Virus record (IMG/VR): IMGVR_UViG_3300020156_000037
Span: 1-49,537 of that record
Source: a virus
DNA: 49,537 nucleotides
Reading direction: 5' to 3' (one strand)
Shown: piece by piece, positions 1-49,537 of the stretch
Layout: each line of letters opens with the position of its first letter
How positions within the stretch are numbered: the stretch's first letter is position 1
Translations under genes and position numbers: made by a program
Notes under the pieces: generated by a model
The model's input: only the letters and a program-made list of their open reading frames with translations
The model's database searches: none
Told to the model about the DNA's origin: nothing

Positions 1-455
1 ACTAATTCAACTCCAGGAATAGTTCCACCATCTTTCAATTGCTGCAATATTGTTTTTTTATCCGGTTCGGCTGGTTTGGTTATCAAATAATCACTTGGAA
101 TCAATTTGATGTCGGTAATATTAACGCTGGCCGGTGATTTGCAAAACTTTACTGAAACAACACCATCAACCTTTTGGATGCAAACCTTTTTCAGCTCGTT
201 TGCAATATAATCTTTTATATATTCATACTTGTTTTCGAGTGCGTGTCTTTTGGCTTTTAAGCGATTCTCTTCGGTTTTAAAGGCATTTATATCTCCATCA
301 ATATTTTTAAGCATTTTGGCCATTTCTTGGGTTTTTGATATTATTCCTTCTTCCACTTGGTGAAGCGCCTTTACTACCTCATCCTGCGGAATAGTTTCAT
401 CATCAATTAATTCTAAAAGGTTTTTATAATTTTGAGTTAATTCATATAAACGCAT
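1..455 (-). CDS. Gp157-family phage protein, partial (runs off left edge)
   Basis: The reading frame is open to the left edge of the window, so the C-terminus is missing. The product begins MRLYELTQNYKNLLEL and has a long coiled-coil middle. It matches the complete Gp157-like protein at 40929-41414 along its length (shared MAKxLKNID, KKxxIxKxDGVV and SPASVN/APASVN-type blocks). The family (Siphovirus Gp157) is known from phage early regions; its function is poorly defined. The ATG at 455 has GAAAGGA 8 bases upstream; an ATG at 461 is too close to it. Because the main phage has its own copy, this gene marks 1-3090 as the early region of a second, related phage. Confidence 0.85.
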   Translation of the reverse strand, partial: MRLYELTQNYKNLLELIDDETIPQDEVVKALHQVEEGIISKTQEMAKMLKNIDGDINAFKTEENRLKAKRHALENKYEYIKDYIANELKKVCIQKVDGVVSVKFCKSPASVNITDIKLIPSDYLITKPAEPDKKTILQQLKDGGTIPGVEL

Positions 456-479
456 AGCCATATTCCTTTCAATAAAAAA

Positions 480-650
480 TTAGACCATTAAAGAAATCTT
501 TAGTTGGTGCCCTTTTAGCAATTCAATTCCTAAATTTTTTAAAAATGTCGGTGTAACTGAACCAATAATTTTACCTTGGCCATTTAAAATCCAAACAGTT
601 GCAATACTTTCATCTTGGTCGAGTTCGATGGTTAAATGATGGATTTTCAC
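480..650 (-). CDS. Small hypothetical phage protein (56 aa)
   Basis: GTG start with a GGAGG site 7 bases upstream. The product starts MKIHHLTIELDQDESIATVW and looks like a small mixed alpha/beta protein with alternating hydrophobic residues. It lies 19 bp upstream of the Gp157 gene in the same direction, so the two are probably co-transcribed. Family not recognised. Confidence 0.6.
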   Translation of the reverse strand: MKIHHLTIELDQDESIATVWILNGQGKIIGSVTPTFLKNLGIELLKGHQLKISLMV

Positions 651-730
651 TTTATACCTCCAGTAATAGTTTGGACCAATTAAAACATTCAGTAATAATC
701 ATTCGTTTTATTTAACTATAAAGCTAATAA

Positions 731-868
731 TTATTTATCTTCTTCCGTAATTAACCTATAGATCAATTCAACTAGCGGCCTATGATTTACAACTGTTTTA
801 ACATCTTTTGATGTGGTAGAAATCACCTTTCCGGTTTTTCGGTCACATGTTATCGTATATTGTTTCAT
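731..868 (-). CDS. Small early phage protein with DRKTGK motif (45 aa)
   Basis: ATG start with AAGGAGA upstream. It contains CDRKTGKVIS near the N-terminus and an NHRPLVELIYRL block. The 56-aa protein at 46925-47095 has the same pattern (DRKTGKIIS, then NHAPLANYLLDR) and the same position directly after a Cro-like gene. The start overlaps the stop of the Cro-like gene by one base (TAATG). This supports a small conserved family next to phage Cro genes; function unknown. Confidence 0.65.
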   Translation of the reverse strand: MKQYTITCDRKTGKVISTTSKDVKTVVNHRPLVELIYRLITEEDK

Positions 869-1092
869 TAAATCTCCTTTGTGTGTTGTTTTGTGACCCA
901 TTTTGACAAAAAAATTGCGAAATCAATATCTAAAACTTCACATATTTTATATAACGTCTGTGCATGCGGGTTCTTTGAAATTCCTTTTTCGATTCTTCGA
1001 TATACCTCATAACTTATACCTGCTAAAGTAGCAACCTCATTTATTGTTAATCCTTTTTTCACCCTGGCACAAATCAATTCATCAATCAACAT
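868..1092 (-). CDS. Cro-like XRE-family regulator (left phage)
   Basis: 74-aa protein with a helix-turn-helix of the XRE/Cro type: helices around GLTINEVATLAG and SYEVYRRIEKG, followed by ALTLYKICEVLDID-like packing. It is the first gene of the leftward early operon and is transcribed divergently from the CI-like gene at 1272. Three TTTCAC operators lie between them. By position it should be the lytic-side regulator. It is too short to hold any domain beyond the DNA-binding fold. Confidence 0.8.
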   Translation of the reverse strand: MLIDELICARVKKGLTINEVATLAGISYEVYRRIEKGISKNPHAQTLYKICEVLDIDFAIFLSKWVTKQHTKEI

Positions 1093-1120
1093 TTCACCTC
1101 ATCTAACTGCGTTTTTATTG

Positions 1121-1190
1121 TTTCACGTGTTAATATTACACCGTTATGTACTTTCACACAACATTTAACTATAAAATTTAACTTGTGAAA
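1121..1190. promoter_or_regulatory. Three operator sites between divergent Cro-like and CI-like genes (left phage)
   Basis: Three copies of a 12-base motif with consensus TTTCAC-N2-GTTA: TTTCACGTGTTA at 1121-1132, TTTCACACAACA at 1152-1163, and TTTCACAAGTTA on the minus strand at 1179-1190. The arrangement resembles the three-operator control region of lambdoid phages. A candidate leftward promoter (TTGTGT, 17 bases, TAATAT; 1133-1161) overlaps the first two sites. These sites differ from the operators of the main phage at 47369-47445, so the two phages probably have different immunity. Confidence 0.6.
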
Positions 1191-1218
1191 CCATTGGTGC
1201 TATTTTGAAATATTAATG

Positions 1219-1247
1219 TTGTAATTTGGAGTATTTTACTGTAGAAT
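1219..1247 (+). promoter_or_regulatory. Predicted promoter for CI-like repressor and integrase (left phage)
   Basis: TTGTAA at 1219-1224, a 17-base spacer and TAGAAT at 1242-1247, followed by the ribosome site AAAGAGG and the repressor start at 1272. It would drive the repressor-integrase pair. Confidence 0.45.
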
Positions 1248-1271
1248 AACCTATGGAAAGAGGTGTTACCA

Positions 1272-1610
1272 ATGCGAACAGGTGATAAAATCAAGATGTT
1301 AAGAGAGGAAAATCATTGGACCCAAGGAGAACTAGCCAAAAAGTTGGAGCTTTCTCGCTCTTGTGTAGCAAACTGGGAAGTACACAGGACAAGTCCTGGA
1401 AATGATGAGCTTTTAAAACTGTCTGCTTGTTTCGGTGTATCAATTGATGAAATTTTAGGAAATAAAATTCCACCAAAAGAAGAATATATTTCCGTTTCCA
1501 AAAGACATCTAGACTTAAATTTTAAAATTGCACAGTTATCTGGTGAAGATTTGGATTTCGTTGAAAAAGCCATCGATATGGCATTAGAAAGGAAGAATAA
1601 GCCATCATGA
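1272..1610 (+). CDS. CI-like XRE-family repressor (left phage, 112 aa)
   Basis: Starts MRTGDKIKMLREENHWTQ. The XRE helix-turn-helix (WTQGELAKKLELSRSCVANWE) occupies roughly residues 17-40. The protein is too short for a LexA-type self-cleaving peptidase domain, so derepression by RecA-stimulated self-cleavage is unlikely; this is inference. ATG 1272 is preferred over the in-frame GTG at 1263 because AAAGAGG lies 8 bases upstream of it. The stop overlaps the integrase start (ATGA), indicating translational coupling. Confidence 0.8.
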   Translation: MRTGDKIKMLREENHWTQGELAKKLELSRSCVANWEVHRTSPGNDELLKLSACFGVSIDEILGNKIPPKEEYISVSKRHLDLNFKIAQLSGEDLDFVEKAIDMALERKNKPS

Positions 1611-3190
1611 CAAAGGCTGTAGCCTACGCCCGTTATTCATCAGATAATCAAACCGATAACAGCATCGCCGCCCAATTAAGGGCAATAAGAGATTATGCCG
1701 CTAAAAACGGCATTTTTATTACTCGGGAATATATCGATGAAGCTAAAAGTGCCACGACCGATGACCGTCCCGATTTTCTACAAATGTTCACCGACATTGC
1801 GAAAGGCTTAGAAACTGATTATTTATTAATCCATAAACTGGACCGATTTGCCCGTAATCGTTATGATTCTGCAATGTATAGGCGGAAGCTAACTCAGAAT
1901 GGTATTAAATTAATAGCTGTCGACCAACCGCTTGGCGATTCACCCGAGGATAAGCTTCTGGAAGGCCTTTTGGAATCGATGAATGAATTTTATAGTTTGA
2001 ATCTCGCGCGGGAAGTTATGAAGGGCATGAAAGAGAACGCTTTGGCCGGTAAGCATACCGGTGGCAAACCGCCATTAGGGTATGATGTGGACCCATCAAC
2101 CAAAAAATTAGTAATTAATGAACATGAATCAAAAGCGGTAAAAATGATTTTTGAAATGTACATTGCCGGTAAAACTTACTCAGCTATAATTAATCGAATA
2201 AATTCTCTGTTTTATAAAACAAAAGAAAACCGACCCTTCTCTAATACTTCTTTACATTCCATTTTAACCAATGAAAAATATACTGGGACCTATATCTTTA
2301 ATCGTTCCGCTCCAGCTATTAATGGCAAACGAAATAATCATAGTAGCAAATCCGACGACCTCATCATCAGAATCCCCGACTCCTTACCTGTAATAATCAC
2401 CAAGGAAGATTTCGCAATGGTTAAAAAAATTATGGAAAGAAGAAAAAAACAAACCGGTGCTAATCAAGCAAAAGAAACATATCTTTTAACCGGATTAATT
2501 AAATGTGGAAAATGCGGCGCTCCGATGATAGGCAACCGAAAATCAGCCGGTCGAAACAAAACCATTTACCATTCTTACGACTGCAATAATCGGAAAAGAT
2601 TTAAAACTTGTGACGCAAAGTCTGTTAATAAGGAATATGTCGAAAAAATGGTAATTGATAATCTAATGAGTAAGGTGTTTTCTGATCGAGGAATAGTAAC
2701 TTTAACCAACCAATTAAACAAAATTAGAGAAGAAAAATTCAAACAGCAAGCCGATGAATTTAATACTCTAAAAAAAGAATTGGAAGAAATCGAGAACCAA
2801 ATTAAAAACGCTGTAAAGGCAATTATGGCCGGTTTAGATTTGGTGGCTTTAAGGGATGAATTAAGCGAAGCGGAAAAAAAGAAGGTAATCCTAACCCAAA
2901 CTTTAAAAAGTATAGTTAAAAGCGAATTGGCGCCTATCACCAAGGACTTTGTAAAGTCAAAGGTTTCAAAAGATAAAAAAACCATTTCAGAAGGTACTCT
3001 AGAGGAAATAAAAAATGTAGTGCAATCCTATGTAACCGAAGTCCTTGTAAACCCCGACAACATTGACACTACATTAGTTTGTGACTTTGATGGTGGAGGC
3101 GGGGCGCATACTTTCAAATCCAAACTAGATTATCGCATTTTACGCAACCAAAGCCGACCTTCTGAATATAAGAAAACCCTTGTCATATGA
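1607..3190 (+). CDS. int: Large serine recombinase / phage integrase (left phage)
   Basis: 527 aa. The N-terminal resolvase domain begins AVAYARYSSDNQ with the likely catalytic Ser at residue 11. Further features are a DRPDF block, HKLDRFARNRYDS, a Recombinase domain (GKPPLGYD...), a zinc ribbon with CGKCG and a later paired Cys region, and a long coiled coil before the C-terminus. This is the usual order in large serine integrases, which join attP and attB and need a directionality factor for excision. About half of the residues match the integrase at 47921-49510 by eye, but the last 33 codons are identical at base level (from 3091). The gene ends inside a palindromic terminator shared with the convergent gene at 3183. 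Confidence 0.92.
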   Translation: MTKAVAYARYSSDNQTDNSIAAQLRAIRDYAAKNGIFITREYIDEAKSATTDDRPDFLQMFTDIAKGLETDYLLIHKLDRFARNRYDSAMYRRKLTQNGIKLIAVDQPLGDSPEDKLLEGLLESMNEFYSLNLAREVMKGMKENALAGKHTGGKPPLGYDVDPSTKKLVINEHESKAVKMIFEMYIAGKTYSAIINRINSLFYKTKENRPFSNTSLHSILTNEKYTGTYIFNRSAPAINGKRNNHSSKSDDLIIRIPDSLPVIITKEDFAMVKKIMERRKKQTGANQAKETYLLTGLIKCGKCGAPMIGNRKSAGRNKTIYHSYDCNNRKRFKTCDAKSVNKEYVEKMVIDNLMSKVFSDRGIVTLTNQLNKIREEKFKQQADEFNTLKKELEEIENQIKNAVKAIMAGLDLVALRDELSEAEKKKVILTQTLKSIVKSELAPITKDFVKSKVSKDKKTISEGTLEEIKNVVQSYVTEVLVNPDNIDTTLVCDFDGGGGAHTFKSKLDYRILRNQSRPSEYKKTLVI

Positions 3191-3217
3191 CAAGGGCCTT
3201 TTTATTTAAATCGTTTT
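3091..3217. repeat. 127-bp perfect direct repeat, copy 1 (integrase 3' end, candidate att region)
   Basis: Identical to 49411-49537. Identity starts sharply: bases 3090 and 49410 differ, and upstream the two integrase genes diverge. It includes the last 33 codons of the integrase, its stop, and the terminator palindrome. Because the second copy stops at the last base of the window, 127 bp is only a minimum length. It is a candidate attL or site of recombination between related phages. Confidence 0.9.
3177..3204. terminator. Bidirectional terminator between convergent integrase and 3183-3380 gene
   Basis: A perfect 20-base palindrome (3177-3196, CCCTTGTCAT and its reverse complement) is followed by CCTTTTTA on the plus strand and by a GGGTTTTCTT tract on the minus strand. 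The stop codons of both convergent genes lie inside the palindrome, so both proteins end in LVI. Confidence 0.8.
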
Positions 3218-3380
3218 CGATTGTTTCTAATAATTCGGGGAAATTTCTAATCTCGTTTGACACCAAAGCATTCAATTGTTTTCCAGTACGGTGACATACA
3301 ACTTCATTACTTTGTAAATAATCGCAAAAGATAAATTTAACCCCCGCTTTGGCAGGCGTTTCTTCTGCTAATATCATCAT
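3183..3380 (-). CDS. Small hypothetical phage protein (65 aa)
   Basis: Starts MMILAEETPAKAGVKFIFCD after AGGGGGAAG. It contains a VVCHRTGKQLN segment and an acidic helix near the C-terminus. It overlaps the 3' end of the integrase by 8 bases on the opposite strand. It is the last leftward gene of the phage unit and sits at the junction that would be formed on circularisation, where excisionase-type proteins are often found; no family is recognised and no helix-turn-helix is evident. Confidence 0.55.
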   Translation of the reverse strand: MMILAEETPAKAGVKFIFCDYLQSNEVVCHRTGKQLNALVSNEIRNFPELLETIENDLNKKALVI

Positions 3381-3442
3381 ATAAAACTTCCCCCTAAAAA
3401 ATTTTTATTCTGTTTTTTATATAATTTTATCCGAAAATTTTA

Positions 3443-3471
3443 TTGACATTTACTAGTAATTACGGTAAACT
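3443..3471 (+). promoter_or_regulatory. Rightward promoter facing the left-end operon
   Basis: Perfect -35 TTGACA at 3443-3448, a 17-base spacer, and TAAACT at 3466-3471. No convincing gene with a ribosome site follows on the plus strand. It would make an RNA that includes the strong hairpin at 3509-3549 and is antisense to leftward transcripts. Confidence 0.5.
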
Positions 3472-3550
3472 AATCACACTTTGGATCTTTTCCAAGGTGT
3501 TTTAGTGGTGGAAGAAGCCTCCGACCCCAACAAAGCCGTGCTTCTTCCAT
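3470..3550 (-). CDS. Possible 26-aa peptide (weak call)
   Basis: ATG at 3550 has GGGGAGGA 7 bases upstream. The frame reads MEEARLCWGRRLLPPLKHLG and stops at 3470. The coding frame lies inside a 10-bp-stem hairpin and opposite the plus-strand promoter transcript. The strong ribosome site is the only evidence; the segment may instead be a structured regulatory RNA. Confidence 0.25.
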   Translation of the reverse strand: MEEARLCWGRRLLPPLKHLGKDPKCD

Positions 3551-3710
3551 TATCATTCCTCCCCTTTTTACGGCTTGAAATGCTACTTTCTAATCCTCCT
3601 TTCGTAACTGTTTTGTTACATATGCTATTAATTCTTTGTTTACCTTCCATTTCCTTCCAGTTCAAAGAAAAAATTGGGAAACTTTTAACAATGTGACATA
3701 ATCCGGCAAC

Positions 3711-3738
3711 AATAAAAAAAGCCCCGTTAAGGGGTTTG
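3711..3738 (-). terminator. Rho-independent terminator of the left-end operon
   Basis: On the minus strand a CCCC/GGGG stem with a 5-base loop is followed by seven T residues. It lies directly after the gene ending at 3742. Confidence 0.8.
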
Positions 3739-3741
3739 GTT

Positions 3742-3963
3742 TCACCACGCGCCGCCATCATATTTAAACCCGAAAACGGTATCAACGAGATAACCTTGAT
3801 CTACGCCGCCATATTTATTCATAGCTTGATCCCCGTTTTCATCAACCTTCATTACGGCAAATGATTCCCCGACAAACAGCCATAATGTGTCCGGCCAATT
3901 TTCTGCAACTTTCTTTAATGCAGCGATTGCCTTCCTTTCCTCTTTTGTGAGTGGTTGTAACAT
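3742..3963 (-). CDS. Hypothetical phage protein (73 aa)
   Basis: Starts MLQPLTKEERKAIAALKKVAENWPDTLWLF. An N-terminal helix is followed by a beta-rich part (SFAVMKVDENGD). ATG 3963 is chosen because AAGGAGG lies 6 bases upstream; a longer frame to 4020 overlaps the previous gene. Last gene of the P4.8 operon, immediately before the terminator. It resembles small phage proteins of unknown function that carry a WPxTLWLF motif. Confidence 0.65.
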   Translation of the reverse strand: MLQPLTKEERKAIAALKKVAENWPDTLWLFVGESFAVMKVDENGDQAMNKYGGVDQGYLVDTVFGFKYDGGAW

Positions 3964-3964
3964 T

Positions 3965-4138
3965 TCAATCCTCCTTCGCATCTTCAAGGGGACAATCGGG
4001 ATTAACGATTGATAAATCATTCAATTCCATTCCTTCTATAGCTTGGTGTCCGCATCTATTAATTTTGCCATATCCCATTAAAAATGACTCATAGCGTAAC
4101 GGACAATTCCCGCAACAATCAACTTTAATTTGTTTCAT
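3965..4138 (-). CDS. Small Cys-rich phage protein, DCCGNCP family (57 aa)
   Basis: Starts MKQIKVDCCGNCPLRYES and ends with DCPLEDAKED. Cys residues at both ends and a CGH segment suggest metal binding. It is a paralogue of 5498-5650 (same first 13 residues and the same CPLED ending). Its ATGA start overlaps the stop of the gene at 4135-4281. Proteins with this pattern are common in phage early regions; function unknown. Confidence 0.7.
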   Translation of the reverse strand: MKQIKVDCCGNCPLRYESFLMGYGKINRCGHQAIEGMELNDLSIVNPDCPLEDAKED

Positions 4139-4281
4139 TTTGGCTCCTTTACATCTTTCTTCAATCTATCCATCATTTTTACATAACCACATTCAGAACA
4201 TTCTGCCCGACGCGGGCATTTGTTTTTGCAGTAAATCGATAGTAAATTATCAATTCTGTCAAAATCTTTTGAGGTCATCAT
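4135..4281 (-). CDS. Small Cys-rich hypothetical protein (48 aa)
   Basis: Starts MMTSKDFDRIDNLLSIYC. Four Cys residues in CKNKCPRRAECSEC could bind one zinc ion. GGAGGAAAA lies before the start. It overlaps both neighbours by four bases (ATGA), so it is clearly part of the translated operon. Confidence 0.65.
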   Translation of the reverse strand: MMTSKDFDRIDNLLSIYCKNKCPRRAECSECGYVKMMDRLKKDVKEPK

Positions 4282-4448
4282 TTTTCCTCCTTTGATTTGA
4301 AGTAGAGGTCTAGGGCTTCACGAATTTGTTCATCTTGCCCCTTTAAGGTTAATCGTCTATGCTTTTCAATCTGTTCCTTTTGTCGTTTCCAAATCCTCGC
4401 TGTAATCTTGGTTAAGTCATCATCGTTGAATAGTTTTTTTCGTGGCAT
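4278..4448 (-). CDS. Ribbon-helix-helix-like DNA-binding protein (56 aa)
   Basis: The segment ITARIWKRQKEQIEKH followed by IREALDLYF has the pattern of the Arc/CopG fold: a strand with alternating residues, then two helices. GGAGG precedes the ATG. It lies second in the P4.8 operon. The promoter spacer contains direct CATACT repeats that could be its operator (inference). The neighbouring operon has an equivalent gene at 6493-6654. Confidence 0.65.
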   Translation of the reverse strand: MPRKKLFNDDDLTKITARIWKRQKEQIEKHRRLTLKGQDEQIREALDLYFKSKEEK

Positions 4449-4449
4449 A

Positions 4450-4788
4450 TTAATCCTCCAGCGTATTTATCGGTTCATCGGCAATCCATACCGTAACGGT
4501 TTTGCCTTCATATCTACTTAATATTTCTAAAACGTCGTGTGTCCCAACCTTCATTTCATCCGATTCCATTGGAGTATACTCGGAATAACCCCACCCAAAA
4601 TCATAATCCAAATCTCCAGAAAATCTTTCGTCTGCGATTGCCACAGTTACAGGATTTTTGAATTCCTTCTCTGCAACTTCCGAAAGAAAATCTTTCCCAC
4701 CAATATGAATATATCCATCCAATTCATCAAAAACCCCAACTCTGCTACTGTCGCCGGTTTCTACTAAGCCAGATAATTTTAAAATCAT
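4450..4788 (-). CDS. Hypothetical protein, first gene of the P4.8 operon (112 aa)
   Basis: Starts MILKLSGLVETGDSSRVGVF after AAAGGGGTGA. It is an acidic, beta-rich protein with repeated short strands (VTVAIADERF, VTVWIADEP). No Cys cluster, membrane segment or known motif is visible. The position directly after a strong promoter suggests high expression. Function not recognised. Confidence 0.7.
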   Translation of the reverse strand: MILKLSGLVETGDSSRVGVFDELDGYIHIGGKDFLSEVAEKEFKNPVTVAIADERFSGDLDYDFGWGYSEYTPMESDEMKVGTHDVLEILSRYEGKTVTVWIADEPINTLED

Positions 4789-4818
4789 TGCTTTTCACCC
4801 CTTTAGTGATTATACCTT

Positions 4819-4848
4819 ATTATACCATACTCAGTACATACTTTTCAA
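4819..4848 (-). promoter_or_regulatory. Leftward promoter P4.8 with CATACT repeats
   Basis: On the minus strand: TTGAAA (4843-4848), 18-base spacer, consensus TATAAT (4819-4824). The spacer contains CATACT twice with 11-base periodicity (4826-4831 and 4837-4842 in plus-strand reading), as expected for a binding site of a small dimeric repressor. Confidence 0.65.
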
Positions 4849-4852
4849 GTAA

Positions 4853-4880
4853 AAATAAAAAAGCCCCCATTAAGGGGGTT
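4853..4880 (-). terminator. Terminator of the replication-initiator operon
   Basis: A CCCCC/GGGGG stem with a 5-base loop is followed on the minus strand by a T-rich tract. It lies just after the gene ending at 4880 and just before promoter P4.8. Confidence 0.8.
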
Positions 4881-5086
4881 CATTCTTCGGCTTCTTCTCT
4901 TGTTATAACAACTTGACCTCGTTCGTTTCGTTTGGTGTTGGTTTCGGCAATGTGATAAATCTTTTCTTTGTTTATGTTGATAAATTCTTTTAACTCTAAG
5001 CAAGGTTCAACATCTTTCAACGATTCTTCGGTAGATATTATTTTACTTGGTTTTTCCCTGATCTTATCTATGTTTAATTTATCCAT
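4880..5086 (-). CDS. Hypothetical charged protein (68 aa)
   Basis: Starts MDKLNIDKIREKPSKIIS after a GAGGAGGAGG site. Highly charged and probably helical, with no hydrophobic segment. Its start overlaps the end of the 5079-5300 gene by 8 bases. Last gene before a terminator. Function not recognised. Confidence 0.6.
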   Translation of the reverse strand: MDKLNIDKIREKPSKIISTEESLKDVEPCLELKEFININKEKIYHIAETNTKRNERGQVVITREEAEE

Positions 5087-5300
5087 TCAAATCCTCCTCC
5101 TCTACTTCGTTAATATAAACTTCATGCAATTCAGCAAAATGTTTGTAAAGTCTTTCTGTCAATTCCCATTCTTCGCAAGTTTTATCAAGTTTAATGATTA
5201 ACTGTTCTATTCCATCAACATCAAGCTGATGATTTAACATAGAAACCAACACATCTAAATCAAAATCTGTTCTTAGTGTAACGGTTACTGGACTTTCCAT
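5079..5300 (-). CDS. Hypothetical acidic protein (73 aa)
   Basis: Starts MESPVTVTLRTDFDLDVLVS. Acidic and mostly helical, ending EVEEEDLNG. It has the AAGGAGGATTGAA leader that is reused three times in this block. No known motif. Confidence 0.6.
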   Translation of the reverse strand: MESPVTVTLRTDFDLDVLVSMLNHQLDVDGIEQLIIKLDKTCEEWELTERLYKHFAELHEVYINEVEEEDLNG

Positions 5301-5301
5301 T

Positions 5302-5496
5302 TCAATCCTCCTTATATTTCATCAAAAACCTTCCAGCCTTATGACCGTTAATTTCGTCCTTGGAGTAGTGTTCAATAACATCAACGGCTTTTTCAATAGT
5401 GCCTAATAGTTCCATTATTTGCATTCGAGATAACTTCGCATATTCATATGTACTGTAATACCGTTTCATATGTTCCACTTGTTTTTCCGATACCAT
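5302..5496 (-). CDS. Hypothetical helical protein (64 aa)
   Basis: Starts MVSEKQVEHMKRYYSTYEYA. Basic at the N-terminus and helical throughout. It follows the Cys-rich protein gene by 1 base and uses the same AAGGAGGATTGAA leader. Function not recognised. Confidence 0.6.
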   Translation of the reverse strand: MVSEKQVEHMKRYYSTYEYAKLSRMQIMELLGTIEKAVDVIEHYSKDEINGHKAGRFLMKYKED

Positions 5497-5497
5497 T

Positions 5498-5650
5498 TCA
5501 ATCCTCCTTCACATCTTCGAGCGGACACCAACTAGGGAAATGCTCCAGTTCAAGACCGCCGATTTTATTATCATACATTTCTGGGTGAGTACATTGTTCA
5601 TCTTCTTGGTATGGACAATTCCCGCAACAATCAACTTTGATTTGTTTCAT
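5498..5650 (-). CDS. Small Cys-rich phage protein, DCCGNCP family (50 aa)
   Basis: Starts MKQIKVDCCGNCPYQEDEQC and ends WCPLEDVKED. Cys residues in CCGNC, QCTH and WCP suggest a small zinc-binding fold. It is a paralogue of 3965-4138, so one copy may derive from duplication along with its ribosome site. It lies 15 bp after the replication-initiator gene. Confidence 0.7.
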   Translation of the reverse strand: MKQIKVDCCGNCPYQEDEQCTHPEMYDNKIGGLELEHFPSWCPLEDVKED

Positions 5651-5665
5651 TTTGGCTCCTTTGAT

Positions 5666-6496
5666 TTAATACGCCACTTCAAACATTAAATTAGTCAATA
5701 TCCCTTCAGTGGCAAAATGATTTATATTATAATCAGAATCAATATTTCTTTCAAAATGTCTATCAATCATATGTTCAAAATCATCAAAATCAAGACTCCA
5801 CTCGGAAGCTGCGTATGCCATTTCAGAGTATACCCTTTTTAGCTGATTGGGTTTGACTTTCGGATGTTCTTCCTTAAAGGTGTTTTCGTATTCCTCGAAG
5901 TAATATTTAACGGCTTTCTTTACGTCCTCATTGATATAAACAGAAGGAGAAGAAAAGGAGGAATGTTCGTTTTCGCCAGAAAATGAACCATTATCCTTAT
6001 CATTGTTTTGTATTATTGGGTTTGTATTATTAACGTTAGTATTATTAGTGCTCCCGAATGGAGTATTTAGTTTCTCCGAAAGGGAGTTCCTAGTTCCTCC
6101 CGATTGGAGATTCTTATTGAGTGGTAAGGGTTTCAATGAATTCATTTTCTTTTTTCCTGTTTTAATCAATTCGGCTAAATGAATGTCAGTGGCAGTAATT
6201 TTAAAGTATCTCTTGGCGGGTAACCCCTTGAGTTTATAATCAATTAATCCTTTGGACTTTAAATTTGAAATAGCCGTTCTTTGTGGTTTTTCTCCTAGTC
6301 CGGTACCGGATTGCAAATCGTCTTGAGTGTTGAAGAAATATCCATTTTCGTCTAATTGCCCTCTTTCAGCAAAATAATTATACCTTGAAAGCAACTCACA
6401 AAACAAAACCGCCTCATTCAAACCTATCGCATGAATTAATGCTTTATTTACTGTAATACTTCCGTCTGCTCTTAAAAGTTCCAAAATGGGATTCAT
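5666..6496 (-). CDS. Replication initiator-like protein with N-terminal winged helix
   Basis: 276 aa. Residues 1 to about 110 (NPILELLRADGSITVNKALI..., LIHAIGLNEAVLFCELLSRY, then FNTQDDLQSGTGLGEKPQRTAISNL and a basic KGLPAKRYFKI wing) match the winged-helix start of initiator/replisome-organiser proteins of Firmicutes plasmids and phages. A Ser/Asn-rich linker (about 115-175) joins a helical DnaD-like C-terminal part. It is coupled by ATGA to an RHH gene, like copy-controlled plasmid rep genes. The main phage has another DnaD-like protein at 37819, so this may be a second replication module. Family assignment by recognition only. Confidence 0.65.
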   Translation of the reverse strand: MNPILELLRADGSITVNKALIHAIGLNEAVLFCELLSRYNYFAERGQLDENGYFFNTQDDLQSGTGLGEKPQRTAISNLKSKGLIDYKLKGLPAKRYFKITATDIHLAELIKTGKKKMNSLKPLPLNKNLQSGGTRNSLSEKLNTPFGSTNNTNVNNTNPIIQNNDKDNGSFSGENEHSSFSSPSVYINEDVKKAVKYYFEEYENTFKEEHPKVKPNQLKRVYSEMAYAASEWSLDFDDFEHMIDRHFERNIDSDYNINHFATEGILTNLMFEVAY

Positions 6497-6654
6497 TGTT
6501 TGTCTTTAGCAACCTCCTTGCTAAAATACTCGTCTAAAGCTTTCCTTAAATAGTGGGATTCGCTTTCCCCGGTAGTTTTCTTCAATTCCTTTAATTTCTC
6601 GTCCTGATCTTTTCTTATTTGGTAAGTCCTTTTAACCATAGTAACGTTTTTCAC
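6493..6654 (-). CDS. Ribbon-helix-helix-like DNA-binding protein (53 aa)
   Basis: Contains TYQIRKDQDEKLKELKKTTGESESHYLRKALDEYF in sections typical of the Arc/CopG fold: strand, helix, turn, helix. The GTG at 6654 follows GGGGGTG; an ATG at 6639 is an alternative. It is the first gene after promoter P6.7 and overlaps the initiator gene by four bases. A likely role is autoregulation and control of the initiator (inference). Confidence 0.7.
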   Translation of the reverse strand: MKNVTMVKRTYQIRKDQDEKLKELKKTTGESESHYLRKALDEYFSKEVAKDKQ

Positions 6655-6682
6655 CTATTCACCCCCTTATCCTTATGCCATA

Positions 6683-6711
6683 ATTTTACCATACTTTTTA
6701 TGGCTAGTCAA
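6683..6711 (-). promoter_or_regulatory. Leftward promoter P6.7 with inverted repeat
   Basis: On the minus strand: TTGACT (6706-6711), 17-base spacer, TAAAAT (6683-6688). The spacer holds CCATA-N5-TATGG (6689-6703), a candidate operator for the RHH protein encoded just downstream. Sequence around the -10 resembles P4.8. Confidence 0.65.
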
Positions 6712-6714
6712 GTA

Positions 6715-6740
6715 ATAAAAAAGACCTCCCGAAGGAGGCT
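6715..6740 (-). terminator. Terminator at the end of the lysis cassette
   Basis: CCTCC-CGAA-GGAGG hairpin with a stable tetraloop-like turn, followed on the minus strand by a run of T. It ends the late operon just after the YiiX-like gene. Confidence 0.85.
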
Positions 6741-7212
6741 AAGTTAACGCCCTATACAAATCCATTGGACTAATTACGTCCGGTTTAACTCCGGGGAGAA
6801 TATTTAATCCCCCGGCTCTTAATATCCGGATAACCGTTTCACTGCAGGTCATGGTTAATTCTCCATTAGCCGGTATCTGTCGGCCGGTTAAACTATAAAT
6901 GCCAGCCGCGATGCAATCACCAAATCCGTAATAACACCCTAACAAATCTCTTATTTCCTGCTCAGCCCCTTTTTGATCGGGAATTTCCACGTTAATAAAT
7001 ACGGCCGACTTATATTTATTATAACGGCCGGCCGGATGCAACCAGACCCCGACATATGGATCTGAATCGATTTTGGATGCAAAGGATTCAATTAAATTCT
7101 TTTCATCGATTATTAGGGCAACATGGGTATATGGTCCTTTGGTTACTTTGCTGATAATCCTAGAGAAAAGGTTATTCTCGTTCCCGGTAAAAACCACGGT
7201 CATTTTTGCCAT
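6739..7212 (-). CDS. YiiX-like permuted papain-fold enzyme
   Basis: 157 aa. The motifs are YTHVALII with His30, a following Glu42, and MTCSETVIRI with Cys123. This His-before-Cys order is that of the YiiX/YaeF (NlpC/P60 superfamily, permuted) group, which act as amidases or peptidases on cell-envelope or lipid substrates. ATG 7212 is chosen because GGAGGTGG lies 5-8 bases upstream and the start overlaps the stop of the spanin-like gene (TAATG). It is the last gene of the lysis cassette. It may help to degrade the envelope, or modify another substrate; this is open. Confidence 0.7.
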   Translation of the reverse strand: MAKMTVVFTGNENNLFSRIISKVTKGPYTHVALIIDEKNLIESFASKIDSDPYVGVWLHPAGRYNKYKSAVFINVEIPDQKGAEQEIRDLLGCYYGFGDCIAAGIYSLTGRQIPANGELTMTCSETVIRILRAGGLNILPGVKPDVISPMDLYRALT

Positions 7213-7664
7213 TAGTCCACCTCCCTGTATATCAGATAAGCAGTAAGCCCACGATAAAACCAAAGTTTAATCTTTAATATCCTGTTTTGTCTTTCCGATT
7301 TCTTCAATAAGTCTAGCAAACTGTTGATTTTGTTCTCCAAGTCGTTGCACTTCGTTTCCAGTTCCTTCGAGTAATTTCCAGCTTTCTCCGCTGATTCTTT
7401 CCAAAGCTGTAACGTTTTCAAGTCGTTCAATGCTTGATTTTTCAAGGACTGAATAATATTGTCTTTCTCGGTCGAGTTCATTTTGTAATCGTTTTGTAGT
7501 GTCTCTAATTGCTTGGTTATCTTTTCGTAATTCGTCTGCAACTCTTTGAGCTTCTCGTGCTGTTCCGCTGATATGGTATATGTAGAATCCGCATAGCAGC
7601 ACGCCGAGAAGAAAACTAGCAATGCCAACGATAAAATAATTTTTATATTTCTCAAACATATCAC
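7212..7664 (-). CDS. Secreted coiled-coil protein, outer spanin-like (host frame of a nested pair)
   Basis: 150 aa from a GTG start that overlaps the amidase stop. A hydrophobic signal segment ends FFSACCYAD, which gives a lipobox-like FSAC or an ordinary cleavage site after CYA. The rest is a long coiled coil with a moderately hydrophobic C-terminus (LWFYRGLTAYLIY). The complete gene 7267-7659 lies inside it in another frame. Overlapping pairs of a membrane protein and a lipoprotein next to endolysin are typical of Rz/Rz1 spanins, which disrupt the outer membrane. The equivalent protein at 42558-43007 shares FSxCCY. Confidence 0.65.
   Translation of the reverse strand: MICLRNIKIILSLALLVFFSACCYADSTYTISAEQHEKLKELQTNYEKITKQLETLQNDYKMNSTEKDNIIQSLKNQALNDLKTLQLWKESAEKAGNYSKELETKCNDLENKINSLLDLLKKSERQNRILKIKLWFYRGLTAYLIYREVD
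7267..7659 (-). CDS. Inner-membrane coiled-coil protein, inner spanin-like (nested)
   Basis: 130 aa. One N-terminal membrane segment (YFIVGIASFLLGVLLCGFYI) is followed by a charged coiled coil. The ATG lies 5 bases inside the start of the overlapping gene (7664). The whole gene is nested in the other frame. Type II membrane topology with a periplasmic coiled coil is the known form of an i-spanin. Located directly after the amidase, as expected for the last step of lysis in a diderm host. Confidence 0.7.
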   Translation of the reverse strand: MFEKYKNYFIVGIASFLLGVLLCGFYIYHISGTAREAQRVADELRKDNQAIRDTTKRLQNELDRERQYYSVLEKSSIERLENVTALERISGESWKLLEGTGNEVQRLGEQNQQFARLIEEIGKTKQDIKD

Positions 7665-8095
7665 ACCCCCAACAATGATTTAACTTTAGATTTCAATTTG
7701 TCCATCGGAAAACGCCGCCCAGGGCAGCTTTTGTAACTTGCAAAACGGTTATGGGTAAAGATATCATTAGAGGTCAATTTGTACCGTTTGCAGATATCAG
7801 CGCATAACTCTGCCAATAGGTTTAAAGCCGCCTCTGGAGGTTCCCCAAGGTCGTAATTGCCGACAACACAGATTCCTATTGACTTGTCATTTTGCCCTAA
7901 ACAATGACTTCCTACGACGTATTCGGCGCGTCCCTTCTGCACCACATACTTATTACCGACCAATTCAATCCCCCAGTGATAACCGATGTCATTCCATTTA
8001 TTGGTTTCAATATGATATTTCCGGATTGCTTTCCAATCCACGACTTGACCGTCCGAGGTAAGAGAATGATGTATTATGATTCGTTGCACGTTCAT
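7661..8095 (-). CDS. N-acetylmuramoyl-L-alanine amidase (endolysin)
   Basis: 144 aa, the size of T7 lysozyme. The Amidase_2/PGRP fold is shown by RIIIHHS (His10 or His9 as zinc ligand), IGYHW, THNRF (His115) and SCPG (Cys124); the second and third zinc ligands are His115 and Cys124 by family knowledge. It cleaves the bond between MurNAc and L-Ala in peptidoglycan. No signal peptide is present, so export depends on the holin. GGAGG precedes the ATG, and the start overlaps the holin stop. Confidence 0.9.
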   Translation of the reverse strand: MNVQRIIIHHSLTSDGQVVDWKAIRKYHIETNKWNDIGYHWGIELVGNKYVVQKGRAEYVVGSHCLGQNDKSIGICVVGNYDLGEPPEAALNLLAELCADICKRYKLTSNDIFTHNRFASYKSCPGRRFPMDKLKSKVKSLLGV

Positions 8096-8553
8096 TTTGT
8101 GATTTCCTCCGTTTTGCCTTTAATTTTAGCCATGAGAAGTTTAAGAACGGCATTGTCCTTTCCTTTTAAGACCATTATTTTTTCTAGATTTTCCAGAACT
8201 GAATAACCTTCAGTTAAAATAATCGCCCCTTCTAGTACCCCTTGCAAAAATGAAATTAATGGAAACTTAGAATATTGATAACCAACTAATAACACACCAG
8301 CATAAATAAATAATTTTACTAATCCACTTTTTAATTTCGCGCTTGACGGTACTATTTGTGGGTTTTCTCTCGCATGGTAATATCCGGTAATGAAATCAGC
8401 GCCACAAAGAATGGGGATTGCAATATACGCCGGTCGAATCACCGGACCGTAACACAATTGTAAAAGCCCAATAAAAAAACCTGCTATAATTTTTACAGCA
8501 GGACTTTTGAAAACTTCTTCGAAAAAATGTTGAAAAACATCCGTCCACGACAT
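8092..8553 (-). CDS. Phage holin (Phage_holin_4 type)
   Basis: 153 aa starting MSWTDVFQHFFEEV. Three hydrophobic segments are visible: IIAGFFIGLLQLCYG, AYIAIPILCGADFITGY and LFIYAGVLLVGYQYS. The ADFITGYYHA segment and the later LEGAIILTEGYSVLENL are typical of the toxin secretion/phage lysis holin family. The ATG at 8553 has AGGCGGTGA at proper spacing. In-frame TTG codons at 8586 and 8592 follow a separate GGAGGTG, so a longer form with charged residues at the N-terminus is possible. Confidence 0.85.
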   Translation of the reverse strand: MSWTDVFQHFFEEVFKSPAVKIIAGFFIGLLQLCYGPVIRPAYIAIPILCGADFITGYYHARENPQIVPSSAKLKSGLVKLFIYAGVLLVGYQYSKFPLISFLQGVLEGAIILTEGYSVLENLEKIMVLKGKDNAVLKLLMAKIKGKTEEITK

Positions 8554-8588
8554 GTCATCACCGCCTTTAATTTTGTCACTATACAATT

Positions 8589-8726
8589 TCAAACACCTCC
8601 AAACTTTCGCCCCGTAAATTTATATGGAAATAATTTACATTTTGTTGTAAACTTTATATATGTCTCGCAAGCTGGTTTTGCGGGGCTAATGCAAGTAGCT
8701 GTCGGGGTTGCCGCCTCGGCAGCCAC
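8589..8726 (-). CDS. Possible small protein between spike and holin (45 aa)
   Basis: GTG-initiated frame encoding a Thr/Ala/Pro-rich start (AAEAATPTATCISPAKPAC) and a basic C-terminus ending GRKFGGV. No clear ribosome site precedes it. A competing frame starts at 8746 by ATGA overlap with the spike gene and gives 30 residues. Genes of this size and position are common between tail fibre and holin genes, but the call is weak. Confidence 0.3.
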   Translation of the reverse strand: MAAEAATPTATCISPAKPACETYIKFTTKCKLFPYKFTGRKFGGV

Positions 8727-8742
8727 TTGATTATGTTCAAAG

Positions 8743-10689
8743 TCATAACCAAATTAAATTGTTTGTCATCGTTACTTTATCCGGTTTGATGTCGTTCACT
8801 GGGAAGAATATCACTAAACCATTCAAATTCGTACCATCTAATTGATAAACCCGATTTTCCGAGATGTCCCAACAAGGCAATGGCGAATATACTACAATTG
8901 CCTCCTGTGGGTTAACTGCGCCCCAACACAGATCATAAAATTCATTATCCCGAATTACTACATGGGACGCTGCTTCGGTTGCGTCTGCCGCATAAACAAA
9001 GCCAATAGCGCCTTTCGGGAAACCTGTGATTGTATTGCCGCGAATCGTTATCCCTTGTACCAACCCTGTAACCATGATACCGACATCCCAAGTATTCTTT
9101 GAATAAGTCGATTTACCGCCATCAAGGATATTACCAGTAATTTTTATATCGCGGAATATCTTACCCGACTGCCGGTTATCAATCAAAATACCCTTGATTG
9201 GCGAGACATAACTGTCATCATGCGGCTGGCTGATTGTCATTATGTTGTGGTGGATAACAACGTTTTTATAAACCCCTTCAGTGGTTACACCACTGTAAGT
9301 TGGTCTGATAACCATTGCATAGGCATCAGTCATTTGATGTATGCTATTTGGTACATCCGAGGTTAACGCGCCCCAATCCTTGATAATGTTGTCTGCAATG
9401 ATTACATTTTCACCGTTGCAATCAATTGCATAAGTGTAAATATTTTCGAGCTTATTACTGGTAAATTGAAAATCATGCGAATGGTGCCCGACATCACCAG
9501 GGCAATCAGGATATAACCCAGCGCCGACTACGCAGTTCTTTATGGCGTTACCAACGATAACCACATCACCGCAACCCCCGGCGTCCATACCCTCGCAAAA
9601 GATACCCCATGCACACCGTTCTACTGTACAACCACTGATGATAATTGGGTCAATTTGATGTTCTCCGACATTAGGACATCCGACCATCGTATTGATTCCA
9701 ACCATACATTGGTTTGTAACATTATTAACCTGCGGTTGAGGCCAAACCTCGGAGCCGTAAACATGGCAGTTTGTTAAAGTGTACTTGCCTATCCTGCCAT
9801 TGGTGATACTCTTTACGGGAGGAGCGTTTGGTGATATCGCTCCATACGGCATTAAGTCGATAGCATTTCCGCCCCATATCACTCCATCTCCATAGGTGTA
9901 AGACCGCAACATATCAACAGTGCAGTTATTGACCGATACATCATAACAGCCTTTTACATTAATTCCGGCATGGACAACCTTTCGTAAATATAAACTATCA
10001 AGTGTTAAATTGTCGCAGCCCTTAACAATCAAACACCCTACAACCATTCCTGCGTCAGTTTTCCAAGCATCGTCAAATTCAATCGGATCCTTGTTGTAAG
10101 GTATCGACATATCAATTCCAATGTTGCGGATGGTTATGTTTTGGAGTCTGTGTTCAGTTAAATCAAGTTCCCGGTAAGTATTGACTTGCAGCATACTCCG
10201 TCTTGATGTCCCGGTTCCGAGTGACCAAAGTATTCCAGGGCCATCGATAATAATGTTTGATTTATCAAGTTTTAGCGTTGACCCGATACCATAAAACCCC
10301 GGCGGGAACCATATCACTCTAACCTGTCCATCGTCCGGAATACTATCAAAAAGTTTCTGCAATGCCGGACTGTTGTCTGTTACCTTATCCCCGACAGCTC
10401 CGTACTGCGTTACGTCCAACCACAAATTAGCTACCATCTTTTTGACCGTGGCTAATTGGGTTACTGTGTCATCCCTGATTGATGTCGTTTCGTCCCGGTG
10501 TGAGAGCATTTCGTTTTTCAACTCAATCATTTCTTGCCTTGATTCTTCGATTTCCAGCATTGCCTCATCCTTGGCACTTGTAAACATATCTAATGTTGAC
10601 CTTGCTTCTTCTTTGGCTGTTTCCACCGCTAGGAAGTTTTGCGTGAACTGATCCGCCTCTTCCCGCGACAGCAGAAGCATGTTTTGCAT
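8743..10689 (-). CDS. Tail spike with pectate-lyase-like beta helix
   Basis: 648 aa. The N-terminal 90 residues form a coiled coil (ETAKEEARSTLDMF..., EIEESRQEMIELKNEM). The pectate lyase 3-type domain starts at about residue 90 with WLDVTQYGAVGDKVTDNSPA, followed by many right-handed beta-helix rungs (IIIDGPGI, ITIRNIGI, VVIRDNEF). Such proteins form trimers on the virion and bind or cleave surface polysaccharide. GAGGTGAT precedes the ATG. A terminator lies upstream, so this gene may be expressed separately from the deacetylase gene. Confidence 0.85.
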   Translation of the reverse strand: MQNMLLLSREEADQFTQNFLAVETAKEEARSTLDMFTSAKDEAMLEIEESRQEMIELKNEMLSHRDETTSIRDDTVTQLATVKKMVANLWLDVTQYGAVGDKVTDNSPALQKLFDSIPDDGQVRVIWFPPGFYGIGSTLKLDKSNIIIDGPGILWSLGTGTSRRSMLQVNTYRELDLTEHRLQNITIRNIGIDMSIPYNKDPIEFDDAWKTDAGMVVGCLIVKGCDNLTLDSLYLRKVVHAGINVKGCYDVSVNNCTVDMLRSYTYGDGVIWGGNAIDLMPYGAISPNAPPVKSITNGRIGKYTLTNCHVYGSEVWPQPQVNNVTNQCMVGINTMVGCPNVGEHQIDPIIISGCTVERCAWGIFCEGMDAGGCGDVVIVGNAIKNCVVGAGLYPDCPGDVGHHSHDFQFTSNKLENIYTYAIDCNGENVIIADNIIKDWGALTSDVPNSIHQMTDAYAMVIRPTYSGVTTEGVYKNVVIHHNIMTISQPHDDSYVSPIKGILIDNRQSGKIFRDIKITGNILDGGKSTYSKNTWDVGIMVTGLVQGITIRGNTITGFPKGAIGFVYAADATEAASHVVIRDNEFYDLCWGAVNPQEAIVVYSPLPCWDISENRVYQLDGTNLNGLVIFFPVNDIKPDKVTMTNNLIWL

Positions 10690-10710
10690 AATATCACCTC
10701 TTTTTTAATA

Positions 10711-10740
10711 TAGAAAAGGGTCTCCCGAAGGAAACCCTTT
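10711..10740 (-). terminator. Terminator or attenuator between deacetylase and spike genes
   Basis: A stem GGGTTTCC/GGAGACCC (one mismatch) with a TTCG loop is followed on the minus strand by TTTTCTA. Probably partial, because the spike gene downstream has no visible promoter. Confidence 0.7.
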
Positions 10741-11941
10741 ATCTTGTAGTTAACGTTCTTGGATTATTCAGTTGCCGCAAATACTCCGATAGTGTAATTA
10801 TTTGGATTCCCCTAGACCTTAGATACTCAATTTCCTCGTAAAAATCACTAGCCGACATCTGTGAACCCGTAGGAGTACCTGTTACAATATCATGCGCTAC
10901 AGCAAACATTGTCCCACCATATTTTTGAATGGTGTCTACATGGTTTTTAAACGTGCTCTTTGACTGCATGGCGCTAGCTCGAATTCTATATGCGCTGGTT
11001 GCTGTGCTAGGATTATCCCAATCTTCCGATTGATTAACCATATTAGTATAATCTCTTCCGCAAATGTACCCCAATTTTCGGATTAACGATTCATACTCCT
11101 GCCCGTATTCGCCCAAGCTATAACAAAACGAGTCGATGGTTCGTGTCCACCCCTGCCGCACCATGTAATTTCGATTATTATTTACCTCAGTTATGCGTTC
11201 GGCTTCGTTCAATTCCGCCCATTCAAGATGATTTTCACTATGATTAACTATGTCCCACCCGGCATCGTAGAGGGTTTGAAAATTTTCCCGTGTCATACAA
11301 TTTGCCCCGCCAACGCCACCAGAAGCAGTATTAAGAAATTGCCTTACAAAAGCAAGATTTCCCTTTATTCCACGAGCGGAAAGATACGGATAGGCGATAT
11401 TTATAAATCCCGTAAAATTATCATCGAAAAACAAAACACATCTTGGAAGTTGTTTAGCGCCAACTCTCATTAAGTCAAATTTAACATCAATAGCACCAGA
11501 GGCGGGCCCCACGCCTAGTCTGATATGTGTTATATTATTCCATTTTAAGGCTCCGCCAGTAAAATCATTTTTGCCAATGGTTATTCTTTGCCAATCTGTT
11601 GTGTATGCCCCTTGGTTAACATATAAACCTTTGCTTTTTGTCGCGGATGCCGCATCATAAAGATAAACCCAAAAAGTTAAAGCTACAGTATTGATGCTTG
11701 GTTTGAAATAAAAACTTACATTGTTGCCTTCCGACAAGTCCAAAGCAGGCGAAGGGTACCAATCTATAAATCCTGTATTCGGATTAGTTATAGCCATCAA
11801 TTGTGTGCTATGACTTCCCGTGACACAATCATCAGATAGCGACAATGTACCGTTTGTCCCTGTCAATCCTGTCAATGTTTCAAAGTCTTGGGCGACAATC
11901 CCATAATTTGAAACTAGATTTCTCGGGGTTGATGTTCTCAT
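10739..11941 (-). CDS. Virion-associated polysaccharide deacetylase (NodB domain)
   Basis: 400 aa. The first 165 residues form a beta-sandwich-like region, possibly carbohydrate-binding (SLSDDCVTGSHSTQL..., VSFYFKPS). The NodB part starts at RCVLFFDDN (Asp residues at 173-174) and continues with WDIVNHSENH (His234 and His238), then SFCYSLGEYG and a late FAVAHDIVTG. These are the metal-binding and catalytic motifs of carbohydrate esterase family 4, which removes acetyl groups from surface polysaccharide. Placed between two spike genes, it is likely a structural enzyme. ATG 11941 fits AGGGGG 7 bases upstream. Confidence 0.85.
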   Translation of the reverse strand: MRTSTPRNLVSNYGIVAQDFETLTGLTGTNGTLSLSDDCVTGSHSTQLMAITNPNTGFIDWYPSPALDLSEGNNVSFYFKPSINTVALTFWVYLYDAASATKSKGLYVNQGAYTTDWQRITIGKNDFTGGALKWNNITHIRLGVGPASGAIDVKFDLMRVGAKQLPRCVLFFDDNFTGFINIAYPYLSARGIKGNLAFVRQFLNTASGGVGGANCMTRENFQTLYDAGWDIVNHSENHLEWAELNEAERITEVNNNRNYMVRQGWTRTIDSFCYSLGEYGQEYESLIRKLGYICGRDYTNMVNQSEDWDNPSTATSAYRIRASAMQSKSTFKNHVDTIQKYGGTMFAVAHDIVTGTPTGSQMSASDFYEEIEYLRSRGIQIITLSEYLRQLNNPRTLTTR

Positions 11942-11943
11942 GT

Positions 11944-12378
11944 TCAAACCCCCTTAGTTATATTAGCGGTGAGCGAACTGGTTCCGGTTAAAGCCGGGAC
12001 AAGCTTGTAATAAGGTTGGTATAAATTTTCTACAACCGGGATTGAAGCGGCAGTAGTAATCTGTATAGTTACTTGGTGACCGTCTGCCCCAGCCGCATCC
12101 ACAACAGGTACATACGTACCACCGGAAGTCGAACAAGACCACAAATAGAAAACCCATGTTCCCGTGCCGGAATAAGACGCTATTTCTAGTCCTAGTTTTG
12201 TATGCCCTCGCATATCAATTTCCGTGGCGTTGGCAAGAGTTACACTAGCTGATATTGTCCCACCAAACAAAGTTTCAACAGGTGCTTTGGGCGGAACTTT
12301 AACAGAATCAAACTCCTCTGAAAGAGCAACCTTTAAACCCGATACATCAACTTGTCCACCCTCTGAAAATACTCTCAT
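11944..12378 (-). CDS. Hypothetical beta-rich tail protein (144 aa)
   Basis: Starts MRVFSEGGQVDVSGLKVALSE. Mostly short beta strands with Thr/Ser/Gly turns, including GLEIASYSGTGTWVFYLW and a YYKLVPALTGTSSL segment. The composition fits a jelly-roll or Ig-like virion protein. Its stop overlaps the deacetylase ribosome site region, suggesting coupled expression. Not assigned to a family. Confidence 0.65.
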   Translation of the reverse strand: MRVFSEGGQVDVSGLKVALSEEFDSVKVPPKAPVETLFGGTISASVTLANATEIDMRGHTKLGLEIASYSGTGTWVFYLWSCSTSGGTYVPVVDAAGADGHQVTIQITTAASIPVVENLYQPYYKLVPALTGTSSLTANITKGV

Positions 12379-12402
12379 TCAAATCATCCCTTTCTTAAAT
12401 AT

Positions 12403-12428
12403 TAAAGCCGCGCTAATTAGCACGGCTA
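12403..12428 (-). terminator. Terminator between the second spike gene and the next operon segment
   Basis: Stem AGCCGTGC/GCGCGGCT with an ATTA-type loop is followed on the minus strand by TTTAATATT. A moderate terminator, which could act to lower downstream expression. Confidence 0.6.
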
Positions 12429-13901
12429 TTATGATTGTGTAACATAAGGTAAATAAGTTAGATCGGCATTTTTAATAATTGTAACCCACATTATTTTATC
12501 GGTAGGAGTGATGGAACTGCTAGAAACATTGTTTAAACGGAGTCCTATTATACCATCCCTCGTATAAGGATTAGCTAAAAGACCATTTTCAAGGTCTCCA
12601 TTAATATTAAAAATAACAGTATCCCGAAAATCAACTGTAAACTCTTGACCAGTAATGGTAATTTCTTTTTCGGCAGAACTACCGGCAGTAATAGCAGACC
12701 AACCGGCAAATGTTAATTGTACTTTAAATATCTTGGGTTCATAATTATTCGTTGGCACATTATCCAAAGTTGTCGGAGTTGGAATATTGCAGTTTCTAAA
12801 TATAACCCTATTGATATTTCCGCTAACAACAGTACACTTATAACTTTCACCCTCGGCATTGCTGTATTCAAAATAACAACTATCAGCAATGGTTGTGCTC
12901 CAAGATGTTGCTTGATTAATGTAGACGGGCTGTGTTGCAAAGTATTTACGATAAGTACGGCTTACATTAAATATACATTGTTTTAGATTGGTGCTAGAAT
13001 TTGATTCAACCCCAACTCCACAAGTATCAAAATAACACTTATCAAAAAGATTAGCACCACTATTATTTATAACGCCTTTTGATAATGATAATCTGTCTTG
13101 CTGTGCTCCCCAAATATGAAAGTTTAGAAATGTATTTCCGGCCTGCACCACCTGCAATCCAACCGTATAGTTGACAATTACAACTGTATCAATGATGCAA
13201 TCAGAGGTGTTTACGTATATTGCTATGTTATCGGTGATGTTAGTGGTAAGATTGTTACGAAAAAAGAGGTTTTTGCCTATAAATTCATACCCACCATTTA
13301 TTAATATTCCTCGATTGATGGGGTCGGAAAAGGCCATATCTTCGACAGTTAAATTGGTGCAGCTTGCTATTCGCAATAAGTTTTTTGCCAAGCCTTTGCC
13401 ATTCAAAGAACCACCAGATATTTTTCTTTTAATGGTTGATGAATAAGTAAGATTATAAACAATCATATCATCCATAGCATTTAATGGTTCGATAACGGTG
13501 TTTTTGCTTAGTGTTAAACTGACTTCGTTTGTAATTGTAATTGGATTAACGAGATAATAAGTTCCGTCTGGTAAATAAAAAGTCTTTTTATTATTTGTAT
13601 TAAGAACATTGGTTACTTTTGTTCCATCAAGGTTGCCATCGGTAAACACATCATATTCAGTTAAGTTAATTGGTAGGGCGGATAACTTGGTGGTCATTTG
13701 GGTTAAAGCATTCGCCGCCGAAGTAGCATGTTGTTGTGCTTCTTCCGCTTTGGTTTGGGCAAGAGTGGCATTGGTTTGGGTTGATGCAACACTGGATTGT
13801 GCTTCTGTTGCAAAGCCCGAAGCCAAAACGGCCTGTTCTGCGGCATCGTTAACAGCCATTGCGGTTTTTTTAAGTACAAAAGTATCAAGTAATTTTGACA
13901 T
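12429..13901 (-). CDS. Second beta-helix tail spike
   Basis: 490 aa. Residues 1-75 are an Ala/Gln/Thr-rich coiled coil (AMAVNDAAEQAVL..., AQTKAEEAQQHATSAANAL). It is followed by a pectate-lyase-type start (FYLPDGTYYLVNPITI) and beta-helix rungs such as IKRKISGGSLNGKG and LTVEDMAFSDP. A C-terminal domain (after about residue 390) has a different strand pattern and may mediate trimerisation or binding. No enzyme motif is certain. ATG overlaps the end of the large ejection protein gene by one base. Confidence 0.8.
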   Translation of the reverse strand: MSKLLDTFVLKKTAMAVNDAAEQAVLASGFATEAQSSVASTQTNATLAQTKAEEAQQHATSAANALTQMTTKLSALPINLTEYDVFTDGNLDGTKVTNVLNTNNKKTFYLPDGTYYLVNPITITNEVSLTLSKNTVIEPLNAMDDMIVYNLTYSSTIKRKISGGSLNGKGLAKNLLRIASCTNLTVEDMAFSDPINRGILINGGYEFIGKNLFFRNNLTTNITDNIAIYVNTSDCIIDTVVIVNYTVGLQVVQAGNTFLNFHIWGAQQDRLSLSKGVINNSGANLFDKCYFDTCGVGVESNSSTNLKQCIFNVSRTYRKYFATQPVYINQATSWSTTIADSCYFEYSNAEGESYKCTVVSGNINRVIFRNCNIPTPTTLDNVPTNNYEPKIFKVQLTFAGWSAITAGSSAEKEITITGQEFTVDFRDTVIFNINGDLENGLLANPYTRDGIIGLRLNNVSSSSITPTDKIMWVTIIKNADLTYLPYVTQS

Positions 13902-16900
13902 TACATATCATCTCCAAATCCATTTAATTGGTTGGAAAACTCATTCTTTGCGGTTTCGTAAGCACGTTTAATAATCGTACTTAATACCATAGCTTTTTGT
14001 TCGGGTGTGGCCTCTTGATAATCCGGTTCGTTCATAATCATTTCAATCATTTCGGTGGTTTTCTCCCCGACTAGTTTCTGTAATCGCGTGTACTCCTGCG
14101 GCCTTAACGTCCGGTCATTCAATTTAACCGGAGCTTTTCGCGGCAGAACATCCTTGTCTTTGGTTTGTTCGTATACCGATTGGATTTCATTGACAATTGG
14201 ATTATTGGATTCCTTGGACACCCTAGCCGGATTTAAGAACACATTCAAAAGGTTGTTATCACGTTTAACTTCATTGCCTAGAGTGTCAACCTTTCGAGGA
14301 AGGGTTTGACTTAGCCCCGGAGTATTTGAGATAATCCGGTTTAAGTTCTGGCTTACTCGGTTGCTTGCCATTGTTTCCCGTTCGTATGGATCGATAGCTT
14401 GAGTGGTTTGTCGTAAAATGGTTGGATTCAATAACGTCATTGGGCTAAAGGCAGCGTTCTTCAATGTTTCGTATGCCGAATATCCTCCAAACAACTCTTG
14501 TAAACCGGACATAACCGATTGGCTGAAAAAAGTATCAACTCCGCCCTGCGCTGTTTTATCAATCTTGGATAATAAATCTTCCTTGGTTTCCCCGGCTTTG
14601 AAAGCATTGGCACCAACGGCGAACATTGAACCGACAGGTGAAGCCCAATCGAAAGAAAACCGCACATTTCCAACTTTGAAAGTGTACGGCTGTTTCCCGG
14701 TCAATCGGTTAAATTCTTTTTCCTTGTCTCGGTCACCGCCACCAGCAATCACTCCGGCTCTGGCTAAGAGGTAACCCAACATCATTAATCCGGTTCCAGT
14801 AAAACTTCTTGCCATAGAATCGACAAACTGACGTTGGTTGAATTCCCCAGTCTTTCTCGCTTTAAACGGCATAATAACCGCTTTAACCAATCCTCCAGGT
14901 GAATACTCCAATAGCCTATCAAAGATATTACTAGGGGTTTGCGTAAAGGGAATCGCCGCTTCAACAACTAACCGGATGGAAGGAGAACTGATTGACCGTT
15001 TCATATTAGCAAACCAATCACCTAATTCACTATCTCCTTGAAATGTCCGTTCCAAAGCATATAGCTTAGATTCTAACTCCATTTCTTCGGTTATCCCTTG
15101 AGTCTTGTAAATCCGTTTTAATTCGTTTAATCTCCGATTGTAAACCGCTTCATAAAAAGGACGGTCACCAAATTTAAGGGCTGTTTTAACCGCTTCATCG
15201 ATAGCATTTAGCACCGGATTCTTAAAGGTTCTCCCGGATGGTAATTCCATTTGTCCACGGGTCGGCGAAGTATCGACCCCACGTTTTACATCGTCGATTT
15301 GGTCTGCTAATCCCTTGCCGAAACCCTTTGCTTCGCTTGCGATATTCGCCATAGGGTTATAGTCATAAACCCGCTTTCCGGTAAACTTAGAAGTAATAGC
15401 ATCAATCCCGGCAGCAGGAATATCTTTAATGTTTTCGGTAATTCCAAATACCGCATTACCAAAAACGTTACGAACATTGGTTTTGAAATTTGAAAGCAAA
15501 GAGATTCGGAATAAACCTTTAATTTTATCAGCAGGAGTTGCAACCTTTTTATTGGCTATCAATTGTTTAACCTTTGCGATTAAAACTTCTTGTTCTCTAC
15601 TTCCGTCCGGAAACTGTTTGGCTTTATCAATTGTTTCAACAATGGTTTTGACATCTTCATCAGTTAAAACGGGAAAACCATATTTTTTCTTGACCATATC
15701 TCTTACTTGGTCATATGTTAAAGAACTGTCGAGTTGTTTTAAAGAATCAAACTTCGCTTTAGCTTCTTTATTAATCTTGTCGTTAATATCCTTGCGGTGT
15801 TTTTTCAAATAGTCATCTGACCATTGTACTTTCCTTTGAGCGTTTAAAACAGCACTTTCGGCAGATTTGGTCTTTTCCCATGCCGTATCGGTTCCCTTTA
15901 ATGCTCTCGCGGTTTCTCGTGTCTTTTCTGCTACAACTTGAAGCCAGTTTCTAAAATTAGAATAATCCCCGGTTTCCCTTGCATTGGCTAGGTAATTCTT
16001 GGCAATAATCGCCGCTTCGTGTGCTTGTTGTCCTCCTACTAAAGCTTTTTGATTTTTAATCTGTTCTTCAATTTGTTGTTGATTATCGGCTACAGTTTTT
16101 TCCGCTTTGCTTTGCCATTCCTTTGATGATTGTTCTCCGTAACCAAAATCTTCAAGCAACAATTGATCTCTATCGGCGTCGGTTAAATCAACAGACCGTT
16201 GTAAAGTGTTGGTACGAAATTTACTATCAATCAACTTGCGAACTTTTTCAGCGAAAAATTGAAGATTTAATTTTAACTTTGGTTCCATATTATTAATGGT
16301 GTCGAGGATTCCTTGCAATTCTGCTTCGGTTTCGGGAAGTTCTTTCTTCCCGTTTGCATAATCCATAATGTCATTATTAACAGATTGCGCTTCAATGGGC
16401 TTATTTGGCGCGGGAAGGGGTTCGTTTTGTTCTTGGATATTCGCGTCAATTATAGCGGGTTGAGTTTGTTCTGGAGTGTTATTTGCCGCTTGAATCGTCT
16501 TTGCTAGTTTTGGTTGGTTGGTTCTCTCTTGAATTACATTAGCCGCTTTATTGGCAACTGTCGCCCCTCCGTGTAATATTCCGCCAGTAGTTGCACCCAT
16601 AGCAAATGATTCTAACTCTCGCCCAAGGTCAATAATTTTTTCATCCTTGCCGCCGCCATAAATCAACCGTTTGGCAATGACGTTTAAGGGATTGGTTACC
16701 GCTTCTTGTAATCCTTCCGCCCCCATTGTGGACAGCAACGCCTTAACCCCGGTCTTACCGCCGATTGCCTTCATTACTTTTTCAAATGGAATCTTCTCGG
16801 TAACTGATTCAATACCGCCCATAATGCTGCCGTAGGCGGCTTGCTGCAACGGGTTTGCTCCTTCTAATTCCGCTTCTTTGGCATAGTTGCCCCCGGTAAT

Positions 16901-17356
16901 GGTAGCAAAGGTATAAGGAGCAGCGGGGCCAGTTGCTATAGAAGTAGCGATAGGAACCAACGTTTCCCCGGTCTGCATCATAAACTTATCAACTTTATCT
17001 ATACCGGGTTTCTTCAAATAATCAGTCCGAATTTGTTCTTGATTCTTCCGTGCAATATTAGAAGTCAATTGCTCGGGTCTGCCATAGATAGCATCTAGAA
17101 CCTTCTTCCCGGTATCGCCAACTTTGTCATAAAGTAAATCGCGGGGAAGTTCTGCTACCTTACTTACCCCGCCGATAACCGAATGAACTGCCAACTCGCC
17201 GCCCTTATCCAATGATTGAATCTTTTGACCTACCTGTTGAAGTAAACCAGGTTTTTTCTTTTTTTCGCTCGTTAGACCATACTGTTTTAAAATGTTTTCT
17301 TCTTCTGGTTTGTCTGGGGAATTTAACCCATATTGTTTTAAAATATCTTTGGACAT
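13901..17356 (-). CDS. Large internal virion / ejection protein (1151 aa)
   Basis: The largest gene. The N-terminus repeats an ILKQYGL unit twice within 25 residues. Two Gly/Ala-rich amphipathic regions follow (PIATSIATGPAAPYTFATIT and YGSIMGGIES). Around residue 357 is KLNLQFFAEKVRK, a motif usually seen at the start of phage head proteins. The C-terminal half is helical with several hydrophobic stretches (FTGTGLMMLGYLLARAGVIAGG). Size, position before the spikes, and Gly/Ala membrane-active segments fit podovirus ejection proteins that enter the cell with the DNA. Not an obvious lysozyme or protease. Confidence 0.7.
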   Translation of the reverse strand: MSKDILKQYGLNSPDKPEEENILKQYGLTSEKKKKPGLLQQVGQKIQSLDKGGELAVHSVIGGVSKVAELPRDLLYDKVGDTGKKVLDAIYGRPEQLTSNIARKNQEQIRTDYLKKPGIDKVDKFMMQTGETLVPIATSIATGPAAPYTFATITGGNYAKEAELEGANPLQQAAYGSIMGGIESVTEKIPFEKVMKAIGGKTGVKALLSTMGAEGLQEAVTNPLNVIAKRLIYGGGKDEKIIDLGRELESFAMGATTGGILHGGATVANKAANVIQERTNQPKLAKTIQAANNTPEQTQPAIIDANIQEQNEPLPAPNKPIEAQSVNNDIMDYANGKKELPETEAELQGILDTINNMEPKLKLNLQFFAEKVRKLIDSKFRTNTLQRSVDLTDADRDQLLLEDFGYGEQSSKEWQSKAEKTVADNQQQIEEQIKNQKALVGGQQAHEAAIIAKNYLANARETGDYSNFRNWLQVVAEKTRETARALKGTDTAWEKTKSAESAVLNAQRKVQWSDDYLKKHRKDINDKINKEAKAKFDSLKQLDSSLTYDQVRDMVKKKYGFPVLTDEDVKTIVETIDKAKQFPDGSREQEVLIAKVKQLIANKKVATPADKIKGLFRISLLSNFKTNVRNVFGNAVFGITENIKDIPAAGIDAITSKFTGKRVYDYNPMANIASEAKGFGKGLADQIDDVKRGVDTSPTRGQMELPSGRTFKNPVLNAIDEAVKTALKFGDRPFYEAVYNRRLNELKRIYKTQGITEEMELESKLYALERTFQGDSELGDWFANMKRSISSPSIRLVVEAAIPFTQTPSNIFDRLLEYSPGGLVKAVIMPFKARKTGEFNQRQFVDSMARSFTGTGLMMLGYLLARAGVIAGGGDRDKEKEFNRLTGKQPYTFKVGNVRFSFDWASPVGSMFAVGANAFKAGETKEDLLSKIDKTAQGGVDTFFSQSVMSGLQELFGGYSAYETLKNAAFSPMTLLNPTILRQTTQAIDPYERETMASNRVSQNLNRIISNTPGLSQTLPRKVDTLGNEVKRDNNLLNVFLNPARVSKESNNPIVNEIQSVYEQTKDKDVLPRKAPVKLNDRTLRPQEYTRLQKLVGEKTTEMIEMIMNEPDYQEATPEQKAMVLSTIIKRAYETAKNEFSNQLNGFGDDM

Positions 17357-17370
17357 TTAAAAGCCCCCAG

Positions 17371-18786
17371 TCATTTTACAAATTTATCGTAAAACTGTTT
17401 TGGAGTGTACTTCGTTTTAGCGTTCTGATTGTACCGTTCAACCAAAGCCCTAAACAAAGGATTGTTTATGTTTTTAGGATTAGCTTTCATCAAAGACTTT
17501 AACGCTTCTCCTGGCCCACCGTATTGGTTAGAAATCTTCTGAGCATCGTCCCAATTATTACGGGCAAATCCCTTTCCGGGCAAATATATCGGGCCTTTAA
17601 TTTTAGTTGTTTCGGGAGACAACCCACCATGTTGTAACTTGTAATAACGTTCATATTTTTCGGGGTATTCCTGTTTGAGCCATTGGTCTTTTGTTTTAGA
17701 AATAGCACCCATTCCTTTAGCTTTGAGCTGTCCCATGTATTGGCTATAGTCCTTATCAATCCGCGCCATGAAATCCTTATCGGCTTTGGTTCCACCACCG
17801 CCAGAACCGGAACCAGAACCACCGGAAAGCTTCTTCTTGGTGCTTGCATTTCTGTTTGCTATAGTCGCTCCTGCCAATTGGGGTTTGATGTTTTGGGTGT
17901 ATTCTGCATTGGCTTGTGTGTTGGCTGTTTGCGCTTCAATTAATGCAGGTCTTACTTTCTCGGTTTCCGTTTGAGCTTGAGTACGCTCTGTGTTTGCGGC
18001 AATATTATCAGCTTTTACTTGCGGTAAAGCTTTTGGAACCTGCAAGGCGTTTAGTTTAGCCAATTGTCTTTGCAGTTCTTTCTTGCTTGTAAAATCATAA
18101 ATAGCACTCATTATCGATTGACGTAAATTGTATTTATCCGGATTAATAGTTCCATCGGGGTTATGAACATCGATTTCTTTGTTGTACCGATCCACAAGGG
18201 TCTGTCGTTCTTCATCGGTGATTTCGTCAGCGTCTAAAGTAGATTGCTTTTGATTCAGTCCGGCAAATCGATAAAGCGTATCGGTGGAAATCTGCATTCC
18301 TGGTTTTAGGTAAGGACGAAGTGGATCGTTGGGATTCAAGTTATCAATAAATTGTCGGTCAATAGTAAAATACTCAGCGCCCTTCGCGTTCATTGCTGCT
18401 TGTTGCGCTTGCCGTGCTTGATTCTGTGTTTCCCATTCCTGCGCTTTTAATTGTGTTGCTACGGTCGGTTTCCACCATTTGGAACCATAATATTGCATAA
18501 ATGGATTATTAGAAGACAGCCCTTGCCCTTCCTGTCTGACGTACCCTTCGGGAGTGCGCAAGGAATTAAAAAACCGCTTGATTGGATTCTCTTGCGGTTG
18601 TTGATTGGGCACTGAAGCTTCAACCGGGGCGGGTTGATTGATTCGCGGTACCGGATTATATTGCCCCTCGTTATTATACAAAAGAGGTACCGGATTTTTA
18701 CCACCATCCAGTACCGGACTTGGTTCCTTGAAAATTTTAAAGGGGTCGTTTTTAAGTTTTAAATACACATCATTTACAGGATTCAT
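17371..18786 (-). CDS. Probable internal virion protein (471 aa)
   Basis: Starts MNPVNDVYLKLKNDPFKIF. Pro/Gln-rich N-terminal third, a helical Ala/Gln/Thr-rich middle (TERTQAQTETEKVRPALIEAQ in part) and a GGSGSGSGGGG linker, followed by a basic C-terminal domain (KLQHGGLSPETTKI, KYTPKQFYDKF). ATG 18786 is placed 8 bases after GGGGG; an in-frame ATG at 18801 lies within that site. Between two other late genes in the ejection-protein position. No catalytic motif recognised. Confidence 0.65.
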   Translation of the reverse strand: MNPVNDVYLKLKNDPFKIFKEPSPVLDGGKNPVPLLYNNEGQYNPVPRINQPAPVEASVPNQQPQENPIKRFFNSLRTPEGYVRQEGQGLSSNNPFMQYYGSKWWKPTVATQLKAQEWETQNQARQAQQAAMNAKGAEYFTIDRQFIDNLNPNDPLRPYLKPGMQISTDTLYRFAGLNQKQSTLDADEITDEERQTLVDRYNKEIDVHNPDGTINPDKYNLRQSIMSAIYDFTSKKELQRQLAKLNALQVPKALPQVKADNIAANTERTQAQTETEKVRPALIEAQTANTQANAEYTQNIKPQLAGATIANRNASTKKKLSGGSGSGSGGGGTKADKDFMARIDKDYSQYMGQLKAKGMGAISKTKDQWLKQEYPEKYERYYKLQHGGLSPETTKIKGPIYLPGKGFARNNWDDAQKISNQYGGPGEALKSLMKANPKNINNPLFRALVERYNQNAKTKYTPKQFYDKFVK

Positions 18787-18790
18787 ATCA

Positions 18791-19453
18791 TCAACCCCCA
18801 TACGGATTAGTATAGTTTCCAGCAGTCGTTTTCTTTGTGTTTCTATTTACCTTGCCATACAACTTATCAAAAGAAGTATCAGAAGAAGAACCGGGATTAA
18901 TAAACGGAGCAACACCACCCGTTGCCGTACCGATTCCAGCAACTCCGGTTGCCAAAGTTGCAGGTTTAGAACTTGGAGTTTCGGTTGGAGGATTTTTGCC
19001 AAACCCTCCGAATGTCGGCAACACAGGAGAACTTAACAAAGTTTGAAAGGCGCTATTTAAATATTTATTTGCGTCCTGTTCGGTACCCAACGCCAAATTC
19101 ATTTGATTGGTATAAGAAGCTTCGGAATTGCCCTGCATCCTAGCCGCCAAATCTGCAATTGCCGCTTGTCTCCCTTGTTCAAGGGATAATTCTCTTTCGC
19201 TACGCAAAGCATCTCCGGGTAATTGACCATAGAACCCGCGCCTCATTGCATCGTTATCGGATTCTTGTAATGAACTTTCGATTTTATTATCCCAAATCGG
19301 GTCGTTGATTTGTTTCGATTGTGTCATTGCTTGTTCCCAAGTTAAAGGGCTTCCTGCGTTAGCCATGATTTTATCGGCGGTCTTTTTCTGATCGCGGTAT
19401 TGCTTATATTGTAATCCAGCACCAAGAAGTCCTAATGCAGTTTCAATTCCCAT
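18791..19453 (-). CDS. Probable internal virion / tail protein (220 aa)
   Basis: Starts MGIETALGLLGAGLQYKQYRDQKKTAD: a hydrophobic N-terminal helix then a long helical part (LSLEQGRQAAIADLAARMQG). A Gly/Thr-rich segment (ATGVAGIGTATGG) precedes the C-terminus. The layout resembles small internal core proteins of podoviruses such as T7 gp14, by general character only. GGAGG with an 8-base spacing marks the ATG, which overlaps the stop of the acetyltransferase gene. Confidence 0.6.
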   Translation of the reverse strand: MGIETALGLLGAGLQYKQYRDQKKTADKIMANAGSPLTWEQAMTQSKQINDPIWDNKIESSLQESDNDAMRRGFYGQLPGDALRSERELSLEQGRQAAIADLAARMQGNSEASYTNQMNLALGTEQDANKYLNSAFQTLLSSPVLPTFGGFGKNPPTETPSSKPATLATGVAGIGTATGGVAPFINPGSSSDTSFDKLYGKVNRNTKKTTAGNYTNPYGG

Positions 19454-19854
19454 CAAAACCACCTCCCCAAGAAATCTTCACGAAGCAAAACTCCATTCTT
19501 AAATCCAAAATATTCTGCAAACTTCTCTGCCTTTGACCCGTTATGGTGAGCGTAAACCCTTTTCAATCTGTACACTTGAAAGGCAAGAGAAACAAAATTG
19601 ATTAATTCCTTTACCAAAGACTTATTAAAAACATTTTTGACAAAAGCAATCCCTATTTCCGCCTGTTCGTTCCACTCGATATTAAACAACGTTATCGCGC
19701 CAATTGGTTCCTCGTTGTCTTTGGTAATAAAGTAAAACATGTATGGTTTATCTGGTTCATATTTACTAACATTGACAGCAGATTGAATTTGGGGCAATTT
19801 AATCCATTGTTGCAAAAGAGGAATGTCTGTTTCTTCATATGGTCTTAATTTCAC
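19453..19854 (-). CDS. GNAT-family N-acetyltransferase
   Basis: 133 aa. It begins with the typical MKLRPYEETDIPLLQQWI strand-helix, then GAITLFNIEWNEQAEIGIAF (beta4) and a C-terminal VYAHHNGSKAEKFAEYFGFK segment (the Ala/Asn-Gly turn and the final helix of GNAT enzymes). It is slightly short, so the acetyl-CoA loop is compact. GTG start after GAGGGTGA. Substrate unknown. Similar genes occur inside podovirus structural operons, so it may modify a virion or host protein. Confidence 0.8.
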   Translation of the reverse strand: MKLRPYEETDIPLLQQWIKLPQIQSAVNVSKYEPDKPYMFYFITKDNEEPIGAITLFNIEWNEQAEIGIAFVKNVFNKSLVKELINFVSLAFQVYRLKRVYAHHNGSKAEKFAEYFGFKNGVLLREDFLGRWF

Positions 19855-19875
19855 TTTTTCACCCTCTTTAATTGG

Positions 19876-19904
19876 TTGACAAAAAATACCATAAAAGTTA
19901 AATT
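19876..19904 (+). promoter_or_regulatory. Promoter of the rightward methyltransferase gene
   Basis: TTGACA (19876-19881), 17-base spacer, TAAATT (19899-19904). It lies between the two divergent genes and gives the methyltransferase its own expression, independent of late leftward transcription. Confidence 0.7.
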
Positions 19905-19923
19905 TGATATGAGGTGATTTTCA

Positions 19924-20418
19924 TTGAACGTAAATCTAGGATGTGGCGGAATGAATATTCCCGGTTATATTCGTGTTGATATTAACGAAAAGGTAAAACC
20001 GGACGTTTTATATGATTTAAACGTTTACCCCTATCCGTTTGAAAATAACCAATTCGATAAAATATTGGCAAGCCACATCATTGAGCATCTTGACAATCCA
20101 GAAAAATTTATTAAAGAAATCCATAGGATAGCAAAATCAGGATGTGAAATAACAATTATTACCCCGCATTATTCTAACTTTACTTCGTATTCGGACATTA
20201 CCCACAAATGGCACTTTTCTAGTTTTTCATTAAACCGAGAAAGAATTGGGCTTGACTATAAAGAAAAAACCACAATCAAACTTCGTGGTTTTTGGCAGAT
20301 ATTTGGGTTGCAAATACTTATTAATAAATTCAATAAAGCTAGAATATTTTGGGAACGTTATTTATCTTTCGTCATTCGTGCAACTGATATAAAATTCGTT
20401 TTAACAGTAAACAAATAG
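19924..20418 (+). CDS. SAM-dependent methyltransferase, cargo gene
   Basis: 164 aa, TTG start 7 bases after GAGGTG. Motif I is NLGCGGMNIPGYIRVD (residues 4-19), followed by an acidic residue at the end of strand 2 and DKILASHIIEHL, then IHRIAKSGCEITIITPHYS. This is the class I Rossmann methyltransferase pattern (Methyltransf_11). The target is not evident; LGCGxxxxPGYxxVD proteins often act on sugars or lipids. It is one of very few plus-strand genes and sits inside the tail operon with its own promoter, the mark of a moron gene possibly expressed in lysogeny. It ends one base before the stop of the convergent gene. Confidence 0.8.
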   Translation: MNVNLGCGGMNIPGYIRVDINEKVKPDVLYDLNVYPYPFENNQFDKILASHIIEHLDNPEKFIKEIHRIAKSGCEITIITPHYSNFTSYSDITHKWHFSSFSLNRERIGLDYKEKTTIKLRGFWQIFGLQILINKFNKARIFWERYLSFVIRATDIKFVLTVNK

Positions 20419-20973
20419 CTACTTGATTCCAATAACTATATAGTTGGCAATCCCGGCAATAAACTGATATGTATGACTAGTTTGTGTATAAACCGTTTGA
20501 CCAATTGTCACAGTTCGATCTGCATTCAATTTACAAACAATTTTTAAGTGATTAGTAGTCATACCTTCATCGACATCCCACGTTGACGAACCGGAATTCG
20601 TATCATAAGGAGAAACAAACGTGCGGCATTGCTGGGCTGTATAACCAGTTGGCAACGGAACGGTTCCGCCGTTTGGGACTGTCCCGGTTATAACCGAAAT
20701 GGCATTTGATATCGAAGAAGCGAGAACATTAATGTTGCCGTTTACATCAAACTTAGCCAATTTCCCAGGCGTTGGAATCGAAGTGGCCTCGCCTTCTGCA
20801 AGGTTTCCAATCGATATTCCTCCGAGTGTCCCGTCCTCGTGAACCGCCATCGGGTCAAACATTTTATTGATTTTATCAATGTCATTTTCGATTGCGTCCG
20901 GTCCGGCATTCCCTATTGAATCGTCGCCAACATTTGCCGAAAATGTCCTAACAGGTTTAAACGGCAACGGCAT
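20419..20973 (-). CDS. Hypothetical tail protein (184 aa)
   Basis: Starts MPLPFKPVRTFSANVGDDSI with a helix DAIENDIDKINKMFDP and a HEDGTLGGISIGNLAEG segment, common in proteins that sit between tail hub and fibre. The C-terminal half is beta-rich (VTIGQTVYTQTSHTYQF). ATG 20973 has GGGGG 9 bases upstream; ATG 20979 is possible. It overlaps the end of the nozzle-like gene. Confidence 0.6.
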   Translation of the reverse strand: MPLPFKPVRTFSANVGDDSIGNAGPDAIENDIDKINKMFDPMAVHEDGTLGGISIGNLAEGEATSIPTPGKLAKFDVNGNINVLASSISNAISVITGTVPNGGTVPLPTGYTAQQCRTFVSPYDTNSGSSTWDVDEGMTTNHLKIVCKLNADRTVTIGQTVYTQTSHTYQFIAGIANYIVIGIK

Positions 20974-22798
20974 TTTCATCAACCCCCTCGCCCTTGGCTT
21001 TTTTCATCTTAAATTCAAAGGAGTTTCCATAAATCGTTAATGATTCATCTAACTTGTTATTGCGGTAACTGATTTTAAAACGAATACCTTTTAGTTTCGC
21101 TTTAAATTCTTTGCTTACAACTGACTCGTTCCCCCAAGGGCTTCCCCACGGCATACCCCATGTAAAATTTTTAGCCACAGGCAAGTATTGATAGAAAACC
21201 GTGTCATCATCGGACTTGATTGTCAAACTAAAACCACTCTTCTCAAAAGCTCCCGGTTTCACTAAAACATATACCTTGTAAGTCCTTTTCTCGTTGTTAG
21301 CCGCTCCTAAGTCGAAAAATTTAGTTTCAGCAAATGCATCAATGGGTACGCCATTATCGGAATATACATCGTGATTAGCTTTGTAAATATAACCATTTGA
21401 AGCAAAAAGCAAATCCCCATTGTTCCGTATACACCAACCGTTGACGTTCCATCCGGTGTAAATGGTGAAAGCCTTGATTTCCCAATCATAAACTAACACC
21501 TTGTTGTTACGCTCGGTTCCCGAAGCATCGTTATAGGCAAGCAAAAGCCTGTTGTTGAATGAATCACAAATACTGCAAGCGTAATGAGGTGTTATAATAT
21601 CACGAATAATCGAATTAACTTTTCTCTCTGATAAGTTTAAAACTAAATTTTCCCCAGGGGTAACCGCCGAAGCAACGCCTAATATACCAGAATTAATTGT
21701 GTACAAACCACCATTACCTAAAAAAGTTAATGTGTTTGGAGTAAGGGTAACCGCATTATTAGCAATTGCCCCTTGCCGAATGGGTATCTCATCCCAAATC
21801 ATATCAACTTCCGGGTCAATCCCCCGCAAAATTCTAGCTCCATACCGATAAAAGACAATGAGTGTATCTCCAAACTCTTTTAATCCAGTAATCTCGCCCA
21901 TTGCGTGAGTCGGGTATAAGATTGATGTTGATTTTACCTTGTATGGTTCATTGGGTTCCGAATAATACAATGCGGTTTTGTTGTTAACATCACCAGCATA
22001 CATATAGCGGCAACTTTTCGAATGGTAAACTGCAAATTTGCAGCGTTTAATTGGCGTGAGATAATTTTCTGTTAAAACTCTGCCCAATTCACTATCTGCT
22101 TTCGATTCGCTGTAAGTTGTTGCAGAATTATTTGCTATTTCTCCTGCTAAATAAAAAACCGAACCATTTGTTTTGGTTCGGTATAACCTGCGTCCTACAG
22201 TTCCGGTTGGGCCGGTTACGATATTCGACCAATTAAATTGAGCTATATTATTAGCAGATACAAATGGGCTTTCTTGTGAGGCCGGAGATTCGACGCCAAT
22301 CTCATTATAAAAAACAACTTTGCATTTATAATTACCGTTAAGCGTACCGGAACCAGATACACCAAGAGCGGGGGTGCCGGGAATTGTTGTAATCTGAACA
22401 TTCCCCGTGTTTGTGCCGTTGTAATATAAATAATTAACCGCATCCCCAAAATATAAAACATCGTTAAAAGCAATATTAAAAACATTTCGGGTACCAGTTG
22501 CAAGGGCGGTAACTTTCGTTCTACTTCCATCCGAAGCGATATCATATAGAGCATCTTCCATAACAGCCAAAAGAACTGCGGAGCCGTCTTTTTTTAACCA
22601 TTCGAAAACCTGTTCAATTTGGCAACCGTAAGAAGTGGAGTTTAGAGCAACAGTTCCTTTGCGTTTGGAAAATCCTCCACGTTCCGAAAGGTCAATGTTC
22701 TGTGCTTTGGTTAATTCGTTATCTGCAAGATTATCCGGGGCGGAATCAACATTTAATCCCCCGCGAAAATCCCGGTAAGAAATCATTGGTTTAGGCAT
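20957..22798 (-). CDS. Tail nozzle-like structural protein
   Basis: 613 aa. It begins with MPKPMISYRDFRGGLNVDSAPDNLADNEL, a pattern (FRGGLN...L.DNE...NxDLS) typical of podovirus and related tail proteins with a beta-propeller that form the tail tip, as in P22 gp10 or T7 gp12. Repeated strands follow (VFNIAFNDVLYFGD, LIVFYRYGARILRG, LTFLGNGGLYTI). It overlaps both neighbours by a few bases. Assignment rests on size, order and the N-terminal motif. Confidence 0.7.
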   Translation of the reverse strand: MPKPMISYRDFRGGLNVDSAPDNLADNELTKAQNIDLSERGGFSKRKGTVALNSTSYGCQIEQVFEWLKKDGSAVLLAVMEDALYDIASDGSRTKVTALATGTRNVFNIAFNDVLYFGDAVNYLYYNGTNTGNVQITTIPGTPALGVSGSGTLNGNYKCKVVFYNEIGVESPASQESPFVSANNIAQFNWSNIVTGPTGTVGRRLYRTKTNGSVFYLAGEIANNSATTYSESKADSELGRVLTENYLTPIKRCKFAVYHSKSCRYMYAGDVNNKTALYYSEPNEPYKVKSTSILYPTHAMGEITGLKEFGDTLIVFYRYGARILRGIDPEVDMIWDEIPIRQGAIANNAVTLTPNTLTFLGNGGLYTINSGILGVASAVTPGENLVLNLSERKVNSIIRDIITPHYACSICDSFNNRLLLAYNDASGTERNNKVLVYDWEIKAFTIYTGWNVNGWCIRNNGDLLFASNGYIYKANHDVYSDNGVPIDAFAETKFFDLGAANNEKRTYKVYVLVKPGAFEKSGFSLTIKSDDDTVFYQYLPVAKNFTWGMPWGSPWGNESVVSKEFKAKLKGIRFKISYRNNKLDESLTIYGNSFEFKMKKAKGEGVDENAVAV

Positions 22799-23315
22799 GA
22801 CGCATCACCATCACTTGTTTTGGGCTGCGTTTCCGCTTCAGCATGTTATATACTCGCTGAATATCCTTTTCCCATTGAGCCATTAAGCGTAACCCGTCAT
22901 TGCTATCCTCATCGTCGACCAGCCTCACCCAGCCCTTGACATAGGTGACAATCGGTTGGTGATATGCCTCATGGATTTCGGGAGTATCATTTAAACTAGC
23001 GATTCCCCTTGGTTGTCTGCGATAATTGATAATATATCGGTTGCTCGAACCAAAAAGGATTTCATTCCCCTTTATCCGATAGCCAGTGTATACACTATTT
23101 GTTCCATCACAAATGTTAACCTCGTCAACATATGTACATCCAGCAGGTAACGGGTACCACATGTTGGCCTTGTAATCAGATTCAACCTTATCAAAAACTA
23201 AAGCCATATCGCCAATAATCGATATAGCTTCATTGATTGCGGTTAATACATTAGTGGATTCCAACGTGTCATCGATATATAATTCGACTGCGGCTTTTAT
23301 TTGTAAACCCGTCAT
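22791..23315 (-). CDS. Head-tail adaptor protein
   Basis: 174 aa, mostly helical with a small beta part (LPAGCTYVDEVNICDG, GYRIKGNEILFG). ATG with the segment INEAISIIGDMALVFDK near the N-terminus and WVRLVDDEDSNDGLRLMAQWEKDI near the C-terminus are typical of adaptor proteins placed between portal and nozzle (P22 gp4/T7 gp11 role). Its stop overlaps the start of the nozzle-like gene. Confidence 0.65.
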   Translation of the reverse strand: MTGLQIKAAVELYIDDTLESTNVLTAINEAISIIGDMALVFDKVESDYKANMWYPLPAGCTYVDEVNICDGTNSVYTGYRIKGNEILFGSSNRYIINYRRQPRGIASLNDTPEIHEAYHQPIVTYVKGWVRLVDDEDSNDGLRLMAQWEKDIQRVYNMLKRKRSPKQVMVMRHA

Positions 23316-23319
23316 AACA

Positions 23320-23661
23320 TCACCCCACAGCTCGGCCTTTTACCGTCACATGTCCACCAGAAATCGCGGAAACGGGAAACCTAACCGCTACCAATCCTGT
23401 TAAATCAAACCGCCACAATTCATTATTACCTGTAGTCGAGTTGGCAGTCTCAAAATCATTTGATCCTTCTTTGAATCCGGTAATAGGGCAAAACGCATCT
23501 TCACCAAAGGTTGCCCCTTGAAACTGTACTGTTCTACTTGCGCTATCACCAGAGATGCAAATAATTAATTCTTTGATTCCCATATTCTTTTGAACACGGT
23601 ATATCTCGCCATCTGAATCACTGGTTTGTTTCAAATGAAAAACGATGTCTTTTTCAGCCAT
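23320..23661 (-). CDS. Hypothetical head protein (113 aa)
   Basis: Starts MAEKDIVFHLKQTSDSDGEIY. All-beta pattern with ELIICISGDSASRTVQFQGA and GHVTVKGRAVG. Size and place after the capsid gene suggest a decoration or connector-associated protein. Not assigned to a family. Confidence 0.6.
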   Translation of the reverse strand: MAEKDIVFHLKQTSDSDGEIYRVQKNMGIKELIICISGDSASRTVQFQGATFGEDAFCPITGFKEGSNDFETANSTTGNNELWRFDLTGLVAVRFPVSAISGGHVTVKGRAVG

Positions 23662-23672
23662 TTAGAACCACC

Positions 23673-23981
23673 TCAGTTCTTTTTGCCAAAGTTGGGGTTC
23701 CCTCTACCACGTTTTTGTTCTGATTGGGTTTCTTCACTGATCTGTTCTTCGGTTCCCGGTTCCAGTGTTTCGACTTTTTCAACCTTATCCAAAAACAACT
23801 TGGTACCAAACAAAATATTGCTTTCTAAAATGTTTTGATATTTTTCGTTGTCTGTTTTAAAGGTGCCATTCATAAATTGAATGTACTCGCCTTTTCTGCC
23901 GGGGTCTAAACCCTTGGAACTTATAGAAGGGGTAACTACAATCTGATGATTGGGGTATGCGCAACGATAAACTTTTAACAT
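23673..23981 (-). CDS. Hypothetical structural protein (102 aa)
   Basis: Starts MLKVYRCAYPNHQIVVTPSI; it includes EYIQFMNGTFKTDNEKYQNIL and ends in a basic GRGNPNFGKKN. The segment IQFxNGxFxTxDEE-like is common in small phage head proteins that cap or decorate the capsid. It lies between the capsid terminator and the next head gene. Confidence 0.6.
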   Translation of the reverse strand: MLKVYRCAYPNHQIVVTPSISSKGLDPGRKGEYIQFMNGTFKTDNEKYQNILESNILFGTKLFLDKVEKVETLEPGTEEQISEETQSEQKRGRGNPNFGKKN

Positions 23982-23999
23982 TTCGCTCTCTCCTTTGAA

Positions 24000-24030
24000 T
24001 AAAGAGAGGGAGCAAAAGCCCCCTCTCCGA
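24000..24030 (-). terminator. Terminator after the major capsid gene
   Basis: GAGAGGG (24004-24010) pairs with CCCTCTC (24021-24027), then TTTATTC follows on the minus strand. Together with the hairpin upstream of the capsid gene, it would set capsid mRNA apart from other late genes. Confidence 0.75.
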
Positions 24031-24038
24031 TTTGGTTA

Positions 24039-25172
24039 TTATCCGGTAACGCCGTAAAGAATACCGTGGGTTTTTTCTTGCTGTACTTGCATACCAAATT
24101 TGGTAATGAATTCGTCTTTCCAACCGTCGGTATCGTTGGCTTGGATGTTTTGTTTCAATTTAGTATCACGACCTTCCAACGGACGGTACAAGATATTTTT
24201 CATATCCAAACACACAGCATGTCCATTGTAGTATTTAGTAAAGGTCTTGGACGGAACAATGTACAAATCACCGAAGAAGCTCTTGTACATCCGCAGCCGG
24301 ATACCGTAGGTGTCCTCGCCAGTAGAAGTTTGAATCTTGCCTTGGGCAAATTGATTGATAATCCCCGCCACAAAGTAAGAACAAACAAGAATCTTAGAGG
24401 CCGACCCGTAAGAGAACGACATCCGCAAGAAGTCCTCAAACTCGGCTTCGGTCAGAGTTCCACCCGCATCTTTGGTGTTGGTGGTAATGAAACTAAAAAT
24501 ACCACCCGTGGTACTCCGTTTGTTAGTGGTATCTTCTTTCCGTTCGCCCCATAAAGCAATTCGCTCTAATTCGAGTTTGTGAGTGAACATCTTAATTTTT
24601 CTTAACCGAATGCGTTCTTTGTCACCGGCTTTAACCGCTTCGACTTCAGTAATGTCGGAACCATCAAACGGAGTACGAATAGTTTGGATGTAATTATATT
24701 TCCGCACAGGTTGAATCAACTTGGAAGTCGGGGCAGAAGAATTCTCTTCCATTGCATTTCCAAGACGGACTAAGTAATCGTCATCGTTCATTGCCGTAGC
24801 GGTTCCACTGTAAGGACGGGTATCCACTGTTAGAGTGTTGGTGCCAGCATTAACGGCGGTTACGAAAAACACCTCTCCAGTACGTGGACATTTTACAAGG
24901 TCTTTAGGTGCAAATAAAGTTGCATCATCAACAACGACCGAGGTTGCGGCATTCGTTACAGCACCATTAACTTGAGTCCATCCAAAGTCCGGTTCTTGTT
25001 CCCACCATTCCAAACGATGGGTATCAGTTGCCTTTTTCCGTGCTTTCATCAAGATGGTAGTAAACGCAGAAGCATCCGGTTCGAGGTCTGAAATGATAGA
25101 ATCGACATTATAATCAATTCTATCGGTAGAAATGTTGTAAATAGAGCTAGGGCCGTTATAATTAATTCCCAT
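24039..25172 (-). CDS. Major capsid protein, SU10/DUF5309 family
   Basis: 377 aa. It starts MGINYNGPSSIYNISTDRIDY. HK97-type long helix and P-domain features are seen: LEWWEQEPDFGWTQVNGAVTN, then a strand-rich insert (VFFVTAVNAGTNTLTVDTRP), KLELERIALWGERKED, and the C-terminal DGWKDEFITKFGMQVQQEK-type ending. These are features of the SU10-like major capsid family found in podoviruses and siphoviruses. The scaffold gene lies directly upstream. Flanked by hairpins on both sides, consistent with high and separate expression. Confidence 0.85.
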   Translation of the reverse strand: MGINYNGPSSIYNISTDRIDYNVDSIISDLEPDASAFTTILMKARKKATDTHRLEWWEQEPDFGWTQVNGAVTNAATSVVVDDATLFAPKDLVKCPRTGEVFFVTAVNAGTNTLTVDTRPYSGTATAMNDDDYLVRLGNAMEENSSAPTSKLIQPVRKYNYIQTIRTPFDGSDITEVEAVKAGDKERIRLRKIKMFTHKLELERIALWGERKEDTTNKRSTTGGIFSFITTNTKDAGGTLTEAEFEDFLRMSFSYGSASKILVCSYFVAGIINQFAQGKIQTSTGEDTYGIRLRMYKSFFGDLYIVPSKTFTKYYNGHAVCLDMKNILYRPLEGRDTKLKQNIQANDTDGWKDEFITKFGMQVQQEKTHGILYGVTG

Positions 25173-25202
25173 GGTTAATACACCTCCGCAAAATTTGCAT
25201 AA

Positions 25203-25232
25203 AATTAGCGGCCCTGTTTTAGCAGGCCGCTT
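25203..25232 (-). terminator. Hairpin between scaffold and capsid genes
   Basis: AGCGGCC (25207-25213) pairs with GGCCGCT (25225-25231), with CTG/CAG extending the stem, followed by AATTTT on the minus strand. It may be a leaky terminator or an mRNA processing/stability element that adjusts the scaffold to capsid ratio. Confidence 0.65.
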
Positions 25233-26254
25233 TAATCATCAAAAATACCTCGTTTTTGTTTTGAATCTCCGAAGAACTGAGCACGTAGGATTTCCTCGGT
25301 TGTCATCTGTCCACTAGCCGGAGGCTTGGAATTTGAACTACCGGGAATACTCGCGCCTTTCTTCATGGTTTCGATTCGTTGAGCATCCATTTGAGCTTCA
25401 CGCTCAATAAGTTCTAATGTTTTCTGCCGCAGCAAATCAGCTTCTTTTTGAGTCTTAGCCATTCGATAAGCCATTTCCAATCCGGCCTCCCCCAAGTCTT
25501 TTAGACCGGGATTGCTTTCATAAACCTGACCCATGTCATCAACTAAGGAATCAAAATCTTCGTGCTTACTTTTGACAGCATTAAAAGTCTTTTCCCATTT
25601 AGCCCTCTCTTCTTGTTCCTTTCTCGCTTGAGATAAGGGTTCAAGAAATCCCCGCAAGTCTTGACCCAACTTTGCACCCTCAGTTTGCAAAAGGTTTTGC
25701 AATGCAGCCTTTGGGTTCGAATAAAGCCATTCGGTAAATTCCTCTTCTGACATTTCCCAAACATTCTGCGGTTTAGGTGGTTCGGGTTGCGGTCTTTGAG
25801 CTTGCTGCAAGGTTTGAGCTAAAAGGTTTTTAAGCTCGGTTAATTCAGTGTTCTTGCTCTCCAATTGTGTTTGGGGTTGTTGCTCCTCTTGCTTCGGTTG
25901 TGGCTTATTGCCTTGCGACATTCGCCGCCGCGCCTCGATGTAATACTGTTCCTTTTGTTCAGTTGACATCGAATCGAAATCAACAGTTTCGCCCAAGAAA
26001 TTGGAGATGTTTATGCAACCTTTGGCCAAAGCCGCTTCGCTATCGAAATAGTTTGCAAGCTTCTTCGGTTGCTCGTTGACCTGTTCTGCTTGGCCTTCGT
26101 TTCCGGGTGCCGATTGCTCAGCTTGTCCTTCTGTTTCTGGGGCTTCGACTTCATCGTTAGTTTCGGATTGTCCGGTTTCGTGATTATCCGTTATAACGGG
26201 TTCACTTTCGGGTTCCGTTCCAATAACGATTTCATCCTGGTCAAATAATCCCAT
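25232..26254 (-). CDS. Scaffolding protein
   Basis: 340 aa, strongly acidic N-terminus rich in Glu/Gln/Pro, coiled-coil middle (ELTELKNLLAQTLQQAQ), and a C-terminal short basic tail (GDSKQKRGIFDD). Position between portal and major capsid is that of a scaffold, which templates procapsid assembly. No protease motif is visible. Confidence 0.8.
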   Translation of the reverse strand: MGLFDQDEIVIGTEPESEPVITDNHETGQSETNDEVEAPETEGQAEQSAPGNEGQAEQVNEQPKKLANYFDSEAALAKGCINISNFLGETVDFDSMSTEQKEQYYIEARRRMSQGNKPQPKQEEQQPQTQLESKNTELTELKNLLAQTLQQAQRPQPEPPKPQNVWEMSEEEFTEWLYSNPKAALQNLLQTEGAKLGQDLRGFLEPLSQARKEQEERAKWEKTFNAVKSKHEDFDSLVDDMGQVYESNPGLKDLGEAGLEMAYRMAKTQKEADLLRQKTLELIEREAQMDAQRIETMKKGASIPGSSNSKPPASGQMTTEEILRAQFFGDSKQKRGIFDD

Positions 26255-26259
26255 TTAAA

Positions 26260-26484
26260 TTACTCCCCTTTCGATTGCTCGACAAAATCAAAGACCTTTC
26301 GAATTGCCCTTATCTCCGCTTGGAGGGAGGCGATTTTGGAAAGGTCTTGAAAATCTTGTGAGACTAAACCATTTATTTTGCTTTGAATTTGTTTATTGAA
26401 ATGCTCTTTCAGAAGTTTATAACCTTCCGTCTGGGCAAGTTCAACCAGTTGGCTGCGTTCCGCCGGATTCACCCGCATCACCAT
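26260..26484 (-). CDS. Hypothetical small head protein (74 aa)
   Basis: Starts MVMRVNPAERSQLVELAQTE; helical, with QIQSKINGLVSQDFQDLSKI and a Glu/Gln-rich C-terminus. It overlaps the portal C-terminal coding region by 44 bases. Genes of this size between portal and scaffold are common in podovirus-like genomes. Start uncertain. Confidence 0.6.
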   Translation of the reverse strand: MVMRVNPAERSQLVELAQTEGYKLLKEHFNKQIQSKINGLVSQDFQDLSKIASLQAEIRAIRKVFDFVEQSKGE

Positions 26485-28378
26485 CCTTAGTAGTTGTCTT
26501 TAACACACCCGCTAACCCTTTGATAATCTCTTGTTCGGTTTTACCTTGATTCTGTGCTTCGATTTTTTCTAATTCCTGTTGGTGCGTCATCTGCGCCATT
26601 TCTGTTTCTCGTTGTAACACCTCTTGTTGTTGCTGTGCTTGCATCTCTGGTTTGACGGCGTATTTATAGGGATTTCGGAAATCAAAGGTTCCCAAAGCAT
26701 CAGTAGCGAGTGCCCTGGTATCATAAGGCAATTGCAATTTCATAGCCATTTCAAGTAACTGCATCATTTGTTGCCGTCTTACTTCTTTGTTGGCGGCTGG
26801 ATCGATATTGGAACCAGTTGGGCGGTAATCCCATTCGCCTTGAAAATCATATGGCGTAGCAACCCGCCAAGCGTTCTCGGCATCTTCGCCATAAAAATAA
26901 ACAGCACGTTCTTTGGTAATGAACTGCTGATTATTCATATCCATTAAGGCAAAAGCTTTTTTAATTTCTTCCTCGTAGAGTTGAATCTTTATGTCGAACC
27001 GGATTGAAGCATTGCTGTTTTGGGTAACTACTTCGGTTGCCGTTTGGCTGCCAGCAGAAACGCCTCGGGCGATTGCCGGGGTTCCCACGGTGTTCTCCAT
27101 GTCCGACTTGATTATTTCTTCTTCCCTTACTGCAGTTCCGGTTACATCGGGAACGATTAACCATCTATGTTGATTTTCGAAATCCTCATGCCATATTGCC
27201 CCTGGCTTGCTGATCAACTCATCGTCCCTATCCTCGCCCCGTGTAATCAGCACGGGATTGAGAACCAAAGAAACATTATCAATTCTTTGGTTTCGGGTTG
27301 TGTTAAGTTCCGCTTGTAAATGTTCAAGCCAGTAACAGAAGGAACGACCATAAACTTCATTCGGCAACGGTTCAAAGGATTGAACTATAAACGGAATTTT
27401 CTTATGTCTTTGGTACGGTGTTTTTCCGTAATAAATTAAATCCTTTTCGTTGGCTAAAATTCCGTATTCATCACCGTTCCAGAAGTGATAGATATTTAAT
27501 AGCGAATCATCGCCCGGAGCATCGTGACCATCCGAAAACTCCGATGCAATTCCGACTAGCCCTTGCCTATCCGCCCGTCCTTCTTGCATAGCTTTAGAAT
27601 CATTGATTAGCTTTTCGAGGTCATACGAATAAACCTCACCAAGTCCTAACGATTCCAACCACGCAAGTTTTTGTTTGAACTTATCAACCGTTTGCAGTTC
27701 CTTGTGAAAACAGAACCGCCAAGTGTCGGTATCGCTGTTCTTTCCTCTCGGGTCAGGCCAGAAGTCGTAATAATCCACGTTAACCAACTCGTTATCGTCC
27801 CATATGACTTCTTCCACCTCTTGGCTAATCAATGGTGGCGGTTTACGGGTTAAAAAGGATTTCATCATTTGTATAGCATCAGTGGACGGTAACCGCTTCA
27901 TAACTTTTTTAGTTTCATACCGCCAACCAATACCCATAATTCCAGCCGGGAAGATACCAACCGAAGTAATGAAATCATAATATTTCTTGATAATCTTGTT
28001 TTTCTCAAGTTGCATATCAATTTCCGATGAAGCAATCTTGGCTTTTAATTCGTTTTCCGCTGACATCATCATGTTTAAATCATTGCGAGGCATCGGCAGA
28101 AAATCGACATACGGACGGGAACTAAAAAAGGACTTAACAAGTCTGGCTCGCCATGCGTCCATTTGCTCGTAAGTCCTCGGAATGAATAGGTTTGACCTGG
28201 TTGTCGTACCATTTGGCTGTATTACATTGCCCGATGTCACTTCATCCAAGTGGGCTAAGTATTGTTTGTAATGTCGGTCTGCCATTAAGTCGTAATTGTT
28301 TCTGCGGTAACCATCTGCCCATTGAAAGAGTTTAACCAACTCTCGCTCTTTATTTGATTGAGGCTTGTTTTCATCCAT
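26441..28378 (-). CDS. Portal protein
   Basis: 645 aa. It follows the large terminase by one base. It has the N-terminal WADGYRRNNYDLMADRHYKQYL helix, a crown/wing region with DFWPDPRGKNSDTDTWRF, the central EVYGRSFCYWLEHLQAELNTTRNQRIDN helices typical of portals, and a Gln-rich C-terminal barrel (MQAQQQQEVLQRETEMAQM). Twelve copies form the DNA entry channel of the head. Related to the portals of P22-like and SU10-like podoviruses by overall pattern. Confidence 0.85.
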   Translation of the reverse strand: MDENKPQSNKERELVKLFQWADGYRRNNYDLMADRHYKQYLAHLDEVTSGNVIQPNGTTTRSNLFIPRTYEQMDAWRARLVKSFFSSRPYVDFLPMPRNDLNMMMSAENELKAKIASSEIDMQLEKNKIIKKYYDFITSVGIFPAGIMGIGWRYETKKVMKRLPSTDAIQMMKSFLTRKPPPLISQEVEEVIWDDNELVNVDYYDFWPDPRGKNSDTDTWRFCFHKELQTVDKFKQKLAWLESLGLGEVYSYDLEKLINDSKAMQEGRADRQGLVGIASEFSDGHDAPGDDSLLNIYHFWNGDEYGILANEKDLIYYGKTPYQRHKKIPFIVQSFEPLPNEVYGRSFCYWLEHLQAELNTTRNQRIDNVSLVLNPVLITRGEDRDDELISKPGAIWHEDFENQHRWLIVPDVTGTAVREEEIIKSDMENTVGTPAIARGVSAGSQTATEVVTQNSNASIRFDIKIQLYEEEIKKAFALMDMNNQQFITKERAVYFYGEDAENAWRVATPYDFQGEWDYRPTGSNIDPAANKEVRRQQMMQLLEMAMKLQLPYDTRALATDALGTFDFRNPYKYAVKPEMQAQQQQEVLQRETEMAQMTHQQELEKIEAQNQGKTEQEIIKGLAGVLKTTTKDGDAGESGGTQPTG

Positions 28379-28379
28379 A

Positions 28380-29795
28380 TTACCACCCCGTTATCTTGGA
28401 AATTAAGGGCTTAGTCTCTTTGATTTTGCGTTTCCAATCTTCTTTCTTCTTCTCATCCGTTTTGCTGATAGGAGGACGGGATTTAAGGAAATAACGGCAA
28501 CTTTCAGCCCCGTGATCATCGCATCCCCCGGCTATGTCATTGGGGTTTTTATCATCTCTAACCAAGCTTGGTATAGTCCGAATTAAATTAGTGCAGTTTT
28601 CGAATATCCTCCACCAAGGACTTAACCCGCCTTCTTCGTCCTTCCGGGGCATCATGTAATCATACATGTTTTGCCAACCAATTACCCGCCTGTCATCGGC
28701 TTGGATTATCGGGCATTTCAATTTTTTAAGTCCGTTATCCATAAGGATTTCAATACCACTGCGGCCCGTTTCTTGCCGTCTGTTCCATAGGTCAGGACTT
28801 GCAACCAAATACTGAAATTTGCCACCGTTAAACCGTTCTAAAATGATTTCGGCAGCTTCCGGCAATGACAAATCCGGTTGATATATTTCATTAATCGTCG
28901 TTACTCTTCCGGTTTGGTCAGTGACATGTTCATAACAAGCGCACATATCAAGCCCATAATCAAGCGAAAGGAAATGTTTCCAATATCGCGGGATTTCAAA
29001 GGGCTTGATAACATGCAAATCCCGGTTCCAACATTTGAAATACTGACCAACAAACGAATCCCACGAACCATCTAAAAGAGCATCACGTTCAGCCTTGGGC
29101 AATTCCTTTAAGGCTGATATGTAACCGGGGTTAGCTTTCAGTAATATCTGATTATCAGTGACTTTTGCCGGGATAAATACCCGTTTTCTAACTGGCAATC
29201 CCAACCGTATATCCTCTGCATCCTGCGGAACGTCCCAGATTTTCTCCGGTGGTTGCGGGTCAATCCATCTTTCCTTCACCCAACCATGCCCAACTCCACC
29301 CGGGTTTGTTCCGGCTATAACCTTTGGTTTGAAATCAGTGTAGAACTTCGAACAACGGTTACGGGAAATCATATACACATACTGTTTTGCTAGAAAGTGG
29401 GTAAGCTCGTCCCATATAATTAGCGAATATTCGGCGGATTGATACTTTGCCTCGTCCCCTTCTTTATCGAGAGAACCGAATTGGAGTACAGAACCACCAA
29501 AGGCGTGAAATGTCCAACGGTGTTTTGACTCGTTATATTTGGCAATACTATTAGGAATTAGTTCCTTGCTTCTCGGAATTGGCTTTTGTTCCAACTCAGG
29601 GAATGTACGGCGTAAAAAAAGTACCCATGTTCCAGGGTACCTTTGACACCATATAATAGCTGCAATTAGAAGGGCATCGGTCTTTCCGCCGCCGGCAGCA
29701 CCACCATATAAAATTTCGTCTGCTCCGTTAGGGTCTAACACTTCAAGCAGGAATTTCTCCTGCCTTGGTTGAGCTGTCCATGTTATATTTGGCAT
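28380..29795 (-). CDS. terL: Large terminase subunit
   Basis: 471 aa. Walker A GGAAGGGKT at residues 31-39; Walker B IIWDE with Asp129 and Glu130; nuclease acidic residues in SLDYGLD (Asp279) and DDHGAESCRY near the C-terminus. It is the ATP-driven packaging motor and endonuclease that cuts concatemeric DNA. ATG 29795 is preferred over GTG codons upstream. The small terminase gene is about 2.1 kb upstream, separated by other genes, which is unusual. Confidence 0.93.
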   Translation of the reverse strand: MPNITWTAQPRQEKFLLEVLDPNGADEILYGGAAGGGKTDALLIAAIIWCQRYPGTWVLFLRRTFPELEQKPIPRSKELIPNSIAKYNESKHRWTFHAFGGSVLQFGSLDKEGDEAKYQSAEYSLIIWDELTHFLAKQYVYMISRNRCSKFYTDFKPKVIAGTNPGGVGHGWVKERWIDPQPPEKIWDVPQDAEDIRLGLPVRKRVFIPAKVTDNQILLKANPGYISALKELPKAERDALLDGSWDSFVGQYFKCWNRDLHVIKPFEIPRYWKHFLSLDYGLDMCACYEHVTDQTGRVTTINEIYQPDLSLPEAAEIILERFNGGKFQYLVASPDLWNRRQETGRSGIEILMDNGLKKLKCPIIQADDRRVIGWQNMYDYMMPRKDEEGGLSPWWRIFENCTNLIRTIPSLVRDDKNPNDIAGGCDDHGAESCRYFLKSRPPISKTDEKKKEDWKRKIKETKPLISKITGW

Positions 29796-29895
29796 AAACA
29801 CCACCACTTAATTATATTTGTCTGGCGTTCTCCGGCTTGCACGGAGAATAGAGGGAAGGAGTTGCCCAACATTGTAGCATCTACCGCCAGTATGT

Positions 29896-30192
29896 TTAAA
29901 TAAACTTATTATCCTTTAATAAAGCAAAAAGCCCGTTTGTAAGGGCTTCGGTAATTTCTTCATCTTTATCACCTAAATCCAATCTGCGTTCGTTTATCAT
30001 CCCATGAATCATTTCGTGAACCAAGGTAGATGCTTTGCAATCAATTGACATAGACTTTTTAATCAAGATTTGGCAATTATAAAAATCAATCGACCCAGCG
30101 CATTCCCGCCCATCAACTAAGATTGGGTCATCTGTTTCAGATACTTTATAATCATATCCGCCTATTTTAATTTGTTTTGGTAGTTTGGTCAC
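29896..30192 (-). CDS. Zinc metallopeptidase-like protein (HExxH)
   Basis: 98 aa. STLVHEMIHGM holds the HExxH motif (His59, Glu60, His63), and EEITEALTNGL gives a possible third ligand (Glu82). The pattern resembles ImmA/IrrE-type or related phage peptidases, without a helix-turn-helix. It overlaps the ERCC4 nuclease gene by four bases. Such proteins can cleave repressors, but its placement near terminase gives no direct support for that role. Confidence 0.75.
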   Translation of the reverse strand: MTKLPKQIKIGGYDYKVSETDDPILVDGRECAGSIDFYNCQILIKKSMSIDCKASTLVHEMIHGMINERRLDLGDKDEEITEALTNGLFALLKDNKFI

Positions 30193-30725
30193 GTTATCAA
30201 CTCCCTTAAGAAATAATAAAACACCCCGTATATGTACTTTCCGGCGTGTTCTTTTGGCACGAATGAAATATTCAAGTTATATCGTTGCTGGAAGGATAAC
30301 AGACTAGCAAAATAGCTATTGGCGGCAAACTCGGTCTTATAATTCCCGGTTATGATGTCTGACCAATTACCCTTTTCTATCATCAAGAATTTACGACAAT
30401 CACCAGAACGGAGGAATTCATTGATGAAGCGTTCCCTTGATTGAGCTAAATTCTGACTTAATTCTTCAAGAGAATTTTTGCGTTCTAGAATTACCTGCTT
30501 ATCAAAGTAAAGGTCACGAACTATTCCATAATCCGGATTAGCTGGGAGCGTTAAAGAGTAGTCACCACTATCAAGTTTGCAGCTTTTAAAGGCAATCCCT
30601 TTCTTGTTGAAGTAATCGGTTATATGCCCGTTTTCCTGCTCCCTCGTGTCGATTAGGATTACCATGCTTTTTAGAAGGGATTTGGATTCGGGTTCGGTGT
30701 AGTGGTAATTGTTAAATATCATCAA
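30189..30725 (-). CDS. ERCC4-domain nuclease
   Basis: 178 aa. LIDTREQ (Asp26), LDSGDYSL (Asp55) and VILERKNSLEEL (Glu81-Arg82-Lys83) form the catalytic signature of the ERCC4/XPF nuclease fold. It lacks the HhH domain of eukaryotic relatives. It likely cuts branched or flap DNA formed in recombination and packaging. It overlaps both neighbours. Confidence 0.8.
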   Translation of the reverse strand: MMIFNNYHYTEPESKSLLKSMVILIDTREQENGHITDYFNKKGIAFKSCKLDSGDYSLTLPANPDYGIVRDLYFDKQVILERKNSLEELSQNLAQSRERFINEFLRSGDCRKFLMIEKGNWSDIITGNYKTEFAANSYFASLLSFQQRYNLNISFVPKEHAGKYIYGVFYYFLRELIT

Positions 30726-31239
30726 TATTTCCCCACTTCTTGCCGCCCATTACTCTTATCCGGTAATTTTGAAACATAGCTTTGAGAACCTTATTGATTC
30801 TTTGCCCCTTGCAAAACAACCAAGGATTGATAAAATATTGAAGGCCGACACTGTTGCGGCCCTTATAGATAATATCTTTCTTGATTAGGTCATCCAATGT
30901 TTGGTGTAACTTTCCCCGGCTTATTCCGGTTATCTTGACCATATCATCAAAGGTTAACGGATTGCCATCAGCAGTATTATTGTACTTTAGCAGACAGTCG
31001 TTATAACCAACATAAGGAACAACCGAATAAATAAATGCCTTTTCATAGACATTCAATTCTTGATTCAGCTTAGTTATTTCGTCGATATGGCCTTTGTAGA
31101 AATGCTCAATCTTCCATTCTTGGGTTTGTTCCAAAAATTCAATCGTCTTACCCCTGACAACTTTATCTCCTTCGTACAAATCAGTTATAACTTCTCCGTC
31201 ATTGGTAATCAGCTTTCCGGTTACGGCTCTATTAGCCAA
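30712..31239 (-). CDS. RepL-like winged-helix protein
   Basis: 175 aa. The C-terminal half has LTFDDMVKITGISRGKLHQTLDDLIKKDIIYKGR followed by YFINPWLFCKGQRINKVLKAMF; the shape winged helix plus FINPxLxxKGxRI is typical of RepL-type replication proteins of Firmicutes plasmids and related phage proteins. TTG 31239 has GAGAGG 8 bases upstream. A palindrome AGTTCA-N5-TGAACT lies 24 bp before the start and again 91 bp further on, so it may be autoregulated. It could be an initiator or a transcription regulator of late genes. Confidence 0.6.
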   Translation of the reverse strand: MANRAVTGKLITNDGEVITDLYEGDKVVRGKTIEFLEQTQEWKIEHFYKGHIDEITKLNQELNVYEKAFIYSVVPYVGYNDCLLKYNNTADGNPLTFDDMVKITGISRGKLHQTLDDLIKKDIIYKGRNSVGLQYFINPWLFCKGQRINKVLKAMFQNYRIRVMGGKKWGNIDDI

Positions 31240-31262
31240 AAGTACCACCTCTCAGATTTCCA

Positions 31263-31373
31263 AGTTCACCACATGAACTAACCCCATTTCAATCAAACAG
31301 CCTTCAAATAGTTACCACCATTGGGTTTGAATCACTTTTCCCATAATCTAGTAGGTTCACCACATGAACTAAC
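31263..31373. repeat. Duplicated palindromic operator-like unit
   Basis: GTTCACCACATGAACTAAC occurs at 31264-31282 and 31355-31373. Each contains the inverted repeat GTTCA-N5-TGAAC, and each is followed by GCCTTCAAA and a partial (first copy) or complete (second copy) TTTGAAGGC arm. A 91-bp unit seems duplicated and partly decayed. It probably is a binding site that controls the RepL-like gene or the late operon. Confidence 0.65.
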
Positions 31374-31424
31374 AAAAAACGCCTTCAAATTATTGTCATT
31401 ACTGACTTTGAAGGCACTTTTTTA
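31373..31424. terminator. Bidirectional terminator with long loop
   Basis: GCCTTCAAA (31381-31389) pairs with TTTGAAGGC (31407-31415), with GTC/GAC pairing inside the loop. On the plus strand it is followed by ACTTTTTTAA and on the minus strand by GTTTTTTG. It separates the small-gene block on the right from the RepL-terminase operon. Confidence 0.75.
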
Positions 31425-31456
31425 AGCACTTGCTCTTCTTTATTCTTATTGCACAT

Positions 31457-31618
31457 TCATAGAAGTCTTTTTAAAACAATCAATCCAATAGAGAACAAAC
31501 TTATTGCCAGAGAAATTAAGCTTAGTATTTTTGCAGATGACAAATTGTTGTTTAATATAATTTCTCGATTTTTCTCTTGAATGATTTTTATATCAAATTC
31601 GGTTTTGTATTCTTCCAT
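31457..31618 (-). CDS. Small membrane protein (53 aa)
   Basis: Starts MEEYKTEFDIKIIQEKNREI, then one C-terminal membrane segment (ILSLISLAISLFSIGLIVL) and a basic end KRLL. AAGGGGTTGTGAG precedes the ATG. It reads like a tail-anchored or haemolysin XhlA-like small protein (short charged helix plus membrane segment). XhlA-type proteins act in lysis, but this one is far from the lysis cassette. Confidence 0.55.
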   Translation of the reverse strand: MEEYKTEFDIKIIQEKNREIILNNNLSSAKILSLISLAISLFSIGLIVLKRLL

Positions 31619-31900
31619 TCTCACAACCCCTTTTGTATTTTTTAAAAATTTATAGGTATGTCCTTTTTGTTTTTATAAAAATTCTATTGGGTGACAATCG
31701 AAATCCACCCGAGAATTTCGGGGGTACCCCCTCCTATAGAGAACCATCAAAAATAATCATCTGCCCTATGAATTTTCTTACCTTGAACATGTGTTTGAGT
31801 CGTATAAATACCATTATGGTAAATGAGCAAATCAACTGTAGCAGGGGTTTGATAAACTTAACACAAATTATATTCGATTATTGTATATGATTTCGAATTA
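31619..31900. other. 282-bp stretch without a supported gene
   Basis: AT-rich. No minus-strand frame with a ribosome site was found; the plus-strand frame here has no ribosome site. It contains a short GGGGGTACCCCC-like inverted repeat near 31721. It could carry the promoter for the gene at 31457. Confidence 0.4.
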
Positions 31901-32329
31901 TTATTCATTATTGATGGTCTTTTCTGTATTATTATTCCCATTTACAACTTGATTCCCGATCATGATAGTTAACCCTTGTTGACCTACATTGGAAGTAGTT
32001 TCGCCTTGGATTAAACGCATTTTATCAGTATAGATACCAGCAATGGTAGCGGCTTGAGCTGGTGAAGCCTCTTTTATTGTGTTCTTAACCCTTTCGTTTG
32101 CTAGTTCTATAATCTCTTGAGCTTGTTTGATGTAGAGATCTTCCCATTCTTCCTTTTTACGTTTGCGAAGCTCCTCTAACGATCCATCATTTTCCCATTC
32201 TCTTTTCCAATCATATAAAGTAGATACACCAATATTTACCGCTTTAGCTGCGTCATCAACTTTATTATAAGTAGCTAAGAGAACTTTGGCCTTTTCTCGA
32301 ACTTCAGAATTATACTTACTTCCTTGCAT
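31901..32329 (-). CDS. terS: Small terminase subunit-like protein
   Basis: 142 aa. An N-terminal helix-turn-helix (AKAVNIGVSTLYDWKREWENDG) is followed by a helical central part and a VKNTIKEASPAQAATIAGIYTDKMRLIQGE segment, which is typical of small terminases of Firmicutes phages. The C-terminus is Asn-rich. The small subunit recognises the packaging start site and activates the large subunit. ATG 32329 has AAGGGTGA upstream. Confidence 0.65.
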   Translation of the reverse strand: MQGSKYNSEVREKAKVLLATYNKVDDAAKAVNIGVSTLYDWKREWENDGSLEELRKRKKEEWEDLYIKQAQEIIELANERVKNTIKEASPAQAATIAGIYTDKMRLIQGETTSNVGQQGLTIMIGNQVVNGNNNTEKTINNE

Positions 32330-32334
32330 GGCAA

Positions 32335-32442
32335 TCACCCTTTAGCCAAATCGATATATTCATCAACCTTAATTGTGAATTCTTCTGGATTAGGATACTT
32401 TCTTGGTCTTCCTCCAGGACGTTTTGGCTTTTGCTCATCCAT
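32335..32442 (-). CDS. Short 35-aa leader gene, possible remnant of a terminase-type N-terminus
   Basis: Starts MDEQKPKRPGGRPRKYPNPE after GGAGGTGATTATAA, a full-strength ribosome site. GRPRKYPNPEEFTIKVDEYI resembles the beginning of P22/T7-like small terminases and of other phage packaging proteins. The frame stops at 32335, just before the ATG of the gene at 31901-32329. Either it is a truncated gene, or a leader peptide coupled to the terminase gene. Confidence 0.55.
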   Translation of the reverse strand: MDEQKPKRPGGRPRKYPNPEEFTIKVDEYIDLAKG

Positions 32443-32527
32443 TTATAATCACCTCCAAAACTAAAGGAAACTATCGCTAAATTAGCAAAATAATCACCTC
32501 TTGCTATTTTTAGCATACAAAATCCTA

Positions 32528-32659
32528 TTAATCTTCATAAAAAATTCTTTTACCACAATTATTACAATCTACAATGTCATGGTGCGAATCATCATCTTCA
32601 ACGAGCACATCATAATAGAAATCTTCACTTCCGCAATACGGGCATTTATCTGGAATCAT
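32528..32659 (-). CDS. Small zinc-ribbon protein (43 aa)
   Basis: MIPDKCPYCGSEDFYYDV ... DCNNCGKRIFYED: two CxxC knuckles for one zinc. ATG follows GAAGGAGAAAAAG and overlaps the stop of the next upstream gene. Function unknown. Confidence 0.65.
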   Translation of the reverse strand: MIPDKCPYCGSEDFYYDVLVEDDDSHHDIVDCNNCGKRIFYED

Positions 32660-32805
32660 TTCTTTTTCTCCTTCTTCCCATACAAAACTCTATTAATCTC
32701 ACATATAGTCCACTCTCTATCACAACTACTACAATAAAACACTATTCCTAAATTTGACTCTTTAGTTTGTTTTCCGCATTCTGGACAAGGATAATTAATT
32801 AGCAT
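32656..32805 (-). CDS. Small zinc-ribbon protein (49 aa)
   Basis: MLINYPCPECGKQTKESNLG ... YCSSCDREWTICE: two CxxC knuckles. C-terminal Lys-rich tail. GAGAGGTAA precedes the ATG. Follows a terminator (32821-32850), so its promoter is not obvious; weak readthrough is likely. Confidence 0.65.
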   Translation of the reverse strand: MLINYPCPECGKQTKESNLGIVFYCSSCDREWTICEINRVLYGKKEKKK

Positions 32806-32820
32806 ATTTACCTCTCGAAA

Positions 32821-32850
32821 TAAAAAATGAGCTGTTATCAGCTCAAAAGG
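32821..32850 (-). terminator. Terminator of the early region
   Basis: TGAGCTG-N4-CAGCTCA (32828-32845) followed on the minus strand by six T. It marks the left end of the long early/middle transcript. Confidence 0.8.
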
Positions 32851-32889
32851 AAGGAGGATTGTATGAAAAGGAGGTTATCCGTAATTGCT

Positions 32890-33060
32890 TTAAATGCCGC
32901 CATTGAATGAGATAAACTCAGGCGGCGTTTGCGGTAGTTTCTGGCTTTGCTACCCTTGCCAGTCAAATTCTATCGGGCGACCAACCCAAGGAATATTGAG
33001 AACCTTTGATAATCTAATATTATCATTAAAATAAGTATTTTTGGTACGCGCTTTGTACAC
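32890..33060 (-). CDS. Small ORF interrupted by an in-frame amber codon
   Basis: GTG at 33060 after AAGGTG gives a 36-residue product (YKARTKNTYFNDNIRLSKVL, then NIPWVGRPIEFDWQG) and stops at TAG (32952-32950). The same frame continues for 19 plausible codons ending SFNGGI before TAA at 32890-32892. TAG is followed by CAA, a known leaky context. It may be a 56-residue protein made by readthrough or suppression, or a decayed gene. The second part also overlaps an inverted repeat GCCGCC/GGCGGC. Confidence 0.4.
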
Positions 33061-33073
33061 GAACAAACACCTT

Positions 33074-33460
33074 CTAACTTGTCTTTTGTTCGTTTTTTGT
33101 ACTTATGCTTAATAACCACTTTGTTTTAGCTAAAACTGATTTTCTCAACTTGAATGTTTCAGTTCTTCCCCAATTGATTAAAAACGGAACCATTTCCATA
33201 TCTTTATCCATGAAATATCGATAATGAATAAATAGCCTTTCGTCATGAGTCATAGCGTTTAAACAATATTGGATTAACCGTAATTCGTTTTCTAAGTCAA
33301 CCCTTTCTGCTGCCATTGCTTCTACCTTGCTTTCTCCACTGTGATATATTGGGGAATGACTAAATACTTGAACGTTCTTTGGTTGAAGCATGGTTAGTTT
33401 ATGCCTGATTCGTTCATATTTCCGATACATATTTTCTATTTCCTTGAAGGTGTTTTGCAT
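33074..33460 (-). CDS. ArpU-like late transcription regulator
   Basis: 128 aa. MQNTFKEIENMYRKYERIRH, a coiled start, then ERLFIHYRYFMDKDMEMVPF and INWGRTETFKLRKSVLAKTKWLL, which has the region 4-type helix-turn-helix of ArpU/RinA family regulators. Proteins of this family turn on late genes in Firmicutes phages and lie just before terminase genes, as here. ATG 33460 follows GGAGGGG. Confidence 0.75.
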   Translation of the reverse strand: MQNTFKEIENMYRKYERIRHKLTMLQPKNVQVFSHSPIYHSGESKVEAMAAERVDLENELRLIQYCLNAMTHDERLFIHYRYFMDKDMEMVPFLINWGRTETFKLRKSVLAKTKWLLSISTKNEQKTS

Positions 33461-33461
33461 A

Positions 33462-33761
33462 TTACCCCTCCTTGATTGCCTCATAAGTTTTCTCGAATAT
33501 ATCTGGTTTGCAAGGGTAACGTTCGCCATTTATGCCAGTTATAATCCAATCACCAGGCGAAATATAATGTTTTCCTTCTAATGTGTTAATGTAAGGAATT
33601 TTTATTGTTTTACAAGATACTTCTTCCCACCATTTGTCAGGGTAATCTTTTACGGTATATACCTTTCCAAGATAATCGTAATATCCATCAACAAACCCAT
33701 CTTCTAGACCATCCCTATAAACTTCAGCTTCAATCACTACAGGTTTCTTTCTGAATTTCAT
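33462..33761 (-). CDS. Conserved phage protein with KFRKKPVVIEA start (99 aa)
   Basis: MKFRKKPVVIEAEVYRDGLE at the N-terminus, then YISPGDWIITGINGERYPCKPDIFEKTYE at the C-terminus. Both ends are typical of a widespread small phage family that occurs in early regions of Firmicutes phages. Function unknown. Confidence 0.75.
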   Translation of the reverse strand: MKFRKKPVVIEAEVYRDGLEDGFVDGYYDYLGKVYTVKDYPDKWWEEVSCKTIKIPYINTLEGKHYISPGDWIITGINGERYPCKPDIFEKTYEAIKEG

Positions 33762-33777
33762 CCCTCACCCCTCCTTG

Positions 33778-33969
33778 TTAATCCGTCATTCCAACTTCAT
33801 CCCTCAAAAACTCAAACGGTTCCCGGTCTTGCTTCACTTTTGCAATCTGCATTTCAAGCCATTCCTTGCAACATTCAAAGCTACAAAAGTGCTTTTCTTT
33901 CCCGTAATCCCAAATTACCTGTGGTTTATCACTCGTCTTTTGGCAAATGTCACATATGTATTGTTTCAT
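33778..33969 (-). CDS. Small zinc-finger protein (63 aa)
   Basis: CDICQKTSDKP and HFCSFECCKEWLE give four or more Cys ligands in the pattern of TRASH/MYM-like zinc fingers (FCSxxCxxEW). ATG after GAGGTGG; overlaps the HNH gene stop. Function unknown. Confidence 0.65.
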   Translation of the reverse strand: MKQYICDICQKTSDKPQVIWDYGKEKHFCSFECCKEWLEMQIAKVKQDREPFEFLRDEVGMTD

Positions 33970-34310
33970 CCCTGCCCACCTCTTTCAAAATAAAATTTCC
34001 CGTCCCATTCTTGAATTTTGACAACCCCGTAATCTTTCGCAACCTTGCAAATATAGTTTTGCATTATCCGGTCTTGTATGGTCATTAACATTTCTCTAAA
34101 CGTATCAAGACTATTCGCCCTTTTGTAATGATTACACCGGCGGCAAGCAGGGTTCAAATTTTCTAAATCATCTGTACCGTATTCGCCTTTCCAAGGACGT
34201 TGAGGAATAATATGGTCAACCTGCATATCGTTGATTTCGATTTCCTTGCCGCAGTAGGCACAACGACCATTATATTTGTCATATACTGTTTGTCTGGTTT
34301 GTTTCGTCAC
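33966..34310 (-). CDS. HNH endonuclease
   Basis: 114 aa. Zinc ligands CAYC (Cys17, Cys20) and CRRC (Cys56, Cys59), catalytic DHIIP (Asp32-His33) and NLNPACRRCNH. It is a free-standing HNH nuclease, common in phages near packaging genes. GTG start after GGAGGTGG. The C-terminal extension ends KFYFERGGQG. Confidence 0.85.
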   Translation of the reverse strand: MTKQTRQTVYDKYNGRCAYCGKEIEINDMQVDHIIPQRPWKGEYGTDDLENLNPACRRCNHYKRANSLDTFREMLMTIQDRIMQNYICKVAKDYGVVKIQEWDGKFYFERGGQG

Positions 34311-34699
34311 TCCTGCCCACCTCCGTTTTGCACTTTAAAATCATATCCCCGTTCTCTCATAAACTCTTGAACCTTCAAAGCTTTATCGCATCTATCAGAT
34401 AAACTATCATCAGGATTAACATAGGCGAATTCCAGGAGTAACTTCTCCGCTTCAATCGCCCGATTTATCCAATACGGCAATGCTTCGCGGGATTCTAATA
34501 TAAATTTTAAATCAGCTTCTTCTGGGGCTTCTCCGCTCACTGGGTAGAATTGCGTAGCATCTCCAAAATCACAAATAACTTTCTTTTCGTTTTCGATGTG
34601 TCCGACGTCCACCCCCCAATCATCTTCTTGTTTAAATTCCCACGGCCCCGGCGTTGCCTTTTGGCATAATTCCAAATCTTTCTGAGCATCACGTTTCAT
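34307..34699 (-). CDS. Ea22-like phage protein (130 aa)
   Basis: The segment CQKATPGPWEFKQEDDWGVD is typical of Ea22 and related phage early proteins, as is the ADLKFILESREALPYWINRAIE block. Function unknown. The stop overlaps the HNH gene start by four bases. Confidence 0.7.
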   Translation of the reverse strand: MKRDAQKDLELCQKATPGPWEFKQEDDWGVDVGHIENEKKVICDFGDATQFYPVSGEAPEEADLKFILESREALPYWINRAIEAEKLLLEFAYVNPDDSLSDRCDKALKVQEFMRERGYDFKVQNGGGQE

Positions 34700-34711
34700 T
34701 TCCCCATCTCC

Positions 34712-35041
34712 TTATATCAATTTCAATGTCAAATTAGGGTATTTATACTCAAACATTTTCCTTTTTAACTGAAATACTGCTGTTTTAAAACCTTTCACAT
34801 CTTCTACTATGTATTTATCATCCTTGTCGTAATAACTAAAATCTGACACATAATATATCGCTCGATAATGTTTACCATCCTTGGTAAATGCCGGTATCAA
34901 CACCCACGATTCCTGCAAAGTTAATTCCCTTATTTCCCCAGCTTTTTCGAGCAATTTCAATTCACAATATCTGTTTGCCTCTTTTCTTGAGTCAAATTTA
35001 ATTCCGTCCACAACCGTTTTGACATTGTGATACTTTTGCAT
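34712..35041 (-). CDS. DUF1064 nuclease-like protein
   Basis: 109 aa. FDSRKEANRYCELKLLEKAGEI, then VSDFSYYDKDDKYIVEDVKGF and FQLKRKMFEYKYP. These are the conserved blocks of the DUF1064 family, a PD-(D/E)XK-like fold (Glu near the start, D...ExK in EDVKG). Probably a DNA-processing enzyme in replication or recombination. Confidence 0.85.
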   Translation of the reverse strand: MQKYHNVKTVVDGIKFDSRKEANRYCELKLLEKAGEIRELTLQESWVLIPAFTKDGKHYRAIYYVSDFSYYDKDDKYIVEDVKGFKTAVFQLKRKMFEYKYPNLTLKLI

Positions 35042-35147
35042 CCTTCCCCCTCCTCTCCTTGATTAAATTCGCTTCTATCTTTGCATATTTCTTCAATCGT
35101 GCTTCTTCGTATGGTTTACGATTGTTTGATAATGTTATGGTTCTCAT
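34998..35147 (-). CDS. Small basic protein overlapping the DUF1064 gene (49 aa)
   Basis: MRTITLSNNRKPYEEARLKK, followed by a Lys/Arg-rich helix. ATG after GGGAGGTTCC and overlapped by the stop of the YopX-like gene (ATGA). The last 44 bases overlap the DUF1064 gene in another frame. Function unknown. Confidence 0.5.
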   Translation of the reverse strand: MRTITLSNNRKPYEEARLKKYAKIEANLIKERRGKDAKVSQCQNGCGRN

Positions 35148-35569
35148 TTAGGAACCTCCCATATGTTGCCGATTTTATGAAAACATTCAGGCATATCATC
35201 TAAATCCATTAAATGTACATACATTGGGTAGGTTATCGGGTGTTTTATAAGACCTGAATTCGGAATTAAACCAAGAACAAATTTGGTTCCGGTAAAAATT
35301 ACCTCCCACAAATCACCAACAAAATCATTCCTCACTATATCCCCTTGCCATAACAAAGCACAATGTTGACCGTTGTAATTGTCTTTTTTGGTGCTCGCTA
35401 TTCCTACGGTTTTGGGGTCTACTTCCCACGAACGATAAATATATAAATAATTATGTTCTACACTCCAAGCGGTTTTAACGATAAAAACTTTTCCATTGGG
35501 CGTTTCGGTTTTGTCACCATACACCCACTCACCATTGCCTAAGCATTTACCGCGAAACTTAATTTCCAT
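35144..35569 (-). CDS. YopX family protein
   Basis: 141 aa. MEIKFRGKCLGNGEWVYGD, then VDPKTVGIASTKKD and LLWQGDIVRND, GNIWEVPK at the end. These are the blocks of the YopX family (PF09643) found in many Firmicutes and Bacteroidetes phages. Function unknown. ATG 35569 follows GGGGACGAG. Confidence 0.85.
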   Translation of the reverse strand: MEIKFRGKCLGNGEWVYGDKTETPNGKVFIVKTAWSVEHNYLYIYRSWEVDPKTVGIASTKKDNYNGQHCALLWQGDIVRNDFVGDLWEVIFTGTKFVLGLIPNSGLIKHPITYPMYVHLMDLDDMPECFHKIGNIWEVPK

Positions 35570-35649
35570 CTCGTCCCCTTCTTTCGACATTTTTCGACAC
35601 TATTTTTTGGTATGATATTTTGGGGTGTTATGACCCTTTGCAAAACCAA

Positions 35650-35707
35650 ACCCGTCTTTCTTCTCAGAATCGTCTTAAACGTGTCTAATTTCGTTTTTAA
35701 GACGGGT
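35650..35707. repeat. Nested inverted repeats upstream of the YopX operon
   Basis: ACCCGTCTT (35650-35658) pairs with AAGACGGGT (35699-35707). Inside, CGTCTTAAACG (35671-35681) is the inverse of CGTTTTTAAGACG (35692-35704). Located in the 190-bp gap between the genes at 35569 and 35781. A regulator binding site or an mRNA structure is likely. Confidence 0.5.
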
Positions 35708-35780
35708 CTATGTATGATTTCAAGTATTTAATCCTTTGAAAATTAATCGGGCTTAAAACGCATTGCAGGGCTTTCTAGGT

Positions 35781-36032
35781 TCATCCAAAAAGCATTGCCG
35801 TTTCTTTCTCTTGCTCAATCTTCTCCCTCACCGTTTTGGCCTTATGCGCTCTGGTTTCCTCAATTGGTACATCTTTTCGCCAATCATCAATTGTTTTAAC
35901 TGTGCAAATCTTCTTGCCGTAATGTTCGCATTTTTCGTTTTCGCACTCATAACACTTTTTTGCAGAAAAACATTTTCGGCATGGGCATTGTGTCATATCA
36001 CATCCGACAATTTTAATCTGCTTGGATCTCAC
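35781..36032 (-). CDS. Cys-rich hypothetical protein (83 aa)
   Basis: Starts MRSKQIKIVGCDMTQCPC. Nine Cys residues within 45 positions (CPCRKC, KKCYECENEKCEHYGKKIC) could bind two metal ions. The C-terminal half is a basic helix. Overlaps the previous gene by four bases. Function unknown. Confidence 0.65.
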   Translation of the reverse strand: MRSKQIKIVGCDMTQCPCRKCFSAKKCYECENEKCEHYGKKICTVKTIDDWRKDVPIEETRAHKAKTVREKIEQEKETAMLFG

Positions 36033-36262
36033 ATCCTCACCCTCTCCACCTGCAATTTGTCTTTTCTACTCAAAACATCTGCCATGAAACATTTTTTACA
36101 CTCATACTTCTTGTTTCCGGCGTCTTTCTCGCTTTTATAAAACTCGCTCATATCAAGCCACTGTTTGCACACTCGACACCTGCGTTTGTTATTGTTGATT
36201 TTATCCAAGTATTCTTCAACGGTCATTCCAAAGTGTTTTGCTGAACGTTTTATGTAATTCAA
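36029..36262 (-). CDS. Small zinc-finger protein (77 aa)
   Basis: CRVCKQWLDMSEFYKSEKDA and YECKKCF: two CxxC motifs as in phage zinc-finger proteins with a WLDMSEFYK block (HNH-associated type zinc knuckle). It ends QVERVRM, and the gene after it ends KVERVRI; both use the same coupling sequence GTGGAGAGGGTGAGGAT. Confidence 0.65.
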   Translation of the reverse strand: MNYIKRSAKHFGMTVEEYLDKINNNKRRCRVCKQWLDMSEFYKSEKDAGNKKYECKKCFMADVLSRKDKLQVERVRM

Positions 36263-36516
36263 ATCCTCACCCTCTCCACTTTCAAAATTGCCGCTCTAAC
36301 ATCCAAAATTGTTTTCAAACCCATCTTCTTGAGTTTTTTATCAATCATATCGCCAATTTTTTCAGTATCGGTAGAAAGTTCTCGGTTTTCTTTAACGACT
36401 CTCCTTTCCATATTTTCCTCCAATTTTTCCGAAACTTTAAACAATTCAGTGCTGCCACAATCGCAAATAGCTTTATTGATTGCATTAATCGCATTGATTG
36501 TAAATTTTTTAACCAT
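36259..36516 (-). CDS. Hypothetical helical protein (85 aa)
   Basis: MVKKFTINAINAINKAICDC, then KVSEKLEENMERRVVKEN. Mostly helical, with a short Cys pair. ATG 36516 is chosen because the longer frame overlaps the helicase gene and lacks a ribosome site. Function unknown. Confidence 0.6.
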   Translation of the reverse strand: MVKKFTINAINAINKAICDCGSTELFKVSEKLEENMERRVVKENRELSTDTEKIGDMIDKKLKKMGLKTILDVRAAILKVERVRI

Positions 36517-36532
36517 TATATAATCACGCTCC

Positions 36533-37822
36533 CTATCTCTTCTTAAAATCTTCAAATTTCGATTGAGCTTTCTTAAACTTTAAATCAAACGTTACATCAT
36601 TGGGCCCAAATCGATTTTTAGCAACATTCCCCTGAATGATCTGCTCATTTAAATCGTTAGTTTTGTAATTATCTTCTTGATAAAGGAAAAATACCGTTGT
36701 TGCGTCCTGCTCGATGGAGCCAGATTCTTTAAGGTCCGAAAGCATTGGTTTGTTTGATTTTCTGCCCTCAACATTCCGGTTTAATTGGCACAATAAAATG
36801 ATTGGAATTTTCAAGTCCCGGGCAATCTTCCTAAAAATTCGAAGGGTTTCGGTAACTTCCAAATCTCTTCGATTTAAATTTCTTTCGGGCTCCACCAATT
36901 GAAGATAGTCAATCATTGCAAGTTTAATATCGTTTTGAGCTTTTAACCGTCTTAGCCTTACCCATATTTGTGAAGCTTTCATGTCAATTGATTCATCAAT
37001 GAAAATTTGTTTGTCTGTTATTTTGTTGGTTGCATATGTCAGCAAAGGCCATTCATTATTTTTCATTAACCTTGGATAATCCAAATGTTTCGAATTGATT
37101 CCTGCTGTTGCTGCCATCATTTTAGCGGTTAATTCTTCTGCGGTCATTTCTAAGGAGGCGATATAAACCGATTCCGTCTGGTTGATTAAGGCATTAAGGG
37201 CCCAAGTGGTTTTCCCGGCTCCCGGGCGACCTGCAATCACGTTAATGCTTGCGTCTCGAAAGCCTCCGGTTATGGCATCATAACTTTCAAACCCGCTTTT
37301 TATAATTTGCACAGTGGTTTCAACCATTTTTGCATCGAGCCCGTTATACACTTCTCTTGCTAACTCCCCGGCCTTCTTGATTCCGGTTTTCTGTTCCGAT
37401 TCCATAATCGCTGCATCTTCTAACATCCCCCGGGAAATAACTTCTCTTGGGTCTCGCCCTTCTTCAAGCTCTTTTTGCTGTTTTTCAATTAAATGCAACT
37501 TCGCCCGGGTAAGAGATTGGTCTTTGACAATTTTGGCGTAATAACTTACTGCTTCATAATTAGGAGTCGTGTTACTCATTTTCAGCAGATAGGCCATATC
37601 GATTCCAGCTTTGCCTTTTATCGCGTCGTTAACGGTTAAGAAATCAAAAGGCGTTTTGTTATCCGATAGGGCAATGCATGCTTTCCATATTTCCCGGGCC
37701 CGGGATTGAAAGAAATCTTCTTCCTTAAGAATTTCCCGGGCTTCGTCAAGTGTCGGGAGCCCGCCCAAAAGAACACTGCCTATTACTGCGTTTTCTGCTT
37801 GTTCGTTGAAAGTCAGTTTCAT
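36533..37822 (-). CDS. dnaB: Replicative DNA helicase (DnaB family)
   Basis: 429 aa. N-terminal domain begins FNEQAENAVIGSVLLGG. The RecA-type core has Walker A GRPGAGKT at residues 198-205, Walker B in AMIDYLQLV, and the LCQLNRNVEGRK and ESGSIEQDA motifs typical of DnaB. It unwinds DNA at the fork. It overlaps the DnaD-like initiator gene by four bases; the initiator likely loads it. Confidence 0.93.
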   Translation of the reverse strand: MKLTFNEQAENAVIGSVLLGGLPTLDEAREILKEEDFFQSRAREIWKACIALSDNKTPFDFLTVNDAIKGKAGIDMAYLLKMSNTTPNYEAVSYYAKIVKDQSLTRAKLHLIEKQQKELEEGRDPREVISRGMLEDAAIMESEQKTGIKKAGELAREVYNGLDAKMVETTVQIIKSGFESYDAITGGFRDASINVIAGRPGAGKTTWALNALINQTESVYIASLEMTAEELTAKMMAATAGINSKHLDYPRLMKNNEWPLLTYATNKITDKQIFIDESIDMKASQIWVRLRRLKAQNDIKLAMIDYLQLVEPERNLNRRDLEVTETLRIFRKIARDLKIPIILLCQLNRNVEGRKSNKPMLSDLKESGSIEQDATTVFFLYQEDNYKTNDLNEQIIQGNVAKNRFGPNDVTFDLKFKKAQSKFEDFKKR

Positions 37823-38568
37823 AGCGAATCCTCCAGAAGCTTAGCCCGTTCTCTGCCCGGGTCAACTTCGAACATTGGGATTTGGTTTGTATTGATGTAA
37901 TCCTCGAAAGGTTTGTCGGGCCCTAAGAATGTCGCTCCATGTTTGATAAATTTTGTCTCGGAGCCCTTCTTTTCTATCGCGTAATTCTTAGCCGCTTGAA
38001 TCATATCAACTGGAGAATAATCTTCCTTTAATCTCGTATTCCAACATCGAAATGCTGCCGACTTTCCCTTCTTGTTGGGATACTCTTTCCAGAATGATTC
38101 AAAGTCAGGGGAATAAGACATATCTTTTTTATTTTCATTCTTTACTTTCTTACATTCTTGTTTGTGTATCGTCTGTTGTATCGTCTGCTGTCTTTCTGTT
38201 GTATCGTCTGTTGTCTCGACCGTTGTATCGCCACCTTGATAAAACCCATAATTGACAACGGTTAGCGTTGTATACTTCGTTGTACCGTTTTTGATACACA
38301 TTTTTTCCATGGAAAGTACATCGAGAAAACGCCGAACTTTGCTTCTACTCCAATTCCACCGGTTTGAAAGTTTTATTTCAGATGTCAACCATTGACCTTT
38401 TTCTACCGCAATCAACTCGCCATCGATTAAAATTTTATTATCTTTGTGATTGGCGTTTAGTATGATGTCGATCCATGCTTCAGCCTTGCTAAAGACTCGC
38501 TTTTCATTCCAAAGGGAATTGTCTAAAATTTTTCGGTAAAGTTTTACCCAACCGCCTTCTGGCTTCAT
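37819..38568 (-). CDS. Phage replisome organiser (DnaD-like)
   Basis: 249 aa. The N-terminal winged helix (GGWVKLYRKILDNSLW, then SKAEAWIDIILNANHKD and LSNRWNWSRSKVRRFLDVL) is the phage replisome-organiser start. A low-complexity Thr/Gln linker, encoded by 12-bp tandem repeats, joins a C-terminal DnaD-like domain (FESFWKEYPNKKGKSAAFRCW). It should bind the origin and load DnaB. Confidence 0.85.
   Translation of the reverse strand: MKPEGGWVKLYRKILDNSLWNEKRVFSKAEAWIDIILNANHKDNKILIDGELIAVEKGQWLTSEIKLSNRWNWSRSKVRRFLDVLSMEKMCIKNGTTKYTTLTVVNYGFYQGGDTTVETTDDTTERQQTIQQTIHKQECKKVKNENKKDMSYSPDFESFWKEYPNKKGKSAAFRCWNTRLKEDYSPVDMIQAAKNYAIEKKGSETKFIKHGATFLGPDKPFEDYINTNQIPMFEVDPGRERAKLLEDSL
38166..38236. 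repeat. Tandem 12-bp iterons inside the initiator gene, probable replication origin
   Basis: Six near-identical units in the plus-strand reading: GTATCGTCTGTT (38166), GTATCGTCTGCT (38178), an 11-base variant (38190), GTATCGTCTGTT (38201), GTCTCGACCGTT (38213), GTATCGCCACCT (38225). They lie in the linker of the initiator gene. Iterons inside the initiator gene are the usual origin in lambda-like and many Firmicutes phages, so this is the best candidate for the phage origin. Confidence 0.7.
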
Positions 38569-38714
38569 TCAATCGCGTGACCCCCTTCCTTCTCGGCCTT
38601 TTTCAAAAAATACTCTCTCAATTCTTCCGCAATTCGTTTGCGATCTGCTTTATCCTTAATTTGAATCAATATCGATTCGCTCATCATTTCAAAAGCTCGT
38701 TCTAAGGTTGTCAT
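38565..38714 (-). CDS. Small helical protein upstream of the initiator (49 aa)
   Basis: MTTLERAFEMMSESILIQIK, then a Lys/Glu-rich helix. It overlaps the initiator start by four bases. Function unknown, but the coupling suggests a replication role. Confidence 0.6.
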   Translation of the reverse strand: MTTLERAFEMMSESILIQIKDKADRKRIAEELREYFLKKAEKEGGHAIE

Positions 38715-38718
38715 CCCA

Positions 38719-38994
38719 TCACCATCCCTGTGGTTTCATTTTTACCGTTTTTGTACCGTTGTATATCCCGGCATCAAGCGCCTCGCAAATAGAGTAAGCC
38801 ATTTCATAAACCGGTTCAGGGTTAGACACATATCCATAAACCCTAACTTTTACAGCCGACTTTTTCAATCCATCTTTCGACTTCGGGAGCCATTGAAATA
38901 TCCCGACTGAGAAAGTATTCTGACCACAAAGCCTTCCATACCCATTTTTCGGGCAACAACTTCCAGAATAGTCGTGCTTATATGCTCCTTTCAT
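38719..38994 (-). CDS. Hypothetical protein (91 aa)
   Basis: MKGAYKHDYSGSCCPKNGYG, then KVRVYGYVSNPEPVYEMAYSICEALD. Two or three Cys near the N-terminus and a mixed alpha/beta C-terminus. ATG 38994 follows GGGAGGATGGGAA. Function unknown. Confidence 0.6.
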   Translation of the reverse strand: MKGAYKHDYSGSCCPKNGYGRLCGQNTFSVGIFQWLPKSKDGLKKSAVKVRVYGYVSNPEPVYEMAYSICEALDAGIYNGTKTVKMKPQGW

Positions 38995-39323
38995 TTCCCA
39001 TCCTCCCTCACCCAAACCGATTCTTGCGCGGCGGTGGAAAGTTCGGCGCAGTATGAAACTAAAAGCGATTTACAATCCCAACCGTGATTGGTGCATTTGT
39101 TTTTAGGTAAAGGGCAATTCCCACAGCTGCCGATACCTGCAACATAATCCATTGCCCATTTCAAAGCCTTTTTCAACTCCGCGTTTTCATCTAGCAAAAA
39201 CCAATAACTTGGTCTAAACAAATTTTGATTTATACATTCATCAGTATTATCACAAAGAAATTTTGTATCATCGATTGGATGCGGTCTGAAATTTATACAA
39301 TGAACGCACTTTTTATCCGTCAT
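38991..39323 (-). CDS. Cys-rich hypothetical protein (110 aa)
   Basis: CVHCINFRPHPIDDTKFLCD, DECINQNLFRPSYWFL and a C-terminal SCGNCPLPKNKC. Eight or more Cys suggest two metal sites. The start CxxCxxF...FLC is common in phage early proteins of unknown function. Confidence 0.65.
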   Translation of the reverse strand: MTDKKCVHCINFRPHPIDDTKFLCDNTDECINQNLFRPSYWFLLDENAELKKALKWAMDYVAGIGSCGNCPLPKNKCTNHGWDCKSLLVSYCAELSTAAQESVWVREDGK

Positions 39324-39553
39324 CCCTTAACCCTCCCTAAACCAAGGACTTTTTTCCACAAAGAAATGTAAGGTTTACATATAATGCGTGGGAAAGTATC
39401 TTCAGGAAAATTCTCGTTCTCACATAAACAAACATCACCGTTATAAAGGCTTACATAATAATCTCCGACTTTGGGTTGCGTAGCATAACCGGCTGATATA
39501 AACTTTTTGCCGTTTGTTTGTTCTTGTTTTGGATTACCTTGATAAGTTCTCAT
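39320..39553 (-). CDS. Hypothetical protein (77 aa)
   Basis: MRTYQGNPKQEQTNGKKFIS, then QPKVGDYYVSLYNGDVCLCE. Beta-rich. It overlaps the neighbour upstream by 20 bases. Function unknown. Confidence 0.55.
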   Translation of the reverse strand: MRTYQGNPKQEQTNGKKFISAGYATQPKVGDYYVSLYNGDVCLCENENFPEDTFPRIICKPYISLWKKVLGLGRVKG

Positions 39554-39791
39554 CCCTTAACCCCCCCAACACTTCATTAATCTTCTTGCAAGTACCCTCG
39601 CATTCGTTGTAGCTGCAAAATAATCCATGATAGGAACCTTTAATTTCTTTCAAGAGGTGGATTAGTTCGGTGTTTTGGAATTTTAAAATCGTGTAACTAG
39701 GTTGCCAATATTCAAGAAGTTCCGATTTACAATCGTTGCATTTGGTATCACAGAACCGGCAATTGTAACAAGTTTTCATTGTTTGGTTCAT
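39534..39791 (-). CDS. Cys-rich hypothetical protein (85 aa)
   Basis: Starts MNQTMKTCYNCRFCDTKCND. Five Cys in the first 20 residues and three later (FCSYNECEGTCKK). Same general plan as 38991-39323. Overlaps both neighbours. Confidence 0.6.
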   Translation of the reverse strand: MNQTMKTCYNCRFCDTKCNDCKSELLEYWQPSYTILKFQNTELIHLLKEIKGSYHGLFCSYNECEGTCKKINEVLGGLRDENLSR

Positions 39792-39991
39792 TGTTTGGCC
39801 TCCTTATTCCATCCCTCGATTGTCCGTTTGGCTTTTTCCAAGTAATTTGATTCGGGATAATCCTTTTTAACTAAAAATAAGGCTAATTTGTATTTATACA
39901 GTTCTTTATCTCTTTTTTCTGTTGCGTTATATATAATCAAACTTGAGTAAATAACATAGAAAATCAAAACTATCCATCCAAGTAGTGCCAT
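39788..39991 (-). CDS. Small membrane protein (67 aa)
   Basis: MALLGWIVLIFYVIYSSLII is a membrane segment, followed by a charged cytoplasmic part (ATEKRDKELYKYKLALFLVK). ATG 39991 follows AAGGAGG. Function unknown. Confidence 0.6.
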   Translation of the reverse strand: MALLGWIVLIFYVIYSSLIIYNATEKRDKELYKYKLALFLVKKDYPESNYLEKAKRTIEGWNKEAKQ

Positions 39992-40209
39992 TATTTGACC
40001 TCCTTGTCTACCGGATAGGAAATCCATATTGTTTTATCACATTTATCACATGTGTAACCTCTGCCACCTTGACTATCCACATCAAACAATCGCCATTTCA
40101 AGTCACAAACAGGGCATTTCCCACGATTCCATTCCTTTTTATCGCTTGTTATTGCGAGGATCGAGAAACCAATAAAAAGCATTATTAGAATTGCAAAAAT
40201 CAAACTCAT
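39991..40209 (-). CDS. Membrane-anchored zinc-ribbon protein (72 aa)
   Basis: An N-terminal membrane segment (MSLIFAILIMLFIGFSILAI) is followed by a CPVC ... CDKC zinc ribbon. GAAGGAGGG precedes the ATG; a strong hairpin lies just upstream. Function unknown. Confidence 0.65.
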   Translation of the reverse strand: MSLIFAILIMLFIGFSILAITSDKKEWNRGKCPVCDLKWRLFDVDSQGGRGYTCDKCDKTIWISYPVDKEVK

Positions 40210-40222
40210 TGTTCCCTCCTTC

Positions 40223-40248
40223 CCCTCCGGCAGTTGCCCACCGGAGGG
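40223..40248 (-). other. Strong intergenic hairpin upstream of 39991-40209
   Basis: CCCTCCGG (40223-40230) pairs perfectly with CCGGAGGG (40241-40248) around a 10-base loop. No T run follows on the minus strand; instead the ribosome site of the next gene does. It is likely an mRNA stability or translation-control structure rather than a terminator. Confidence 0.55.
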
Positions 40249-40259
40249 ATGAAATTTAA

Positions 40260-40919
40260 TTATTTATTTTTTAAATCTTGTTGACATTTGTAACAAAGCC
40301 CGAGATTGTGATAGTTAAAGACTTTTGCAGGAGTATCTTTGCCGCAGGCTTTGCATAAGTGTTTCTCAGGAACCGGAGCGGGTGAAGTGTTTAAATCTTC
40401 TGCTTGATATTCTTCAGCCGGATTAGATTGTTCGGAAGTGGTTTGCTTGCAATCAGTCTTATAATCTTTCGGCAATGCCCAAAGCGGTAATTTTGGAGTT
40501 TCTTTCAATCTATAACTCTTGCCGCAAGCCTCAATTGCTACCCATGTCTGTGGTAATTTATAAAGATATCTGCCTATCCCCCATTGATAAGCTGACCGCT
40601 TCATGGAGTCCGATAGCCCGCCCTTGATCGCCTCCGTCTGGCTGTCGTCAGCTCCGTCCCATTTGGTAATCCATTGCTGTTTATCATCGTCCCAAACACT
40701 AATCCCACAAATTTGACTATCACTTTTCCAAGGTCTGAATTCGTTTTGCCAATTTGATGGACCGAAAACATCATCTAATCTATCTTGAATTGCCCTGTTT
40801 GTTACGTAGGCTAATGCTAAACCTTTGGTTTTATCTCCGTTGGTGGAACCAACTCTCCATTCGATTTCATCCGGTCTAAACGGTTCTTTGAGCTTTCCTT
40901 GTATCGTTGACCAATCCAT
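40260..40919 (-). CDS. Rad52/22-like single-strand annealing protein
   Basis: 219 aa. LKEPFRPDEIEWRVGSTNGD, then ALAYVTNRAIQDRLDDVFGPSNWQNEF and SDSMKRSAYQWGIGRYLY, the conserved blocks of the Rad52/Rad22 double-strand break repair family (PF04098). The C-terminus carries a zinc ribbon (CKACGKDTPAK ... CYKCQ). It anneals ssDNA in phage recombination. ATG 40919 follows AGGTGAT. Confidence 0.85.
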   Translation of the reverse strand: MDWSTIQGKLKEPFRPDEIEWRVGSTNGDKTKGLALAYVTNRAIQDRLDDVFGPSNWQNEFRPWKSDSQICGISVWDDDKQQWITKWDGADDSQTEAIKGGLSDSMKRSAYQWGIGRYLYKLPQTWVAIEACGKSYRLKETPKLPLWALPKDYKTDCKQTTSEQSNPAEEYQAEDLNTSPAPVPEKHLCKACGKDTPAKVFNYHNLGLCYKCQQDLKNK

Positions 40920-40928
40920 GATTATCAC

Positions 40929-41414
40929 CTACCCAATCTTCAGATATTCTTTATCCGTTACCAACTCGACACCGGGAACTGTTTCGCCGTTTTTCAAATC
41001 CTGCAGTATACTCTTTTTATCCAGCTCATACTCTTTTGGTCTGAAGTAAACACAAGGGATTTCATTTTCATCAATTACGTTCACGCTAGCTGGAGCTTTT
41101 CGGAAACTCAATGGCACAACTCCGTCAATCTTCTTGATACCAGTTTTTTTTAACTCTTCTTCGAGATAGTCTTTAATACCATCGTATTTCCGTTCAAGGG
41201 TCTGCCGTTTGTTCTTTAATCGGGTTTCCTCTGCTTTGAAAGCTGTAATATCGGCATCGATATTTTTAAGCAATTTAGCCATTTCTGAGGCTTTGATAAC
41301 TATCTCTCCATCGACCTGTTGAATGCCCTTCATAATCTCATCTACCGGAATCGACTCATCTTCTAAAAGGTCTATTAAGTTCCGGTAATTTTGCGTAAGT
41401 TCATATAATTTCAT
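40929..41414 (-). CDS. Gp157-family phage protein
   Basis: 161 aa. MKLYELTQNYRNLIDLLEDE, a long coiled coil, then KKTGIKKIDGVVPLSFRKAPASV and IPCVYFRPKEYELDKK at the C-terminus. Siphovirus Gp157 family. It lies before the Rad52-like gene, the usual partner position, which supports a role in recombination. A homologue is partial at the left edge (1-455). Confidence 0.88.
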   Translation of the reverse strand: MKLYELTQNYRNLIDLLEDESIPVDEIMKGIQQVDGEIVIKASEMAKLLKNIDADITAFKAEETRLKNKRQTLERKYDGIKDYLEEELKKTGIKKIDGVVPLSFRKAPASVNVIDENEIPCVYFRPKEYELDKKSILQDLKNGETVPGVELVTDKEYLKIG

Positions 41415-41617
41415 CACTTATCCCCTCCAAAATCATCATTCCTCACTCCGTAATCTTCCTTTTCTGGCACTAGACCGAAGTGTTTCATAACCGCTTCTGG
41501 CCCGATGTCATCAAGCAACCTTTCTAACTCCACGTCACACAAGCGATATTCGGTCATGTTGTTGCCCCAATAAGTCGATTCACATTTTGAAGCTATGACT
41601 TGTATGTTAACACCCAT
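41414..41617 (-). CDS. Hypothetical protein (67 aa)
   Basis: MGVNIQVIASKCESTYWGNN, then RLCDVELERLLDDIGPEAVMKHFGL. Helical C-terminus. Good ribosome site (GGAGGAAGAAG). Function unknown. Confidence 0.6.
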   Translation of the reverse strand: MGVNIQVIASKCESTYWGNNMTEYRLCDVELERLLDDIGPEAVMKHFGLVPEKEDYGVRNDDFGGDK

Positions 41618-41813
41618 CTTCTTCCTCCCTGTTCGTATTACGTTGTACCCGAATTGCCAAGATGATCCGAATCAAGAAAGCGGAAACTACCATGGCTACC
41701 AGACCATCTGTGTAAGTTTTTCCGATATATCTTTCCCAGCAATCCATTACCAGGAAAGCAACAACAAAAGCTATTAAATTTCTCCAGTTTAAGAATTTTT
41801 TTAATGTGTTCAT
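41607..41813 (-). CDS. Small membrane protein (68 aa)
   Basis: Two membrane segments: NLIAFVVAFLVMDCW and LVAMVVSAFLIRIILAI. Basic N-terminus MNTLKKFLNWR. AAGGAGG upstream. Function unknown; small two-helix proteins in early regions sometimes act in superinfection exclusion. Confidence 0.6.
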   Translation of the reverse strand: MNTLKKFLNWRNLIAFVVAFLVMDCWERYIGKTYTDGLVAMVVSAFLIRIILAIRVQRNTNREEEDGC

Positions 41814-41827
41814 TTGACAAGGCCTCC

Positions 41828-42241
41828 TTATTCTTTTGGATTGCTAAGATTTACATGACAGTCAAAGCGCCAGTTTGATTCTAGGCAGTCAATAACTCCT
41901 TTGATAAAAACTTCTGCCATGTTGTTGGATTGTTTTTCGAGTTGAATTTTAAGTTCTTTTTTGAGGTTTGGTATGTTCTCTTCTAAATAATCTTTCAAGG
42001 ATTCTTTCGCTGTTTTCTGTATTGCCTCGTTGCAAAGCCGTTCAATGTAAGTATATTTGTTATCGCTTGAGTAACTGCTCACGTTTCCCTTGCAATCAAC
42101 CTTCGTGTTTAACGCAGCCTGCACCATTTGAGGAATTAAGTTCCTTTCTTTCTCTAGTTCACAAACAATAGCCGCTTGTATTTTAGCCTCGATAATAGGC
42201 CGGATAAGTTCTTGACTCACTTGGATTGATAAATCGCTCAT
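41828..42241 (-). CDS. Hypothetical helical protein (137 aa)
   Basis: MSDLSIQVSQELIRPIIEAK, then KIQAAIVCELEKERNLIPQM. Helical, with NMAEVFIKGVIDCLESNWRFDC near the C-terminus. It resembles phage proteins of unknown function that begin with a similar IRPIIEAKI motif. Confidence 0.6.
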   Translation of the reverse strand: MSDLSIQVSQELIRPIIEAKIQAAIVCELEKERNLIPQMVQAALNTKVDCKGNVSSYSSDNKYTYIERLCNEAIQKTAKESLKDYLEENIPNLKKELKIQLEKQSNNMAEVFIKGVIDCLESNWRFDCHVNLSNPKE

Positions 42242-42297
42242 TTGACAATTCCCTCACTTTTTGCTATATTTTAACTACCTTTGATATTTTTCTTTTG

Positions 42298-42320
42298 CCG
42301 CTTTCTAAGCGGTCTTTTTT
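42298..42320 (+). terminator. Plus-strand terminator inside the minus-strand early operon
   Basis: CCGCTT-N3-AAGCGG (42298-42312) followed by TCTTTTTT. On the minus strand no T run follows, so it would stop only rightward (antisense) transcription. Located at the end of the gene at 42319. Confidence 0.55.
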
Positions 42321-42561
42321 ATTTAGTTGCAATGAATAACATTAGGTGTCGTGTTCTGAAGCTAAATACCTCGTCTGACCAAATTGGTCTTTTGATTAAA
42401 CGCCCACTGTAAACGATTTTGCCATCTGATGTTGACTCAATATTGAAAACTCCGTCTTTATCCCACGATGCTTTAACTTCTTTATCGCGCCAACTTGGAC
42501 TTAATACCCGCAACCGTTTTGCTAAGATAACGGATGCCAGCGTTCCTACAACTTCATTCAT
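42319..42561 (-). CDS. Hypothetical protein (80 aa)
   Basis: MNEVVGTLASVILAKRLRVL, then beta-rich VKASWDKDGVFNIESTSDGK. Possibly an SH3-like fold. It overlaps the spanin-like gene by four bases. Confidence 0.55.
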   Translation of the reverse strand: MNEVVGTLASVILAKRLRVLSPSWRDKEVKASWDKDGVFNIESTSDGKIVYSGRLIKRPIWSDEVFSFRTRHLMLFIATK

Positions 42562-43007
42562 AACATCGCCCCCACGATTCTTATCAATTGTCTGACCGTC
42601 ATTCCTACCGCAACACCGACACTACCGAAAATCCATTTTTCTCGCTCCAATCTTTTAATTTTTTGGTTTGCTACTTTCAAGGATCTGTTGGCAATCTGCA
42701 ATAATTTGTAAATTATCCTTAACTCTTCTTTGCTCCATTTTAATTCTGTTGATTGTTGCGCTACTTGCATCTTTAATCTCACCGATTCTCTTTCCAAAGA
42801 GTCCAAGACTGTCCGCGATTTCTTCAAGTCCACTTTGGATGTTTCCAAATCGGTTACTAACTTGTTGGAGTTTACTGCAAGCTTGATTAAGTTCTGTGTT
42901 AGCTTCTTTGCCTGTTTGTTGCTCAATGTTACCTGACCATAGCAGCAAGATGAAAATAACAGTGCAAGCAGTAGTAAAAGCGATATACAACTTTTTAAGC
43001 ATTTCAT
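42558..43007 (-). CDS. Secreted coiled-coil protein, second outer spanin-like gene
   Basis: 149 aa. Signal segment MKCLKSCISLLLLLALLFSS followed by CCYGQ, then coiled coil and a C-terminal hydrophobic stretch (WIFGSVGVAVGMTVRQLI). The FSxCCY motif, length, and the nested partner gene are the same as at 7212-7664. ATG is 5 bases before the ATG of the nested gene. Unlike the first pair it lies in the early region, far from the endolysin. Confidence 0.65.
   Translation of the reverse strand: MKCLKSCISLLLLLALLFSSCCYGQVTLSNKQAKKLTQNLIKLAVNSNKLVTDLETSKVDLKKSRTVLDSLERESVRLKMQVAQQSTELKWSKEELRIIYKLLQIANRSLKVANQKIKRLEREKWIFGSVGVAVGMTVRQLIRIVGAML
42655..43002 (-). CDS. Inner-membrane protein, second inner spanin-like gene (nested)
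   Basis: 115 aa. N-terminal membrane segment LYIAFTTACTVIFILLLW, then a helical periplasmic part with many Glu/Gln/Lys. It is fully inside 42558-43007 in another frame. The pattern is identical to 7267-7659 although the sequences are diverged. Confidence 0.62.
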   Translation of the reverse strand: MLKKLYIAFTTACTVIFILLLWSGNIEQQTGKEANTELNQACSKLQQVSNRFGNIQSGLEEIADSLGLFGKRIGEIKDASSATINRIKMEQRRVKDNLQIIADCQQILESSKPKN

Positions 43008-43411
43008 TCCCCTTCCTCCACTTCGTATTCGCCGGTTAATTTGACTTGTATTGCGCCCTCGCTCGTCGCGCCCTGTTCTGCGCTTTCTTTAGTCTTGTGG
43101 CAGTAATCCCCCGCTTTACCATGTGAGTAAATATTAATCCACCGTTCAATTGTTTTCTTAACCTTCCGTTTCGGCATTGGTGGAATCTCGAATTGGATTT
43201 CGTTCCAGAAAAGAGATGGCAAAACGTCGTTACAGGTAAACCTACCATCAAATAGGAACCAGGTGCAATTTTCGAAAGGCTCAGAATCAAAGCTAACTAA
43301 AACGCCCATTTCTTTACTGATGTTTTTGACTTCTCCCCACCCGAAAGAAAAATGCCATACCCTATCCCCGACCTTTGCCTTGCTAAAGTCATTTTTGCTA
43401 AAGTCTGTCAT
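43004..43411 (-). CDS. Conserved phage protein (135 aa)
   Basis: KAKVGDRVWHFSFGWGEVKNIS, then FDSEPFENCTWFLFDGRFTC. The VGDxVW...GxGxV start and DGR block occur in a family of small phage proteins of unknown function. It overlaps the spanin-like pair's start by four bases. Confidence 0.65.
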   Translation of the reverse strand: MTDFSKNDFSKAKVGDRVWHFSFGWGEVKNISKEMGVLVSFDSEPFENCTWFLFDGRFTCNDVLPSLFWNEIQFEIPPMPKRKVKKTIERWINIYSHGKAGDYCHKTKESAEQGATSEGAIQVKLTGEYEVEEGE

Positions 43412-43506
43412 TTCTTATCCCCCTTCTCAAATTGTTTCTGGTGTCTTTCAAGACATTTACTGCACATAACATCTTTGGTTTCGATACCGCAACGAATGCA
43501 TTTCAT
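43408..43506 (-). CDS. Tiny zinc-finger protein (32 aa)
   Basis: MKCIRCGIETKDVMCSKCLE: two CxxC pairs. ATGA overlaps on both sides. Function unknown. Confidence 0.6.
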   Translation of the reverse strand: MKCIRCGIETKDVMCSKCLERHQKQFEKGDKK

Positions 43507-43610
43507 CTCGCCACCATCCCGGCTGCTAAATATATCGCTGCGTAAAACATTGCTAACCAAAATCCCAATATCACCAGAGTTCCAATCACTTCAAACTCAA
43601 TGCGTTTCAT
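43503..43610 (-). CDS. Tiny membrane protein (35 aa)
   Basis: MKRIEFEVIGTLVILGFWLA followed by MFYAAIYLAAGMVAR. One membrane helix. ATGA overlaps on both sides show it is translated in the operon. Confidence 0.6.
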   Translation of the reverse strand: MKRIEFEVIGTLVILGFWLAMFYAAIYLAAGMVAR

Positions 43611-43747
43611 CTAACCAACACCTCCGCGAAAGCTACCGCCAACATGATGAGATAGGCGTTTCTGCCGATTTTAAAGATGTCGTCGAAGGTGATTTTCCTG
43701 CCAACCAAAAACCTCTTGCCTTTCGAGCTTTGAAGCTTCGGTTTCAT
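43607..43747 (-). CDS. Small basic protein (46 aa)
   Basis: MKPKLQSSKGKRFLVGRKIT, then a hydrophobic C-terminal helix (NAYLIMLAVAFAEVLV). Overlaps by ATGA with both neighbours. GC is higher than in nearby genes. Function unknown. Confidence 0.55.
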   Translation of the reverse strand: MKPKLQSSKGKRFLVGRKITFDDIFKIGRNAYLIMLAVAFAEVLVR

Positions 43748-43992
43748 ATCGACACCGCCTCTTTCCCTTCGCTTTCGAAGTAGTACCCTTTTGCAGTCAG
43801 AAACAATTTGTTGTCATCTTCGAAATCCAGAATAACCGCATCGTCATCAAGGAAAACCTTCTGTAAATCTTCAATCCGGCAGATTGGTTTAGCGTAGCAA
43901 TACAAATTACCGTCAATCACCTTATAAACCGTTCCCCAAGCCTTGTTTGCACCTTTTAAAGTCGATTCCAAAACTTTGAATTTATCAATCAT
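43744..43992 (-). CDS. Hypothetical protein (82 aa)
   Basis: MIDKFKVLESTLKGANKAWG, then ICRIEDLQKVFLDDDAVILD. Mixed alpha/beta. Function unknown. Confidence 0.55.
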   Translation of the reverse strand: MIDKFKVLESTLKGANKAWGTVYKVIDGNLYCYAKPICRIEDLQKVFLDDDAVILDFEDDNKLFLTAKGYYFESEGKEAVSI

Positions 43993-44152
43993 TTAACATT
44001 GCTCCTTTCGTCATTTCCCGCCATTGTTTACCGATTTTGTTCCATCCATCCCAACCGTTGGTGTTAAAGCTTTTAATATATCTGTTGCGCTTCCTTGCTA
44101 CCATTCTTTCAATCTTGCCTGCTGGGATACTGCGGTCTGAAGATGATAGCAT
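43985..44152 (-). CDS. Small basic protein (55 aa)
   Basis: MLSSSDRSIPAGKIERMVAR, then KRNRYIKSFNTNGWDGWNKI. ATG 44152 follows AAAGGAGGG. A longer frame to 44284 overlaps the coding part of the previous gene and is not supported. Possible nucleic-acid binding because of its charge. Confidence 0.55.
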   Translation of the reverse strand: MLSSSDRSIPAGKIERMVARKRNRYIKSFNTNGWDGWNKIGKQWREMTKGAMLND

Positions 44153-44165
44153 TGCGAACCCTCCT

Positions 44166-44522
44166 TTAACTTTTTCTTTTGCAATAAGTACACTTTCCAA
44201 TTTCTTTATCAAACTCACCAATAGGGAGACTTTCGCCGCATACGGAACATTCATATTGAACGTAATCAAGTGGATTGTAACCACACCATGTTTTGCCTAG
44301 TTTTTCAGTTATGACTTTCACAATCTCGGGGTTTATATCTATTTTGGCGACTTCGTTCTCTTCGATTGTTCCGTATACATCGCTGTGTTTGCCAAGAATT
44401 TCTCCAAAATAAGCATTTTTGCCGATAATTTCCTTTACCTCGTCTTCCGTCGCTGTAAAAAGCCCTTCAACTTCTCCAGACCGTCCGCAATCCCAATAAA
44501 ATTTCCATAAAGATTTGTCCAT
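44166..44522 (-). CDS. Hypothetical protein with zinc ribbon (118 aa)
   Basis: MDKSLWKFYWDCGRSGEVEG, then LFTATEDEVKEIIGKNAYFGEI and a CSVCGESLP ... CTYC zinc ribbon at the C-terminus. The middle (WDCGRSGEVEGLF.A) resembles a phage family of unknown function. Confidence 0.65.
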   Translation of the reverse strand: MDKSLWKFYWDCGRSGEVEGLFTATEDEVKEIIGKNAYFGEILGKHSDVYGTIEENEVAKIDINPEIVKVITEKLGKTWCGYNPLDYVQYECSVCGESLPIGEFDKEIGKCTYCKRKS

Positions 44523-44533
44523 TTGAACCCCTC

Positions 44534-44707
44534 CTATTGTTTTAAATTTTCAAGCTGATATTGAAGTTTAATGTTATCGAGAAACGCGATTATATCGTTA
44601 GTCGAAAAACCACCATCTGAAATTTGGCACTTTCCGTCTTCGTAAATCTCAAGGATAAAGAATTTTTCTTTGGTCTTTTTCTCGACGGGTTTAAAGAGAT
44701 TTGCCAT
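44534..44707 (-). CDS. Hypothetical protein (57 aa)
   Basis: MANLFKPVEKKTKEKFFILE, then IYEDGKCQISDGGFSTNDII. GGAGGGTGTT precedes the ATG. Function unknown. Confidence 0.6.
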   Translation of the reverse strand: MANLFKPVEKKTKEKFFILEIYEDGKCQISDGGFSTNDIIAFLDNIKLQYQLENLKQ

Positions 44708-44717
44708 AACACCCTCC

Positions 44718-44822
44718 TTAAATTTTGATTCTCTGAACTAAATTGTGGGCTAATTCGCAGATGATAATTAAGGCAAGAACGACTCCGAAGGTTTGTAATA
44801 GCAATGCGGTTGTAGTGGTCAT
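44718..44822 (-). CDS. Tiny membrane protein (34 aa)
   Basis: MTTTTALLLQTFGVVLALII with one membrane helix and a basic C-terminus (NLVQRIKI). GGAGGTCTCC upstream. Function unknown. Confidence 0.55.
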   Translation of the reverse strand: MTTTTALLLQTFGVVLALIIICELAHNLVQRIKI

Positions 44823-44835
44823 TTGGAGACCTCCT

Positions 44836-45351
44836 TTATAAATTCAATTTGAAAGGAGATACGATAATCCGAGGTTCTACATAAACCGGTTTCACTTCGC
44901 CGCCGTTGGGGTTTTTAAGCAATACCCAAGTTCCTTCAGCGGATTGGGGAGAATATAAACCATTGGGGTCGGCTTGGGGCAAACTCCCGAATCCACTATT
45001 GTAACCACCTTCATACACTTCTTTTTCAGGGTTAGTAAATTGGGTTGCGTATGGAATGCCGTAACCAATCGTTTCGCCTAAGTAAATCAGTTTGCCACTC
45101 AACTCATTCATAATGTAGGTATAAGTCACAAGCCCCTCTTGGTCGCGTAACTCTAGGATTTCTTTTAGCAATCGACGTTCGCGGAAATTCTTGATTGCTG
45201 GCATACCTACCGCCGAAGTGCCTTCTTTGAGGATGTTTTCTTGCTGAGCTTGTTGAACTTCATCGCTGCTTTGTTCTATTCCGTCAACACATCCACTAAC
45301 CAATAAACTCGATGTGATAACCAAAACCACCAAAATAATCATTTTTTTCAT
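44836..45351 (-). CDS. Phage lipoprotein
   Basis: 171 aa. A lipoprotein signal MKKMIILVVLVITSSLLVSGC with a clear lipobox LVSGC. Mature part: ILKEGTSAVGMPAIKNFRER, LLKEILELRDQEGLVTYTYI, IGYGIPYATQFTNP. The pattern is that of a family of phage lipoproteins that occur with a small membrane protein; function unknown. It overlaps the gene 45348-45674 by four bases. Secretion to the outer membrane would fit a diderm host. Confidence 0.75.
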   Translation of the reverse strand: MKKMIILVVLVITSSLLVSGCVDGIEQSSDEVQQAQQENILKEGTSAVGMPAIKNFRERRLLKEILELRDQEGLVTYTYIMNELSGKLIYLGETIGYGIPYATQFTNPEKEVYEGGYNSGFGSLPQADPNGLYSPQSAEGTWVLLKNPNGGEVKPVYVEPRIIVSPFKLNL

Positions 45352-45674
45352 TTCACTTCACTCCTTAAATTTTGAATAAATTGTTTTAAATCATAAGGTA
45401 ATTTGTTTTCGTCGAAGTCCGCTGCTCTGTGTAAGATAATTGAAGCTAAAGCCTGTTTGTGGTTGTCGTCTGCTTTGATGTACTCAAATTGCATGTTTTG
45501 AAGTTCTTGAATCATTCCCTGATTGTAAGCTTTGGATTGCTCGAAAACTTCCCGCCGAACCTGTTCATACTTTGGAGCAAATGTTTTTGTCATAAAGAAG
45601 TCATTTACTACCAAACCCCAGCCCAAAACAATTAATAAGATGATTGCCAATAACGTTGCTAAGATTTCTTTCAT
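45348..45674 (-). CDS. Membrane protein paired with the lipoprotein (108 aa)
   Basis: N-terminal membrane segment LATLLAIILLIVLGWGLVV, then KTFAPKYEQVRREVFEQSKAY and MIQELQNMQFEYIKADDNHK. The second part is a conserved helical block found in phage proteins next to lipoproteins. Function unknown. Confidence 0.7.
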   Translation of the reverse strand: MKEILATLLAIILLIVLGWGLVVNDFFMTKTFAPKYEQVRREVFEQSKAYNQGMIQELQNMQFEYIKADDNHKQALASIILHRAADFDENKLPYDLKQFIQNLRSEVK

Positions 45675-45895
45675 TTGACTTCCTCCCCCATCCGTATCAT
45701 AGGTTCATATTTTTGCATTACGATTTGACCGGAACGAGTTGCGAATATTTCAAGGGCATCACCTTCAGACATACCCAATATCATCCTTAAATCTTTGGGC
45801 AGTACAACTCTTCCGAGGTCGTCGATTCGTCTGACGGCTCCGAATGTTTCGGTCTCCTTTAGGTTGATAGGTTCAAAAGCTTCGATTCTTTTCAT
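45671..45895 (-). CDS. AbrB/SpoVT-like transcription regulator
   Basis: 74 aa. GAVRRIDDLGRVVLPKDLRM then ILGMSEGDALEIFATRSGQI, the swapped-hairpin AbrB fold. It usually acts as a dimer or tetramer on DNA. Its place early in the leftward operon suggests control of phage or host genes. Confidence 0.85.
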   Translation of the reverse strand: MKRIEAFEPINLKETETFGAVRRIDDLGRVVLPKDLRMILGMSEGDALEIFATRSGQIVMQKYEPMIRMGEEVK

Positions 45896-45910
45896 TTGTT
45901 TTAACCCTCC

Positions 45911-46078
45911 CTATTGATTTAATAAAAGAATGACTAAGATTGATAAAATGATTTCATTTCTGCAGCCCAGTACCGCACATCTTTTGAAGTCGTATTCGTG
46001 ACCTTTGCGGATTCGATATAAGATATAGGCGTTGTTAAGTATTGCCAAGAGCCAAAACAGAGTAGCGAATAGTTTCAT
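45911..46078 (-). CDS. Small membrane protein (55 aa)
   Basis: MKLFATLFWLLAILNNAYIL and EIILSILVILLLN: two membrane segments joined by a basic loop (RIRKGHEYDFKRC). GGAGGACTGAAAA precedes the ATG, the same leader as at 46298. Function unknown. Confidence 0.6.
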   Translation of the reverse strand: MKLFATLFWLLAILNNAYILYRIRKGHEYDFKRCAVLGCRNEIILSILVILLLNQ

Positions 46079-46091
46079 TTTTCAGTCCTCC

Positions 46092-46298
46092 TTAGATTCT
46101 TGTACTTACTTTAGGGGTTTTTACCGTCCGATTCGTAACAGTTGGATGGAAATTAAGTTGATTGCAGTGTTTCTTGAGGTGTTCCAGCCGTTGCAAAATT
46201 TTCTCGTCACTGTATTCGATGATTGTCCCGGATTGCGCTGATACCGGAATTCCTTTGGAATTAGTTCTAATTGCTACATAGTCGATAGATTTCAACAT
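46092..46298 (-). CDS. Hypothetical protein (68 aa)
   Basis: MLKSIDYVAIRTNSKGIPVS, then EYSDEKILQRLEHLKKHCNQ. Mixed fold with a central helix. Shares its leader with 45911-46078. Function unknown. Confidence 0.55.
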   Translation of the reverse strand: MLKSIDYVAIRTNSKGIPVSAQSGTIIEYSDEKILQRLEHLKKHCNQLNFHPTVTNRTVKTPKVSTRI

Positions 46299-46364
46299 TT
46301 TTCAGTCCTCCTTAGATTTAAGCTGATAACAGCTTGATGCTTGAAATTCGATTGTAATACTGGG

Positions 46365-46928
46365 TTAATTATCAACTAGCTGCAAATGTCTCCACAAACG
46401 TCCATTCAGAATGCCACATATCGTGACAATATTAACTTCATACAAACGGGCTAGTTCTGCTTTGGTGTGCATTTTCATCATGTACAGAGCTTTGATCGCT
46501 TTTACATCGGATTCTGATAACTTGCAACGTCCGTTGTTTTCTCCCTTCACTTTGTCATTGGGCTTCCTTAATCCGATTGCATAAGCGTGTTTGTTGTTAT
46601 AAGAGTGCGTACACCATTCCAAATTAGAAACATTGTTGTTTAACTTGTTTCCGTCGATGTGGTTTACTTCTAAAAGGTTATTTGGGTTCGGAATGAAATG
46701 CTTTGCAACCAGTCGGTGAATTTTATAGTTCTTTCTCTTTGAGTGGTGATAAATAACCACATAATAATATTGATTACCTGATATCCCGCAAAGAAGATTT
46801 TTCAAAATCAATCCAGTTCGTTCGTTACGGACTCTACCGAAATTTGAAATCGAGTATCTTTCGTTGGTTCCGGTTATTAGTTTCCATTGTTCTGTTACTC
46901 CGAACTCTTCCTTGATAATCTCTTTCAA
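46365..46928 (-). CDS. NUMOD4/HNH homing-type endonuclease
   Basis: 187 aa. NUMOD4-like start (EQWKLITGTNERYSISNFGR), HNH core (HRLVAKHFIPNPNNLLEVNH, then NVSNLEWCTHSYN), and a C-terminal helix-turn-helix (KAELARLYEVNIVTICGILN). TTG start after GAGGTG. This is the usual form of free-standing homing endonucleases in phage genomes. It lies between the Cro-linked gene and the early operon and may be an insertion. Confidence 0.88.
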   Translation of the reverse strand: MKEIIKEEFGVTEQWKLITGTNERYSISNFGRVRNERTGLILKNLLCGISGNQYYYVVIYHHSKRKNYKIHRLVAKHFIPNPNNLLEVNHIDGNKLNNNVSNLEWCTHSYNNKHAYAIGLRKPNDKVKGENNGRCKLSESDVKAIKALYMMKMHTKAELARLYEVNIVTICGILNGRLWRHLQLVDN

Positions 46929-47095
46929 TGTTTCACCTCACTATCTGCATTTGGCATCATCCCTAATTGCTTCATCCGGTCTAACAAGTAGTTTGCTAAC
47001 GGAGCGTGATTAGGCTGTTCTTCTGTTGGTCTCACTTCGCAGCTGATTATCTTCCCGGTTTTGCGGTCAATTTTGACAGAATGAACGTAAGGCAT
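46925..47095 (-). CDS. Small early phage protein with DRKTGK motif (56 aa)
   Basis: MPYVHSVKIDRKTGKIISCE, then NHAPLANYLLDRMKQLGMMP. It is a homologue of 731-868 in the left segment, in the same place after Cro. TAATG overlap with the Cro-like gene. Confidence 0.7.
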   Translation of the reverse strand: MPYVHSVKIDRKTGKIISCEVRPTEEQPNHAPLANYLLDRMKQLGMMPNADSEVKH

Positions 47096-47343
47096 TATTT
47101 AATCCTCCGTTTCCGTTTGTTGTCATTGAACGATGACACATTTGGCAAAAAAAATAACTTGTTTAACGACACATCCGGGAATGCTCGCATGAATCCATCA
47201 ATCAAAACTCTTCCTGCGCCTCGCTTTCCTTGAAAATAATTACTGATTGCTGTTGGAGAAACGCCAGCTATTCTGGCTAATCCCCGTATTGATAAATCCC
47301 TTTCTTCCATGAGTTGTTTTATGTACTCGACGTTCGGTTCCAT
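47095..47343 (-). CDS. Cro-like XRE-family regulator (main phage)
   Basis: 82 aa. Helix-turn-helix SIRGLARIAGVSPTAISNYF, then a short C-terminal part that ends in a basic NDNKRKRRIK tail. First gene of the leftward early operon, driven by the promoter at 47415-47443. Likely represses the repressor promoter. Confidence 0.8.
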   Translation of the reverse strand: MEPNVEYIKQLMEERDLSIRGLARIAGVSPTAISNYFQGKRGAGRVLIDGFMRAFPDVSLNKLFFLPNVSSFNDNKRKRRIK

Positions 47344-47368
47344 TCTTTCACCCCCAATCCGTTATGAG

Positions 47369-47445
47369 TGTTTGTCCTCGATGTAATTAGTATGTGTTTT
47401 TGTTCGATGACATAAGTATATCAATCGCGTCATCGTTTGTCAACA
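47369..47445. promoter_or_regulatory. Three operators of the main phage immunity region
   Basis: Motif TGTT-N6-CGATG at 47369-47383, 47395-47409 and on the minus strand at 47431-47445. The second and third extend to CGATGAC. The third overlaps the -35 of the leftward promoter. A further weak match (TGTC-N6-CGATG) lies inside the Cro-like gene at 47121-47135. These sites differ from those of the left segment. Confidence 0.65.
47415..47443 (-). promoter_or_regulatory. Leftward early promoter (main phage)
   Basis: On the minus strand: perfect TTGACA (47438-47443), 17-base spacer, TATACT (47415-47420). Overlapped by operator 3 and flanked by operator 2. This is the strongest promoter seen in the window and should drive the whole early operon. 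Confidence 0.85.
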
Positions 47446-47466
47446 TATTTTAACATAAAAAAGGTG

Positions 47467-47495
47467 TTTACATTTGATAACATTTGGGGTATATT
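47467..47495 (+). promoter_or_regulatory. Promoter for repressor and integrase (main phage)
   Basis: TTTACA (47467-47472), 17-base spacer, TATATT (47490-47495). Followed by GGGGG and the repressor start. Confidence 0.65.
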
Positions 47496-47525
47496 ATAAT
47501 CACAAATCCTTTGGGGGTAATGACT

Positions 47526-47924
47526 ATGAATGAAAACACCAGCATTTCAGAATATATAAAAGCCAAAAGAGAAGCACATGATTTATCACAAAGACAATTG
47601 GCAGAATTAAGTGGGGTCAGTAATACAGAAATATGGCAAATAGAATCCGGAAAGAGACAAAAGGTTCAGCCTGCTATCCTCCGCGCAATGGCTCCCCATA
47701 TCGGTTCAAGCTATGAAGAATTAATGAAAATTGCAGGTTATTTCCCAGAAGAATCTTCTTTTAACTTCTCGTTTACCGATGATGAAGAATTGCCGGAATA
47801 CGTCATTGAAGGTATTGGTTTTATGAGAGCTGCCTATCCCAATCTAAGCGAAAGCGAATATAAAACTATGCTTCAATTGGCGCAGAGTTACTACAATACA
47901 ATTATGGAGGCTAAGAAAAAATGA
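47526..47924 (+). CDS. CI-like XRE-family repressor (main phage)
   Basis: 132 aa. Helix-turn-helix LSQRQLAELSGVSNTEIWQI with the following ESGKRQK; the C-terminal part (SFTDDEELPEYVIEGIGFMR) is helical. No S24 peptidase domain is present. ATG 47526 is 8 bases after GGGGG; ATG 47520 is possible. Overlaps the integrase start (ATGA), like the left-segment pair. Confidence 0.82.
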   Translation: MNENTSISEYIKAKREAHDLSQRQLAELSGVSNTEIWQIESGKRQKVQPAILRAMAPHIGSSYEELMKIAGYFPEESSFNFSFTDDEELPEYVIEGIGFMRAAYPNLSESEYKTMLQLAQSYYNTIMEAKKK

Positions 47925-49510
47925 ACGCCATAGCCTATTATCGTTTTTCTTCTAGCAATCAACACGAGGAAAGCATAGAAGAACAACAAGAAGTAGTGCG
48001 TCAATACGCCGATAAAAACAATATAACGATAATCAAGGAGTATGTTGACCGGGCCGAAAGTGCAACAACCGATGACCGCCCAAACTTTAAATTAATGACC
48101 TCTGAAATCACATCTGGCGCATTTGCACCGGATTTTTTATTAGTCCACAAAACGAACAGGTTCGCTAGAAATAGTTATGACGCAGTAGTCTATAAACACG
48201 AATTAGGAAAACGAAATGTAAAGGTTATAGCGGTTACTCAACCGATTGGAGACGGGCCGGAAGGAATCATTTTAGAGAGGCTTTATGAGGCGTTAGATGA
48301 GTATTATAGTGCCAACCTTAGTATAGAAGTTAAGACCAAAATGAAGCAACATGCGAAGAAAGCAAAGCACCTGGGCGGTACTCCCCCGCTTGGATATGAC
48401 GTATTTTTCGACGGAGAATCAAGGAAATACAAAATCAATGAATCTGAAGCTCATATTGTCAAGACTATCTTTTCGATGTATACAGCCGGAAAAAGTTATG
48501 GGGCAATTATTAAGCATTTGAACGAAAACAATTATAAGACAAAAAAGGAAAGACCATTTCAGCAAACATCAATTTATGAAATTTTGCGAAATGAGAAATA
48601 CACCGGAACCTATGTCTATAATAAAACCGTTTCAAAAACCAATGGGAAAAGAAACAACCACGCCTTAAAAGATGATGACCAAATTGTCAAGATCCCCGAT
48701 GCTATCCCGGTTATTATCCCGAAAGAACAATTCGAACAAGCCAAACAAATTATGGACAAGCGCAAACTAGCACCGGCTGCTTCTAAAGCAAAGGAAGTAT
48801 ATTTACTTACTGGGTTAGTAACCTGCGGCAAATGCGGTGGAACTATGGTGGGTAATCGGGCTAGATGGGGACGTAATCAAGAGGTTTACGCCTTTTATGA
48901 GTGCAACACTAGAAAAAGGCTAAAAACTTGTGATATGAAAGCCATAAACAAAGATTTTCTTGAAACTAAAGTTCTGGATTATCTCGATGACAACCTTTTC
49001 AATGAGGAAAATATACCAAAACTCGTAACAATTTTAAATTTAGCGCATAAAGAGAAAAACAAAAACAATATTTTAGAACTGGAACACGCCAAATCCGAAT
49101 TAAAGAAAATCGAAGAAAAAATAGGAAATATGATAAAAGCAATCTCGGACGGTCTTTATAATCCATCTATGAAAAACGCTTTGAGCGAACTAGAAGAAGC
49201 AAAAAGCAACACCTTAAAGATTATCTCCATAAATTCAAATAAAAGCGAATTTGAACTAACCGAAAAGATGATCTGGAATTATGTTAAAAAAGATAAAGAA
49301 GGTCTCCGTTCTGGAGACCCCTTAGTCAAGAAAAGTATAATTTCGAGTTATGTTAGAAGTATCACTATATTTGATAACTACATTGCCATTGAATGCAGTT
49401 TGGATTTGACTGGTGGAGGCGGGGCGCATACTTTCAAATCCAAACTAGATTATCGCATTTTACGCAACCAAAGCCGACCTTCTGAATATAAGAAAACCCT
49501 TGTCATATGA
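47921..49510 (+). CDS. int: Large serine recombinase / phage integrase (main phage)
   Basis: 529 aa. Resolvase domain with YYRFSSSNQ (catalytic Ser10 or 11), ESATTDDRPNF, HKTNRFARNSYDA, GGTPPLGYDV (Recombinase domain), zinc ribbon CGKCGGTMVGN, and a coiled coil. Similar throughout to the integrase at 1607-3190, with an identical last 33 codons. A change of one codon from the usual LDR to TNR in HKTNRF is notable because the Arg/Asp segment is conserved in other members. It should catalyse phage integration. Confidence 0.92.
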   Translation: MNAIAYYRFSSSNQHEESIEEQQEVVRQYADKNNITIIKEYVDRAESATTDDRPNFKLMTSEITSGAFAPDFLLVHKTNRFARNSYDAVVYKHELGKRNVKVIAVTQPIGDGPEGIILERLYEALDEYYSANLSIEVKTKMKQHAKKAKHLGGTPPLGYDVFFDGESRKYKINESEAHIVKTIFSMYTAGKSYGAIIKHLNENNYKTKKERPFQQTSIYEILRNEKYTGTYVYNKTVSKTNGKRNNHALKDDDQIVKIPDAIPVIIPKEQFEQAKQIMDKRKLAPAASKAKEVYLLTGLVTCGKCGGTMVGNRARWGRNQEVYAFYECNTRKRLKTCDMKAINKDFLETKVLDYLDDNLFNEENIPKLVTILNLAHKEKNKNNILELEHAKSELKKIEEKIGNMIKAISDGLYNPSMKNALSELEEAKSNTLKIISINSNKSEFELTEKMIWNYVKKDKEGLRSGDPLVKKSIISSYVRSITIFDNYIAIECSLDLTGGGGAHTFKSKLDYRILRNQSRPSEYKKTLVI

Positions 49511-49537
49511 CAAGGGCCTTTTTATTTAAATCGTTTT
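49411..49537. repeat. 127-bp perfect direct repeat, copy 2 (integrase 3' end, candidate att region)
   Basis: Identical to 3091-3217, ending exactly at the last base of the window. Offset between copies is 46,320 bp. It is the candidate attR, or the closing overlap of a circular assembly path. Confidence 0.9.
49497..49524 (+). terminator. Terminator after the main phage integrase
   Basis: Second copy of the 20-base palindrome (49497-49516) followed by CCTTTTTA. Same sequence as at 3177-3204. Confidence 0.8.

Follow-up and report, generated by a model that had tools for sequence, protein, structure and literature searches.

The early region of the viral stretch analysed here (the window, 49,537 nt; IMG/VR record IMGVR_UViG_3300020156_000037) carries two nested frames for putative envelope proteins that start almost together (pair 2). 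We consider it somewhat probable that they form a second, horizontally acquired two-component spanin-like pair, which would be Rz/Rz1-like in action and idle until the endolysin acts. Pair 2 looks like a lysis pair taken from another phage and not like a wholly new kind of system. As far as can be read from the DNA, the evidence points to two genuine coding frames, homology to pairs found in lysis cassettes, an early location and coupling to the neighbouring genes.

Two co-starting frames in one stretch of DNA

Pair 2 and its immediate surroundings consist of the following features:

43411-43004, minus strand: upstream neighbour, 135 aa, with a homologue in phage G001
43009-43019, minus strand: ribosome-binding region GGAGGAAGGGG, read from the sequence
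43007-42558, minus strand: outer frame (o), 149 aa, with signal sequence, long helix and hydrophobic C-terminal tail
43002-42655, minus strand: nested frame (i), 115 aa, with N-terminal transmembrane segment and long helix
42561-42319, minus strand: downstream neighbour, 80 aa, whose start overlaps the o stop (ATGA)

The i frame lies entirely inside o, which is the +1 frame of i, and the 149- and 115-residue lengths, the 5-base offset between the starts and the LFSSCCYG motif given in a preliminary description of this DNA are all present. The leader preceding the two starts is GGAGGAAGGGGAATGAAATGC, with GGAGG 7 nt ahead of the o ATG and AAGGGG 6 nt ahead of the i ATG. With this spacing one ribosome-binding region can serve both starts, and o and i would consequently be made together. 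The o gene overlaps both adjoining genes by ATGA, one at either end, which suggests a translationally coupled operon; the downstream neighbour is without any family match.

To assess the second frame, synonymous codons were resampled from the phage's own usage. With the o protein fixed, the i frame was open in 1 of 4000 resamplings, and with the i protein fixed the o frame was open in 2 of 4000; the third frame across pair 2 contains 22 stops. Coding scores were 0.03 for o and 0.22 for i, as compared with 0.31 ± 0.09 in-frame and -0.65 ± 0.24 out-of-frame for the known genes of the phage, and scores below those of single-coding genes are expected where two proteins use the same DNA. Geometry alone yielded 31 non-redundant pairs of co-starting frames, with about 90 codons or more, in 738 kb (the window plus fetched loci, some of which overlap each other). 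Strongly hydrophobic N-termini in both frames were found in only four of these, namely the members of the family to which pair 2 and a further pair of the window (pair 1) belong. The window itself holds exactly two nested co-starting pairs with two hydrophobic N-termini (43007-42558/43002-42655 and 7664-7212/7659-7267). Judged by the resampling and the coding scores, the second open frame in pair 2 is not a product of chance, in support of the earlier claim that both frames are real.

These results also bear on the quite improbable alternative that only o is made, as a single-chain, u-spanin-like bridge with an N-terminal lipobox-like site and a C-terminal hydrophobic helix, the nested frame being a relic. 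The o protein does fit PROSITE PS51257, and its C-terminus includes a hydrophobic stretch (mean 1.35 over 15 residues), but the odds of an open nested frame are about 1 in 4000, and this frame outscores the outer one as coding sequence and retains its transmembrane start. In addition, the text of a spanin survey gives the prototype u-spanin, T1 gp11, a predicted mainly beta-structured periplasmic domain (PMC6139136). In shallow-alignment structure models, i is a single helix over residues 2-110 (pLDDT 87), with an N-terminal hydrophobicity of 2.58 at residue 7, and o consists of a signal helix, a low-confidence loop at 22-25 and one helix over 30-148, that is about 119 residues or roughly 18 nm if straight.

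The early operon around the pair

Some 35 kb separate pair 2 from the endolysin, and the genes around the pair are early ones. In its leftward operon a gene for an HNH endonuclease lies upstream of the pair, genes for Gam-like, Erf-like, DnaD-like and DnaB-like proteins lie downstream, and this setting bears out the earlier statement that the pair sits in the early region, far from the endolysin. From this position pair 2 would be an early pair. One strong promoter-like site could drive this early operon:

47443-47415, minus strand: promoter-like site, 11/12, 17-nt spacer, TG before -10

This site adjoins a divergent repressor-like gene. Between it and pair 2 there is no minus-strand terminator-like site, and no strong promoter-like site was found close before pair 2.

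The related phage G001 contains a homologue of the upstream neighbour (L052:1841-1437, 34% identity) that is followed by no nested pair. A few hundred bases on, it has a 30-residue stretch with 63% identity to the gene at 41617-41414, and small unrelated genes occupy the place of pair 2. The upstream neighbour thus occurs without the pair, which marks pair 2 as an optional insert, and of the mobile module proposed earlier an optional module is supported.

Several other features of the phage were observed. Antisense to the operon, plus-strand positions 42242-42313 hold an 11/12 promoter-like site with TG before the -10 and a terminator-like hairpin directly after it (42297-42313), possibly giving a very short RNA or present by chance. 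An early 171-aa protein (44836-45351) belongs to phrog_24725, a family of unknown function, and shares 60% identity with a hypothetical protein from Synechococcus phage S-SRM01, an unexpected partner. Two different large serine integrase genes (1607-3190 and 47921-49510) have their 3' ends covered by an identical direct repeat of about 127 bp (3091-3217 and 49411-49537). The repeat resembles an attachment site situated within the 3' end of the integrase gene; the length of the phage would then be about 46.3 kb, and the leftmost 3 kb would be part of a neighbouring, tandem element.

Relatives of the pair in lysis cassettes

The second nested pair of the window, pair 1, belongs to the lysis cassette:

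8092-8592, minus strand: holin, first gene of the cassette (Phage_holin_4_1, over the Pfam cut-off)
7661-8095, minus strand: endolysin, an N-acetylmuramoyl-L-alanine amidase (Amidase_2, E 2e-21), immediately upstream of pair 1
7664-7212, minus strand: outer frame (o) of pair 1, 150 aa from GTG 7664 or 147 aa from TTG 7655
7659-7267, minus strand: nested frame (i) of pair 1, 130 aa

Pair 1 overlaps or abuts the end of the endolysin gene, which itself comes after the holin. Its outer frame has no ATG there and would start at GTG 7664, 5 bases ahead of the i start, or at TTG 7655, 4 bases behind it; the frame offset said to be equal in pairs 1 and 2 holds with either start. The i protein of pair 1 weakly matches the Rz-like spanin family phrog_214 (E 5.5e-4). 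Directly after pair 1, with its ATG overlapping the o stop, lies a gene (6739-7263) that matches phrog_1128 (E 2e-13) and no Pfam family, and that might be a further lysis-associated gene. The phage also has two DnaD/replication-initiation-like proteins, one downstream of the lysis genes (5666-6496) and one at 37819-38568.

With the pair 1 endolysin as query we found two viral contigs, each with a homologue of this endolysin (69% and 63% identity) followed by a nested pair. They are L004, which belongs to phage G001 (132/152 aa), and L005, which is IMGVR_UViG_3300050336_000026 (115/136 aa). In all four pairs o is the +1 frame of i and the starts are 2-5 nt apart, and an amidase endolysin precedes three of the four at about 0-200 bp. 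Close relatives of pair 2 were sought among viral contigs and, with o and i proteins as queries, in INPHARED, with no significant result, and pair 1 o returned nothing significant among plasmids. Terminase, holin and upstream-neighbour queries gave few or no useful contigs, and a conserved early gene gave two partial contigs, neither of which matched pair 1 o or the endolysin. Only four members of the family were identified, without close homologues in annotated phages, and an alignment of its o proteins was too diverged to serve for a scan.

The similarity between pairs was evaluated by residue shuffling and by shuffling of 7-residue blocks, the latter being strict since it keeps short matching blocks. 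Pair 2 o scored 123 against L005 o, versus 45 ± 8 for shuffled residues and with 0 of 1000 block shuffles reaching this score. Pair 2 i scored 69 against L005 i, versus 32 ± 6 for shuffled residues; this was not significant under block shuffling (149 of 1000), and with o held fixed the expectation was 35 ± 9 with a maximum of 70 in 500. Pair 1 resembled L004 in both o (118; block shuffle 1/1000) and i (103; 10/1000). Across these groups the o proteins were alike by residue shuffle (z 5-7) and less so by block shuffle (7 to 110 of 1000), pair 1 o against pair 2 o scoring 99 versus 43 ± 8 with 30 of 1000 block shuffles, and the i proteins, including those of pairs 1 and 2, showed no likeness in these tests. 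On these comparisons the pairs fall into two subfamilies, pair 2 with L005 and pair 1 with L004. Homology between pair 2 and L005 rests mainly on o, on the shared design and on an i similarity above the fixed-o expectation. The outer proteins of pairs 1 and 2 also look homologous, moderately so under the harsher null. The preliminary description had treated the two pairs as independent examples; the reality of both frames stands, but their independence does not.

Since pair 2 is nearest to L005 and pair 1 to L004, pair 2 looks acquired and not freshly duplicated. We rejected a recent duplication inside the phage on account of this grouping and of the unlike i proteins. The likeness of the two o proteins in the absence of any between the i proteins would also fit a role of pair 2 as a modifier of the cassette spanins, with early o2 or i2 entering mixed complexes with pair 1 and tuning or delaying outer-membrane disruption. 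We give this proposal very little weight, as pair 2 retains a complete i partner of its own. Alternatively, a former lysis pair might have been re-used early, where it would change the envelope or block the entry or lysis of a second phage. This is unlikely in our view. It would agree with the place of pair 2 in an early operon, with the optional nature of the module and with an intact pair 1 at the lysis cassette that leaves pair 2 free to diverge. However, Pfam and PHROGs searches revealed no similarity to a known exclusion protein or exclusion family, pair 2 has no strong promoter or terminator of its own that would serve its expression from a silent prophage, and its closest relative lies in a lysis cassette. 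Because pair 2 is nearer to the L005 lysis-cassette pair than to pair 1, its early position says little for a function outside lysis; the spanin genes of T4, too, are placed apart from its holin and endolysin (PMC6139136). We found no evidence supporting the envelope-changing or excluding role suggested earlier.

Comparison with known spanins and a possible host

The text of the survey distinguishes embedded, overlapped, separated and unimolecular spanins and, for the embedded ones, places the o start at 0.4-0.5 of i in about 70% of cases (PMC6139136). In the literature searched, including the main text of the survey, no described spanin pair has both genes starting together. Like lambda Rz/Rz1, pair 2 encodes two envelope proteins in the same DNA with o in the +1 frame of i, its i combines long helices with a membrane anchor at the N-terminus, and homologous pairs follow a holin and an endolysin. 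Lambda Rz1, in contrast, begins inside Rz and is an unstructured lipoprotein, whereas the pair 2 genes co-start, the outer gene extends past the nested one, and o is a long helix of a family in which the lipobox is not conserved. The overlapped P2 LysB/LysC genes share the +1 frame and an o gene that extends past the end of i, but overlap only partially, while i of pair 2 lies wholly inside o from the first codons. T4 PseT.3/PseT.2 resemble pair 2 in gene location, away from the holin and endolysin (as given in the text of the survey, PMC6139136), but are separate, non-overlapping genes. The unimolecular T1 gp11 shares with pair 2 o an N-terminal export signal and a C-terminal hydrophobic helix, but has a true lipobox and a beta-rich periplasmic domain and needs no partner. 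The L005 pair, which lies in a lysis cassette, shares both design and subfamily with pair 2; it differs in GTG starts that share one G, in having no lipobox and in a 60-aa membrane-protein gene between the endolysin and the pair.

Several findings favour the spanin-like reading. The i protein of pair 2 is predicted to have the one N-terminal transmembrane segment and helical periplasmic domain of a two-component i-spanin, and the subunit genes overlap as nested, co-starting frames in all four family members. Three of the four pairs (pair 1, L004 and L005) lie behind or near an endolysin, the usual though not obligatory spanin site, which pair 2 does not occupy. Matches to Rz-like spanin PHROGs are weak but repeated (L004 i, 4e-5; pair 1 i, about 6e-4); for pair 2 no named spanin family was matched significantly (best phrog_89, E 0.8). 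Counted against this reading are the missing lipobox, a defining trait of o-spanins, in L004 and L005 (half of the family), the redundancy of pair 2 with pair 1, a host, and hence an outer membrane, known by inference only, the failure of the i likeness to L005 under block shuffling and the small family of four.

We infer the membrane topology, complex formation, timing and lytic role of pair 2 as follows. Transcribed with the early genes, i would be i-spanin-like, with an N-terminal inner-membrane anchor and a long periplasmic helix, and o would be its exported partner, a long helix preceded by a signal sequence and ending in a hydrophobic C-terminal tail. Both would reside in the envelope, kept apart by the peptidoglycan mesh, and a pair made early would presumably stay idle until the endolysin acts. 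After removal of the mesh by the late-made holin and endolysin, pair 2 would help to disrupt the outer membrane, beside or instead of pair 1.

The nature of the exported partner is less conventional. Each of the four o proteins combines a signal sequence with a long helix and a hydrophobic tail (C-terminal hydrophobicity 1.35 in pair 2, 0.71 in pair 1, 1.79 in L005 and 2.01 in L004). The loose PROSITE PS51257 pattern fits o of pairs 1 and 2, where the lipobox is weak, and neither L004, which has no cysteine at the position, nor L005, which has a proline at -1; none of the four fits the strict [LVI][ASTVI][GAS]C pattern. With two of four members lacking a lipobox, we rejected a firm lipoprotein assignment for o. 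By eye, a plausible signal-peptidase I site is present at the same place in all four (CYA/D, CYG/Q, CWA/G and TFG/A).

Negativicutes are a plausible host, which we propose from mixed signs: Firmicutes best hits for replication and integrase genes, the strength of the Shine-Dalgarno sites, and spanin-like genes, from which two membranes would follow. Negativicutes are without LolA and LolB (PMC5007114), and in Veillonella parvula neither outer-membrane lipoproteins nor homologues of Lol proteins have been identified (PMC10665443). In such bacteria a lambda-type scheme with a lipoprotein as o-spanin would not be expected to work unchanged, and a non-lipid o partner could suit a host of this kind, for example among the Negativicutes. 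A tentative and rather doubtful extension is that the four pairs form a lipidation-free spanin-like family, with o as a signal-peptidase-processed helix with a hydrophobic tail that suits Lol-less diderm Firmicutes, a common ribosome-binding site for both frames, and a spare pair moved into an early operon. In the literature searched, no paper treated spanins in Negativicutes phages. With full-length, nearly fully overlapping and co-starting frames, pairs of this type are a compact case for the study of dual coding. How phages of diderm Firmicutes breach the outer membrane has, as far as we found, not been described, and a family without a conserved lipobox would make this step testable.
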